48,083 nucleotides of DNA from a virus: positions 1 through 48,083 of IMG/VR virus record IMGVR_UViG_3300001593_000008, one strand, 5' to 3'. Position 1 is the stretch's first letter, and each line of letters begins with the position of its first letter. The position numbers were made by a program, and so were the translations under genes. The notes under the pieces are model-generated. The model was not told where the DNA came from, made no database searches, and saw only the letters and a program-made list of their open reading frames with translations. Shown here one piece after another: positions 1 to 48,083 of this stretch.

Positions 1-36
1 TTAAAATATAGTCAGCCTGAGCGAATCAGGCCGACT
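1..36 (-). terminator. Rho-independent terminator closing the left end
   Basis: An 11-pair stem is formed by positions 10-20 and 26-36 around a 5-nt loop (21-25). One position (14/32) pairs only as G-U in RNA copied from the minus strand, which supports minus orientation. The stem is followed on that strand by a moderately U-rich tail (AUAUUUUAA). It lies 25 bp after the stop of the small membrane protein at 62-235 and would end that transcript. Confidence 0.75.
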
Positions 37-61
37 GTCTAACGATTCTTGCCTTTGAAAC

Positions 62-235
62 CTATTTTACTTTCCTAAGTGGTGGTTTGCTGTAGATATC
101 TCTTTCATCCCAATATTCCTCACCCTCTTTTACAACCGCTCTCCCATACCAAAAGGCTATAGCCAAAGCACCTACTACAAAGCCTATGATGAAAGATAAA
201 ATGGTGTTAGCGGTACTGGACATTAATAGGTGCAT
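62..235 (-). CDS. Small single-pass membrane protein, 57 aa
   Basis: I read this ORF directly from the sequence; it starts at ATG 235 and stops at TAG 64-62. Residues about 9-30 form one continuous hydrophobic segment (TILSFIIGFVVGALAIAFWY), followed by a charged tail rich in Glu, Asp, Arg and Lys. That fits an inner-membrane protein with a cytoplasmic C-terminus or the reverse. An alternative ATG at 223 would remove four residues. It follows the LuxR-type regulator and precedes a terminator, so the two probably share a short transcript separate from the endolysin operon. The function is unknown; a superinfection or lysis-timing role would be speculation. Confidence 0.6.
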   Translation of the reverse strand: MHLLMSSTANTILSFIIGFVVGALAIAFWYGRAVVKEGEEYWDERDIYSKPPLRKVK

Positions 236-294
236 GGCGATAGATTTTAGCGAGTTGAATTAATAGGATAGGTACGATCTTAAAAACGGGTCAT

Positions 295-531
295 TTAAAT
301 TAAGCCACTTCGAATAGCCTCCGACACTACTTCTATGATCTTTTTTGCTTGGGCCCTTCTGATAATTTTCTCGCGCCACGTTTCAACGGTACGAACGCTA
401 ACAAACATTTTGTCTGCTATTTCGGTTGAGGACATCCCCTTAGAGACCATTGAAAGGTACGATAGCTCTTTGGGAGATAAAACGGCTTCGTTAATACTCC
501 TAATTGAATCTTCAGTTTTAAGCGCCTTCAT
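295..531 (-). CDS. LuxR/GerE-type helix-turn-helix mini-regulator
   Basis: The 78 aa protein is almost entirely a LuxR-family DNA-binding domain (about residues 18-78). It shows the LSPKE start, the GMSSTEIADKMFVS turn and the RTVETW recognition-helix motif. It lacks the receiver or ligand-binding domain that host LuxR proteins carry, so it probably binds DNA constitutively or with a partner. I chose ATG 531; an in-frame TTG at 540 would add three residues. It sits between two minus-strand terminators, downstream of the endolysin, and so is probably transcribed independently of the late genes. A role in phage late-gene control or manipulation of host expression is inferred. Confidence 0.8.
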   Translation of the reverse strand: MKALKTEDSIRSINEAVLSPKELSYLSMVSKGMSSTEIADKMFVSVRTVETWREKIIRRAQAKKIIEVVSEAIRSGLI

Positions 532-563
532 ATTGCACAATATACGTGAATATTCGGGAAACC

Positions 564-606
564 ATCAAATAAAAAGCCGAAAATCTTTTTACAGACTTCC
601 GGCTTA
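564..606 (-). terminator. Rho-independent terminator after the endolysin
   Basis: Positions 574-586 pair with 593-605 (13 pairs, 6-nt loop). Two of the pairs (580/599 and 583/596) are G-U only in minus-strand RNA. The stem is followed on the minus strand by UUUAUUU. It lies 31 bp after the endolysin stop and marks the end of the long late operon. Confidence 0.85.
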
Positions 607-636
607 ACCCCTAAAACCCGCGAACAAAGTTTATAA

Positions 637-1275
637 TCAATTCGTTACCCATACCGGCAAGTCGCCAAGCTCGTCAACCTGTATCGTGTCTGGATCGACC
701 TCTAACCCGGCTATAGACTTTTGCACGTGCTGAATAATCTGGAACCCGCGTGTGGCTACTCCATCATCATAGTTGTAAGCAGCCCAATATGATTTTGTTT
801 TAATGTCGGAATATAGTTGACCCGCTGTAAGGCCCGGCTGATAACCAACATATAGACCGCCAATGAATCCGGCGGATGAAACTTCGTCCATCCAACTATT
901 CAAATACGCGATAACGTCAGCACTGGCCGAACTTGGAGATACCATTTCGAGATCACAATAAATAGGCCCACCTGTTGGATATCCGATAGCTTTGGCATAA
1001 GACGCGGCATAGGAGCCATGAGCGAGACCAAGGGCTGCCGTTGGCAACCAACCTGGATCATCGACATTTTGTACAAGAATGACAGCTAATCCAGATGTCA
1101 GGAGAACCTGCAATTCAAGTCCGGTAATATGCCCTGCTTTATCGGCTGCGTTCAATGGGACGTACCGAATTGCGAAGTCCATTCCAGCCGCTTTTAATGC
1201 TGCCGCTTGACCTCCTGAAATCGGAGCATTGTAATCGAACCCTTGTGCCCCCACTATTGCTGTCTTACATTCCAT
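637..1275 (-). CDS. Putative endolysin, DUF1906/Rv2525c-like glycoside-hydrolase-like domain
   Basis: This 212 aa single-domain protein resembles the DUF1906 (GH25-like TIM barrel) family. It has GFDYNAP at residues 12-18 with the first Asp, a LAVILVQN strand, a YCDLE strand with acidic residues at 108-110, GGLYVGY at 139-145, and a C-terminal Gln/Asp motif (IIQHVQ, then EVDPD) near 180-196. Such domains are used as phage cell-wall hydrolases. There is no signal peptide, so it would need a holin to reach peptidoglycan, and a holin-like gene and three tiny TM proteins lie directly upstream. Its ATG lies inside the preceding 40-codon ORF (22 bp overlap), suggesting translational coupling. A terminator follows. 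Confidence 0.75.
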   Translation of the reverse strand: MECKTAIVGAQGFDYNAPISGGQAAALKAAGMDFAIRYVPLNAADKAGHITGLELQVLLTSGLAVILVQNVDDPGWLPTAALGLAHGSYAASYAKAIGYPTGGPIYCDLEMVSPSSASADVIAYLNSWMDEVSSAGFIGGLYVGYQPGLTAGQLYSDIKTKSYWAAYNYDDGVATRGFQIIQHVQKSIAGLEVDPDTIQVDELGDLPVWVTN

Positions 1276-1376
1276 ATAATTTCAACTGATTTAGTAGTTA
1301 CAGCCATGAATATAACAATAGCGCAAGAAATAAGTATGGCTATATACATTAGTCTGGCTATATCTGATTTAGTCAT
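1254..1376 (-). CDS. Micro membrane protein, 40 aa, coupled to endolysin
   Basis: This ORF was read directly from the sequence. ATG 1376-1374 overlaps the TGA of the upstream 43-codon ORF (ATGA), and its TAG lies 22 bp inside the endolysin gene. It has a short charged N-terminus (MTKSDIAR), one hydrophobic segment at residues 9-26 and a polar C-terminal tail. The tight ATGA junction and the hydrophobic profile support translation. The position immediately before the endolysin suggests a lysis role (pinholin, antiholin or spanin-like), but no lipobox or known family motif is visible. Confidence 0.6.
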   Translation of the reverse strand: MTKSDIARLMYIAILISCAIVIFMAVTTKSVEIIWNVRQQ

Positions 1377-1504
1377 CGTTGCGTGTATTGATGATCGTAA
1401 TGAGTGGCAGCGTAATTACGAATGGATGTAAAAGCAATACCAGCGATAGCCAAAGCCAGTACACATCCTACGATGATCTTCCATGTTTTGATATACATAA
1501 TCAT
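1373..1504 (-). CDS. Micro membrane protein, 43 aa
   Basis: The start at ATG 1504-1502 overlaps the TGA of the 34-codon ORF upstream (ATGA); a longer reading from 1564 would lie inside that ORF and is unlikely. It has a basic N-terminus (MIMYIKTWK), one hydrophobic segment at residues 9-28 (IIVGCVLALAIAGIAF core) and a hydrophilic tail rich in His, Tyr and Arg. The lone Cys lies within the TM segment and does not form a lipobox, so it does not look like an outer-membrane spanin. It is the middle member of a chain of three coupled single-TM ORFs ahead of the endolysin. Confidence 0.6.
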   Translation of the reverse strand: MIMYIKTWKIIVGCVLALAIAGIAFTSIRNYAATHYDHQYTQR

Positions 1505-1605
1505 TTCAATTTTGCAGCCAAGATACCGAAAAAAACAATAACAAGCAAAGTAAGGAACAACCACCAGATCATAAGCCAGAAGATATCTACCTTCGGCCTT
1601 TTCAT
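1501..1605 (-). CDS. Micro membrane protein, 34 aa
   Basis: This ORF was read directly from the sequence. Its ATG (1605-1603) shares one base with the TAA of the upstream 164 aa gene (TAATG), and its TGA overlaps the next ATG (ATGA). Basic residues (MKRPK) precede one very hydrophobic, Trp-rich segment covering residues about 9-30, and the tail ends in KLK. That composition predicts N-in insertion in the inner membrane and is comparable in size to known pinholin or antiholin micro-proteins, although no family assignment can be made. Confidence 0.6.
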   Translation of the reverse strand: MKRPKVDIFWLMIWWLFLTLLVIVFFGILAAKLK

Positions 1606-2099
1606 TATGCGGCGGCGGCTTGGTCTGAGATCATGTCCTGATATGCTGTCTCCAAATCATTAACTAACACGGCAAATGTGAATTTCTGTCCGGGTGCTGT
1701 ATTGGCGCGTATAATGGCTATAATCTGCGCTCCCAATGTGGAATAAAGCTGTGATGTATCTGGGCTCACTTTGAAGGCTGCTAATACAGCTTGTTCAAAT
1801 GTGGTTATTTGAGCGGCGGTTGGGTTGGTTGCTAATCCTTCGAGTGCCAGAGCATCAGCCAACAATGTAGGGAGCGCGTTGCCGATTGCCGTCACTATCT
1901 CGCTAGGCAACTGGCTTTTAAGAATGGTATCTGCCAGAGAAGCGAGAAATCCAGGTGCGCCGGTGCCCCACAATGTTTTCAATTCTTCGATGATAGCAAC
2001 GGCTACGGGGGCTGCATCCGCCGTAATATCCGTAAAGGCTTTTGAAAGCCATGTGCCGACTGATTTAGCGGCTTTCCCTACCCAACTAAAGATTGACAT
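1605..2099 (-). CDS. Conserved-looking hypothetical protein, 164 aa, in lysis module
   Basis: I do not recognise the family. The N-terminus (SIFSWVGKAAKSVGTWLSKA) is an amphipathic helix with Trp and Lys, followed by an Ala/Leu-rich, mostly helical protein ending in a run of four Ala. There is no clear signal peptide and no strong TM segment. It lies 11 bp after the holin-like gene and is joined by TAATG to the first micro membrane ORF. The amphipathic start suggests membrane association. A holin accessory or structural role is possible but unproven. Confidence 0.7.
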   Translation of the reverse strand: MSIFSWVGKAAKSVGTWLSKAFTDITADAAPVAVAIIEELKTLWGTGAPGFLASLADTILKSQLPSEIVTAIGNALPTLLADALALEGLATNPTAAQITTFEQAVLAAFKVSPDTSQLYSTLGAQIIAIIRANTAPGQKFTFAVLVNDLETAYQDMISDQAAAA

Positions 2100-2110
2100 A
2101 TAAAATTTAT

Positions 2111-2548
2111 TTATTTGGTTACGACTTTACCAGATGCCGTTGCGGCGACTGTTCCGGCTGCAATTTGCTGTGTCTTTGATTTTGCCAGTGCACTTTGAAT
2201 GAACGTAGCAATGGGAATAATGGCGGCAAGGATAGCAGCAAGTTGCTGACCAGATATCACCCCGGCAGATACGCCCAACCCTCCTAATGCGGATATAACA
2301 GATCGTGCAGCACTTTCGATGCCTTCAATGTTGCTTGTTTTGGTCCAAATTCCCCACGCTGTAGAAACCACGGTTAGGAACGCGCCGCCAACTACCTGCC
2401 AAATATCAGCGGTGATGGTATGCCCAAACACGGCATGTCCTACGAGATAAGCACCTATAAGCGTTCCTATAGCTCGTAAGGCACTGAGAAGATTTTGAAG
2501 TCCTACGCTTTGAGGCGGTGTTGGTGAGGTGGGAGTTGTTGTTGCCAT
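2111..2548 (-). CDS. Putative holin (Pam3-gp28-like membrane protein), 145 aa
   Basis: A Pro/Thr-rich N-terminus is followed by a stretch resembling phage holins of the Pam3 gp28 type. It shows LRAIGTLIGAYLVGH (about 24-38), then a second hydrophobic segment ending in WGIWTK (about 50-70). A third hydrophobic segment lies near 95-120 (LAAILAAIIPIATF). The extra C-terminal TM and the Ala-rich tail make it longer than the usual ~70-100 aa members. Its position a few genes upstream of the endolysin supports pore formation in the inner membrane during lysis. The family assignment rests on pattern resemblance only. Confidence 0.6.
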   Translation of the reverse strand: MATTTPTSPTPPQSVGLQNLLSALRAIGTLIGAYLVGHAVFGHTITADIWQVVGGAFLTVVSTAWGIWTKTSNIEGIESAARSVISALGGLGVSAGVISGQQLAAILAAIIPIATFIQSALAKSKTQQIAAGTVAATASGKVVTK

Positions 2549-2555
2549 ATATATT

Positions 2556-3029
2556 TTATTTTGTTTTACCTGATGGAATTAGTCTGTCAATGATTGCAAC
2601 GAAAATAGTACCTACCACAAAGCAAATGAGCCCCCAAATAATCCTAACGTATGTTTCCCGGCTTTTGGCTTCGGCGACAATTTTATCCAATCGTTTTGTT
2701 AAGCCATCTACTGATTCTTTTACCTCGTTAATAGTTTGCTCCCCTATTTCTATTCGGTTAATAAGCCCTTTGTTTCCTAAATTATTGCCACGCAATGACT
2801 GAGCAAGATCGCGTTGTTCATTAGCCAATTCTCCGACCACTTGCGTCAACTTGTTGACCTCTTTTCGAATCACCGACACATCATCCTGAGAGACCCTGTA
2901 TCTCTCCTCCCGCTCTGATTTGTCCGCTTGCTCCTGTGGATTCATATTTATCGGATTGAAGGTCATTGTTACCAACTTAGCCGGTAAGCGGGCTTCCGGT
3001 AATGGGTTGTTTATTGTTAGTTCCGTCAT
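2556..3029 (-). CDS. Coiled-coil protein with C-terminal membrane anchor
   Basis: The protein is about 157 aa from ATG 3029 (MTELTI); upstream and downstream in-frame ATGs at 3056 and near 2939 are alternatives. The middle (about 60-120) is a heptad-rich coiled coil (VIRKEVNKLTQVVGELANEQ and following). The C-terminus is one TM segment (VRIIWGLICFVVGTIFVAII) with a short basic tail. This architecture recalls XhlA-type and similar tail-anchored phage proteins near lysis genes. It sits next to the holin-like gene, which fits a membrane-associated lysis or exclusion function. The family is not recognised with certainty. Confidence 0.6.
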   Translation of the reverse strand: MTELTINNPLPEARLPAKLVTMTFNPINMNPQEQADKSEREERYRVSQDDVSVIRKEVNKLTQVVGELANEQRDLAQSLRGNNLGNKGLINRIEIGEQTINEVKESVDGLTKRLDKIVAEAKSRETYVRIIWGLICFVVGTIFVAIIDRLIPSGKTK

Positions 3030-3112
3030 AAAGGTAATTTGCATGTAATATAGCAATACCTATACCGTTAGCTCACTACATAAATATAGGAAATATTATA
3101 TAATTCTCACTC

Positions 3113-3280
3113 TTAAACCACCCCATTGTTTGGCCTAATCCCTCCATTTACCGGCAAACCGTTGATAAATGCCAATATCTTGTCGCAATCTTCCAACGAT
3201 TTATATTCCAGCGCAACCAAAATGGCGGCAACCTTAGCATCCTTTGGGCCTAGTTTCTTTGGTTTTTTACGCTCTGTCAT
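3113..3280 (-). CDS. Small hypothetical protein, 55 aa
   Basis: This ORF was read directly from the sequence. ATG 3280-3278 overlaps the TGA of the upstream 83 aa gene (ATGA), and the stop is TAA 3115-3113. The N-terminus is strongly basic (MTERKKPKKLGPKDAK), followed by a helical, slightly hydrophobic part and a Gly/Asn-rich tail. There is no TM segment. The ATGA coupling is the main support. Between its stop and the next start is a short AT-rich gap (about 3030-3112) in which I see no convincing terminator. The function is unknown. Confidence 0.6.
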   Translation of the reverse strand: MTERKKPKKLGPKDAKVAAILVALEYKSLEDCDKILAFINGLPVNGGIRPNNGVV

Positions 3281-3528
3281 CTTCTAAAGTATAAGGCTAA
3301 AAGGGCGAGTATCACTGCCAATATTCCGCCCCAAAATTCACGACGCGTTACATAGGCAGACTGTTGGTCCTTAAAACTTTGACGCCATTCGTTTTGAGAA
3401 GCGAATTTTTGCGTGTTGGTTGCTTCCACTTTATCGACTGCCTCCCGTACTGATCTAATATCAGCATCATGGTATTGTTTCATCCATCCCACTTGATTAT
3501 CTACGTATTCTCTTACGGATATTTTCAT
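3277..3528 (-). CDS. Tail-anchored coiled-coil protein, 83 aa (XhlA-like architecture)
   Basis: An N-terminal amphipathic or coiled-coil region (residues about 5-58, rich in Asp, Lys, Glu and Gln) is followed by RREFWGGILAVILALLALYF, a single C-terminal TM segment ending in Arg-Arg. Phage proteins with this layout, such as the hemolysin XhlA type, are found with holin/endolysin cassettes. The start lies 3 bp downstream of the preceding gene's stop, and its stop overlaps the next ATG. A membrane-associated role in lysis is inferred from architecture and location only. Confidence 0.6.
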   Translation of the reverse strand: MKISVREYVDNQVGWMKQYHDADIRSVREAVDKVEATNTQKFASQNEWRQSFKDQQSAYVTRREFWGGILAVILALLALYFRR

Positions 3529-3531
3529 ATC

Positions 3532-4029
3532 TCAAAATGTCACAGTTTGAGTAACACCATTGTATAAAAATGTCACCTTAGTGCCCTGCCCGGCTGGTAT
3601 GACCACGGGCACCCCGAACAATGTCACCGTAATACCGCTAAAAGTTGGAGGCCCCGGAACCACAGGACAAGGCGTTGCCGCTGCTACCACAATAGAATCT
3701 ACTCCGGTGATGGCCGCGCCTTTCTGATCGGTGCCGACAACTTTGAATAAATACGTTCCTACTGCCAACCCAGTCACTTTTACGTTTTGTTGCGCCGATA
3801 CCGATCCTACATATACCGCCGGCATGGTGATTAAGGAAGCAGTATTGGGGCCAGAGGTTTGGGTATATGCCACTCCCTGATAAAGATTGGCCGCTGTAAG
3901 AACGGCCCCTAACATAACCGTATCGCCAACCCTAGCATGAGCGGCGGTGCACATCGTTTGAAGACAAAGGCTTTGACTTTTGACAGTTATTGACAGAAGC
4001 AACCAAAGTCCGAATATTATTTTCTTCAT
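3532..4029 (-). CDS. Secreted PKD-like domain protein, 165 aa
   Basis: Residues 1-18 form a classic signal peptide (two Lys, a hydrophobic core and KS|Q), so the mature protein would begin with Gln as expected for the Bacteroidota Q-rule. The body looks like a PKD-type beta-sandwich: YTQTSGPN near residue 59, VTGLAVGTYLFKVVGTDQKG at about 85-104, then DSIVVAA. A Pro-rich linker and a small C-terminal beta region follow. It comes directly after the beta-helix tailspike gene (5 bp gap). A surface-exposed tail accessory or adhesion role is plausible, and export before assembly would be unusual for a virion protein. Confidence 0.65.
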   Translation of the reverse strand: MKKIIFGLWLLLSITVKSQSLCLQTMCTAAHARVGDTVMLGAVLTAANLYQGVAYTQTSGPNTASLITMPAVYVGSVSAQQNVKVTGLAVGTYLFKVVGTDQKGAAITGVDSIVVAAATPCPVVPGPPTFSGITVTLFGVPVVIPAGQGTKVTFLYNGVTQTVTF

Positions 4030-4034
4030 AAAAT

Positions 4035-7000
4035 TTATTTGACATTTATTGCGTTATCAACCGGAACGGGTAGACAACTGCAAGGCAACTGCAAAAGCGT
4101 TCTGGATGAATACGAGGGTAAGTTAATGATTCCGGGGAAAATATTTCCTAACGCATCTTTAAAGTTTCCTCCTAAACTAAGCGTTGCTGTCGGTACTGAG
4201 TACACGAATGAAAGATTACCGCCCTGCAAAGAACTGTGAAGATCATAGCTTAAATCAGATTGCCAACTTGCTAAGCTCCTGCTTGTTCCTGGATCGCTAC
4301 TGCTTGAAGTATAAAAGCTACCTAAATTTCCTGTGGGAGCCAAATAATAGTTGCTATCACAGGCAGAACAGAAAGTACTCAAGTCGTTATTGGGAGTTGC
4401 AAGCTCAACTGACGAGGCAGAACCGGTTATCCCGTGAATGTTGTTCTTATAAACTGTTCCTGTTATGGCATGGCTGGTAACTTCGGCATTGAAAAATTGG
4501 GAGTTTAAATTACCATAAAGATTATTATATTCGAAAGTGTTGGACGCTCCATGATTGAACATACCTGCGGATGCGTTGTATGCTAACGTATTGTACGATG
4601 CGGTTGTCTTTGTGGCGTAGTTGTCCCAATAGGTGCCGAATGACATATCCTGATAATTGTAAACGATTCCACTTCCGGCAGAACCGCCAAACAGGCATAG
4701 GTTATATGTTACATTCCTGCCATTCGGATAGCTTTGCGCAGACGGGTCCCAAGTATATATACCTCCTCCGTCAGATTTAACCATGCAATACAATTCAAAT
4801 AAGTTGTGAGATACATTTACGCTATCTCCATCAAAGGAAAGTCCGTTGTACCCTGAGTTAAGGAAGGTATTGTATTGATAAGTCGAAAACCCGTAGTTCC
4901 AAGTCCATGCGCTGTACCCGTTCCCTGATCCTGTTTGCCCCATGCCTGCCGTCATACCTGCACTATCCAGTAGACAGTATTGCATCACATTATAAGTAGA
5001 ACTGGACCCGGTGACAAAGGCGAAATTGTTATTCGCATATTTCATGGTGTCGTACCGAAAAGTAAAATGTCCAACGTTATTACCTGTCATCGCATTATTA
5101 CCGGCGTAATTAAACTTGCAGCTATCGAAATAGTCATTGCTCACATTGTTGCCGTAGATGCTGTATTGGTTGAAGTATTCGAAATCTACATTCGATACAG
5201 TGACATTGCTGGTTAAATAAATCCCTGTATCCAATACTGAGATCTTGACCACATGACCGGTTGGACCTGCCGATCCAAAGTACATTTGAAGGCTGTCTTT
5301 TGACCAGTTGTTATACCAACTTCCTATGCGTGTTGTCGTTAGTAACGTGTTCGGTTGGTTCATAAAAAAGAACCCATTCCCTCGTCCGCCTAATATGCTT
5401 GGCGAAGTGGCGAGTGTCAGCGTGGTGCTTCCTTGTGCGCTGATGTGAAGGGTATCCAAGTCTGAAAACTCAGGTCGTATGCAAACCGTTCCACCAGCAT
5501 AAGAGTAAGGCAAACTGGTTATAGCCGCCGATGTTAGCGTACTTGAAGTAAGTCCGGTATAGGTCAAATACCCGGTATCAGGATAGCGTCCCATCCCTGC
5601 CAACACGGCGTCTATAGTGACACAATTTAGGGTAGCCCTATCGTTGGGAATGTAGGTTTCATATATCCCATTCCCCATCGAAGTCCAAATTGTCGCTGTT
5701 ATATAACCCCTGTTTTTAGGCTTGCTTCCTGTTCCGTAAGAAGTGATGACTATTCCGCTGATCGGATAAGTGGTCGAATACCAAATATCATTGCATTTCA
5801 TGTATAGGGTATCACCCGAAGTCATCAAGCTAATTGCATGTGATTTGCTCGCACAAGGGGCTGCTAAGGTGCAGGCGTTCGCGTCATTTCCTGCCCCGGC
5901 TGTATCAATATAGAATCCTGTTTGTGTTGCTGATGGCACCGTGAAAGAAGCCGTTCCCTCTACGGTGTCGTATGAGTTATCCAGCATCGTATCAATCAGG
6001 GAATAGTTGCCAGACGGAACACCAACAACGGTGCCTGATTGCCCTGCTTGCACTCCCAAATTGATTGAAGTGCCTGCGGATTGAACGATATAACTATTAA
6101 CCGGCATGATCTTATGTGTCGCATCTGTGGTGCTTGTAGCAATGGACCAATTAAAACCACCGGCAAAAGGCGTGACGACGAGATTGCAGTGCAGGTTCGT
6201 ATTCGGTCGACTTGGCGCGTCTGTTCCATAAGAACATGGTGTTCCGGTCAAAAACCCTGTATTGCAACCGGGACAACTGGATATGATGCTAGAAGTGATG
6301 GAAAAAAAGTCCAATACCTTTGCAAAATACATCACATTATGCCCCATGTGATACGCGGCGGCGATCCGACTACCCAAACTGTCAGCCCAGATCATACCAT
6401 CGGGGATAACTTTACCCCTACCTGCTAAATACCTGTTCCCAGCCGTGTCTTCTGCGATAAAGTAAAGGCTATAGAGCGGACCGCCGAATAGTTTATTCCA
6501 AACGGCAGGAGAACCTTTAGCAATCTGCGTACATTGGCTCACGTATTGACCCATTCCCACGAACCAATTGTAAGGTTCGGGAGGACTGCCGTTATATGGC
6601 GTTGTTCCATTTGGTGTGGTATACAAGGGCCAATTGATTGTCGGCCCCGTTCCGCAAAAACCAACTTCATTCGATCCACCAGTGAACAGACCATTCGAGG
6701 TGTTCAAGATAGCATATCCCACATGCGCGGCAATCATCGTATCGATGGGAAAAATAGCAGATGGATAATAACTGTCAACTTGCGTAGGAGTGGTGATGGG
6801 ATTAAAAGCGTTACTATTCGTGTTTTCTCCGAGCCACCCATACTCTCCGAAGAATATAAGATGACCGGTTTGAGAAATGACATAGGCAAACCCGTTTCCT
6901 TTCGCTATAAAAGAGGCCAATTGGCCGCCCGGTAGTGTCACCTGCGTCCATGTGGTCGGAGTGGCGTTAACTCCGGTGTTGGCCGCGTAGTCATCAGTGC

Positions 7001-7649
7001 CGCCAATCACCCATAATGTTCCGTCCGTACAAATACAATGCAGGGAACTATTATAGGCTAGAATTTTATGCGGATGCCTCCCCCCAGGCATCGCCCCTAA
7101 TGAAGTCGGTTTGGCGCAAGATGATCCTCCAAGGTTCGTGAGATTCCCCCATGCCATTACTTGAGTGCAGGTATCGCTTTCAATGGACGCATAGAACGGA
7201 ACACCGCTCACCGGACCCCATCCCGCTGTCATAGCGGTAATGCCATAGAATGGATTCCCGTTGACATCCGTCAATATTTCATACATCGTTGATGGGCCAG
7301 TGGTAAGGCCATTGCCCAATTGGCAATTCGTTGGCAACCCACCCATAAAGACGCGTCCGCTGTCTGCTGACCACATGCCGCCGTCATGAAGTCCCGTACA
7401 AACACCGTCCATTGGTTCGTTGGGGATAGGAGTAACGACTTCCGTTGGTATCCCCTGTGCTCCGGTATTCCCGGTTCCAGCTATCGTATTATCCGTGGTG
7501 ACGGCATAGGCAATGCCCGGTGTATTGTAGTGCAGTTTAAAAAACATGGTGTACTCACCGGGAGATTCATAGTAACGAGCATTCGTGGAATACTGCCCCT
7601 GTGCCGCGAGGATCATCAACAATAAGGATATGGTCAGTAAATACCTCAA
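4035..7649 (-). CDS. Tailspike-like protein: RCC1-like propeller plus right-handed beta-helix
   Basis: The only start that keeps the signal peptide is a TTG at 7649-7647, whose bases overlap the upstream stop (TTGA). The signal peptide runs MRYLLTIS to AAQG|Q (Q-rule). Residues about 80-450 contain repeats like an RCC1 beta-propeller, for example DGTLWVIGG and SQTGHLIFFGEYG. From about residue 577 (YIDTAGAGND, then a GDTLYM strand) a pectate-lyase-like right-handed beta-helix with many Asn-rich rungs extends to about 1100. The C-terminus ends in a motif common in carbohydrate-active proteins (LPSYSSRTLL). It probably binds or depolymerises surface glycan. Catalytic residues cannot be assigned by eye. 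Confidence 0.75.
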   Translation of the reverse strand: MRYLLTISLLLMILAAQGQYSTNARYYESPGEYTMFFKLHYNTPGIAYAVTTDNTIAGTGNTGAQGIPTEVVTPIPNEPMDGVCTGLHDGGMWSADSGRVFMGGLPTNCQLGNGLTTGPSTMYEILTDVNGNPFYGITAMTAGWGPVSGVPFYASIESDTCTQVMAWGNLTNLGGSSCAKPTSLGAMPGGRHPHKILAYNSSLHCICTDGTLWVIGGTDDYAANTGVNATPTTWTQVTLPGGQLASFIAKGNGFAYVISQTGHLIFFGEYGWLGENTNSNAFNPITTPTQVDSYYPSAIFPIDTMIAAHVGYAILNTSNGLFTGGSNEVGFCGTGPTINWPLYTTPNGTTPYNGSPPEPYNWFVGMGQYVSQCTQIAKGSPAVWNKLFGGPLYSLYFIAEDTAGNRYLAGRGKVIPDGMIWADSLGSRIAAAYHMGHNVMYFAKVLDFFSITSSIISSCPGCNTGFLTGTPCSYGTDAPSRPNTNLHCNLVVTPFAGGFNWSIATSTTDATHKIMPVNSYIVQSAGTSINLGVQAGQSGTVVGVPSGNYSLIDTMLDNSYDTVEGTASFTVPSATQTGFYIDTAGAGNDANACTLAAPCASKSHAISLMTSGDTLYMKCNDIWYSTTYPISGIVITSYGTGSKPKNRGYITATIWTSMGNGIYETYIPNDRATLNCVTIDAVLAGMGRYPDTGYLTYTGLTSSTLTSAAITSLPYSYAGGTVCIRPEFSDLDTLHISAQGSTTLTLATSPSILGGRGNGFFFMNQPNTLLTTTRIGSWYNNWSKDSLQMYFGSAGPTGHVVKISVLDTGIYLTSNVTVSNVDFEYFNQYSIYGNNVSNDYFDSCKFNYAGNNAMTGNNVGHFTFRYDTMKYANNNFAFVTGSSSTYNVMQYCLLDSAGMTAGMGQTGSGNGYSAWTWNYGFSTYQYNTFLNSGYNGLSFDGDSVNVSHNLFELYCMVKSDGGGIYTWDPSAQSYPNGRNVTYNLCLFGGSAGSGIVYNYQDMSFGTYWDNYATKTTASYNTLAYNASAGMFNHGASNTFEYNNLYGNLNSQFFNAEVTSHAITGTVYKNNIHGITGSASSVELATPNNDLSTFCSACDSNYYLAPTGNLGSFYTSSSSDPGTSRSLASWQSDLSYDLHSSLQGGNLSFVYSVPTATLSLGGNFKDALGNIFPGIINLPSYSSRTLLQLPCSCLPVPVDNAINVK

Positions 7650-7915
7650 TTTTTCTTTCTCCTTTTCTGCGCGTCAATGGCGTCTTTCTCCTCCATCCAG
7701 TATTTAAGCTGCATTCTTCTAAACTCGGATAGCTGATAATAATGAATCTGCTTGCGCTGGTTTTTTAATTTAACGTACTTATTCAGCGAATCACGGTCCC
7801 TCATGGCTAGTTTTTGATATTTCTTCAAGCTATCCGAAGGACTGACTGTCTTTACCTGCCCATGTACAAGGAAGGGGAGGATAAAAAAAAATAGTATGGT
7901 GGATGCGTATTTCAT
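7646..7915 (-). CDS. Small secreted basic protein, 89 aa
   Basis: Residues 1-19 are a signal peptide (MKYAS, then a Phe-rich core and HG|Q), again leaving Gln at +1. The mature part is about 70 aa of highly charged helix with many Lys, Arg, Gln and Tyr, ending in RRKKN. Its stop overlaps the TTG start of the tailspike gene, so it probably sets translation of that gene. It sits between the two largest fibre genes, consistent with a chaperone or small tail accessory. No family is recognised. Confidence 0.6.
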   Translation of the reverse strand: MKYASTILFFFILPFLVHGQVKTVSPSDSLKKYQKLAMRDRDSLNKYVKLKNQRKQIHYYQLSEFRRMQLKYWMEEKDAIDAQKRRKKN

Positions 7916-7921
7916 TTATTA

Positions 7922-10900
7922 CTAATTTGCCCCAACATGGTAAAACCAAGAATACTGCGTTGCAGCTGTTAAAGCAGTGACGTTGGATATAATACTGAAA
8001 TTAGTGGTCGTTCCAGTGGGATAAACTTGGGCTGCGGTAAGGGCAGCGGTTGTTATATTTGCTGGGGTGAGGGTTATGAAGGTATTATTCGGAAATGACG
8101 CAGAAAATGTTACTGTCACTATAGTAGCGGTTGACCCGGATGGGAGAGTTCCGGTTGTGATCACAATTAAACCATCCTGATCCGTTCCGGTAACGGAAAC
8201 AGTAGGACTGCTACCCGCACCACTCCCAGCGGCGATGGTAGGACTGCTTGAATTACCTACAAAATGAGCAAACGTGGCATTTGTGTTGCTCGCCCCGGCA
8301 AAAGTTCCACCACCGATCGTCAGCGTATTTGAACCAATTACGATTGTATTATTACCAGTCAAGGTTGATCCAGCCGTTAATACCTGCTGTAGGGTTGGGG
8401 TAGCCGGGTTATTCCAGTCATAAAGGGTCCCGCTTTGGCTCCGGTAATATACATGCTCTCCATACGCCCCCCACGTTCCGTAATCGGTTGCCGTTGGCTC
8501 TCCATCGGTGATGATCGTTCCGGCAGAAGTCTGAGACCCGGTGACCGTTCCAACAACGACGACGCTGGTAGTTGTACACGAGGAGACCGTCCATACACCA
8601 TTATATCCGGAAGGAGCGGCACCGGAGACTGAAATTTGCTGACCGGCTATAAAAGGTGCAAAGGACTGAGTAGCGAAAGTCAGGGTCATTTGTGTTCCAT
8701 TGCCGGAAAGAGCGGTCGTCGCTATCGACGGGAGTAAAAACCCAAAACCGGAGTGCCCGGCTATTCCCAGCCCATTGTTAATGATCCAGTTTCCCTGCGG
8801 AGCCGGGATACCCTGGCCACCTCGCGTCCGGTATAATCCATAGCCCCCCACAACTGACGTGCTATTTTGCGTCACCTGGCAGGCATAACCTATACAAGTC
8901 GAGCTATCAATTCCCGCGGGGGTTGCAAAGCCGTCCGCCCCCTGATACATCCCCTCTCCTCCCCATTGCGTATTAAAAGCGCCAGAAGTAAGCGCCCGGC
9001 CGCCATCAGCCCCTCCTACTGTATTTTCTGATCCGCCGGCCAAATTGGCGGCCGCAGAACGGCCTACAGCGACATTGAAATTACCGGTCACTGTGCCGCT
9101 GGTCGCTGAATTAGACCCTATAAAAGTATTGTAATCCCCGGTCGTCATAGACGCTCCCGAGGCGGCCCCGATTGCCGTATTCCCTGCGCAAGAACTGCAC
9201 GATGAAAGAGAGGCCAGAACGGCCAAATTTGTTGTGCCGGTGGAGCTGGCTGCAAAAGCCTTCGTGGGGCCAATACCCAAATTTCCAGCCCCGGCATTTC
9301 CGGTGCTTAGATAATCGGTATTGATTGTTCCCGTAGTGATATTCCCGAATTCGGCAGACAGGGACCCGATTATACATTGAATGGATGCTCCCGATAAATC
9401 ATCTCCATTTCCGTTGAATAATAATCTTCCATTGGCCACCCCGGCAGCCGCACCGAGGGTAAAAACGGAAGTAGTATTTGCACTGGCGTACTTCCAGCTA
9501 CCTAGATTTAGAGGAAGCGGGATCGTATGTCCGGCCCCTCCTGCGGCATAATAAGTTGTGATGCCGCTGCTCGTCAGGTCAAATGCATAACCACCTGCCG
9601 TGCTGTCAGCAATTTGCCATCCTCCATATGCCCCTTCATATAGATTATAGCCAAGGATGGTATTACCAAAAGAAGTACTGGAAATAAAATTACGGGCATA
9701 TATCGCGGATGCGCCGGGATATCCCTGAATGTAGTTTCCCGGATTTTCTCCGATCTGTAAAGGCCATAATGGCGTATTGATCCCAATGCCGACATTGCCA
9801 TTATTATAGGCAATATTTCCTCCATTGAATTGTTCCCATTCCGGCGTAAAGGGCGCATTTTGCTCAGAAGATGTGGTGATCAGTTTAGTGATCGATAAAG
9901 GAGAGCGATAGGCCGCTATCTGAGACCCGCCACTCCCATTTCCGTTAGCCGTGACCGCCACCAGCAGGAGCGTACTGCTATCCCCGAGACTGACTAGAGC
10001 CGGATCGGCTACCTGACCGATTATCCCATTAACTCCTTCCAGTGAAGTCAATCGGTGAGCGATCGAACCGGTCTGCACCATCGTCCACGGGCCGGTAAAA
10101 TTGGTTGCCGAATATTCATATAGATCACTCGGGAGAATAGCATTCGTCATCGAGGAAAGACCCCAGCAATAATATTTACCCCCGTAATAGGTGAACCATG
10201 GCGCAGCTAATCTGGGAAGGACCGGATTTCCTGTCACAGCCGTCCAGGTCACGCCATGCCCATCTGTGGAGGTCAGTCCATAATCAGAGAATCCATATTC
10301 TACCGATCCGACATCAAGCAGCATATACCAGGTTCCGGTCACCTGATTGATATAGACCCAACTGTTATAAATATTCGTCGCTCCGAGACTGCTGGCCGTG
10401 ATCACGGCAGAGTTTTGAAGGGTCCAACTTCCGGGAGCTCCATGCGGGGATTCATATACGTCTACCTGCGTTTCTGCCGTATTGACCCCGAAGTACATAT
10501 AATACCCTCCGTTTTTTACCATACAACCCCGGTAGTGCCCAGGAATAACGTCGTAAACGATTGACCATGTTCCGGGAGCACCGTCAATGGATTCGGCGTA
10601 ATTCTGCTGGCCCACGCCAAGCGTGTCGTCCGTATATAGCATCCTGACAACCGGAAGGCTTGTCGAGATGACTTGCGCTGTATCATAAGCCGGGGATGGC
10701 TCGCCTAAGTTGTTTAATGAATTTCCCGCGATGACAATCCCTGCATTCTTATCCAACCCCCGGAAAAAGACGGAATCCGCTTTTTTAACGCTATCTGAAC
10801 CGGTAACAGCGATCTGGCCAACACCGATCACTGAACCCCCGCCCCCTATCGATTGTGTTCCTATATTCCCGGAGGCATCAAATACAAGCATGCCCACCGG

Positions 10901-13045
10901 AGAGCCCAAAGTGAATGAATTGGTGGCTACATAATTACCCCACTGCCACTGACCGGTATAGTTAAATTGCGCTTTTTGAACCCCGTTAAACGCCCAGTTG
11001 ATAAGCCCAGTTGAAGATGCTTCTTGTGACAAATTTCCATCAGAAATAATATTACGGGTATATATTTTATTAGGCAAATTAGTAAGCGATCCTATTTGAT
11101 AGGTAGCCGTTGTTCCGGTGTATACTATATTGCTCCCTACATTGATGCCTCCATTAAAGGACCATGCACCAGTTAGCGTTGGAGAATAGCCCAAATTTAA
11201 ATCAAGAGTTGTGTTCGTGGATGTACCTCCCACCGTTAGTGAACCATTCGGGCTTGTGATAGCATCCCCTCCACCTCCTCCACCAATCGCCGATACGGCA
11301 ACCAGTTTCATTTGATGATTCCAATTAAGAATAGGAACACTGTCTGACGAATTGGTGGCAACGGTATCAGGCAGACCATAAACATAAAAAGGTTGCCCGT
11401 TTGTATACAGCGTATCCGGCTGGAAGAACGCTCCCAATGATCCCCCAAACTGAACCGAATCTCCATGTGTTCCTATCGGAGATGTCCCTTCCACCGCATA
11501 CAGGTTATAGGTTATGGGACCTTGTATGATGTTTCCGGAAGCGTCAACTTCTAAGACTGAGGTAGCCGTACCCGTAAATGAAGTAGGCGTAGTATACTTC
11601 GTAAGATTCAATTGGCCGGTACTGAGTAATTGCGCGTTAGTGACGCCATTGATATCAAAAGTTATGGAACTTGAGGCCCCTGCGCCCAATAGTAAATTAG
11701 ACGTTGACAGTAAATTTCTGGAATATATATTGGCTGCTCCATCTAAGGTAGACCCTATATTATACGTGTTATCCGCTGAGAACCCAACTGATGATCCTAA
11801 GAATACCCCCCCATTAAATGTGTTTGACCCTGTAAAGGTTTGCGTAGCTCCCAAAAGAGCTATTGACCCGCTGGCCCATTGGTTTAATATCGTCAAGTTG
11901 GGGGCAAAATAGGCAGGTGCCCCCGGAGAGGATGTATTGTTTCCCCAAACGTTGTAGGCAGGTGCGTTAATAAGAGTGTAAGTAAGCTGTGGGGTGGTAG
12001 TTGCATTCGTTACGCCCTGAGTTGCAAACCCGGTGATATTGACCGCCGAAAAATTGGTAACCGTCCCGACCCCGCTGGTGGTAACAGTAAACGTTAACGA
12101 TCCTGTATTGCTCGTTGAATCAATCGTACATCCAGATGCGCAAACTAGTGAGCGGATGGCTGGAATTTGGGGAGAATAAATTCTAAAACCACTTCCTCCA
12201 TTTGGAGGCAAAGAAGCTGTCCCGCCAGTAGACGGTGCCCAATACGCATACCCAGCCGTACTATCTAACGTTAATACGCAGTTGTTACAGAAGCTAACAA
12301 AGTTTAATGGTATGTTTCCGATTGTATCCGCATTGCAGTTTAAGCAACTCCCACCGCCTCCGGTATAGTTTGGAATGTTTAAAACGCCTGTAGTTGGATT
12401 ATATGTGGCTAATCCGCTTGTTCCTACAGTGGTAAGGCTTACGGCTGGCGGCGTATTGGTTAAGTTGGCATAGTTTAGATAATAAGATGGTAGTTGACCG
12501 TTGAATTTGGCGACGGTAATATTATTCCAGTTTCCTGAAAGATCGCCACCAGCTGCTACATTTTGCGTAGCCATAGTTCCTAAACCTAAGTTACTTCTAG
12601 CTAACGATGCGTTGGATAGGTCAGATAAATTATTTGCAGCAAGTAGGCATCCTGAACAACCACCAACCCCAAACAGATTCATTTTTATCAGACCGGCATT
12701 GCTAAAACTATCCTTCCACTCGTAAAAAGTATTGCTTCCCCCTATATAGGTGCCGTTGCTTTGGAGAGTGCCACCGCTATCTACAACTATGATAAAATTT
12801 CCTTGACGATATTGAGAGCCGACCGGGAAATAGGAATACACTTCGCTTACTCCATTGAATGGACGAAATAATCGGTTAATGCTATCCAACTTCATCGACC
12901 TGCCTCCATCAGGAGACGCCGTTGCTACCGCGAATGGCTTATTTGACGGAGTAAAATACCCGCTATTGGACGGATTGTATACGTTTTGCCCGGTAGCAAA
13001 AAAACCGATTACTGTAAAGAGTGCCAATAGAAGGCGTTGTTTCAT
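7922..13045 (-). CDS. Large tail fibre with glycosidase-like propeller and YadA-like repeats, 1707 aa
   Basis: I chose ATG 13045, 11 bp after the upstream stop, because it places a clean signal peptide at residues 1-20 (MKQRLLLAL to ATG|Q). The ORF could extend to 13123, but that part overlaps the upstream gene. Residues about 150-180 carry the phage-fibre motif NLSDLSNASLARSNLGLGT. Two related fibre modules lie at 11780-11525 and 11110-10860, each ending VDASGNI or FDASGNI. Residues about 800-1062 resemble a five-bladed GH43/GH32-type propeller (repeated GAPGSW strands, VADPAL). Residues about 1285-1350 are YadA-head-like (NTAIGAASG, NTFIGSNSA, NVAVGRSAA). It is probably a receptor-binding adhesin. 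Confidence 0.75.
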   Translation of the reverse strand: MKQRLLLALFTVIGFFATGQNVYNPSNSGYFTPSNKPFAVATASPDGGRSMKLDSINRLFRPFNGVSEVYSYFPVGSQYRQGNFIIVVDSGGTLQSNGTYIGGSNTFYEWKDSFSNAGLIKMNLFGVGGCSGCLLAANNLSDLSNASLARSNLGLGTMATQNVAAGGDLSGNWNNITVAKFNGQLPSYYLNYANLTNTPPAVSLTTVGTSGLATYNPTTGVLNIPNYTGGGGSCLNCNADTIGNIPLNFVSFCNNCVLTLDSTAGYAYWAPSTGGTASLPPNGGSGFRIYSPQIPAIRSLVCASGCTIDSTSNTGSLTFTVTTSGVGTVTNFSAVNITGFATQGVTNATTTPQLTYTLINAPAYNVWGNNTSSPGAPAYFAPNLTILNQWASGSIALLGATQTFTGSNTFNGGVFLGSSVGFSADNTYNIGSTLDGAANIYSRNLLSTSNLLLGAGASSSITFDINGVTNAQLLSTGQLNLTKYTTPTSFTGTATSVLEVDASGNIIQGPITYNLYAVEGTSPIGTHGDSVQFGGSLGAFFQPDTLYTNGQPFYVYGLPDTVATNSSDSVPILNWNHQMKLVAVSAIGGGGGGDAITSPNGSLTVGGTSTNTTLDLNLGYSPTLTGAWSFNGGINVGSNIVYTGTTATYQIGSLTNLPNKIYTRNIISDGNLSQEASSTGLINWAFNGVQKAQFNYTGQWQWGNYVATNSFTLGSPVGMLVFDASGNIGTQSIGGGGSVIGVGQIAVTGSDSVKKADSVFFRGLDKNAGIVIAGNSLNNLGEPSPAYDTAQVISTSLPVVRMLYTDDTLGVGQQNYAESIDGAPGTWSIVYDVIPGHYRGCMVKNGGYYMYFGVNTAETQVDVYESPHGAPGSWTLQNSAVITASSLGATNIYNSWVYINQVTGTWYMLLDVGSVEYGFSDYGLTSTDGHGVTWTAVTGNPVLPRLAAPWFTYYGGKYYCWGLSSMTNAILPSDLYEYSATNFTGPWTMVQTGSIAHRLTSLEGVNGIIGQVADPALVSLGDSSTLLLVAVTANGNGSGGSQIAAYRSPLSITKLITTSSEQNAPFTPEWEQFNGGNIAYNNGNVGIGINTPLWPLQIGENPGNYIQGYPGASAIYARNFISSTSFGNTILGYNLYEGAYGGWQIADSTAGGYAFDLTSSGITTYYAAGGAGHTIPLPLNLGSWKYASANTTSVFTLGAAAGVANGRLLFNGNGDDLSGASIQCIIGSLSAEFGNITTGTINTDYLSTGNAGAGNLGIGPTKAFAASSTGTTNLAVLASLSSCSSCAGNTAIGAASGASMTTGDYNTFIGSNSATSGTVTGNFNVAVGRSAAANLAGGSENTVGGADGGRALTSGAFNTQWGGEGMYQGADGFATPAGIDSSTCIGYACQVTQNSTSVVGGYGLYRTRGGQGIPAPQGNWIINNGLGIAGHSGFGFLLPSIATTALSGNGTQMTLTFATQSFAPFIAGQQISVSGAAPSGYNGVWTVSSCTTTSVVVVGTVTGSQTSAGTIITDGEPTATDYGTWGAYGEHVYYRSQSGTLYDWNNPATPTLQQVLTAGSTLTGNNTIVIGSNTLTIGGGTFAGASNTNATFAHFVGNSSSPTIAAGSGAGSSPTVSVTGTDQDGLIVITTGTLPSGSTATIVTVTFSASFPNNTFITLTPANITTAALTAAQVYPTGTTTNFSIISNVTALTAATQYSWFYHVGAN

Positions 13046-13056
13046 AATGATATTTT

Positions 13057-13920
13057 TTAGGTAAGCGTCAAAACTTGTGTCGGATCGAGGCTTACTAAAG
13101 AAGCTGTGTAATAATAATCCCACCCACCAAAGGATACCATTGGTTCGAAAACAAGGTCAGGTATAGCCCCGTTATTCAATGCCGTATTATACCATGTCGT
13201 TTTTGTGGATTCCGTGCTTGGCACTTTGATGACCAAGAACTGATTGTTTGCTGCCTGAGTTGTTAAGGTAATCGACAACGGTTGATTGTGCGTAATAGGG
13301 AAATTTATCTGATAAGAGAACGGATCGCTATTCGCCAATAACGTCGGACCCGGATTCATTGGTGTATAATATAAGTATCCAGTGATTCCTGCCGTCACGG
13401 TCAAAACGGCCTGATTTGATTGAACGGTTCCTGCAAGATTTGTAGCCATAACAGAGTATAAATTTCCTGATTGAGATAATTGAGCATTAGAAACAGTATA
13501 GGTAAGACCAACGGCTCCTGGTATGATAACCCCGTTCAAATACCACTGCGCTACATAAGGCGTGGCCGACGTAACCGAAACAGTAAACGTTGCAGAACTA
13601 CCAACTGTGGTACTCTCATTAGCAGGGCTGCTTATGACAGGTTTAGAGCCGGTCAGGTTGCCTACTATTGTTATAGCTTGTGCTAAGTATTTTCCGCAAA
13701 GAGATAGAACGTATTCGGCTGTCCCGCGAAGTGTTGAATTACTTGGATTAAGGCTATTCATATTCTGCAAAAGCGTTCCTTCCATATATAAAAGGCTTGG
13801 TAAGATGCCTATGTACGATCCGCTTTGTAGTTGCATTAATGAGGACTTGTCATTGCTGGCCAAATACTGCGAAATGGAGGCAAAAGATTCTATCTGCGAT
13901 ATTGAAAACTGCGAAGGCAT
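13057..13920 (-). CDS. Ig-like domain tail protein, 287 aa
   Basis: The N-terminal ~90 residues are helical. Residues about 95-175 form a typical immunoglobulin-like domain, with VGSSATFTVSV, then WYLNGVIIPGA, TYTVSNAQLSQSG, LYSVMATNLAG and VLTV. This is the I-set-like fold often inserted in phage virion proteins for adhesion to cell surfaces. The C-terminal ~110 residues are beta-rich. There is no signal peptide, unlike the fibre genes that follow. Its ATG overlaps the upstream TGA by one base (TGATG). It probably connects the tail to the fibres or binds carbohydrate. Confidence 0.7.
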   Translation of the reverse strand: MPSQFSISQIESFASISQYLASNDKSSLMQLQSGSYIGILPSLLYMEGTLLQNMNSLNPSNSTLRGTAEYVLSLCGKYLAQAITIVGNLTGSKPVISSPANESTTVGSSATFTVSVTSATPYVAQWYLNGVIIPGAVGLTYTVSNAQLSQSGNLYSVMATNLAGTVQSNQAVLTVTAGITGYLYYTPMNPGPTLLANSDPFSYQINFPITHNQPLSITLTTQAANNQFLVIKVPSTESTKTTWYNTALNNGAIPDLVFEPMVSFGGWDYYYTASLVSLDPTQVLTLT

Positions 13921-14420
13921 CAGAAAATAATGTTTTGGTTCGCAATGACGGAATTATATCTATTAATACAGGATTGGGCCGAACCGACCGATTGTCCAAC
14001 GTTTATAGCATTCAAGGCGCTTTGAATCTCCAAGAAAATGCCCAACTTATTGCTGATCCAATTCGTATCGTTGATTATGTTCGGGTTGGATATTTGAGTT
14101 TGAGTAAGCGATTGCAGGAATAAAAGCCCAAACTGCACGAAAGCGAAGATGAGATTATACGTATAGATGGCCGCTCCTGAACTATTGTTCCAATTTAATA
14201 CAATAGTGACGGCTATATCTGTGGTGAGCGGTGAAATCGTTGTTGAACCCCCGGCAGAAAGAGGGAAGTCAATGGCTGGCACCAACAATACATTAGCCGC
14301 CGTGTAAATAAGAATCTGCCTATCCGTGATAGCTCCGTCTGACCCAGTGCTTGTGTCCTGCACCACGAAAGATGATCCGTTCCCTAAAGGCGTCACCGTA
14401 AACGAAGGAACTAAAGCCAT
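13920..14420 (-). CDS. Tail/baseplate-like hypothetical protein, 166 aa
   Basis: The first half is beta-rich (SFTVTPLGNGSSFVVQDTST, and ITDRQILIY), resembling an Ig/fibronectin-like fold. The second half is helical with many Asn, Gln and Ile residues. No catalytic motif is visible. It starts a sub-operon after a 40-bp gap following the transglycosylase gene and is joined by TGATG to the Ig-domain protein. The position suggests a tail-fibre adaptor. No named family is recognised. Confidence 0.6.
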   Translation of the reverse strand: MALVPSFTVTPLGNGSSFVVQDTSTGSDGAITDRQILIYTAANVLLVPAIDFPLSAGGSTTISPLTTDIAVTIVLNWNNSSGAAIYTYNLIFAFVQFGLLFLQSLTQTQISNPNIINDTNWISNKLGIFLEIQSALNAINVGQSVGSAQSCINRYNSVIANQNIIF

Positions 14421-14460
14421 TTGTTAACGTTTAGCGAAATTATTGAAATTTTGTTATATT

Positions 14461-15462
14461 TCATTCAATTAGTGCCTGTTCTTTCAAGTTTGAGGCCATT
14501 TTTAGCCTCCGTGCGATGTGGGCGTACATCCCCTCATTTCCTGTTGCCGTCGGGCCATACGATGATGCACTCAATCCTTTGCCGGATGTTGGGCGCTTAT
14601 CCAGAAACTTATCATTTTCTAAATACCCATTGTTGTAATAGTCGTTAAGCATTTGGTGGCCGCTTCCTTCCCCTCCGTTATAGTCGGCCATTGCAAAAAA
14701 GTCTCTGGCTTTAGGCGATAAGGTTATTTTCCGTTGCTTGGCGTACGAATCTATGTCGTCGTAATGGTACTTCAATAGGGCGGCTTTGGCCTCCATTGCG
14801 CTTTGTACATCCTTGAAATTATTGGCATCGTGCTGTGGGTCTGGATCGGCTGCTGATGCTTTTGTCCCCCTGAAATTCTTGGCAAAATCGGATGGCAAGT
14901 AACCTTTTTTTACTAGGTCTGGAAAGCGTTCGGCGAATGTCTGGAATCCGAAGCTCTGGCCGCCGTTGATCGGAAAATCTTTATCGCCGTAATAATCTTG
15001 ATAACCCGGCTGTCCGGGGCTTCTGCCTTGGGTATCTTTACCGTTAGCATTTTTAAACAACCCACTAGCTCCTTCCTCCATAGCGGATGAATATAATAAA
15101 GCCGGGTCTATCCCATATTTTTTACCCATAGCCGTAGAGATATTTTTGATCGTGTCCGTTCCGGTACGTGGTATTTCGTTCGTTTTTAAAACCGTATCAC
15201 CTCTCCCTTCCAGTGGACCGTATTGTTGTTGCCAAGTTTGCAGGTATTTATTTCTGGATGCTTGATCGGCGTAATTTGGTTGTGGTATTAATCTTGGATT
15301 TGGAGTTGCAAGGGCGGATTTATTAATAGGTAAAGGGCCAACTGATGTAGGTGCCGGGGCGGTTATGGGGGCGACCGCAGTCGTCGGAAGGTTGGCTATA
15401 GGTGGGGTTACTATTCCACCGCCTCCGGGATCGCTAGGATCAATATCGTAGAAAAATCTCAT
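14461..15462 (-). CDS. Virion-associated lytic transglycosylase-like protein, 333 aa
   Basis: A Pro/Thr/Ala-rich disordered N-terminus (about 1-65) precedes a lysozyme-fold domain. Key features are KKYGIDPALLYSSAMEEG (candidate catalytic Glu at 129/130), a GQSFGFQTF segment like the conserved Gly-x-Phe-Gly motif, and FFAMADYNGGEGSG near 255. Such enzymes cut peptidoglycan locally during DNA entry. The gene overlaps the stop of the 2522 aa ejection protein by ATGA, which places it in the ejection module rather than the lysis cassette. The fold assignment is by motif reading only. Confidence 0.65.
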   Translation of the reverse strand: MRFFYDIDPSDPGGGGIVTPPIANLPTTAVAPITAPAPTSVGPLPINKSALATPNPRLIPQPNYADQASRNKYLQTWQQQYGPLEGRGDTVLKTNEIPRTGTDTIKNISTAMGKKYGIDPALLYSSAMEEGASGLFKNANGKDTQGRSPGQPGYQDYYGDKDFPINGGQSFGFQTFAERFPDLVKKGYLPSDFAKNFRGTKASAADPDPQHDANNFKDVQSAMEAKAALLKYHYDDIDSYAKQRKITLSPKARDFFAMADYNGGEGSGHQMLNDYYNNGYLENDKFLDKRPTSGKGLSASSYGPTATGNEGMYAHIARRLKMASNLKEQALIE

Positions 15463-18400
15463 CTGTGTTGCCTTTGGTGGTGGCCGGTTGGTTTCGGCGC
15501 TGGCGGTTCATTTGTTTCATAAGATTTGAAGCCGGTTCCTCCACTGATCGCTCCGTGCATAATGGATGTCAAAATCTCGTCTAATCTTTCTTTTTTGACC
15601 CCCTGCTGGTTGGCCTGATCATAAAATGTTTTAAACCCTTCCGCTACTGGGAGAGGCGCTTTACTTTCTATATATTCTGGCCATGTCATTTTGTGGCTAT
15701 ACGAATATAATGGCTTCTCGTCTGACCACGGGACTGTATTTCCGCTGTAATCGTGCCTAACTGAAGCCTCTAATACATCAGAGTAAAAAGGCGATAGCTT
15801 GCCTGATCCATATTTATAGGCGGCTTCCGCAAAAGAAGTTGGTTCATTCGGAGTTGGTGGTTTTTTCCCAGGTATGATCTCTTTTGCAGCATTCGAGCGA
15901 CCCGTAATAGCTATATGGAGTATTGTTTCGATAAAATGCATAGTAGACAACATTCCAGATGTAAAATCAAATGTAGTACCGCCTATTTTCATTTTAAGCC
16001 AATCTGGCTTAGTCGGATCGAACAAGTTTACTTTATCTTTTTGATCATTAGCAAAATAATTTTGAATGGCCGCATTTAATACCAATAGACCAGTGTACGA
16101 AGCTAATTCTGTTCCTACTCTTTTTGCCCATACTTTGGCGAATACACGATCTTCAACGGATACTGATTGCGGATTGGCCATAGCTTGGATGGCTGTTTTT
16201 GTGGCTTGTATTGGATTTCTTGTTAATTTACCCCACCTAGATACTTCCATACCTCCGGCAAATGTCACTTCATTTATCCAGTCTGGTATATTAAGATTAG
16301 AAGCTCCGGTAGCGTTATTTACCAATTTCGCTATAGCGATAGCCGAACCATCATCAGACTTTTCGTCTGCCGACAGAGAATTATAGTGAGAATCGAATAG
16401 TGCCTGTCTTAATATTTTAATGGCAGTAAATCCACGTTTCCCACTTTCTGAAAGTTTCCCAAAAATTGGAGCTATTATTTCAGCATCATTGTTAATTACA
16501 TCTGGATTGTTTTTTAACCCGGATCGTTGAGCTAAATTATAATTATCTGAACCCTTTAATTCTGATACAGATTTTTGGTAATATACATCACTCCCATAAG
16601 CCAATTTCCATGCTTTAAAAAAGGCAGATACTGTGTATTTTGCTCTTGGCAAATCCATTAATGTCATACCGGCATGTGTACCAACGAATATTCCACCATG
16701 ACCAAATACAGATTCTTCTCTAAACGCATTGACGAACTTTTTAAACGCCCTAATTGCAGGACTTTTTCCTTGCTCGTTCACGTATCGTTGGGTTGCTTGT
16801 TTGTTTTTCTCCAAATCATATTGATGTTTCCACATGGCGTCGGATATTGACTTTGTCTTTGGTGACACTATGACGTTGCTTGCCTGCTCAAAAGACAGGC
16901 CGGTATCGTTAGACACATGCGAAATTGCGTCTCTAAAATTAACCCCATTATTTAGATATTTATTTTTCATATAGTCGTATATCTCAGATGCCTCTTCTGG
17001 AGTGAATTTATTGCCTTTCTTATCAACAAATTTTGATGCCAACTCTTCCCTATCCCTATAATCTTTTTCTATTTTTTCATGTTCTGTTAGTGGTTTTTCT
17101 GCTTTTGAGGCAACCAATCCAGCCTTATCTTTAGCATCTTTTATTTGCTCTTTTAATTCTTTTTCTCGTTCAGATAATTCTCTCTTTTCTGGTGAATTTT
17201 TTGAATTACCTGTTTGAATATCCTCTAATTGTTTTTCAAGTCTGCGAATATTTTTTTCTTCCGGCGTTTCCTTAATAAACAAACCGGCTTTTTCTCCTAT
17301 CGAATGAAGTGCATCTACTAATTTATCTTTGCCAATATCTTCTTTCAGTTTGTCAACTGCATTTCTAATAAACTCAGATGCGTCCTCTCCAGCTTTAACT
17401 GCTTTTGCCGCTCCTTCCAATATAGATGCTGCTATATCTTTTAGTTTGGGTAAATCCACACCCATTTTTTGAACATCTCCCAATGGACCTTTTAAAAAAT
17501 CATCGAATTCAGAAGATGTTCGAAGTCTTTTAGCTATATTATTTAATTGTGAGGATAATTTAGCTTTCGGAACTTTAGCTGTTTTTAGACCAAATATTTC
17601 GTCGGTAGCTTTTTTTAAATCAGATTCGGCCCTGTCTAATTTAGATTGAAGACTTTTATTCGCAGTGGTTAATTCTATTACTTTAGATTTCTGGTCTTTA
17701 GTAAGTGGTTGGCCGGTTGATTTTTCAATCGCCGTTTTAACACTCGTAAAACTACCTGTATCTAATTCTATTTCTCCTTTCTGAGCAGAAAATGCCCTTG
17801 AAGACTGAGTTTTTAATGGTTGAATAGATTTCAAATAATCGTCTTGCGCTTTTACAGCGTCTTTATATTCTTGCGAATCAATTCCGTGATCATTTTCTGC
17901 CTTTTCTATTACCTGATGTAATGTATAGTTGTGGGCCTGCGCAATAGCTAACTTTTGATCCAAATCCAAATCCCTATCTGTCAAGGCAGAAATGGGATCA
18001 ATACCTTGTGCAATAGCCTCCTTACCAAAAGCAAATGATTCTTCCGGTGACCATCCTTTTCCTTTCTCATATTTCCTTAACCCCAATTTCTCTTGTACAC
18101 GCTGCGCTATACCCGTTGTTTTTTTACCCGCATCTTTACCTTTTTCTTCTGCGCTGGGCTGTCCGGGTTGTCTACCTTCTTCGGTAGATTGCTCTGATCC
18201 GTTTTGTCCGCCCACTCCTTCGCGAACGGCTGATTCGTCGCGAATGCCCATTTTTGTTGCTGACGACTGAGAAATGGCATTTTGTTTAGATTTTATTGAT
18301 TTTGAATTTAATACTACCACCTCGTCTTTTCTTGGCTCGTAAATATCAAAGCCTCTTTTTCTGGCATAATCATTAAGGCCTTTTCTATCATACCTAACAG

Positions 18401-21400
18401 CATCTTCAAAATTATCTATTTTCAGTAGGTCCGAATAATCTCCGTATTTATCTGGATTGGATTGAATGTCTTCGTAATTATGGCCATTTAATTCTGCTAC
18501 ATATTTTTTATAATCTTCCGGATCAAAAGTTTTTTTATTTAGAATTTTTGCGCCATTTTTTATTTCAAAATAGCTTTTTACTTTGCCATAATAAGGTTGA
18601 TTTAATTCATTCCTAGATACATAGAACCCTTTCCCATACTCTCCGCTATCCCTCGCCTGTAGCTTTGATTCGTCAATGTTCTTAACATCCTCATTTCCAT
18701 AGTGAACTAACGTATTATTCTGATCTTGAAGTTTTTGTTTGATGATCTCAGATGTATCCAATGTACGCGGCATATCCGACGAGATCAATTTCGGAATATT
18801 GCCGCCTGTTTCTTTTATCAGGTTGTCGCCTGCGTTACCCGCTTGCTTTTGACCCTTATCGGTTAACTGCGTGTCATCTTCACGGAACTCAGACATTTTG
18901 TTGTCTTTGGTTTCGCCGTGCCGGACTACTTTTATATCGTTGCCATTGTCGCCGGTGAATGTATGTACTTTCCCTTCTGCCTCTGGTTTCATATCCACGT
19001 ACCGTTGTGCAAACTCTTTTAGCTTGTCTCCTTTTATTTCGGAAACATCCGGTCTACCCATTTCTTCCCATACGTGTAAGGCTTTTATAACGGACGAATG
19101 GGTGACTATAGTTGTATTGTGTGGGTCTTCGTTTAATGATTTTTGGAATTCTGGAATGACGCGGCCAACTAAGTCGCTTAACTTTTCGCCCGTCTTACCG
19201 ACCGGCTCATTATTCAAAATCTCCTTCTCAATCTGATCCTTTGCCTCTGGCGTCTCATCCTTTCCTTTGTTGTCTCCGTAGTCTAGTGTACGGTATGCTG
19301 GATTAGATTCTATAGAAGGAGCGGTTCCCACCTGACCCGCGTCAGCCGCTCCTTCTGGTTTCTCTATTTCTTGCCCCCCTTTGGTTTGGGCATTTTCGGT
19401 GGTTTTGCCATTGGCTTCTGTTTTGGGTGATGAAATATTTTGATCTTTCTTGTCTTTAATGGTTTTGTCTAGGTCACCCTTGTTTTTTGCAAATTGTTCT
19501 GCAAAATCCTCTTCACCAACCTGACCTGATTTTTTACCATATACCTCTCCATACTTTCCCGATCCTTCTTTAACTTTACGCCCGTGTTCCGTTAACGGGT
19601 TCCCATCATTAAATAAATCTCTTGTTTCTTGTGGTAAATCAGCCCAAACAGAATGACCCAATTCGTGAATGGCGTTATGGTCATGACCGGCATAATTTTC
19701 CCCGTGGTCGGTTAGGTATATGCCTCTTATACTTTGGTCTCCATGTTGGATATTCCCGGCGGCTCCGGCTACATTTCCTTCTCTTGCCCCAGTCGAGTTG
19801 CCTATGAATTTTACACCATTTTGCTTTAAAACCTGCTTTGTCTCTGGGCTTAACTGACTAAATTGACGTTCCGCTCCAGGCTCTACCCAAAAACCCTCTT
19901 TATTGCTATACCCAGCAGCTTTAAAAGCTCCGTCAATATCCCCTTCATTATCTAACAAATGGTTTAAAATAATTCTTTGTCTACCTTTTGCATCTACATT
20001 ATTATTTGCAGGTTTGTTTTCATCTGGTTTCTGAATATGATCCAGTAAATCGTTATGGCTATCCTGTAAATAGTCGTTGGCCTTTTTAGGGTCTTTGAGT
20101 AGTTCAGGAATTTGCTTGTTTAGTTCGTCGATGTTTTTTTGAAGATGCGGTTTATAAACCGGATCGGCATAGGCCATCTGTCGGTTAATCTGGCTAATCT
20201 GATTTTGTACACTGAATAATGCAGCCTTTTGTTCTGGCTCCAATCCTTGCGGCATCCTAAGTTGTGCGTCTGTAAAATCTTCAAGCGTATTCTTTAAATG
20301 TTGGGCGTAGATGTTTCCGGGGTCTTTCTTTAACAATTTGTCAACTTGACCTGTCACACCCTGAATATTATTAGCAGCCAATTCTACCAAGTTATTCTGA
20401 ATATGCCCGTAAGTCTCTGCAATTTCTTTACCTTTTTGATAGTCTCCGACGGCATTCTTTAATGTTGGAACGGCTTCGAGCGCTTTACCGGCCAGCGCCA
20501 TAACGGCCGTTTGCCTTGGATTGAAGGCTCCTGATATATCAGTAGATAACCCATTCTTCCGACTGATGCCGCGTTGTAAGTCTTCTTTTGCCTGTAACCC
20601 GTTTGTCACCTGATTGACCACCGCATTACCCAAGTTTGTTCCTGTTAACATCGCTTGCAGGTGGGCGATATCTCCCGGCTCCCTTATGGCCTTAGACGCT
20701 AAGTTTAGCAGCATCTTTTTAGGGTTATTTGCCTCCCCGTTCACCACCGCTTCCGCCACATCATTTTCAAACCCTTTGGCAAACTTTATATTAGGAAGGA
20801 GGGTCATAAACGCCGCCCCTATGAGTGGTTTTGCTGCTAGATAGGTATTATAAGCCGCGCCCGTTAGCCCGGCCGATTCAGCCTCCTTTCTAACCGTAGG
20901 CAGGCTTTCGGCCAGTGCTGTAGCAAACGTCAAGGCTTTTGCCGTTCCGGCTTCCTCTGCCAATCCCGGAATGATATACGGGGCAAATCCGCCAATGGTT
21001 GAGGCAATATCATTCGCCCATCCAGCTAATCCGTGCTTGCGTTGCTCCACTTGCTTCATTGCTACAGGAGAAATGGCTGGTAAGTTTGAACTTAGGAATT
21101 GCTGCGTGTTATTGTTTAATCCTTGTATCCATGCACCATACCCGGCAGGCGCAACACCTAACTTAGCGGGTAGACTGGCAAGCGTCTCACCTATATTTGC
21201 AAATCCCTTTCCGGCTGAGCCAAACGCTGTTTTTAGATAGTCCAGCACATTCGTATTCCCTTCAATCGCTTTCCGGTCGTATTCGTCCTGTTTTATTTGT
21301 GCGTTAGTGTCATCTGGGAAAGACCTTTGACGAATCTCGTCTATTAATCCGATACCTTGTTGCCGCTTCTGAAATTCGTTCAGATAGTTTTTTACCTCCG

Positions 21401-23027
21401 GTTGGTTGATGTAGTTCTGTGAAAAGTTTACTGATTTGGTATAAGCATTCCACCGCTGCAAGTTCTGCGCTCCTTTCTGTGCGAGACGGTCGGCGTCATC
21501 TTGATTTACGGGTTGCCCTGTTCTCTTAGACCGATCCGTCAATAAATCGGCCTGATGCTGCAATTCCTGTTGTTGGCCTTCAAACTCATTCTTGTTCTTC
21601 TCGAAGTTGTTCAGGACATTTAAATGGCCGTTTAGGATATCCGGATCGACATTAGAGGGTAACGGTTGATTAAGGTTATATTTATCCTCTACTGTTTTTT
21701 GCAGGACATTAGCCATACCCTGACTTCCGGCGTCAATAGACTGCTTGTAAGGTTCCCCGTATTTATTAAGGGTCGTATTGATATCGTTGGCTAGTTCTGG
21801 ATGTTCGGCTAATACACTCCTTAGCTGGCCGCCCTGCTTATCCGATTCGTCTACCATTGATTTAACCGGCGTGGGTAAAGATGCGTCTGTTGCTTTTTGT
21901 CCTTGTGCTGTAGGACTACCGGCAGAAGGACCATTTTGAGTTCCTAACTTATATCCATTAGTGGCAAACCAATCGGCATCTTTATCGTTTTTAAAGGCAA
22001 TGTATTCCTTGTTTTTTATGGCATATTGGTATGCTTCTTTATCTCCTAACTGCTTTAGTGACCCGTCCGGTTGCTGGACTATCGTAGGATATGCTAAGTT
22101 ATCCGATGAAGCCATTCTATGAGTAGAAACACTCCCATCGTCATTTTTAATAACGGGAGATGTAGACGGATTAAGATATCGCTGAACAAAATTCTTATCC
22201 TTATTTTTGTCTAGAATATCGTCTACGAATTTCGAGTCATGCAAGTTTGATATCTCTGGATATTGTTGCCTTACAGATTTTTCCCTGTCATCGGCGACTT
22301 GCGTCCGATTCTTTGTACCGTAAACAGTCGCTTGCGGCAAAGTCTGTTCGGTAGGTACGTCAGGGGTTTGAACACCGGGGAATTTGTAAGAGTTGCTATC
22401 CCAATCGTATTTAGGGGTAATAAATTGTTGGCCTCCGGTTGCCGCCTGATAAGGACGCGGGACTTGCAGTATCTTCCCTTGCATACTATGCGGATCGAAA
22501 TTCTGTAGTGGTTGCTTGGTATAATAGTTTGACCAATTCCCTTTAGCATCCTGTTCTGGGTAAAGCAGAACGCCATTTTGATCAGTGGCTATCTTACTAA
22601 CAAAGTCTTTCTTTTGAGCCTGATAATCCGGATCGTTCAGGTAAAGCCCGTTTTTTTCTCCTTCCAGATCAGGTTGGAAAGTACCATTGAATTGTAATGG
22701 TTGGCTAAGATTCTGCGTAGTCTGCCGGATTCCTTTATCTACCGGCGTAGGTGGCGGCGCAGTATTGATTTCGATGAACCGTTTAACTGCTGATTTGATA
22801 TTGCTGTCCGGCTCACCCGCCTGTTGCATTTTTACGATAATCTGGGCTATCTTTTGCTTGTCATCGTCTTTTAGGCCGTAGTTGGGCGTCGGCGTTTTGG
22901 CAGGCGGTTGCTGGCCCGGCCCTCCGCTTGGTGGTTGAGGCGGTGGTGCTTGGTTGGGAATGGGTGACGGGGCAGGCGGTTCCTGCTCGTCAACGTCCGG
23001 TTCTAATATGTCTGTTGTTCCGGCCAT
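15459..23027 (-). CDS. Giant polyvalent ejection protein, 2522 aa: zincin, permuted histidine phosphatase, ART-like
   Basis: The Pro-rich N-terminus (1-50) is followed at about 290-358 by a module common in phage virion proteins (YPTIVQQPDGS, EAYQYAI, FKNDKDADWFA). Hydrophobic helices occur at about 610-750. A zincin metallopeptidase-like domain has H1121-E-L-G-H1125 and a candidate third ligand in EEDFAE (about 1172-1177). Residues 1245-1437 read as a histidine phosphatase in permuted order: YGDNKGK at 1250 and VTH1310, then RH1370GET and SSDMPR1421T. Residues 1440-1560 look ADP-ribosyltransferase-like (H1442, GKGFY 1465-1469, VVVLNSKSI). A long helical region and membrane-like segments near the C-terminus follow. 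It is probably packaged in the head and injected, acting on host targets and as a conduit. Confidence 0.75.
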   Translation of the reverse strand: MAGTTDILEPDVDEQEPPAPSPIPNQAPPPQPPSGGPGQQPPAKTPTPNYGLKDDDKQKIAQIIVKMQQAGEPDSNIKSAVKRFIEINTAPPPTPVDKGIRQTTQNLSQPLQFNGTFQPDLEGEKNGLYLNDPDYQAQKKDFVSKIATDQNGVLLYPEQDAKGNWSNYYTKQPLQNFDPHSMQGKILQVPRPYQAATGGQQFITPKYDWDSNSYKFPGVQTPDVPTEQTLPQATVYGTKNRTQVADDREKSVRQQYPEISNLHDSKFVDDILDKNKDKNFVQRYLNPSTSPVIKNDDGSVSTHRMASSDNLAYPTIVQQPDGSLKQLGDKEAYQYAIKNKEYIAFKNDKDADWFATNGYKLGTQNGPSAGSPTAQGQKATDASLPTPVKSMVDESDKQGGQLRSVLAEHPELANDINTTLNKYGEPYKQSIDAGSQGMANVLQKTVEDKYNLNQPLPSNVDPDILNGHLNVLNNFEKNKNEFEGQQQELQHQADLLTDRSKRTGQPVNQDDADRLAQKGAQNLQRWNAYTKSVNFSQNYINQPEVKNYLNEFQKRQQGIGLIDEIRQRSFPDDTNAQIKQDEYDRKAIEGNTNVLDYLKTAFGSAGKGFANIGETLASLPAKLGVAPAGYGAWIQGLNNNTQQFLSSNLPAISPVAMKQVEQRKHGLAGWANDIASTIGGFAPYIIPGLAEEAGTAKALTFATALAESLPTVRKEAESAGLTGAAYNTYLAAKPLIGAAFMTLLPNIKFAKGFENDVAEAVVNGEANNPKKMLLNLASKAIREPGDIAHLQAMLTGTNLGNAVVNQVTNGLQAKEDLQRGISRKNGLSTDISGAFNPRQTAVMALAGKALEAVPTLKNAVGDYQKGKEIAETYGHIQNNLVELAANNIQGVTGQVDKLLKKDPGNIYAQHLKNTLEDFTDAQLRMPQGLEPEQKAALFSVQNQISQINRQMAYADPVYKPHLQKNIDELNKQIPELLKDPKKANDYLQDSHNDLLDHIQKPDENKPANNNVDAKGRQRIILNHLLDNEGDIDGAFKAAGYSNKEGFWVEPGAERQFSQLSPETKQVLKQNGVKFIGNSTGAREGNVAGAAGNIQHGDQSIRGIYLTDHGENYAGHDHNAIHELGHSVWADLPQETRDLFNDGNPLTEHGRKVKEGSGKYGEVYGKKSGQVGEEDFAEQFAKNKGDLDKTIKDKKDQNISSPKTEANGKTTENAQTKGGQEIEKPEGAADAGQVGTAPSIESNPAYRTLDYGDNKGKDETPEAKDQIEKEILNNEPVGKTGEKLSDLVGRVIPEFQKSLNEDPHNTTIVTHSSVIKALHVWEEMGRPDVSEIKGDKLKEFAQRYVDMKPEAEGKVHTFTGDNGNDIKVVRHGETKDNKMSEFREDDTQLTDKGQKQAGNAGDNLIKETGGNIPKLISSDMPRTLDTSEIIKQKLQDQNNTLVHYGNEDVKNIDESKLQARDSGEYGKGFYVSRNELNQPYYGKVKSYFEIKNGAKILNKKTFDPEDYKKYVAELNGHNYEDIQSNPDKYGDYSDLLKIDNFEDAVRYDRKGLNDYARKRGFDIYEPRKDEVVVLNSKSIKSKQNAISQSSATKMGIRDESAVREGVGGQNGSEQSTEEGRQPGQPSAEEKGKDAGKKTTGIAQRVQEKLGLRKYEKGKGWSPEESFAFGKEAIAQGIDPISALTDRDLDLDQKLAIAQAHNYTLHQVIEKAENDHGIDSQEYKDAVKAQDDYLKSIQPLKTQSSRAFSAQKGEIELDTGSFTSVKTAIEKSTGQPLTKDQKSKVIELTTANKSLQSKLDRAESDLKKATDEIFGLKTAKVPKAKLSSQLNNIAKRLRTSSEFDDFLKGPLGDVQKMGVDLPKLKDIAASILEGAAKAVKAGEDASEFIRNAVDKLKEDIGKDKLVDALHSIGEKAGLFIKETPEEKNIRRLEKQLEDIQTGNSKNSPEKRELSEREKELKEQIKDAKDKAGLVASKAEKPLTEHEKIEKDYRDREELASKFVDKKGNKFTPEEASEIYDYMKNKYLNNGVNFRDAISHVSNDTGLSFEQASNVIVSPKTKSISDAMWKHQYDLEKNKQATQRYVNEQGKSPAIRAFKKFVNAFREESVFGHGGIFVGTHAGMTLMDLPRAKYTVSAFFKAWKLAYGSDVYYQKSVSELKGSDNYNLAQRSGLKNNPDVINNDAEIIAPIFGKLSESGKRGFTAIKILRQALFDSHYNSLSADEKSDDGSAIAIAKLVNNATGASNLNIPDWINEVTFAGGMEVSRWGKLTRNPIQATKTAIQAMANPQSVSVEDRVFAKVWAKRVGTELASYTGLLVLNAAIQNYFANDQKDKVNLFDPTKPDWLKMKIGGTTFDFTSGMLSTMHFIETILHIAITGRSNAAKEIIPGKKPPTPNEPTSFAEAAYKYGSGKLSPFYSDVLEASVRHDYSGNTVPWSDEKPLYSYSHKMTWPEYIESKAPLPVAEGFKTFYDQANQQGVKKERLDEILTSIMHGAISGGTGFKSYETNEPPAPKPTGHHQRQHR

Positions 23028-24473
23028 TTATTGCGGTGTCGGTGCATATTTTTTTAATAAAGCGTCAGGATCAACAGTGGCTGGTTTAGGTGCCGGTGCC
23101 GGTGTTCCTGCCGGTGGCGCGTTCAATATCTGGTGAGCCACCCCTTGTTCGAGTGCCGGAGTACTCCCCATGTATGATTGATGCTGATTAGCCAATTTGC
23201 TGATTAGATTCGGGTCGTTCGGGTCAATTTCCGTAGTATTGAGTACATCCTTATAGCTTCCGGCGGACGGATCTCTTGGATCATTATCTGACACCCATTG
23301 TTTGTCCACATGCCGAATTAGATACCCTTGTTTTGGAGTAGCGTTTGAAACGCCGGAATTCCACGGGTCATTTATCGGGCCTCTCTCTATGCCCTGAAAT
23401 TGGCTTTTCCCATTTCCAGAATACCACATTCCGGCCAACCTATTCGCCTCATCTAAATTACCCGCTTTCATAGCTGACCCCATTTGATTCGTTAAGTTCA
23501 GCATTAGTTGTTGGTTCTGTTGCGCTTGCGTTAATCCTCTACCAACGGGAATACGGGGGACATTGTGCAATTCGGAACTTGAATTTACTGCTGAATTATC
23601 TCGGATAACTTCCGCCTGTGCTATTTTTTTAGGGCTTGGTGTACCATCTGGCCCTACTATATCGTCGTTAGGATATACCGACTTATATGCTTGGCTTAAA
23701 GAAGTCAGTTTATCCGGGTCTAATTTTTCGCTTTCATAGGACCGCTGCATAGACGGGTTTTTATCGTATAGGTCACCCATCCTGTTAGCCATTTCCTTCA
23801 GGTTATCTGTTGAATGTTTTGAGGTAAAAGGAACAACTTCCGTACCGGCTGCGTAGTCTCGTTGGGTCGCTTTGCCAAAAGTTTTGCTTGGTTTCAGCCC
23901 TGCGGTAACTTGTGCAGCAACCGCTTTTTGCATTTTATAATCGTATGGTGGCGCGTTGAATGAAAATTCAGTTAGGTTATGTGGCGTAACTCCGTCATCT
24001 TGGTAATGCTGCGGATCATAGATAGACGAACTCATCGAATTCACTAACCGCATATCGCTATCTGTAGCTCTTGCAGCTTCGTTAGGATTAGAATATATTT
24101 TTTGCAAAGACATTTCTTTCTGAGCTGCCTGCTTTGATTTTTGAGCATCACCTCGTAAATCACGGTACATAGACTGAAATCTTGCCATTGCCTTACCGCC
24201 GTCCAACCTTGTATTAACGAGCGCGTCCCTATTTTCAATACCAAATTTCTGCCAAGCGTCTGCCTTCTGATTCCATCCGTCCAAATCAATATCTCGAACA
24301 CCTGCCGGATTTATAGAGTTTTGGAGTTTGTCATAGTATTGGGATAGGGCTTGTTGCTTGGCTTGTTGGTGCATCATCGCCCGCATGTAATAGGCGGTAT
24401 AGTTCGGCGGTCTCACCGCGAAAGTTCCGCCCGAATAGGCGGCTGGATTAACTGCCGTAGATGTTCCTCTCAT
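23028..24473 (-). CDS. Internal virion / cargo-like protein, 481 aa
   Basis: The protein is hydrophilic and mostly helical, rich in Asn, Gln, Lys, Asp and Ala, with no TM segment or signal peptide. It has a proline-rich C-terminal tail (APPAGTPAPAPKPATVDP) ending KKYAPTPQ. Its ATG overlaps the upstream stop, and its own stop is immediately followed by the ATG of the 2522 aa protein. By size and order (short membrane-active protein, middle-sized protein, giant protein) it matches the T7 gp14-15-16 style or crAss-like cargo ejection set. This is an inference from context; no sequence family is recognised. Confidence 0.6.
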   Translation of the reverse strand: MRGTSTAVNPAAYSGGTFAVRPPNYTAYYMRAMMHQQAKQQALSQYYDKLQNSINPAGVRDIDLDGWNQKADAWQKFGIENRDALVNTRLDGGKAMARFQSMYRDLRGDAQKSKQAAQKEMSLQKIYSNPNEAARATDSDMRLVNSMSSSIYDPQHYQDDGVTPHNLTEFSFNAPPYDYKMQKAVAAQVTAGLKPSKTFGKATQRDYAAGTEVVPFTSKHSTDNLKEMANRMGDLYDKNPSMQRSYESEKLDPDKLTSLSQAYKSVYPNDDIVGPDGTPSPKKIAQAEVIRDNSAVNSSSELHNVPRIPVGRGLTQAQQNQQLMLNLTNQMGSAMKAGNLDEANRLAGMWYSGNGKSQFQGIERGPINDPWNSGVSNATPKQGYLIRHVDKQWVSDNDPRDPSAGSYKDVLNTTEIDPNDPNLISKLANQHQSYMGSTPALEQGVAHQILNAPPAGTPAPAPKPATVDPDALLKKYAPTPQ

Positions 24474-25210
24474 ATTCCTGCTATTGCTCCTGCTCCGAAA
24501 CCGTTTGGATTAATATACCCGATACCACCTGCCGGGTCAGTGTACCCACCACCCGTGTTTGCCAATCCCGGACTTGCGGAATATTGACCGCCACCACCTG
24601 CAAAAGCATTCGTGCTTGCCCCTCCACCTCCTCCCGAACCGCCGCCACCGTACAACTGCTTTAGTTGACCGATTTGAGAATAACTTCCCAAACCACCTGA
24701 TATATTAGAGAACCCAGAATTCTCCATCTGGCTGCCTGCTATTGCTTTACCTTGTGCTATGCCGAATGCCTTTTCGTACGGGGCCTCTTGATTGTATTGG
24801 AACTGTTGACGAATATCTCCCGTCTGCGCATTAGCCGCACTACCTAGCTGACCGAACGCCTGACGTTGCAAACCTTCCGCCTCTACACCTGCTTTCTGCA
24901 TTTGGTCGTCACTGCCTTGTACAATAGCTCCTATGTTTCCAGCGGAATGCCTATCCATTGTTGCACCTATTGCAGTAGCCTCATTTCGTCCAGCCGCCTT
25001 TTGTGCCTGTTCGTAAAAATTAGATTGGTAAGGACTTTGTTGATACCTATTCAAAGCCTCCTGATAGTACTGAGAAAGAGGCTGTGACCCGCTATATGTT
25101 GGCGTCTTCAGGTTCTCCATTTCCCGATGCGCCTTCCCGGCCTTTATTCCTCCAATAACAGCCTGCGTAATCCCTACGCCCGCCGTAACCCCTACAGCGA
25201 CGAAACTCAC
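24470..25210 (-). CDS. Ejection (pilot-like) protein, 246 aa
   Basis: The N-terminus is a glycine-rich hydrophobic helix (SFVAVGVTAGVGITQAVIGG), typical of internal virion proteins that insert in the host membrane. A Gln/Ala-rich helical middle follows, with an extremely Gly-rich C-terminal third (runs of four and five Gly around residues 190-200). Short proteins of this composition preceding larger internal proteins are seen in podovirus ejection modules. The gene overlaps both neighbours by 4 bp. The role as a membrane-channel component during genome delivery is inferred. Confidence 0.6.
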   Translation of the reverse strand: MSFVAVGVTAGVGITQAVIGGIKAGKAHREMENLKTPTYSGSQPLSQYYQEALNRYQQSPYQSNFYEQAQKAAGRNEATAIGATMDRHSAGNIGAIVQGSDDQMQKAGVEAEGLQRQAFGQLGSAANAQTGDIRQQFQYNQEAPYEKAFGIAQGKAIAGSQMENSGFSNISGGLGSYSQIGQLKQLYGGGGSGGGGGASTNAFAGGGGQYSASPGLANTGGGYTDPAGGIGYINPNGFGAGAIAGI

Positions 25211-25674
25211 TGGTTTTCAATTTGTTGTGAAAGAATGTTGTTCCTAATCACACCCCCGATCAACTTGTTTTCATGTACTTCAATTATCCTGTCTGTAATT
25301 AATTCGACCGCTTTTAAAACAGATTCTTCGGTTTCATTCTCTGGCTGAACATCTGTAGCGTGGCAGGTTGTCCATAAACAGTCGGCTTCTATGTACAAGA
25401 TGCGGCGCGTTCCCGGTTTCGTTATTCCGATGTGCGGAGCCGCCAACCGTTTCCATTCACCTTCTTTTATCTTCACTAAAACAACCCCTGCCGATATGAT
25501 AAACTGATGTTCTGTTTTATGGATCAAACTTGTAATAAGCGTTCCAGCTGGCATAAAAATAGTACGAGTATAAAGACCCGGCGTGAATGTATGCGTCAAC
25601 GGGCAATTGACTGCCGGGTAATACATCATATAGGATTCCAATTCGTCTATCTTATCGTCAATTAAGTTCTCCAT
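25207..25674 (-). CDS. Cupin-like phage protein, 155 aa
   Basis: Residues about 28-105 read as a double-stranded beta-helix (cupin): PGLYTRTIFMPAGTLITS, then HKTEHQFIISAGVVLV, a Gly turn, and PGTRRILYIEADCLWTTCHAT. The conserved His/Glu/His pattern (HKTEH and the C-terminal CHAT) could bind a metal. Similar small cupin proteins occur in many phage tail regions, but their role is not established. It overlaps the upstream 74 aa gene by 17 bp and the ejection protein by 4 bp. Assignment is from the motif pattern. Confidence 0.65.
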   Translation of the reverse strand: MENLIDDKIDELESYMMYYPAVNCPLTHTFTPGLYTRTIFMPAGTLITSLIHKTEHQFIISAGVVLVKIKEGEWKRLAAPHIGITKPGTRRILYIEADCLWTTCHATDVQPENETEESVLKAVELITDRIIEVHENKLIGGVIRNNILSQQIENQ

Positions 25675-25882
25675 GTTCGTTTTCTTTCGGTGCCAATTCT
25701 TTTACCAATTCGTTGAAAGTTTTGATACCGTCTTTTGTTGGAACTTGCTGCCGGGATAGGTCCACCTGTGGGGAATTTGCATTAATCTGTAATAGATTTT
25801 TAAACTCCTTCAGGTCTTTTCGAGAAGTAGCAATCCCCCAGTAGTGAGACCAGTTATCTATTTTATTTTTGTGTTCCATCAT
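25658..25882 (-). CDS. Small hypothetical protein, 74 aa
   Basis: Its ATG overlaps the TGA of the muzzle-like protein (ATGA), and its end overlaps the cupin-like gene. It is a hydrophilic helical protein with Trp in WSHYWGIATS near the N-terminus and a charged C-terminus. A second ATG directly after the first could be used. No family is recognised; the coupling and its place in the operon support a real gene. Confidence 0.6.
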   Translation of the reverse strand: MMEHKNKIDNWSHYWGIATSRKDLKEFKNLLQINANSPQVDLSRQQVPTKDGIKTFNELVKELAPKENEHGELN

Positions 25883-28800
25883 TTTACGGTTAGTGGACTG
25901 TCAATGTATCGGATTCCTACAGATGCAAGGTAAGCGAACTGTGCCGCATTAGATGCCGAAAACTGGATTATTAGTTCTGAGCCCTGTAAAACGTCACCCT
26001 CAATAATCCCTCCGATTGAATTTATATCGTTCAGCAACGCTGCGTTCCAATCCGTCCCAAGTAGCGCGAAGTCTTCTGCAACCAAATTACTTGACTGCAA
26101 GGTAGTGCCATACGAATAGGTATCGGTTTGGATGCTCGGGCATACCCACGCCTGATTTGAAGTTTCTGTGACCGACAAGAATGTTTTCTTTTCGATGTTT
26201 GGGTCTTTCATTACTAAGGTAATCGTTGGTGTCAATTGGTTCCCGAATATTAAGGCCGGATTTCCGCTGTTATTCTGGATATACAGATTCCCATTATAGA
26301 ACAGAATTAAATTATTTTCAGCACATACGGCGGCATCCGGGGCGTAATCAAAGAATCCGTAGGCTACTTTCTGCCGTTCGTTGAAGGCTATCGTTTGGCC
26401 TGTTAACGTATTGGCTCCGCTTGTTCCACCTTGCATGAAAAAGAGTATTTCTGCGTCCCTGTCCTTCGGAGTATTGAATGCGGACAGTATGGCCGATGTC
26501 CCGCCAAACTGATAATTATATGGATTCAGGTAGACGGGCAGGTTATTGCCTGCGAAGGTCTGCACCTTCTCATCCTCACTTATGTTATCCACGCCGTTTA
26601 GTGAAAGTCGGCACCATACGCCTTTTATTGGGTCCGCGAAATAATCCTGATAGCCAGAACTTGAAAGACTATCTACAGCGTCACCTATCCCGTATTCTCC
26701 TTCAAAATATTGGATGTTGTTTTGCGTTATGATCGTATCTGAAACGATTAGCGAAACGCTGGCGCTTTGATTTGTGATAAACTTTTGATACACCCCAACG
26801 CGCCCGCATCTCCTTTTCTGAAATACACGAAGTTCTCGTTGCCTGACCCGCATTCGCATAACATCCCCAAATGACTTATCCCATTCATCGAAGTTTTCAG
26901 GATAGAAACGGTTGGAGTTGTTTATGTCTGTTCCTAAAATATCAGGCTGGCTAAACCGGAATAAGGTACTGTAATAGGTTTGCGCCGCTTCGACGTTGAC
27001 CACATTCGGTTTATTATCCGAATTGGTTTGAAGGTCGTAAATATCGCTGAAAGATTTGTCGAAACAATTTATCGTAATCGTTCTTAGTACATCGAGTTGT
27101 AACAAGTACCCGCCAATCAGCATTTCATTGACGCAGTAATTTATCAGCCAAAGTTTTCCTTGCGGCGGCAGTTGAATAGTGGCGTCGAATGTGACCGTTA
27201 CCGCGCTGCTGTTGGAACTATTTTGAGGGTTGATTCCTGACTGTGTGGGTACAATCTGCGTAGTTGTTACAACGTTACCAGGCAGAACAACTTTCACATA
27301 TTTAGAGAACTGACCATTCGGATCGGTCTTATCAATAATGGTTTGCGTCCCTCTTAACCGAACGGCTAGTGTTAAAGTTGTGGATTCATTGAAGATCGTA
27401 AAATCGTTATTCGCGTAAGTTGGGTACTGTGTTGGTAAAAGGCCAGCTACCATTTGTACGCCGCCGACTATTTTCCAAATTCCGTTGTCAACAATCGGGA
27501 CAGCCCCTCCTCCGGGATTCACCCAATCGGTTCCGTATGGGCTAGTCTGATCGAAACTGCCTGTATTAATGAAGTAACTATTGATTAATGGTACGGGCCG
27601 TTGTCTGGTAAATACATCTCCATCCGTTAATATCACTTGGTTGTCGGCTACATTCCCGATATGGTAGGATGTATTTAATCCGGGATTTCCAACGGGATAT
27701 TGTTGCCCAACCTGAAAATAAACATTTTGATTGGTTGTCGAATAGGGTTTGTACGAATAAATCAGTACGAGATAATTTTGATAGTCGTCGTCATTGCTGA
27801 CAATGGGAAATGAAAAGTTTGGATTTGCCCCAATGTCGTAGGTTGGATAGTAAATCTGTATGAACGTTCCTTTTTGAAAAATTCCGTTTGCAATTGGATC
27901 AATCGCCTCCCCTAAGATGGCGTAGTCCAAATTCAACGGGTAAAAATTCATGTTGTGGTCATAGCGTCCTAGAATCCTGATCCGGTCGCCTTGCGTGAAG
28001 GAATACGAAACAGGGCCTTCCGTTGCGCTAATGGATTGGTTATACGTCTGGATGTTGTTGATACCGAAATAAGCGTATTGCGTGTTTACGCCAGCCCCAG
28101 TTCCTTGACAAGCCGCATTCGTCACCCAGTTTAAATACTTGTTGTAGGTCAGGGTATCCGTCCGGACAAGTTCCCAATAGACAGCCCACGGCGGCGGTTG
28201 AAAGGCCGCTAAGTTAATCGACACTTGTGGTATCTGTCCGGCGGATGGGGCTTGCGTCACTAAATTTCCAGTTACATTGCTGATCGTTCCGTTTGTCCTG
28301 CCGTCGCCATCCCGGTAAAGAACTCCATAAGAATAAGCGGACCGAGGAAAGTGGCAACAAATTGGACTTGGGTAAGGAGATTCGTCCAAAAAAAGTTGGT
28401 TAACGTAAGAGGATTGTAACACTACGTTGCCGGTTGGGTAATAGACTGTAAATGTATTGTCGGTTATTGCTCCAACGGTTACCCAGCCTGCCGCATTTGC
28501 CGCCGCTAGTAACCCAACTAGAATGCTATTAACAACGCCCGTGGTATTGTTGAATGAAAAACTAACATTTGTTGCGCCAGATTTAGCCCGTACTGTTAGT
28601 GTCTTTGGAACTTTTTCCAGCAATACGGGATTCCCAAAGCCGTCATTCCCTCCAACGCCACGCAAATACACAGTTATCTGCGGCTGGCTTCCGGTGAAAA
28701 TACCGTTAGTTGCTGCAAAAAACAAAAGTCCATTGACCGAATATTGGGGGAAGTTTACGTTAGAAGTCGCTACGCTGAAGGTTGGGTTGAGCCAGTTGTA

Positions 28801-29850
28801 CCCTTCTGTAATTCCCGAGTAGGAAATCACATTCCCATCGAGTAAGGATTGGCAGTTAGCTCCTAACGGTACTTGATCGTAGTCTAAGACTGTGAATGTT
28901 GGATCAGCTGCGGTATAATTTCCGTTGTTATAAAAGTAGTATTGATAGACAGTATTGCTTGGAATATTTAAAAGCGTTTTATCCAAAGTATCAACAATAA
29001 ACCAATCTGTCGTTGACCCGTACTGCGTTTGCTGTGCGTATATTCGAAGTTTGGTTACGTTAATATCTCCTGTAGGAATGTATAGAACGATACGGGCATT
29101 TCTGAAAGGACTAGCGACAGAAGTTGTGGCTGTGTTTGGCGGGTTGAACGGATCGCTTGGTAACGGCTGCTTGCTTGCACTGGCTAACACGGATTGCTCG
29201 AAATCATCATAGATGTGCGTACAAGTAAAGTTAAACAGCGAGTTAACCAGATTATTTGCTGCCACGGTTGTATCGTTCTCGTAACAACATTGAATAGGTG
29301 GTATCGGAGGCGCTTTGATAACGTTTAAGTAAGTGCTTTTCACAGTTGGATAACCACCTGCAAGAAGCCGATTTATATTTATCTTCCTGCAATTGAGCGT
29401 TGAATCCACATAGAAAAGAAGTGTCCCTTGTACGCCATCGCCGTAAAGTAAATCTATGCTGGTAATTCGGTTGGCATTTGTGATACCCGTTACCGCTCCA
29501 ACTGTATTCGTGTTATCTTGAACGAGTGTTTGAAATGTTCCAGTAAGCGTATAGTAAATATAAATCCCTGAATTGCCGTTTGAGTTAAGGTTAAAGAAAA
29601 ACACGCGAGGGTTCAAAGTTCCGTTAGCGTTCTCATTAACCGGATCGTATTTCACGCCGACTGTAGCGTTCGTCCCTGCGGGAAGATTGGCGTTCGGCAC
29701 AAGTGTCGTACCGAGACACGATTCGAACCGCATCCGTCCTTCTGTACCCCTAAAGATTCCATTACGGGCCATAACATGGTCACCTTGGGGAACGACCAAG
29801 CTGGGATCGTCAAGGTTCATCCGGCCTCTAAATGGGTAAGTTGCTAACAT
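25879..29850 (-). CDS. Large beta-rich tail protein, muzzle/stabilisation-like, 1323 aa
   Basis: The N-terminus (NLDDPSLVVPQGDHVMARNG, then a Gly-rich turn) resembles the start of large podovirus tail proteins that close the tail tube, such as P22 gp10-type stabilisation proteins or the crAss-like muzzle. The rest is beta-rich with abundant Asn, Thr, Tyr and Gly, consistent with propeller or sandwich domains. There is no signal peptide and no TM segment. It lies between the connector/ring-like genes and the ejection genes, the position the muzzle protein occupies in crAss-like phages. The identity is inferred from size, composition and order. Confidence 0.6.
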   Translation of the reverse strand: MLATYPFRGRMNLDDPSLVVPQGDHVMARNGIFRGTEGRMRFESCLGTTLVPNANLPAGTNATVGVKYDPVNENANGTLNPRVFFFNLNSNGNSGIYIYYTLTGTFQTLVQDNTNTVGAVTGITNANRITSIDLLYGDGVQGTLLFYVDSTLNCRKININRLLAGGYPTVKSTYLNVIKAPPIPPIQCCYENDTTVAANNLVNSLFNFTCTHIYDDFEQSVLASASKQPLPSDPFNPPNTATTSVASPFRNARIVLYIPTGDINVTKLRIYAQQTQYGSTTDWFIVDTLDKTLLNIPSNTVYQYYFYNNGNYTAADPTFTVLDYDQVPLGANCQSLLDGNVISYSGITEGYNWLNPTFSVATSNVNFPQYSVNGLLFFAATNGIFTGSQPQITVYLRGVGGNDGFGNPVLLEKVPKTLTVRAKSGATNVSFSFNNTTGVVNSILVGLLAAANAAGWVTVGAITDNTFTVYYPTGNVVLQSSYVNQLFLDESPYPSPICCHFPRSAYSYGVLYRDGDGRTNGTISNVTGNLVTQAPSAGQIPQVSINLAAFQPPPWAVYWELVRTDTLTYNKYLNWVTNAACQGTGAGVNTQYAYFGINNIQTYNQSISATEGPVSYSFTQGDRIRILGRYDHNMNFYPLNLDYAILGEAIDPIANGIFQKGTFIQIYYPTYDIGANPNFSFPIVSNDDDYQNYLVLIYSYKPYSTTNQNVYFQVGQQYPVGNPGLNTSYHIGNVADNQVILTDGDVFTRQRPVPLINSYFINTGSFDQTSPYGTDWVNPGGGAVPIVDNGIWKIVGGVQMVAGLLPTQYPTYANNDFTIFNESTTLTLAVRLRGTQTIIDKTDPNGQFSKYVKVVLPGNVVTTTQIVPTQSGINPQNSSNSSAVTVTFDATIQLPPQGKLWLINYCVNEMLIGGYLLQLDVLRTITINCFDKSFSDIYDLQTNSDNKPNVVNVEAAQTYYSTLFRFSQPDILGTDINNSNRFYPENFDEWDKSFGDVMRMRVRQRELRVFQKRRCGRVGVYQKFITNQSASVSLIVSDTIITQNNIQYFEGEYGIGDAVDSLSSSGYQDYFADPIKGVWCRLSLNGVDNISEDEKVQTFAGNNLPVYLNPYNYQFGGTSAILSAFNTPKDRDAEILFFMQGGTSGANTLTGQTIAFNERQKVAYGFFDYAPDAAVCAENNLILFYNGNLYIQNNSGNPALIFGNQLTPTITLVMKDPNIEKKTFLSVTETSNQAWVCPSIQTDTYSYGTTLQSSNLVAEDFALLGTDWNAALLNDINSIGGIIEGDVLQGSELIIQFSASNAAQFAYLASVGIRYIDSPLTVK

Positions 29851-29853
29851 TTA

Positions 29854-30624
29854 TTACGCTTTGATCGTTAAACGCTGATTCTTTAAATTCCATTCATACG
29901 CCTCTTCAAGTTGGAAAGGCTTATAGTTTGCCTTAGCCAATCTAAGTTCATTGTAAAAGTTGTGTTTCAACCTTTCCTTATCCCCCCCCTGCATGTGCGA
30001 AGTGGATGGCTTGAAAAAGTTATCCTGCCATCCCATAAACGCAATCATGGCTTCCTCGAAGTCAACCGGCACCCTATACTCTGATCCTTCTTTCGGAGAT
30101 GTAAGACACTCCAAAAAACAATATGGGTACTGAAAAAAATCATTCAGAACGATTAGGTTATTAGTTTCGTCCATTTTGAAACTACCAATGAATGGGCCAC
30201 CGCTTGGAAGTCCATATAGCGTTTCGAACGTATCGCCGTTCCAATAGTTATAGAAAATTCCGGAATTAGCGAAGTAAAAATTGAACAGCGAATTATCCTG
30301 AGTTTGAGATAGTCTATTGGTTTGCAGATCCGCGAAAAGATTTAGTTTATTATTATAGTCCAATGGGATAATTTCCCCTATGGCGTTCCCTACTCCAACC
30401 TTGCACCATTTCAGATAATTATCCGGTCGGTTAACTGTAAAATTGGAATTGATTGGTAGTTTGAAGGTTTGTATCTGATAGAAGAAATTTATGCCCATTT
30501 TTTGCATACCTGAAAAGGCTATGTTCCACAACTTGAAATATTTGTGGTTGCTTTGTTCACTACGGTCTAGGTATTCGTTCACGCAAGTTTCGACCGTAAC
30601 CCATCCTTGTTTTTGAATAGCCAT
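29854..30624 (-). CDS. Tail hub / ring-like structural protein, 256 aa
   Basis: The protein is a soluble mixed alpha/beta protein with many aromatic residues (for example YFKLWNIAFSGM, and FNFYFANSGIFYNYW). It begins 10 bp after the co-chaperonin stop and ends 3 bp before the muzzle-like gene. Together with the 230 and 207 aa proteins it forms a trio resembling the short tail-ring proteins of crAss-like phages. I recognise the set by gene order rather than by motif. Confidence 0.5.
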   Translation of the reverse strand: MAIQKQGWVTVETCVNEYLDRSEQSNHKYFKLWNIAFSGMQKMGINFFYQIQTFKLPINSNFTVNRPDNYLKWCKVGVGNAIGEIIPLDYNNKLNLFADLQTNRLSQTQDNSLFNFYFANSGIFYNYWNGDTFETLYGLPSGGPFIGSFKMDETNNLIVLNDFFQYPYCFLECLTSPKEGSEYRVPVDFEEAMIAFMGWQDNFFKPSTSHMQGGDKERLKHNFYNELRLAKANYKPFQLEEAYEWNLKNQRLTIKA

Positions 30625-30634
30625 ACCATAAACT

Positions 30635-30901
30635 TTAACCGGTTGCCAAAATAGTATTCTGATCCATCATGTAATACCGTTGTCCTTCTATGTCCAGTGG
30701 TTCCCCATGCCCTTGCACACGAAATACAACATCCCCCGCCTTGAATTGCATTTTCCTGTCTTTAGTTCCTTCCCCACAAGCGACCACTTTCCCCTTATTT
30801 GATTCGGCGCGGAAACTTTCTGCAACAATAATTCCCCCAGCAGATTTATCATCACCCGGGAACAACTTAATAAGAATCTGATTTTTTATTGGTCGTATCA
30901 T
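30635..30901 (-). CDS. GroES-like co-chaperonin (Cpn10), 88 aa
   Basis: The whole protein matches the Cpn10 fold. It starts MIRPIKNQILIKL and has a mobile loop KSAGGIIVAES (about 19-29) containing the hydrophobic GGI-V chaperonin-contact region. It then shows NKGKVVACGEGT (strand plus Gly turn), FKAGDVVF and an acidic YMMDQNTILA end. Length is close to bacterial GroES (~95 aa). It probably caps host GroEL to help fold the capsid or other virion proteins, as phage T4 gp31 does. Its first 35 bp overlap the end of a GIY-YIG endonuclease gene. A host-like or phage origin cannot be decided here. Confidence 0.85.
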   Translation of the reverse strand: MIRPIKNQILIKLFPGDDKSAGGIIVAESFRAESNKGKVVACGEGTKDRKMQFKAGDVVFRVQGHGEPLDIEGQRYYMMDQNTILATG

Positions 30902-31781
30902 GGTATCTTATATTGGTATCGTTTTTATTTACTCCACAAAGCTTACAACCCAATGTCTTATGGTTAATGCCTTCTGCGGTGGCCGCCTCTTTGACCGAGT
31001 TGTAAATTACACCTGTGCGTATATTTATAACCTTCCTTTTTCTGAATTGACCACCCAATTTAGCTTCATTTAATGGAGCTATTTGATGCGGATATGCCGC
31101 CGATGTCTTGTATGTAAAAATATATCCTCTTGCATGTTTGTTTTTTCCGGTTAGACATGAAGATATGTTTTCTCTATTAATCCCTAGTTCAGCGGATGCC
31201 TGTGTGGAGCTTTTGAATTCTTTTATAAATGATCCATCTATTCCGTATTGCAAAATCGGCTTTTCTGACCAAGGAACTTTTTTGCCCATAGCGGCATGGC
31301 TGAGTATTTTCCTTTGCCATTCAGGCTGCGGCCTACCCCTTAATTTGGAAGCCATTTTCTCCCTCATTTCTTTTGTTATCGGCCTGGCCTTTGCGTGTTT
31401 GCTAAGTTTAGCCCTGGTTTCGGCAGATGGGGGTTTTCTGTTTTTACCGGCAATGGACATCTTCCTTTTTGCCTCATCTGTTATAAGCAAATTGGCAAAC
31501 CCCTCTCCGCCGTCAGTTAAGTTGATAAGAGGACCCTTCCGCAAATCGCGCCTTCCATATAACTGAATAAATTCCTTTTCCTTGTTGCATGCCTCATCCC
31601 ACTCTATTCCATCTATAATTATTTCTACTTCGTATTCTGTTTTTGCCGTAATATTTTTCCAGTATCTATTTCTGATGTAAATGGAGTGGGCTCTCTTATA
31701 TTCGCCAGCGTTATCCTTTCCAATTCCGATGTAAAACGGACCATTTTGATCAAGTCTGATATGTCTATAAACGTAGGCCAT
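30867..31781 (-). CDS. GIY-YIG homing endonuclease with NUMOD domains (second copy)
   Basis: The N-terminal GIY-YIG nuclease domain shows VYRHI (GIY position) and FYIGIG (YIG position) within residues 3-22, then a Glu-rich helix (CNKEKEFIQLYG). Residues about 100-180 carry NUMOD3-type repeats (ETRAKLSKHAKAR, EMREKMASKLRG, EWQRKILSHAAMGKK). A NUMOD1-type module (ILQYGIDGSFIKEFKSSTQA, then NISSCLTGK) and a final helix-turn segment follow. It is a free-standing selfish endonuclease inserted between the 207 aa ring-like gene and the co-chaperonin gene. Its last 35 bp run into the co-chaperonin reading frame. Confidence 0.85.
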   Translation of the reverse strand: MAYVYRHIRLDQNGPFYIGIGKDNAGEYKRAHSIYIRNRYWKNITAKTEYEVEIIIDGIEWDEACNKEKEFIQLYGRRDLRKGPLINLTDGGEGFANLLITDEAKRKMSIAGKNRKPPSAETRAKLSKHAKARPITKEMREKMASKLRGRPQPEWQRKILSHAAMGKKVPWSEKPILQYGIDGSFIKEFKSSTQASAELGINRENISSCLTGKNKHARGYIFTYKTSAAYPHQIAPLNEAKLGGQFRKRKVINIRTGVIYNSVKEAATAEGINHKTLGCKLCGVNKNDTNIRYHDTTNKKSDSY

Positions 31782-31793
31782 TTTTATACAAAT

Positions 31794-32417
31794 TTACGCA
31801 TCTGCCCCCGAATTCGTAGCCTCTTTTGGCTGTTGCCTTTCCCAAGATAACATTTTACTCACATATGACGTAATATCACTGAGCGTTTCATCCGGGACAT
31901 TCAATAGACTATTCAGATCAGCCGAATTACCGCCGCTAATCATCCTCACTTTCGCCGTAAAGTTGTTTAGCTGTAGAGTAGATATTGCGTATAGGTAGAT
32001 ACATTCCGGGTAAAAAAGTATCTTGTTTGGTATAGGCCGCATGTTCTGGTAATACCCAACTTGATTTTCGCTTAACGGGATAGCCGGATCAGATATATTA
32101 CCGCTTGTATCCATGAATTGCAACGTCCCAACCCCTTCCACATTTCCTATACCTATTGGTATTTGTGGTAGCGTGATTTGATACGTAAACTGATCGAATT
32201 GAGCAACTGGTAGCCCCAAAAAAGTTGTGTAAAAACTATTGTTTACATATGCCACACCATCCAATTGCTCATTCTCTCTATAGTTCTTTACCGCCGATGC
32301 TGCCAAAGCCTCTGTGAGCCAATTGTTGACAAGATTATCTGTGATATTACTATCTATGGACGGTTGACCGCCATATACTTGTCTCAAAATCCTCCGTATC
32401 AGCTGTAGCCTTGTCAT
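31794..32417 (-). CDS. Connector/ring-like structural protein, 207 aa
   Basis: The helical N-terminus (MTRLQLIRRILRQVYGG) is followed by a beta-rich centre (FTYQITLPQIPIG, GTLQFMD) and a helical C-terminus. The overall layout resembles head-tail connector or tail-ring proteins of Bacteroidota podoviruses. Its ATG overlaps the upstream stop by 4 bp. It lies directly before a homing endonuclease that probably interrupted an original 207 aa / co-chaperonin junction. Function is inferred from position. Confidence 0.55.
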   Translation of the reverse strand: MTRLQLIRRILRQVYGGQPSIDSNITDNLVNNWLTEALAASAVKNYRENEQLDGVAYVNNSFYTTFLGLPVAQFDQFTYQITLPQIPIGIGNVEGVGTLQFMDTSGNISDPAIPLSENQVGYYQNMRPIPNKILFYPECIYLYAISTLQLNNFTAKVRMISGGNSADLNSLLNVPDETLSDITSYVSKMLSWERQQPKEATNSGADA

Positions 32418-33106
32418 TGCCCTTTATCAATTATATTTTGAGCGTAACCACTTATCTCTTGTGCTGCCAGATTGACCCCTACCATGCGTAGCGCGCGGCT
32501 GATAATCTCGAAACAGTCCACATCATACCAAGCATATCCAGTACTGCCGCCTGCGTTGTAAATCGGCCTACCGTTAGCGTCTGGAGTGTAGGCCCAATTG
32601 AATACAGGCGGTGTCTGCACGTAGCTTATTAAAGCCGTCCCTAACGTGTTCCCGTCAAAATTCGCATTCGGATAAAACCTAAAACCGTCGCTTTCCAAAA
32701 GGTATATTGGATTGGTGTCAACTGGATCGATTGGGTCGCTTATGTAGTTCGGCGCTTTGTGTTGTGGAACGAAACGTATCCTTGTCCTTGCCGGAACGTT
32801 CATATACATGGCATCCACCTGTTCGAAGCTAGTTGGGTACGGCGCTAATCCGGTTGCATCAATTGTCAATGTACTTACTGGGCCGATAAAAGGCGTTAAC
32901 CTAAGTCGAGCCGTTTCATTAACCGCATATTCCACTCTTGACTGTGGCGCTCCGTACTGGTATTGCTGCATCTGCCCTAAACAGTAATCCAAAAAAGACG
33001 TCTGAGCTTGTTGAAGGATTAAGTTGGCTTTGTTAGGAGCGACATTCCCGCGCTGAAATTGGTTCGCACAATACAACAAAAGCTGATATGAAAAGTCGGC
33101 CGTCAA
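32414..33106 (-). CDS. Connector/ring-like structural protein, 230 aa
   Basis: A helical N-terminus (residues about 5-45, Gln/Asn-rich) is followed by a beta-rich region with Pro-rich loops (RLTPFIGPVSTLTID, then IRFVPQHKAP). A final helix near 200-228 carries the CFEIISRALRMVG motif. The pattern of a helical hairpin plus beta-domain is common in head-tail adaptors. ATGA overlaps connect it to both neighbours. No named family was identified from the sequence alone. Confidence 0.55.
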   Translation of the reverse strand: MTADFSYQLLLYCANQFQRGNVAPNKANLILQQAQTSFLDYCLGQMQQYQYGAPQSRVEYAVNETARLRLTPFIGPVSTLTIDATGLAPYPTSFEQVDAMYMNVPARTRIRFVPQHKAPNYISDPIDPVDTNPIYLLESDGFRFYPNANFDGNTLGTALISYVQTPPVFNWAYTPDANGRPIYNAGGSTGYAWYDVDCFEIISRALRMVGVNLAAQEISGYAQNIIDKGQ

Positions 33107-33978
33107 TTAAACGCCATTTTTTCAAGTCGTTCAACAAAAGATTTTGATTCATCAGTCGGCAACATAGCAAACTCTACCAAGTAGTCCACAGATTCCCTAC
33201 CATGCGGCAGTCTGCAAATAAGTTGGCCAGTAGGATATTTGATTTCGGTAGTTGAAACTGAAATCTTTGCGTCTACTATAGCCCTCCGGATCAGGTATTT
33301 GTACTCTACTTCCTTTGAATCCAAAGATTCTTTGAACTTCTTAGGATCGGCTTTTGCTGCCCTGAGATAAAGCGCTCGGATACCATCTTCCCCTCGAATC
33401 TGACCCATCTCGTTGGTGATTGGCAGGTTTAGATACAAGGCGTGTTTTTTCATTTTCTCGAACGGTTGCTCCATAGCCAATTGCACAACCTTTGCTTCCA
33501 GCAGTTCTTTTTCGAATGCTTCTCTTTCTTCTGCCGACGCATCCCACTCGTAAAACGAACGTTTTTTGCCGGGTATACGGTTTGGGTTCCCCTCATTGGC
33601 GTTCATTAACCTCGCCACCTTCACGATCATCTCGTCCTTTAGCTCATCACAGATGAGATTTCCGGCGACAAAGGTTATACTGATCCTGTTCTTTTGAAGG
33701 AATTCTTTGTCCATCTTTTCCTGCTCATCCATCCAAATAGTAGTAGCTCCCCGAATAAGCCTGATCCGGCGCATCCGTTTTGTTTCCGGGTCGAATACGT
33801 CGTCGATGCCATCTAGGTGTACTTTACCATTGGGTGCGTTCCTCAGTTTAAAAATAATCATCGGCCTATTAATCTGCGTCGGTGACATTTTTGCCATGAT
33901 TTCCTTAAACACCGGGTCTACCTTTTTTTCGTCCTGAGTTGCTAAAAGAGCGTCTGACGATGAAATTGCTTTTGACAT
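33103..33978 (-). CDS. Conserved-type phage structural/accessory protein, 291 aa
   Basis: This is a hydrophilic protein with an acidic/basic mix and no TM or signal. It has a beta-rich first third (PMIIFKLRNAPNGKVHLDGIDD, then RIRLIRGATTIWMD) and a helical remainder with Lys/Glu-rich segments. I do not recognise a family. It lies between the MCP-proximal homing endonuclease (5 bp gap) and the connector-like genes, so a head-completion or connector role is plausible. Confidence 0.55.
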   Translation of the reverse strand: MSKAISSSDALLATQDEKKVDPVFKEIMAKMSPTQINRPMIIFKLRNAPNGKVHLDGIDDVFDPETKRMRRIRLIRGATTIWMDEQEKMDKEFLQKNRISITFVAGNLICDELKDEMIVKVARLMNANEGNPNRIPGKKRSFYEWDASAEEREAFEKELLEAKVVQLAMEQPFEKMKKHALYLNLPITNEMGQIRGEDGIRALYLRAAKADPKKFKESLDSKEVEYKYLIRRAIVDAKISVSTTEIKYPTGQLICRLPHGRESVDYLVEFAMLPTDESKSFVERLEKMAFN

Positions 33979-33983
33979 AAAAA

Positions 33984-34889
33984 TTAATTCAAATTAAGTG
34001 ATTCGTACGTGTCTTTATAAATGAAAATGTGGCCGCTAGATAATGGCTTCATATTGCCCACCCTAGCGATCCACTTAATGGTTCCGTAATTGACTTTCGT
34101 ATCCTGGGACGCCTCAATTGAGGACGGGTATTCCTTGATAATAGTCCCGAAAGGCGACAATAGCAAAACTGCTCGTTTAATCCCCTTATTCTTTTTCAGT
34201 CCAGCGTTGCTGATTTTATCTTTAATGTCGCCGTCCTTGTACCTAAAAATGTATCCCTTTGCCTTGGTGTGCCTACCACAGCAAACTTTTGCCACACAAG
34301 AAACGTCAATACATAAATCAATTGCAGCGTCAGTTACAGATTTGTATTCTTTAAGAAAATCGCCGTCCAAATTATACGCTAAAACTGGCTTCCTAATGGC
34401 TTCTCGCCCTTTCTCTGCTCCCCATTCCGGGACCCGCCGCCCATCTTCCAAGTTTCTTTTTCTTGCCTTATTTCCGATCGTAGTCTTAGCGTCGTCCGAA
34501 TGTTTCTTTCCATAAAATCCGTTCTTTTCACCGCTTATTTTTTTGCTATGGTTTTTTCTACGTTCAACATCGTGCATCCACGTAGACCCTTCTCCATTTC
34601 CTCCTTCTTTCATATTTAGCCCTCTTTCATTAGGGTACTTGTAAATATGCGTCCTAAATTCTTCAATCCAATACCGCTCTCTATCGTTCAGCATATCGTT
34701 AGAGACTTCCTCAATTATTTCAAAAACGTGTTTTTCCCAACCATATTTTTTTATGCTTCTGAGAATAAGAATTCTTCCGTGATAATTTTTCGACATGAAT
34801 TTATAGGATGCAATTCTCTTCCGTATGTTTAGCGCTTGACCAACATATCGTCTACCTGAAGGAGTTGTTATCCTGTAAATGAACCCCAT
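33984..34889 (-). CDS. GIY-YIG homing endonuclease with NUMOD domains (first copy)
   Basis: The N-terminal nuclease shows FIYRIT (GIY position) and RRYVGQA (YIG position) within residues 3-19, then an Arg/Lys helix and ERYWIEEF. Residues about 90-140 are NUMOD3-like (SKKISGEKNGFYGKKHSDDAK). Two NUMOD1-like modules follow: VLAYNLDGDFLKEYKSV, then a helix and HTKAKGYIFRY; and LLLSPFGTIIKEYPSSIEA, then SSGHIFIYKD. It is inserted between the capsid gene's hairpin and the 291 aa gene. Because the hairpin precedes it, expression depends on read-through or an unseen promoter. Confidence 0.85.
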   Translation of the reverse strand: MGFIYRITTPSGRRYVGQALNIRKRIASYKFMSKNYHGRILILRSIKKYGWEKHVFEIIEEVSNDMLNDRERYWIEEFRTHIYKYPNERGLNMKEGGNGEGSTWMHDVERRKNHSKKISGEKNGFYGKKHSDDAKTTIGNKARKRNLEDGRRVPEWGAEKGREAIRKPVLAYNLDGDFLKEYKSVTDAAIDLCIDVSCVAKVCCGRHTKAKGYIFRYKDGDIKDKISNAGLKKNKGIKRAVLLLSPFGTIIKEYPSSIEASQDTKVNYGTIKWIARVGNMKPLSSGHIFIYKDTYESLNLN

Positions 34890-34922
34890 TTTTTTATCTT
34901 AAAGATACTAAATTTCGTTTAA

Positions 34923-34950
34923 TAGGGGCCGTTATAATTAACGGCCCCTA
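34923..34950 (-). terminator. Perfect 12-bp hairpin after the major capsid gene
   Basis: Positions 34923-34934 are perfectly complementary to 34939-34950 (TAGGGGCCGTTA arm) with a 4-nt loop. It begins 11 bp after the capsid stop. On the minus strand it is followed only by UUAAACG, so it lacks a proper U-run. It may act as an attenuator or as a 3'-end stabilising or processing hairpin rather than a full terminator, letting reduced transcription continue into the tail genes. Confidence 0.65.
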
Positions 34951-34961
34951 ACTACTTGATA

Positions 34962-36407
34962 CTAAGCCGCTTCTGTGAAAATGAACTGTGACGCAGCAAC
35001 TACGCGGGTACCTCTGTAGCAGATAAATTCCACGTAATCAACCATGGTACCATCCGTTGGGTTCATGCTACCCCCCCCATGACACCAGACCCTGATTCCA
35101 TTTCCTTGCGTTCCGCCTTTCGGAGCCTTCTGTACCATAACGGTTAGGTTCTTGTAAACCTTCGTTGCGTCATTGTAGTCCTGAGCTGTTCCGAATGGAA
35201 TGATATGTCCTGAGTTACGGAAGAAATCTACTCCGGGAGTAACACCTGTAGTGAATTCAGTATTATACTGACGATACTTTTTCACTCCAATCATGTAGTC
35301 GTCGACGTTTACGTGCTTTACGCCGTAATTGATTAGGGCTTCTTCAGAGGCCTCGTTCTTGCCCCAAACAAATGCACCTGCCGGGTACGTAGAGAACAGC
35401 CCATCGCTGAAGTCTTGGCGCAAGAAGATGTCCTGCATCCACAAACATTGTTTTGCGCAGCCGTTAACGTCCATGATCCTCGTTATCTCATGTAGTTTGG
35501 CTATGTCCAAATTTCCGGGAGTGATTCCTACTGTTTCGCCATCGGTGGCAATTTTAGGGAACACTCCTTGAGAACCCTTGGAACTGTACCCATTAGCATT
35601 TACGATAGCCGTGTTGTTCTGAATGTCGCCACGGAGTAGTTTAAACTCTACGTCGTTTTTGAATCTAGTTTCTGTCTTCACCAATGACTTGTAAGTGAAC
35701 AAGGAAGTACCAGCCTGCTGGACAGCAGCCGAACCAGTCACTCCACCAGTGTAGTACACCTGCGTCATTTCAGCCAGATCGGTGCCAGCGTGCGTATCCC
35801 TCATTTCAGTGATATTGTTGCTGTACTTCTGATCCAAATGAACGAGTGCGGATGCGCTACCGGACGCTTCGCCGACGTCCATCTGACCACCGAATAACAG
35901 AACATCGCTTGTCAGCAAGGACGTTGCTCCGGCGGATGCAAGAGATTGTCCGGTCTGTTTTGGAGCGACTTGGAATGTAAAGGCTCCCGGAGTGGTTGTA
36001 ACGATGGAGTTGGGTAAAATGACCCCTTCCACGTTTGTAGAGGCCACCCGTACCGTTTCGCCGCCTCTTAGTGGGGCTTGTGTCCCACCATTAAAATGGA
36101 AAGGCGCAGCCAAGGTCGGAGCAATCGTAGCGCCGACAGCAGCCGACACGTTGTTGGCGATCTGGATGCCGGGCATTAATTTACCCCTATTCTCGAACCA
36201 AAAATAGTTCTGGTTAAAAACTTCTTCCATCCCGCCGTAGGTGGATAACCACCATGTGAGGTCTTCGTTACCATATTTTTCAACGTAATCTTTGTAATAC
36301 TGAGGGGTTAGCAGTTGTAAGTAACTGACTAGCCCCTGTGTCGCGCCATTAGCTAATGCTATCTGGCCCGGCTGCAATATATTCCCTGTAGGAATTCCTG
36401 TAGGCAT
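34962..36407 (-). CDS. Major capsid protein, 481 aa
   Basis: The assignment rests on position and size: it follows the scaffold-like gene and portal and precedes the connector genes, and the length suits an HK97-fold capsid protein. The N-terminus contains YYKDYVEKYGNEDLTWWLSTYGGM, probably the N-arm and helix region. The middle is Ala/Gly/Thr-rich, and the C-terminal part has beta-rich segments (VEFICYRGTRVVAASQF). There is no obvious N-terminal protease-cleavage delta domain. A hairpin after the stop could raise its mRNA relative to the downstream genes. Structural identity was not checked by search. Confidence 0.8.
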   Translation of the reverse strand: MPTGIPTGNILQPGQIALANGATQGLVSYLQLLTPQYYKDYVEKYGNEDLTWWLSTYGGMEEVFNQNYFWFENRGKLMPGIQIANNVSAAVGATIAPTLAAPFHFNGGTQAPLRGGETVRVASTNVEGVILPNSIVTTTPGAFTFQVAPKQTGQSLASAGATSLLTSDVLLFGGQMDVGEASGSASALVHLDQKYSNNITEMRDTHAGTDLAEMTQVYYTGGVTGSAAVQQAGTSLFTYKSLVKTETRFKNDVEFKLLRGDIQNNTAIVNANGYSSKGSQGVFPKIATDGETVGITPGNLDIAKLHEITRIMDVNGCAKQCLWMQDIFLRQDFSDGLFSTYPAGAFVWGKNEASEEALINYGVKHVNVDDYMIGVKKYRQYNTEFTTGVTPGVDFFRNSGHIIPFGTAQDYNDATKVYKNLTVMVQKAPKGGTQGNGIRVWCHGGGSMNPTDGTMVDYVEFICYRGTRVVAASQFIFTEAA

Positions 36408-36435
36408 GATTTTTAAATTTTAAATTGTTAAGCAA

Positions 36436-37626
36436 TTACGCTTGTTTCCATAGTTGATCAATAGCATCCGCTTGTGTACCTTTCTCCGTCTTGTCCATTT
36501 GAACAACCTTGGATTCACCGTCAACTTTGATGTTCTTGTTTATTTTCGCCTGCGCTTTCATACGTTGCATACCGGTTTCGGTAGCAATGCTTTTAAAGAT
36601 TTTGTCCCGGTTATCCAGCAAATAGAGATCCTCCCCCATTCGCTTGATGTTTACCGATCCATCTTGATTGATCCAGCGTTTAGAAAATAAAGTATTAACA
36701 TCTAGCCCTTTATCGGCGAAAGCCTCCAATTCAGCCTTATAGGGAGCAAGGTCTTCAGGCTTGATGCCGTAGGACACTGGAAATTCCGCTACATCATCCT
36801 TGAAAGTAGTGGAAAATTCTTTAATCTCCCCTAGCTGCTTGGGCGCTTCTTTACGATAATTTTCAACAAATGCTTTGCGGGCCTCCAAAACCTCTTGGGG
36901 TGGCCCTTCTTGCTCTTGTCTTTTGGGTATTTCTGGTGGTACAAGCTCCGTAATTCGTTTGGCTAAATCTTGTTTAGCCGTAAATGCGTCCCGCTCAATA
37001 GCCCTGTTCACTTTTGCTACACGGGTATTGTATTCGATCATTCGCTCCTGAAAGTCTTCTGCTTCTTCCCCGACATTTTGCACAGGCTTTCTGGGAAGGG
37101 AATACCTTTCTTCGAAAACATCCTCTATATCTTCTGGTTTGAAGTGGGGATTGGTTTGCTGTAGATGCAATTTAATGGCGTCGGCGGCGGGGAGATCGAC
37201 AGCTTTTTTTAATTGACGTTGAGTATTCAGGTAATCTAAAACTTTATCAGTCTCACCGGCTTCCCATGCTTCGGCCAACATTTTGCTTTCTTCGTTGGCA
37301 AATTTCCTTTCAGCAGGAGTTTGAGCTTTCGAACGTAGCTGTTCGGCTTCTGTCTTTAAAGCCTTTACTTCATCCCATGACTTGAATCCAGTTTGCTTTT
37401 CAAGATACTCCAATTCATCAACGATTTCGTCAGCATCAGCAGGTTTGTCCGCTGGTTTATCGATAGGCTTTGCTGCTGCTCCCTCGTCTGTTACATCCGT
37501 CGGCTTAGTTGGTTCTGGGGCATTCGTAGTCCATCCGCCATCATCGAATAAATTACCAGATGGAGTAATGACTTGCATTCCGGGAAGTCCTTGTATAGGT
37601 TCTGCTACTGTTGATTCGTCTGCCAT
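36436..37626 (-). CDS. Putative scaffolding protein, 396 aa
   Basis: This is a highly charged, mostly helical protein rich in Glu, Lys, Asp and Ala. It has a disordered N-terminal third (repeats such as KPADKPADADE near residues 50-65) and a Lys-rich C-terminus (KINKNIKVDGESKVVQMDK, then QADAIDQLWKQA). Composition, length and location directly before the capsid gene are typical of phage scaffolding proteins that guide procapsid assembly and are removed later. No protease motif is visible, so it probably exits intact or is cut by an enzyme encoded elsewhere. Confidence 0.7.
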   Translation of the reverse strand: MADESTVAEPIQGLPGMQVITPSGNLFDDGGWTTNAPEPTKPTDVTDEGAAAKPIDKPADKPADADEIVDELEYLEKQTGFKSWDEVKALKTEAEQLRSKAQTPAERKFANEESKMLAEAWEAGETDKVLDYLNTQRQLKKAVDLPAADAIKLHLQQTNPHFKPEDIEDVFEERYSLPRKPVQNVGEEAEDFQERMIEYNTRVAKVNRAIERDAFTAKQDLAKRITELVPPEIPKRQEQEGPPQEVLEARKAFVENYRKEAPKQLGEIKEFSTTFKDDVAEFPVSYGIKPEDLAPYKAELEAFADKGLDVNTLFSKRWINQDGSVNIKRMGEDLYLLDNRDKIFKSIATETGMQRMKAQAKINKNIKVDGESKVVQMDKTEKGTQADAIDQLWKQA

Positions 37627-37631
37627 AAAAA

Positions 37632-38006
37632 TTACATTGTTTGTGAAATCTTAGCGAAGTATACCAGAATTTTACAGGTCGTCGAAGCCGTCCCATCAAA
37701 CTGTAAATACCTTGCTACAGATGAAAATTTATAAATTGTATTGGTGGCGGCTGTTGTTCCGGATGCTCCTGTTGTAGCATTTACACCTTGTACCGAAACC
37801 CAGTTAGTTGCACTCGTTGCATTGTCTTGCGCCTCTCCCGTAATACCACCGCCATCATTAGATCCTGAAAATGTAATAGCCCCGGCGAGATTAACAAAGT
37901 GTACGATAACAAAATCGAATCCAGATGTGTCAATTTGCAATAGGCCAGTGTTAGTCCCGATCCCCAAATTAAATTGGTTGGTGAAATCAACGTGCTTTGC
38001 TATCAT
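37632..38006 (-). CDS. Head decoration-like beta protein, 124 aa
   Basis: The protein is beta-rich and Gly/Thr/Ser-rich: FVIVHFVNLAGAITFSGS, then ATNTIYKFSSVARYLQF, then KILVYFAKIS at the C-terminus. This strand pattern and its place between portal and scaffold genes fit a capsid decoration or head-fibre protein. The gaps on either side are short (5 and 11 bp). The family is not identified. Confidence 0.6.
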   Translation of the reverse strand: MIAKHVDFTNQFNLGIGTNTGLLQIDTSGFDFVIVHFVNLAGAITFSGSNDGGGITGEAQDNATSATNWVSVQGVNATTGASGTTAATNTIYKFSSVARYLQFDGTASTTCKILVYFAKISQTM

Positions 38007-38017
38007 AATAATTTATT

Positions 38018-38293
38018 TTAAAAGAACGTGACGACCTCATTTGCAGCCAATTGACCCGGTGTTGAAGTGCTGTCAAATCTTAAATTTGGTTGTGCCGGTT
38101 TGCACCTGACTGTTATTCCGGCTGTATCAATTTCACTGACTGTTCCTAAGTTACCAGAACTCACCACCCCGCATTTTTGACCGACATAAAGATTGGCAAT
38201 ATTGGCATTAGATGCCGCCCAACTCATACTTAAAATCGCGTCTTGGCCGTCTAATGCTGGACTTGCCGTTGTGTTAGTGATATTTACGCTCAT
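38018..38293 (-). CDS. Small head protein, decoration-like, 91 aa
   Basis: It starts MSVNITNTTASPALDGQ and is beta-rich with Gly/Ser/Thr; two Cys residues occur near positions 42 and 64. The ATG overlaps the portal stop (ATGA). It pairs with the 124 aa protein as two small probable surface proteins of the head. Function is inferred from context. Confidence 0.55.
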   Translation of the reverse strand: MSVNITNTTASPALDGQDAILSMSWAASNANIANLYVGQKCGVVSSGNLGTVSEIDTAGITVRCKPAQPNLRFDSTSTPGQLAANEVVTFF

Positions 38294-40776
38294 TGCGGTT
38301 GTGTTTGTAGTGATTGATCTTGTAGTTGTCCTTGTTGCTGATCGGGTGGCCCTTGGTCTGGTTGGTTCTGATCCTGTGGCTGCTGTAATCCGCCGGGCTG
38401 TGGCGGACCTCCTGGTTGCGCGGCTGCCATCTGCATACCCTGTTGCATTCCTTGTTGTAAGGCTTGCTGGTTCTGCTGGTTTTCTGCGAATAACGGTATT
38501 CCTACATTTTTATACAATTCCATTGCGACTTGATCTAATCCGGGAGGCATGGCGACCCCAGCAGTCACTATAGAAGATATCATTTGGATAAACAATTCTT
38601 CTTTTTTGGCTTTACTCAAATCGGCATTTTTTTGAGCTTCATATCCTGCCTTCGCTTGCTCATGGGCCGCGTCTAACTGGGCTTTAAGTTGGACAGCTTG
38701 TTGCTGTGCTTGCGCGTTTTGTTGGGACTGTTGGGCGGCGGCTTGTTGTTGAGATTGCCACATTTTCTTTTGACACCGGCGCATGTACAGTTCGGCTAAC
38801 TTAACGTCATCCATAGCCAACCGTCTGAGTTTGAACGGGTCAAGGAATGTAATCAATTCCGGGTTGGCTTGCAAAGCCTGTTGCATGAACATGTCGAGCG
38901 CTTGCATCTGAGTATCGGTCGGCAACATTCTTGCGACCGTAGAAAAAGCTCTACCTTTTATGTTGTCTTCTTTCAGGATTTTTCTATAGGCATCCGCCCC
39001 GTAGGTTACGCTATCATGCAGTAGGCAGGAAATCCTTTTTGCCGTCCCTTCCATGCAGTAGAGATAGGCATCGTACATGTAATCGGTCGCCTCATCTGCC
39101 GCTTGCATGGCGGATTGTACATTATCGCTTGTGACGCGTGGTTTAGCGGCCTGTGTGGATATGCTCGGATCTTCCCCAAGTTCATCCTTGTATACCTTGT
39201 AGTGAAATTCGTAGGTCTGTATAAGCCCCTGCATTTGGGACATGAAGCCGGAATTGGCTAGTTCTTCAATCGGAACCGGGATAGGATTCCCCTCGGCATC
39301 TTTGCCACGGTAGTAAAGCATCCCGGTTTGCTGATAAAATTTAACAGGGTCTATCAGTCTATTTTTATCACCTAGCCCATAATCCAGTTCTTGAATGGCG
39401 TCCGTATTCACGGCGGCCCCGTGCGGAATCATGGACATGACGCACTGTTGTATTTTGTACCGCGCCAATATCATTTGATCCGCCGGTTCTTCAACCTTCT
39501 CCGGAATGGCCACGTTCTTCATATCCTGATTCTGGTACATGTACGGCGCGTACGGAAACAGACATTCGCCGTATTCTTTTGGATCTTGCGGTCGGATCAT
39601 GTTCTCCCAAAGGCCCCACGAAAGAATAGTTTCAGTACTTCTGATATAAAGGCCCTTGTAGATTTTGATGTTCTTGTCTTCTACGTATTCTTCGTTGTCG
39701 GCCAACTTTGCCGGAGTGCCACCTTTTTTAAGCAGGGTGCTTTTGTTCTTTTTGGTTTGGACTAAGGTGTACGGGTCTTTATCCAAGGTCTTCACATAGA
39801 ACCGGACGACGGGGACGTTCCATTCGTCGTAAGGGCGTAGTACAGCTACGTTCCATTCAACTAGCCACCGGAGTTTATCGTACAATTGGTATTCCTGAGA
39901 GCTTTGAGCAATCTCCCAAAGCTGTTCTTCCGTTAGATGGCCGCCAAATTCAACCCCAAACTTACCTCGGATTTCGGTAATCTTCATTCCTATCGCATCC
40001 CCTTGCCAAGAACAATCGTGCAAATCATTGTATTCCGACCATGAATAGAAAAAGTTTTCCGATTTGATCCAAGACACATCAATCACCCCGTTGGTGTCCA
40101 TTTCCGTATGAGTGACCGGCAGTCCTACTTCTGCGCTATCGTGTAGTAATTTTTCCTTGTTCTGGTCAAAAAATCCATTGGCGTCAAGAACATCATTCAC
40201 TCCCTTTTCGTATAAAATTTCTTCCGGGAGACGTTGCAATTCATTTGACCATAAAAGAAGTTCGTCTGGGTCTTCGGGTATAAACTGATCTTTGGGAGTA
40301 ATTTGGGTGCCGGACGCCTGTTCCAATTGGGCGACCATATCCCGGTGCATCATGTAAAATTCCGCCTGTTGATACCCTTCTATCCGGTCTTTTTCGGATA
40401 GCGAATCCGTCGCCCTAACCACAATCTTTTCATTCCGCCCCATCCATCGACCGACTATTTTGGAAATGGTCGTACTGACTACCTTTATCGCCGCCCAGTT
40501 CAGATTGATGTAGTTAACCTTACCGTTGAAGTCAAGCCTATCCTGCCATTTAACAGGGTCAACCTTACCAGCGGCCAAGTCTCGATTTACTTTAAACCTG
40601 CTGTTTCTGATCCAAAAATACCCGCTCCCTATTCCAGCAAAAACAGTCGAGCAGATGTACTGAGCTATTTGCTTTCCGACAAGCGGATCGCTTTTTTGCT
40701 TGACATTCACCATTAACTGGAAGTACTTCAGGGCTTCTGTGCCCCCAATGCTGGTAATTTTTTCTGATTCAGCCAA
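38290..40776 (-). CDS. Portal protein, 828 aa
   Basis: The length and place after the terminase fit a podovirus portal, the dodecameric DNA channel at the head vertex. The core has aromatic-rich strands (VEWNVAVLRPYDEWNVPVVRFY) and helices (RYKIQQCVMSMIPHG). The C-terminal ~150 residues are Gln-rich and Pro/Gly-rich, ending QLQDQSLQTQPQ. The first usable start after an in-frame TGA is TTG at 40776-40774; the next ATG would cut 21 residues. A candidate -7 promoter element (TAAATTTG) lies 19-27 bp upstream. Confidence 0.75.
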   Translation of the reverse strand: MAESEKITSIGGTEALKYFQLMVNVKQKSDPLVGKQIAQYICSTVFAGIGSGYFWIRNSRFKVNRDLAAGKVDPVKWQDRLDFNGKVNYINLNWAAIKVVSTTISKIVGRWMGRNEKIVVRATDSLSEKDRIEGYQQAEFYMMHRDMVAQLEQASGTQITPKDQFIPEDPDELLLWSNELQRLPEEILYEKGVNDVLDANGFFDQNKEKLLHDSAEVGLPVTHTEMDTNGVIDVSWIKSENFFYSWSEYNDLHDCSWQGDAIGMKITEIRGKFGVEFGGHLTEEQLWEIAQSSQEYQLYDKLRWLVEWNVAVLRPYDEWNVPVVRFYVKTLDKDPYTLVQTKKNKSTLLKKGGTPAKLADNEEYVEDKNIKIYKGLYIRSTETILSWGLWENMIRPQDPKEYGECLFPYAPYMYQNQDMKNVAIPEKVEEPADQMILARYKIQQCVMSMIPHGAAVNTDAIQELDYGLGDKNRLIDPVKFYQQTGMLYYRGKDAEGNPIPVPIEELANSGFMSQMQGLIQTYEFHYKVYKDELGEDPSISTQAAKPRVTSDNVQSAMQAADEATDYMYDAYLYCMEGTAKRISCLLHDSVTYGADAYRKILKEDNIKGRAFSTVARMLPTDTQMQALDMFMQQALQANPELITFLDPFKLRRLAMDDVKLAELYMRRCQKKMWQSQQQAAAQQSQQNAQAQQQAVQLKAQLDAAHEQAKAGYEAQKNADLSKAKKEELFIQMISSIVTAGVAMPPGLDQVAMELYKNVGIPLFAENQQNQQALQQGMQQGMQMAAAQPGGPPQPGGLQQPQDQNQPDQGPPDQQQGQLQDQSLQTQPQ

Positions 40777-40795
40777 TAATGTGGAATTATTGGTT

Positions 40796-40803
40796 CAAAT
40801 TTA
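40796..40803 (-). promoter_or_regulatory. Candidate Bacteroidota -7 element for the portal gene
   Basis: TAAATTTG on the minus strand matches the TAnnTTTG consensus of the Bacteroidota housekeeping sigma factor. Transcription would start a few bases on, giving a leader of roughly 14 bases before the portal TTG. I do not see a good TTTG -33 box at the right spacing, so this is tentative. Confidence 0.4.
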
Positions 40804-40852
40804 ATGCTTTACAATAGATGGCGTTAGTATCTGAAAAGAAATCGTGGAACAC

Positions 40853-40886
40853 ATTGTGTGGAACGGTCCACTAATTTATATATTTG
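40853..40886 (+). promoter_or_regulatory. Candidate Bacteroidota promoter on the plus strand with operator-like palindrome
   Basis: TATATTTG at 40879-40886 fits the TAnnTTTG -7 element. ATTG at 40853-40856 may serve as the -33 box, with a 22 bp spacer. The -33 region coincides with an 11-bp palindrome (40849-40859, ACACA-T-TGTGT). A direct repeat GTGGAAC lies at 40844-40850 and 40858-40864. Expected transcription starts just before the ATG at 40897, giving a very short or leaderless mRNA for the zinc-ribbon gene. Confidence 0.45.
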
Positions 40887-40896
40887 TTCATCCATT

Positions 40897-41055
40897 ATGA
40901 GGCCAAGAAATAAAAAGGGTCGTAATCCAAATTGCGCAAAATGCGGCAAACCGATTGAGGAAAATCGTAAAGGGAAATATGGCTACTGTAAAAAATGCCA
41001 TTCGGCCCACATGCGCAATAGTCGAAAAATCAGTTCACCGTTGGTGTGTAATTAG
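40897..41055 (+). CDS. Plus-strand zinc-ribbon mini-protein, 52 aa
   Basis: This is the only convincing plus-strand gene. The protein is basic with a compact zinc-binding pattern: NPNCAKCGKPIEEN, then GYCKKCHSAHMR (C-x2-C, 14 residues, C-x2-C, His). It resembles the zinc-ribbon starts of small phage DNA-binding and HNH-associated proteins. I chose ATG 40897, right after the plus-strand promoter candidate; an ATG at 40858 is also in frame. Its last 26 bp overlap the terminase stop region head-to-tail. It may be a regulator or a moron gene; function is not known. Confidence 0.55.
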   Translation: MRPRNKKGRNPNCAKCGKPIEENRKGKYGYCKKCHSAHMRNSRKISSPLVCN

Positions 41056-43099
41056 GGTTCTCATACACTTTTACCAACGGGCTTTTTCTTGGCGGCGGTT
41101 TTGCGTCAGGCTCCATCAACACGACCAAAAGAATTAAGAAGGATACCACTGTATCAAAGGCGGTGCGGTCGTATGGATCGAATAAAAGAAGATTAGCCAA
41201 CAATTCCTCAAAGTCAATTAGCGGACAATAATTTTCGACATAGGCTATCCCGGTATCTAATTGTTTTGTTAAACTGAAGGGGGTAGTTGGAAATCCCCTG
41301 AATCTGTCAGGGTCTTTTCTTTTGGTTGGATCAATTGTACTCATCGGGTATCTGCCCAAATAACCCAATCTCCCCCTGTCTTTAAAATAACTCAGGTAAT
41401 CGTCTGCATTGTGTTCGTACCAAACCAAAAACGAATTGTATTCTGCGCAAAGCATTACCTGCTCGTGTAGAATTTCTTTTGTAGATGGACGCCCGTATAG
41501 ATGCTGAATTGGTTTACCAGTGTTGTACGGGTTTTGTATGTCGAATTTAAGCCCAACCCATCCTGACGCCTTCGATCCGTATTTCCTACCGCCTTGGCTA
41601 TTGCTATACCCGTCCACGGCCATAGCTCCGATATGCGTTCGGACCGGCATCCTAACCCCATCTACGATAACAAACTTATTAGCGTCTTCGGGCTTTAATA
41701 TGTCTGTGCATCGCCAATGAAAACTATTTTCTTTTGGATCAACATCCCGCCATTTTACTATTTGATCCAAATCCCTATAGTATAAAATGGTTCTTTTCGG
41801 AATTTTGTTTTCCTCAAGTTCGCTTTGGCGAAGATGTATTTTATGAGAATTGAAAACAGAATCTGTGTTGGCCGCCTCAAACATCTCTTTTATAGTGCAG
41901 GGATTCTGACGAATTTCTTCCTCCAATAATTCAGAATCTAGCCCTTCCCTCCGACTGTAGATATATTTTCTTGCCCCTAGTTGTATATCTTCTTCCGAAA
42001 TTTCGGATATGGTTTCGCCGGTGTTTGGGTCTTTGACTACCCATTTTTCAACCAGGTATTTATACTGTTCTTCTGTGGGTTCGTCTATAACAGACATGCC
42101 ATATTTATCAATAAACCCTTCGTAGTTATCGTAGGCCGGGGTGAAGTAAGTTACAAACCTATTCTTTGTTTTCTTACCCGGGTTCTTAAACTGATTGGCC
42201 GCATCCCAAAACTTTTTATACTCAGCGCCACCACCTTTTGTCATTTCATTTACAGTAGAGGGGCATTCTGCAAACCCAACACGCTTGGCTCCCTTTATCA
42301 TCGTCTTGGTGACCTTAGATATAAACTTGGAGAATTTAACATCTAACGGCCACTTACCTCCTTCATCCCAAAGACCACGGCTAATCCTTCCCCTATCGTA
42401 CGCATTTTCTACTGGTGCCCGGTAGTTCACCTTACATCGCATCCCCTTACCACTAACTTCACCCTTGTTTATCTTGACTGCAAACACCAACTCGGTTACG
42501 CTATCTGCCCTGTTTAGTTGCCTTGGTTTTAAGAATACCGGGAGTTGGTTGTACCCAAAAGTAACCATTTCAAGAAAAGTCTCCCTGCTATCCGTATTTG
42601 TTTTGCTGACCAGACCGCAATTGCTATTGGTAAAAAATATACACTCGTAAATCAAATTAGATGTGGCCTGAGAGCTTGCCCCTTCGCGTCGCTTCTTGCC
42701 TCTCCCGATTCCTATACACCACAATACATTTTCCCAGTGTTCCAGAAATAGAAAATAATTTCTATCGGCCATTCTTGCATCAGGGTAGATGTCATCCTCT
42801 AATTTCCACCATTGCCAATAAAAATAGTTTTTACCTGTTATATAAGTTGGGATGCCTCTATTAAAATACCAATAACCTTTTTTGCATTTATGCACTTCGA
42901 GTGTAGCATATGCCTTTTGCTGCGGAGTTAAGATTGCATTTTTATCCTCGTCAAATGAAATGTTATCAAAATAGTCTGGCAATTCTTTTCTAACCCAAAC
43001 TTGATCATCTAATGGTAGTCCATACCCGTCGATAACTTCAAGTGGCGGCTGGTCTGGCAGATAGATGGTTGATCCGTATATTTTTGTTGTTTCAGCCAT
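41030..43099 (-). CDS. terL: Terminase large subunit (TerL), 689 aa
   Basis: The N-terminal ATPase half has a basic P-loop-like segment GIGRGKKRREGASS (about 130-143), which is atypical for Walker A but resembles the RRxG(S) form of some large terminases. The Walker B-like motif is RGLWDEGG (244-246 WDE). The C-terminal half carries an RNase H-like nuclease, with MAVDGYSN (Asp 496), then VWYEHNADDY, and acidic residues in FDPYDRTAFD near 650. I use ATG 43099 (MAETTKIYG); ATG 43114 would add five residues. It cuts and pumps DNA into the head through the portal. An HNH endonuclease gene overlaps its start. Confidence 0.9.
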   Translation of the reverse strand: MAETTKIYGSTIYLPDQPPLEVIDGYGLPLDDQVWVRKELPDYFDNISFDEDKNAILTPQQKAYATLEVHKCKKGYWYFNRGIPTYITGKNYFYWQWWKLEDDIYPDARMADRNYFLFLEHWENVLWCIGIGRGKKRREGASSQATSNLIYECIFFTNSNCGLVSKTNTDSRETFLEMVTFGYNQLPVFLKPRQLNRADSVTELVFAVKINKGEVSGKGMRCKVNYRAPVENAYDRGRISRGLWDEGGKWPLDVKFSKFISKVTKTMIKGAKRVGFAECPSTVNEMTKGGGAEYKKFWDAANQFKNPGKKTKNRFVTYFTPAYDNYEGFIDKYGMSVIDEPTEEQYKYLVEKWVVKDPNTGETISEISEEDIQLGARKYIYSRREGLDSELLEEEIRQNPCTIKEMFEAANTDSVFNSHKIHLRQSELEENKIPKRTILYYRDLDQIVKWRDVDPKENSFHWRCTDILKPEDANKFVIVDGVRMPVRTHIGAMAVDGYSNSQGGRKYGSKASGWVGLKFDIQNPYNTGKPIQHLYGRPSTKEILHEQVMLCAEYNSFLVWYEHNADDYLSYFKDRGRLGYLGRYPMSTIDPTKRKDPDRFRGFPTTPFSLTKQLDTGIAYVENYCPLIDFEELLANLLLFDPYDRTAFDTVVSFLILLVVLMEPDAKPPPRKSPLVKVYENPNYTPTVN

Positions 43100-43718
43100 T
43101 AAGACATTTTTCAATGCTCCATCCTCTTGAAAGCCGCTGATAAAGATTTTTCAATGATATATTTAAATCATCAGCCCATTGGGAAACTGTTTTTGTCTGA
43201 TTATTATGTGTTATTAGCCTGCTTGTCCTTCTTTTATTTGAATTTGACTTTGGAGTTATGAACATGCATGTGGAAGGGGAATAAATAAGGCCATCACCTT
43301 TTAAATCTTTGTCTAATTGCAGTCCTTCTTCCCATCCATTAGCTATTGCCCATCTAAAGAACGACATGAAGTCGTCCCTCCACTCTTCACATACGGTCAC
43401 GCCTCTTCCTCCATAGTCTTTGTATTGCGTAACGGACGGAGTGTAGCACCTAGACTTCATGCTGCTCCAAACTCCGTAAAGCTTGTGTCCTTTTAGCTTA
43501 TGCCTAGAATTGGCCGCTGAAGTTGCCTTTTTATGCAAGCACCCGCAACTTCTGGTTTCGCAGGTCTTCACCTTGTATATCTGGGATATGAATTTATTGC
43601 CACAAACGCACCTAAAGGCGGCGAATCTCCTTTTGGCATTATTGTCTACATTATGCAAAAAAATTGCTTCCCCTACTTGCTCACCATATTTATATTCTAT
43701 TCTATTCCACATATTCAT
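43092..43718 (-). CDS. HNH homing endonuclease with zinc ribbon and C-terminal NUMOD/HTH
   Basis: Residues 37-61 hold a zinc-ribbon motif (C37, C39, then C53, C58, C60). Residues about 80-165 form the phage HNH-type domain, with LYGVWSSMKSRCY, DYGGRGVTVCEEW, GLQLDKDLKGDG and YSPSTCMFIT. The C-terminal ~40 residues are a NUMOD-like helix-turn-helix (TVSQWADDLNISLKNLYQRL). It begins with an ATGA overlap and ends 8 bp inside the terminase gene (or 23 bp if TerL starts at 43114). This is a free-standing homing gene whose natural target is probably the terminase locus of related phages. Confidence 0.8.
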   Translation of the reverse strand: MNMWNRIEYKYGEQVGEAIFLHNVDNNAKRRFAAFRCVCGNKFISQIYKVKTCETRSCGCLHKKATSAANSRHKLKGHKLYGVWSSMKSRCYTPSVTQYKDYGGRGVTVCEEWRDDFMSFFRWAIANGWEEGLQLDKDLKGDGLIYSPSTCMFITPKSNSNKRRTSRLITHNNQTKTVSQWADDLNISLKNLYQRLSRGWSIEKCLNG

Positions 43719-44065
43719 TTTCGTGTTTCAGCTATGGTTTCAATGAATGGAGTTTTCAAATCCTCCTTTTCGTTTCCTGTAATGCCGGCAGATACCGCCA
43801 ACAATGGAAGAATTTCGCAAAGTGACTTTACCGCCCCCCATACTATTTTCATCTTATCAATACTCTTATCCGCCCCATCCGAAATGTCAATATTTTTTAA
43901 ACTTTTTGAATTAATCATATCCGCCAAGTCAGATACTTGTCTATTGATAGCGTAGTACAGTTTTGCCTTGCTCGGGCCTTCGTAACCTGCAATTTTTTCA
44001 GTCAGTAATGCGACTTTTTTTTGCTCCTGCTCATACAGTTTTTTATAGTCCAGTTCTTCAGGCAT
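43715..44065 (-). CDS. Coiled-coil protein upstream of terminase, 116 aa
   Basis: I start at ATG 44065, overlapping the previous stop by 8 bp (a TTG at 44071 is also in frame). The first 30 residues are a charged coiled coil (LDYKKLYEQEQKKVALLTEKI). A helical region and a more hydrophobic segment follow (GAVKSLCEILPLLAVSAGITG). Small coiled-coil proteins before TerL are sometimes small terminase subunits, but no DNA-binding helix-turn-helix is evident here. That idea is only a possibility. Confidence 0.55.
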   Translation of the reverse strand: MPEELDYKKLYEQEQKKVALLTEKIAGYEGPSKAKLYYAINRQVSDLADMINSKSLKNIDISDGADKSIDKMKIVWGAVKSLCEILPLLAVSAGITGNEKEDLKTPFIETIAETRK

Positions 44066-44735
44066 TAACAAGTTCTTTTAAAGGCTTAGCGTCAAACGCA
44101 GATAAGCCGACTAATAGTTTCCCGGTTTTAAGTTCCTTAGTTAAATCATCTCGAATGGCGACAATTTCTTCGCGTTCGTTGTCTTCATCTTCGTAATGAC
44201 GACAACGTATGATTCTATTTTCTCTGCCATCTAACCCTTGAAAAATCAGCTCATAGTCGCATGCCCTAAGTGTGTGGACGATTTTCCCAGACAATTTCCC
44301 AGATGTAATATACAACACATTTTTAATCAGCGTCGGCTCTATTCCCAATAAGATGCCAAAATAAGGTTTGAAAACACGGAGGGCGGTGGCATATCCTTTC
44401 ACGGGTCGCCATGTTTCCCCATCCAACCAGAAGAAAGCATTGTCTTGCGGGATTGAATAGTATTCTATACGGTCGGCTATCTTTTGCCCGCTCAAATGGC
44501 CGTGGTTAGTAATCCTAAAAGTTTCATGGACCGCATTGTGAGACAGAAGTATCTCAACTCCTTCTTTTAATCCTTCGCCGGAAATTACAATTGCATTTAC
44601 TTCACTCACTTCCCTCCTATTAAGGTTATTCCACCCTCTCTCCAGAATCAACACTTCACCATTATCCATTCTGTGCCTACGCTTATGTTCATGGTTTACC
44701 TTAACCACAATTTTCCCTTGTACGTGTTTGAGCAT
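44058..44735 (-). CDS. Hypothetical beta-rich protein, 225 aa
   Basis: I do not recognise the family. The N-terminal ~75 residues are strand-rich with the pattern GKIVVKVNHEHKRRH, GEVLIL, EVNAIVISGEGLKEGVEILLSHNAV. This loosely recalls a GroES-like small barrel with a charged loop, but the mobile-loop GGI motif is missing. The C-terminal half has strands and charged helices (RHYEDEDNEREEIVAIRDDL). It precedes the coiled-coil/terminase genes and is tightly packed with its neighbours. Confidence 0.55.
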   Translation of the reverse strand: MLKHVQGKIVVKVNHEHKRRHRMDNGEVLILERGWNNLNRREVSEVNAIVISGEGLKEGVEILLSHNAVHETFRITNHGHLSGQKIADRIEYYSIPQDNAFFWLDGETWRPVKGYATALRVFKPYFGILLGIEPTLIKNVLYITSGKLSGKIVHTLRACDYELIFQGLDGRENRIIRCRHYEDEDNEREEIVAIRDDLTKELKTGKLLVGLSAFDAKPLKELVNA

Positions 44736-44736
44736 A

Positions 44737-44937
44737 TCAATGTTTCAATACGTTCTCGTAAAACTGTTCTTGCTTTTTAGCTAACGGGCCAAGTTTGCCG
44801 CTTGCGGCTTCGGTGTGTTTAGCGGCGGAAACGGGCTTATCGCTGGCGGTTCCTGTAGACTTATGAAGGCCGCCGACCTTAAATTTAATCTTGTGCTGGC
44901 CTTTCTCCTTTGGTTTTATTACTCTTATTTTTGCCAT
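44737..44937 (-). CDS. Small basic protein, 66 aa
   Basis: ATG 44937 was chosen; the longer reading from 45021 lies within the upstream gene. The protein is very basic (MAKIRVIKPKEKGQHKIKFK) with Lys/Gly/Ser/Thr-rich, probably disordered, stretches and a helical C-terminus. It overlaps the preceding ORF by 53 bp. High positive charge suggests binding to nucleic acid or an acidic partner. No family is recognised. Confidence 0.5.
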   Translation of the reverse strand: MAKIRVIKPKEKGQHKIKFKVGGLHKSTGTASDKPVSAAKHTEAASGKLGPLAKKQEQFYENVLKH

Positions 44938-45094
44938 TGTTAATTTGTTTAAGAGTTTGAGTGGCTTCATCCCACTGGAATCTGTCTTTTGTTGGTTCTT
45001 CCTTTTCAAGAGTATTCCCATGCGGAGTTAAAATGGCTCCATCCTTTGGAGGTGGACCTATCCAAATACTTCCAGGGTTCAACAAGTCATTCAT
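44885..45094 (-). CDS. Small hypothetical protein, 69 aa
   Basis: It begins MNDLLNPGSIWIGPPPKDG and ends in a polar, Asn/Lys-rich tail. The 3' part shares 53 bp with the next gene in another frame, so one of the two may be mis-called at that end. It starts 5 bp after the Cys-rich protein's stop, which supports coupling. Function unknown. Confidence 0.45.
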   Translation of the reverse strand: MNDLLNPGSIWIGPPPKDGAILTPHGNTLEKEEPTKDRFQWDEATQTLKQINNGKNKSNKTKGERPAQD

Positions 45095-45099
45095 TGTAT

Positions 45100-45321
45100 T
45101 TACTTTTTAGTTGCAAAAAAATCACAACAGTACTTTTCTGGCGCAACAGGAATTTCGCCCGAGCCATTGTTCCATTCCCTATAGTATTTGTTCTCGCAAT
45201 CCTTCCCATCCCAGAAATGGCATTTAGCACAATCAGAGCCACCTTCCGGAACTACGATGCCCAACTTGTGGTCGGATGGGTATTCTGGTAATTTCTTAAC
45301 GGTGCGCTTTATTTTAGCCAT
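45100..45321 (-). CDS. Cys-rich small protein, possible zinc or Fe-S binding, 73 aa
   Basis: Five Cys residues occur in a compact pattern: DCAKCHFWDGKDC, then KYCCDFFATKK near the C-terminus. That is C-x2-C, C, CC and could coordinate Zn or an iron-sulfur cluster. The N-terminus is basic (MAKIKRTVKKL). Similar small C-x2-C/CC-F proteins are scattered in phages without assigned roles. It follows the glycosyltransferase gene after a 21 bp gap. Confidence 0.6.
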   Translation of the reverse strand: MAKIKRTVKKLPEYPSDHKLGIVVPEGGSDCAKCHFWDGKDCENKYYREWNNGSGEIPVAPEKYCCDFFATKK

Positions 45322-45342
45322 AAGGCTAAGTTAATGATTATT

Positions 45343-46092
45343 TTACATTCTTTCCAAACACCATTGGTCCATGATGGCAGGAAGAATTTCCGGTACTGGC
45401 AAAAGGTCTTCTGGTCCGAACCACTTACTGGGATCAAACGTGGTCATTCCATCCAATTTTTTATCTACCCCTACTTCAAAAACATTGGCTTGCATGTTCC
45501 GTATCTTGTCTGCGTGAACCTCTTTATTACGGACAAACCCGAAATGGTAAATCCTTATTCGATCCAAGTAAGCACCACTTGCTGGAGCATAGATACTTTC
45601 CGCATCGCCGCCTGTCATGTACTGTGACTTTGCCAAGCGGATTACCTGGGTACTGCAAGGATTTCTATTCCCTTTTACATTCAGCATTTCATATGGGGTA
45701 TTCCAAAGGTTAATCCGGCTCACTAGATAGGCTTCAGCAGTTCCGTAATCAACGGCTTCCCTGATTGATTTATGGCATTTTTCATGGACAACCTCATCGC
45801 TTTGTTGGTAAAAATTCCATTCGGCGGTAAGTTCCGCAATCGCCTTGTTAGAGAAGTGGTTTAGTTTAGCCCAGCCATGTAGGCTGTCCCATTCTTCCCG
45901 ATCCAAATAGATAATTTTTGTCTTTTCATTCTCCAAAGTTTTCAAAACCTCTACCGTCCCGTCACGACTTCCGGCATCTACGATAACGACTTCGTCGCAA
46001 AATTCCTGCATCGATTGAATAGATTCCTTAAAGCAGTAATCGTAGGTCAGTCCATCGATAACGAATTGCGTCCCCCCTAGTCTCTTACTCAT
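45343..46092 (-). CDS. Family-2 glycosyltransferase-like protein, 249 aa
   Basis: I use ATG 46092, which overlaps the preceding stop (ATGA); the longer reading from 46134 lies in the upstream gene. The GT-A fold is shown by EFCDEVVIVDAGSRDGTVEVL (about 30-50, nucleotide-sugar binding Asp). A second acidic motif, YQQSDEVVHEK (about 95-105), stands in the place of the metal-binding DxD. It probably transfers a sugar to a virion protein, DNA or cell-surface glycan. The two adjacent methyltransferase-like genes suggest a shared modification pathway. Confidence 0.75.
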   Translation of the reverse strand: MSKRLGGTQFVIDGLTYDYCFKESIQSMQEFCDEVVIVDAGSRDGTVEVLKTLENEKTKIIYLDREEWDSLHGWAKLNHFSNKAIAELTAEWNFYQQSDEVVHEKCHKSIREAVDYGTAEAYLVSRINLWNTPYEMLNVKGNRNPCSTQVIRLAKSQYMTGGDAESIYAPASGAYLDRIRIYHFGFVRNKEVHADKIRNMQANVFEVGVDKKLDGMTTFDPSKWFGPEDLLPVPEILPAIMDQWCLERM

Positions 46093-46778
46093 GGCTTCTT
46101 TTTTAATAGGAATACGCCATATCCCCGCCACCATTCCTCGTTCAAATGTCCATCGCCAAGAGTTTCGTTAATCAATTCCCATTTGTGAAGTATTTCATAT
46201 CCACCTTCATCTATTCCGGCCATTGTTCCCTCCTTGACTCTTTCGTAAGTCCAATCATCGCAACAGTAGGTAACGTAATCATTCAAAACAGGCTTATAGT
46301 ATATAAGAGCATTTTTTTGATCTTCATAGGAGTGCCCTGCGTCGTATAAGAAAAGATCAATAGGCCCTAATACTTTCGAAAGATCAGCCGAAAACGCATC
46401 GGATTTTATTTTCGAAAACTTAGTATTCAACGGCTTGAGCATGGCCGTATTTTCATCAAATTGAATTTCCGCTTTGTCTTCACTAGTTTCGTCTGACTCC
46501 CAGCTATCTATGGCGGTGACTGCACCCAGGTTAGGATTTCCGCAAATGGTTGAGCAGAACAACCCCGATTTATGGACTCCAACTTCTAGGTAATTGTAAG
46601 AAATGTTGCCAAGCAAATTCATCAGGTGCCTGATCCGCAAAGAACTAAGAGCCGGGACAGACAACGCCAATGGCGTTAACTTAGACTTTCTTTGTATCGC
46701 CTGATCTATACACAGTCCTATTGACGCCGATATCATGGCGTTAACTTCCGCTTGTTGATATTGTTCCTTAAATGACAT
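46089..46778 (-). CDS. Class I SAM-dependent methyltransferase (Methyltransf_24-like), 229 aa
   Basis: Residues 62-70 give YNYLEVGVH (motif I, with Glu and Gly). AIDSW (89-93) is the acidic post-motif II position. Residues 139-151 hold IDLFLYDAGHSY, and VTYCCDDW lies near 169-176, the pattern typical of small-molecule or sugar methyltransferases of the Methyltransf_24/cephalosporin-hydroxylase-like group. The first 55 residues are helical. It overlaps the glycosyltransferase gene by 4 bp, so a sugar substrate is plausible. Confidence 0.7.
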   Translation of the reverse strand: MSFKEQYQQAEVNAMISASIGLCIDQAIQRKSKLTPLALSVPALSSLRIRHLMNLLGNISYNYLEVGVHKSGLFCSTICGNPNLGAVTAIDSWESDETSEDKAEIQFDENTAMLKPLNTKFSKIKSDAFSADLSKVLGPIDLFLYDAGHSYEDQKNALIYYKPVLNDYVTYCCDDWTYERVKEGTMAGIDEGGYEILHKWELINETLGDGHLNEEWWRGYGVFLLKKKP

Positions 46779-47337
46779 ATTTATTTTTTATTTCGTTATG
46801 TATTCTTTGTTTTTCTTCATCGGAGCATCGAACGGCGAAAAAGGCTCCTAAGTTCAATTCAGGATGCCAGTTTGGAAATACAATACACAAATACTCCGGT
46901 AGCATATCTGGTGTCCATGAGCTTGCATGACTATCTGGGCGGCCGTCGTCGGTCGTTCCAAATGGCCCTAGTGGAGTAAATATAATCTGCTTATCCGAAC
47001 ATATTTCCATGGCATCCAAAAGAGCAAGCCCTCTTTCATGAGTAAGGTGTTCAAGAGAATCCGAGGATATTGCTACCTGAAAATGATGTTCGTAAGATTC
47101 AAGATACTTTACCATGTCGGACTTAACTAAATATTGTTGTTCTTCCGGAAAGTCTAACTGGCGTTCCTGAATATCAACATATGTCCTTTTTAGAAAACCA
47201 AGTTGTGGCGTATAGGGCGCTTTATACGCCCCTAAGTCAATCATTGATTTGCCTTTCGTATCCATGCAAATAATCTTCATTATCTCAAGCCACAACTCGC
47301 CGCTACCGCTGATCCATTCAAGTGTTATACTATTCAT
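46768..47337 (-). CDS. Class I SAM methyltransferase-like protein, 189 aa
   Basis: ATG 47337 is used (8 bp overlap with the upstream stop); a TTG at 47349 would add four residues. The motif I-like segment is KSMIDLGAYKAPYTPQL (31-46), followed by TYVDIQ (52-57). FQVAISSDSLEHL (86-98) matches the conserved motif IV region of Methyltransf_11-type enzymes. The C-terminus has LNLGAFFAVRCSD. The Gly-rich loop is degenerate (GAYKAP instead of GxGxG), so it may be a divergent or inactive copy. Confidence 0.6.
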   Translation of the reverse strand: MNSITLEWISGSGELWLEIMKIICMDTKGKSMIDLGAYKAPYTPQLGFLKRTYVDIQERQLDFPEEQQYLVKSDMVKYLESYEHHFQVAISSDSLEHLTHERGLALLDAMEICSDKQIIFTPLGPFGTTDDGRPDSHASSWTPDMLPEYLCIVFPNWHPELNLGAFFAVRCSDEEKQRIHNEIKNKYVI

Positions 47338-47647
47338 GCTTACCCCCAATGATCTTTTTGAAAAGAATATCTTGCCCCGGCTGTCTGGTTAATTCATGGA
47401 CTCTGGAATATCCTTTCCCCTTTAGTTCCGCAATGAGTTTGGTATTTTCTTCATCTCTTATCCTATCTCCATGCTTGTCTCTAAACTCCATAAATTCCAT
47501 TGGGCTTTTCCCTTCGCCTAATTCAGCTTTAAAACGCATAGCCACTCGGTGCTTTAATAGCTTGTCGAACTCTTCCTGTAGTTCTTCTTTTGAAGGGCTA
47601 TAACCACGTATGCGGTGGGCCTTTTTCTTTTTGAATGGATTTCTCAT
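47330..47647 (-). CDS. Hypothetical charged protein, 105 aa
   Basis: This is a basic, helical protein (RNPFKKKKAHRIRGYSPSK, then EELQEEFDKLLKHRVAM) with no TM segment. It is joined by ATGA to the 66 aa gene upstream and overlaps the methyltransferase start by 8 bp. No family is recognised. The heavy positive charge near the N-terminus is compatible with nucleic-acid binding. Confidence 0.55.
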   Translation of the reverse strand: MRNPFKKKKAHRIRGYSPSKEELQEEFDKLLKHRVAMRFKAELGEGKSPMEFMEFRDKHGDRIRDEENTKLIAELKGKGYSRVHELTRQPGQDILFKKIIGGKHE

Positions 47648-47844
47648 CTGTCCTCTAAATATTGCATTATACTATCATCTCCTTGAATGGGTGGTAGTCT
47701 ACCGTCGATAGGATGAAAATATCTCCTCGTCCTTTGATTTGGTGGAGAATCAATTTGTTCTCTAAATAAATCTCCTTGTTTGTAGCAAAACGCCTTGTCA
47801 TTAAAGTCAAGTCGTATATCTTTTTTTAGCTTGTATATTTTCAT
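47644..47844 (-). CDS. Small hypothetical protein, 66 aa
   Basis: It begins MKIYKLKKDIRLDFNDKAF and has the feel of a short beta-rich module (KAFCYKQGDLF, then RYFHPIDGRLPPIQG). ATGA overlaps link it to the Cys-rich partial gene upstream and to the 105 aa gene downstream, which supports translation. No family is recognised. Confidence 0.5.
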   Translation of the reverse strand: MKIYKLKKDIRLDFNDKAFCYKQGDLFREQIDSPPNQRTRRYFHPIDGRLPPIQGDDSIMQYLEDR

Positions 47845-48083
47845 ATCGTTTGGTTTATGGCGTCAATAACTTGTTGCGTAGTGAAGCGTACGCAGGGGGG
47901 TACTGGCTCATTTTCTACGCATTCGGTTCCCTGAAACATTTTAGTTACCATTCTTACTTGACCTAACGTTTCTAAACATTCAACCCCTTCCGTAGAAATA
48001 GCACTAGACCAGCAATGGGGTAGTCTGCAAATTGGCTTTTCGGCATTGTGGTTTGAAATAACTGTTACGTTCGTTTTATCTGG
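47841..48083 (-). CDS. Partial gene at right edge, Cys-containing protein (C-terminal 80 aa)
   Basis: An ORF with no start inside the window runs from the right edge to TGA 47843-47841, overlapping the next ATG (ATGA). The visible C-terminal part is polar with several Cys (PICRLPHCW, ECLETLG, TECVENEP, PPCVRFTTQ) and a helical end (QVIDAINQTI). The upstream part lies beyond the window, so the family cannot be named. Confidence 0.5.
   Translation of the reverse strand, partial: PDKTNVTVISNHNAEKPICRLPHCWSSAISTEGVECLETLGQVRMVTKMFQGTECVENEPVPPCVRFTTQQVIDAINQTI

What the first reader, a model, noticed from the sequence alone, without database searches (positions are those of the whole stretch)
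18739..19295. Apparent circularly permuted histidine phosphatase domain inside the giant ejection protein
In histidine phosphatases the RHG motif comes first, and the second catalytic His (VtH) comes about 150 residues later. Here the C-terminal half reads first: YGDNKGK at residue 1250, TGEKLSDLVGR with R1289, and TTIVTH1310. The N-terminal half follows: VVRH1370GET, FREDD, LTDKGQKQA, and SSDMPR1421T. All expected pocket residues are present but in swapped order within about 190 residues. A circular permutation is the simplest reading. I am not aware of this being described in phage virion proteins.
Basis: partly seen in the sequence, partly recalled or inferred. Interest (0 to 1): 0.85.

Follow-up and report, generated by a model that had tools for sequence, protein, structure and literature searches.

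The report
Circularly permuted histidine phosphatase in phages
A giant phage protein, probably injected into the host, carries a phosphatase domain whose two halves are in swapped order, and the same rearranged domain recurs in at least 17 viral contigs, so it is a real and apparently undescribed rewiring of a common enzyme fold.

Summary
Residues ~1238-1435 of the 2522-aa protein (ORF 15459-23027, minus strand) match the branch-1 histidine phosphatase profile PF00300 in two non-overlapping pieces in swapped order; put back in canonical order they give one continuous match. The same swapped order occurs in 16 further viral contigs (31-81% identical where aligned), including a 313-aa protein that is little more than this domain. 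Nine canonical-order phage relatives exist. Against their profile, all 16 permuted sequences tested match best when reopened just upstream of the RHG strand, where the old ends were joined. AlphaFold predicts one compact domain (pLDDT 94, pTM 0.90). Most hosts are giant polyvalent-type phage proteins; nine relatives have a crAss-like RNA polymerase motif nearby. Both pocket Arg and both His are invariant, but the usual proton-donor Glu is Thr/Ala throughout, so "all pocket residues present" needs correction. I found no description of a circularly permuted histidine phosphatase in the open papers searched. Best reading: an injected, probably active phosphohydrolase module. Activity, substrate and delivery are inferred. 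No permutation-aware superposition on a solved structure could be made here.

The parts
15459..23027 (-). host ORF, 2522-aa giant multi-domain (polyvalent-like) protein
18723..19316 (-). circularly permuted histidine phosphatase domain, aa ~1238-1435
18951..19310 (-). canonical C-terminal half, placed first (aa ~1240-1359): RTLDYGDNKGK, TGEK..R1289, TIVTH1310, KVHTF strand
   Evidence: PF00300 positions 80-155; canonical phage profile 73-161
18936..18956 (-). TGDNGND turn (aa 1358-1364): junction of the old C- and N-termini, predicted strand-turn-strand
18723..18935 (-). canonical N-terminal half, placed second (aa ~1365-1435): VVRH1370GET, LTDKGQ, SSDMPR1421T, helix
   Evidence: PF00300 positions 3-68; canonical phage profile 1-68
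18918..18923 (-). R1369-H1370, first pocket Arg and expected nucleophile His; invariant in 17/17 permuted rows
18765..18767 (-). R1421, second pocket Arg; invariant in 17/17
19098..19100 (-). H1310, second pocket His; invariant in 17/17
19287..19289 (-). T1247 at the position of the usual general-acid Glu (PhoE Glu83); Thr/Ala in all permuted rows, Thr in all canonical phage relatives

Best explanation
Residues ~1238-1435 are a true circular permutation of the branch-1 histidine phosphatase (phosphoglycerate mutase-like) domain. Shown by sequence: the canonical C-terminal half (GE..R helix, TIVTH strand, last strand) now comes first and runs through a short turn (TGDNGND) straight into the canonical first strand with RHGET; the new ends lie near the loop before the edge strand. 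Shown by homology: the permuted form is a module of its own, conserved in many phages and placed at different positions in different proteins; in the tree it is one clade next to canonical-order phage relatives, so a single origin is likely. Inferred: it folds in cis and works as a covalent-histidine phosphohydrolase (H1370 takes the phosphoryl group; R1369, R1421 and H1310 hold it). Inferred: the giant protein is packaged in the virion and ejected with the DNA, so the enzyme acts in the host early in infection, most likely on a phosphorylated small molecule or protein used in defence or regulation. Loss of the usual proton-donor Glu points to a substrate with a good leaving group (such as phosphohistidine, acyl phosphate or pyrophosphate) or to a substitute acid; the invariant Asp1375 is a candidate.
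For: Two swapped PF00300 pieces that tile the profile, and a better single match after re-ordering. 17 distinct viral contigs with the same swapped order, beside unrelated neighbouring modules. Nearly stand-alone L017, 313 aa, domain at aa ~22-205. Sixteen permuted sequences rotated through every start against a canonical phage profile: the best start lies 0-28 residues upstream of the RHG strand in all, and the best single-piece score rises in all. No second N-half or C-half in any permuted ORF. AlphaFold on 13 rows: pLDDT 94, pTM 0.90, strand-turn-strand at the junction. Order-bound Foldseek aligns only ~67 columns to phosphoglycerate mutases, 1.6-1.9 A, probability 0.80-0.97, as expected for a permuted fold. 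Tree: permuted rows one clade (81/82) next to canonical phage rows. Pocket R, H, R, H invariant in 17/17. dN 0.10 against dS 1.6 between window and L002. Context: Kinase-PolyVal (PF18762) in the same protein in L018, SLT transglycosylase in the same protein in L013.
Against: No coordinates were available, so the predicted fold was not superposed on a histidine phosphatase with a permutation-aware method; whole-chain Foldseek matches are weak. In 4 of 13 sequences the two natural-order pieces together score slightly more than the single rotated match. The proton-donor Glu is missing, so activity may be altered or lost. Support for a single origin is moderate and few canonical relatives were sampled. 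Packaging and ejection of the window protein were not tested.
Confidence: 0.93

Rival explanations
1. Two decayed canonical phosphatase domains stand side by side: the first lost its N-terminal half, the second its C-terminal half, and the remnants do not form one domain.
For: Duplication followed by trimming is the usual route to a circular permutation, so such remnants are possible (general knowledge).
Against: No trace of the missing halves in any of the ORFs. Pocket residues from both halves are invariant down to 31% identity. One compact predicted domain. The junction is only a short turn in nearly all members, and a nearly stand-alone copy exists.
Confidence: 0.03
2. The fold is a permuted histidine phosphatase, but the domain is catalytically dead and serves as a binding or structural module of the injected protein.
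For: The general-acid Glu is replaced by Thr/Ala in all permuted and all canonical phage relatives.
Against: The nucleophile His, the second His and both Arg are invariant in 17/17, as are Asp and Asn after RHGET. Purifying selection in the closest pair.
Confidence: 0.2
3. The two halves work in trans or by domain swapping between copies of the giant protein, not in cis.
For: L048 carries ~180 residues between the halves, so a tight turn is not strictly needed.
Against: In the other members the halves are joined by a short turn between two predicted strands, and the single-chain prediction is confident.
Confidence: 0.03

Closest known systems
Histidine phosphatase superfamily, branch 1 (Pfam PF00300; PhoE, CobC, GpmB, dPGM, SixA)
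   Same: Sequence profile over the whole domain, RHG motif, second Arg, second His, GE..R helix.
   Different: Circularly permuted; general-acid Glu replaced by Thr/Ala; Asp at the place that is Trp in GpmB and others.
Canonical-order histidine phosphatase domains in phage multi-domain proteins L015/L019, L016/L020 and L021-L027
   Same: Nearest relatives in the tree; share the Glu-to-Thr change, the TW[DN]xG motif, the W-E stretch after the second His and the final strand.
   Different: Normal order of the halves.
Polyvalent proteins of phages and conjugative elements (Iyer et al. 2017, PMC5512222)
   Same: Very long proteins with exchangeable enzyme modules; Kinase-PolyVal in the same protein in L018, GNAT next to the domain in L002.
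   Different: That paper's main text mentions neither phosphatases nor permutation; this would be a new module of the kind.
Crassvirus virion cargo proteins (PMC10172136)
   Same: Giant RNA-polymerase-related proteins carried in the virion; nine relatives have a DFD[I/V]D motif in the stretch held; the paper proposes ejection with partial unfolding and refolding.
   Different: No phosphatase mentioned in that paper; the motif was not found in the window contig.
Circularly permuted DNA adenine methylases of jumbo phages (PMC7824862)
   Same: Precedent for circular permutation of an enzyme in phage proteins.
   Different: Unrelated fold and function.

Membership tests
Histidine phosphatase superfamily branch 1 (PF00300) | Profile match above the curated cut-off | tested here: met
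   57.7 bits for the whole protein against a cut-off of 21.7; all 13 members of A6 match
Histidine phosphatase superfamily branch 1 (PF00300) | RHG motif with nucleophile His, second Arg, second His | tested here: met
   R1369, H1370, R1421, H1310; invariant in 17/17
Histidine phosphatase superfamily branch 1 (PF00300) | General-acid Glu as in PhoE Glu83 (common, not required by the Pfam definition) | tested here: not met
   Thr1247; Thr/Ala in all permuted and canonical phage relatives, Glu in five outgroups
Histidine phosphatase superfamily branch 1 (PF00300) | Canonical chain order (RHG half first) | tested here: not met
   Order swapped; this is the permutation itself, so the claim is a permuted variant and not an ordinary member
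Histidine phosphatase superfamily branch 1 (PF00300) | Phosphoglycerate mutase-like alpha/beta fold | tested here: inconclusive
   Confident single domain; ~67 columns superpose on phosphoglycerate mutases at 1.6-1.9 A; no permutation-aware whole-fold superposition possible
Histidine phosphatase superfamily branch 1 (PF00300) | Phosphatase or mutase activity through a phosphohistidine intermediate | not testable with these tools
   needs an enzyme assay
Circular permutation | Both halves present once, non-overlapping, in swapped order; re-ordering gives one continuous match | tested here: met
Circular permutation | A canonical-order homologue exists | tested here: met
   L019, L021-L027
Polyvalent proteins | Very large phage protein with several exchangeable effector domains | tested here: met
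   2522 aa; different neighbouring modules in window, L002, L003; Kinase-PolyVal in relative L018. In the window protein itself only the phosphatase passes a Pfam cut-off
Polyvalent proteins | Carried in the virion and ejected into the host | not testable with these tools
   inferred from context and relatives only

The most novel reading that the evidence does not exclude
A phage-specific family of circularly permuted histidine phosphatases with a changed catalytic acid, carried in the virion and injected to remove a phosphorylated host signal; the permutation moves the chain ends to the sheet edge and so eases unfolding through the tail and refolding in the host.
Probability: 0.2. Interest if true: 0.85.

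Novelty: new variant of a known kind. Interest (0 to 1): 0.68.

Why it matters
Histidine phosphatases are among the most widespread phosphohydrolases, and I found no naturally permuted form described. A conserved natural permutant with canonical sisters is a direct test case for how an enzyme survives such a change. It adds a new enzyme module to polyvalent, probably injected phage proteins, including those of crAss-like phages, and so a new candidate counter-defence activity. It also shows that order-bound annotation leaves such domains half-recognised: most tools label only the RHG half.

Tried and rejected
Assembly or frame artefact: rejected, 17 contigs with an open frame (one needs TGA=Trp). 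Chance motifs: rejected (shuffles at most 5.1 bits). Two remnants of tandem copies: rejected. Macrodomain, suggested by the first Foldseek rows: rejected, E above 0.1 and rmsd 7-14 A. Permuted copies elsewhere: two genome-contig scans gave no confirmed relative (narrow peptide patterns, so a weak negative); tblastn of annotated phages and plasmids gave partial matches only, mostly the RHG half, none covering 80% of a permuted query. The one longer match (Acinetobacter H10) proved canonical. Yasminevirus hit in BFVD: rmsd 11 A, not followed. L013 with TAG=Q failed; TGA=Trp reads through. Literature: no paper held 'circularly permuted' or 'circular permutation' together with 'histidine phosphatase', nor 'crAss-like' with 'histidine phosphatase'; open-licence papers only.

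Full report
OBSERVATION. The ORF 15459-23027 (minus strand) encodes 2522 aa. All motifs and residue numbers in the finding are correct. Pfam PF00300 matches the whole protein at 1.6e-15 in two stretches. Taken apart, aa ~1243-1364 match profile positions 80-155 and aa 1365-1437 match positions 3-68: the canonical second half comes first.

RE-ORDERING TEST. Joined in canonical order, the two halves give one continuous match over positions 3-155 with 73.5 bits, against 64.4 bits in two pieces in natural order. Against solved structures, a profile of three natural-order sequences finds PhoE (1ebb, 1h2e) in two weak pieces, 27.5 bits in all; the re-ordered profile aligns in one stretch, 35.1 bits.

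RELATIVES. Six viral scans with permuted queries gave 16 further contigs with the same swapped order: L002, L003, L004, L008-L014, L017, L018, L034, L037, L044, L048. The 12 aligned ones are 31-81% identical to the window domain. The domain sits in the middle (window, L002-L004, L009, L014, L044, L048), near the start (L011, L018, L034, L037) or near the end (L008, L010, L012) of giant proteins, or makes up most of a 313-aa protein (L017). Window, L002 and L003 share it while the modules beside it differ: a weak DUF3990-like match in the window, GNAT in L002. L048 has ~180 residues inserted between the two halves. No permuted ORF holds a second copy of either half.

CANONICAL SISTERS AND ORIGIN. 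L015/L019, L016/L020 and L021-L027 hold a related domain in normal order inside phage multi-domain proteins. Against their profile, sixteen permuted sequences were rotated through every start. In all of them the best start lies 0-28 residues upstream of the RHG strand, in most within 14; the score is flat over that stretch because the last residues of the C-half hardly match the profile. The rotated best match runs from profile position 1-3 to 157-183 of 185. The best single-piece score rises in every case (window: 39.5 to 71.2 bits). Compared with both natural-order pieces together, it rises in 9 of 13 and falls slightly in 4, since the edge-strand region is short or missing at the joint; adding flanks changes some of these. 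In the tree, permuted rows form one clade (support 81/82) next to the canonical phage rows. Both groups share the Glu-to-Thr/Ala change that five outgroups lack. A single permutation event in a phage lineage is likely, not proven.

FOLD. AlphaFold with 13 sequences gives pLDDT 94 and pTM 0.90, all five models above pLDDT 92, with a strand at 115-119, a turn, and a strand at 125-130 (domain numbering), at the proposed junction of the old ends. Foldseek keeps chain order; it aligns about 67 columns to phosphoglycerate mutases at 1.6-1.9 A, probability up to 0.97. A permuted fold should give this, but it is not a whole-fold superposition.

ACTIVE SITE. R1369, H1370, R1421 and H1310 are invariant in 17 of 17 permuted rows. 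The Glu that donates a proton in PhoE (numbering from general knowledge) is Thr1247 here, and Thr or Ala in every permuted and canonical phage relative. Asp1375 (RHGETKDN) is invariant in permuted rows, where two outgroups have Trp. The domain is under purifying selection between the window and L002 (dN 0.10, dS 1.6); most other pairs are saturated.

CONTEXT AND FUNCTION. L018 carries Kinase-PolyVal in the same protein and L013 an SLT transglycosylase, both usual in proteins acting at or after entry (general knowledge). Nine relatives have a DFD[I/V]D motif in the stretch held, like the DxDxD motif of crAss-like RNA polymerases (PMC10136315). Crassvirus RNA-polymerase proteins are virion cargo thought to be ejected with partial unfolding (PMC10172136). 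From this I infer an injected phosphohydrolase. Its target is unknown; a phosphorylated signal or protein of the host is the best guess. That the permutation helps unfolding during ejection is a conjecture without a test.

KNOWN OR NEW. Searches for permuted histidine phosphatases found no paper; the polyvalent-protein paper does not mention phosphatases. Only open-licence papers were searched. Permuted methylases in jumbo phages are a precedent for permutation in phage enzymes (PMC7824862). I rate it a new variant of a known kind. The 0.93 confidence is for the permutation; activity (about 0.75) and delivery by the virion (about 0.7) are less certain.

Noticed in passing
L013:7212-9776: This relative reads through only if TGA is Trp (four TGA codons in the stretch translated), with SLT transglycosylase and the permuted domain in one 855-aa frame; the phage probably uses a recoded TGA.
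   Followed up: partly
L048:2739-8486: About 180 residues are inserted between the two halves of the permuted domain, at the junction of the old ends.
   Followed up: partly
L018:7800-16262: One 2821-aa frame holds the permuted phosphatase, Kinase-PolyVal and an exonuclease-like stretch (phrog_298): a kinase and a phosphatase in one polypeptide.
   Followed up: no
window 18228-18740 (minus): Directly after the phosphatase there is a stretch with a weak DUF3990-like match (E 0.2), possibly an ADP-ribosyltransferase-like module.
   Followed up: partly
window 19650-19667 (minus): HELGHS motif (aa 1121-1126), a zincin metallopeptidase-like motif as in other polyvalent proteins; not seen at this place in L002 and L003.
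   Followed up: no
window 4035-7649 (minus): 1204-aa protein with a sub-threshold RCC1-like repeat match (E 2.7e-7).
   Followed up: no
L008, L009, L010, L011, L012, L014, L018, L034, L044: DFD[I/V]D motif of a crAss-like RNA polymerase type in the same stretch as the permuted domain; not found in the window contig.
   Followed up: partly
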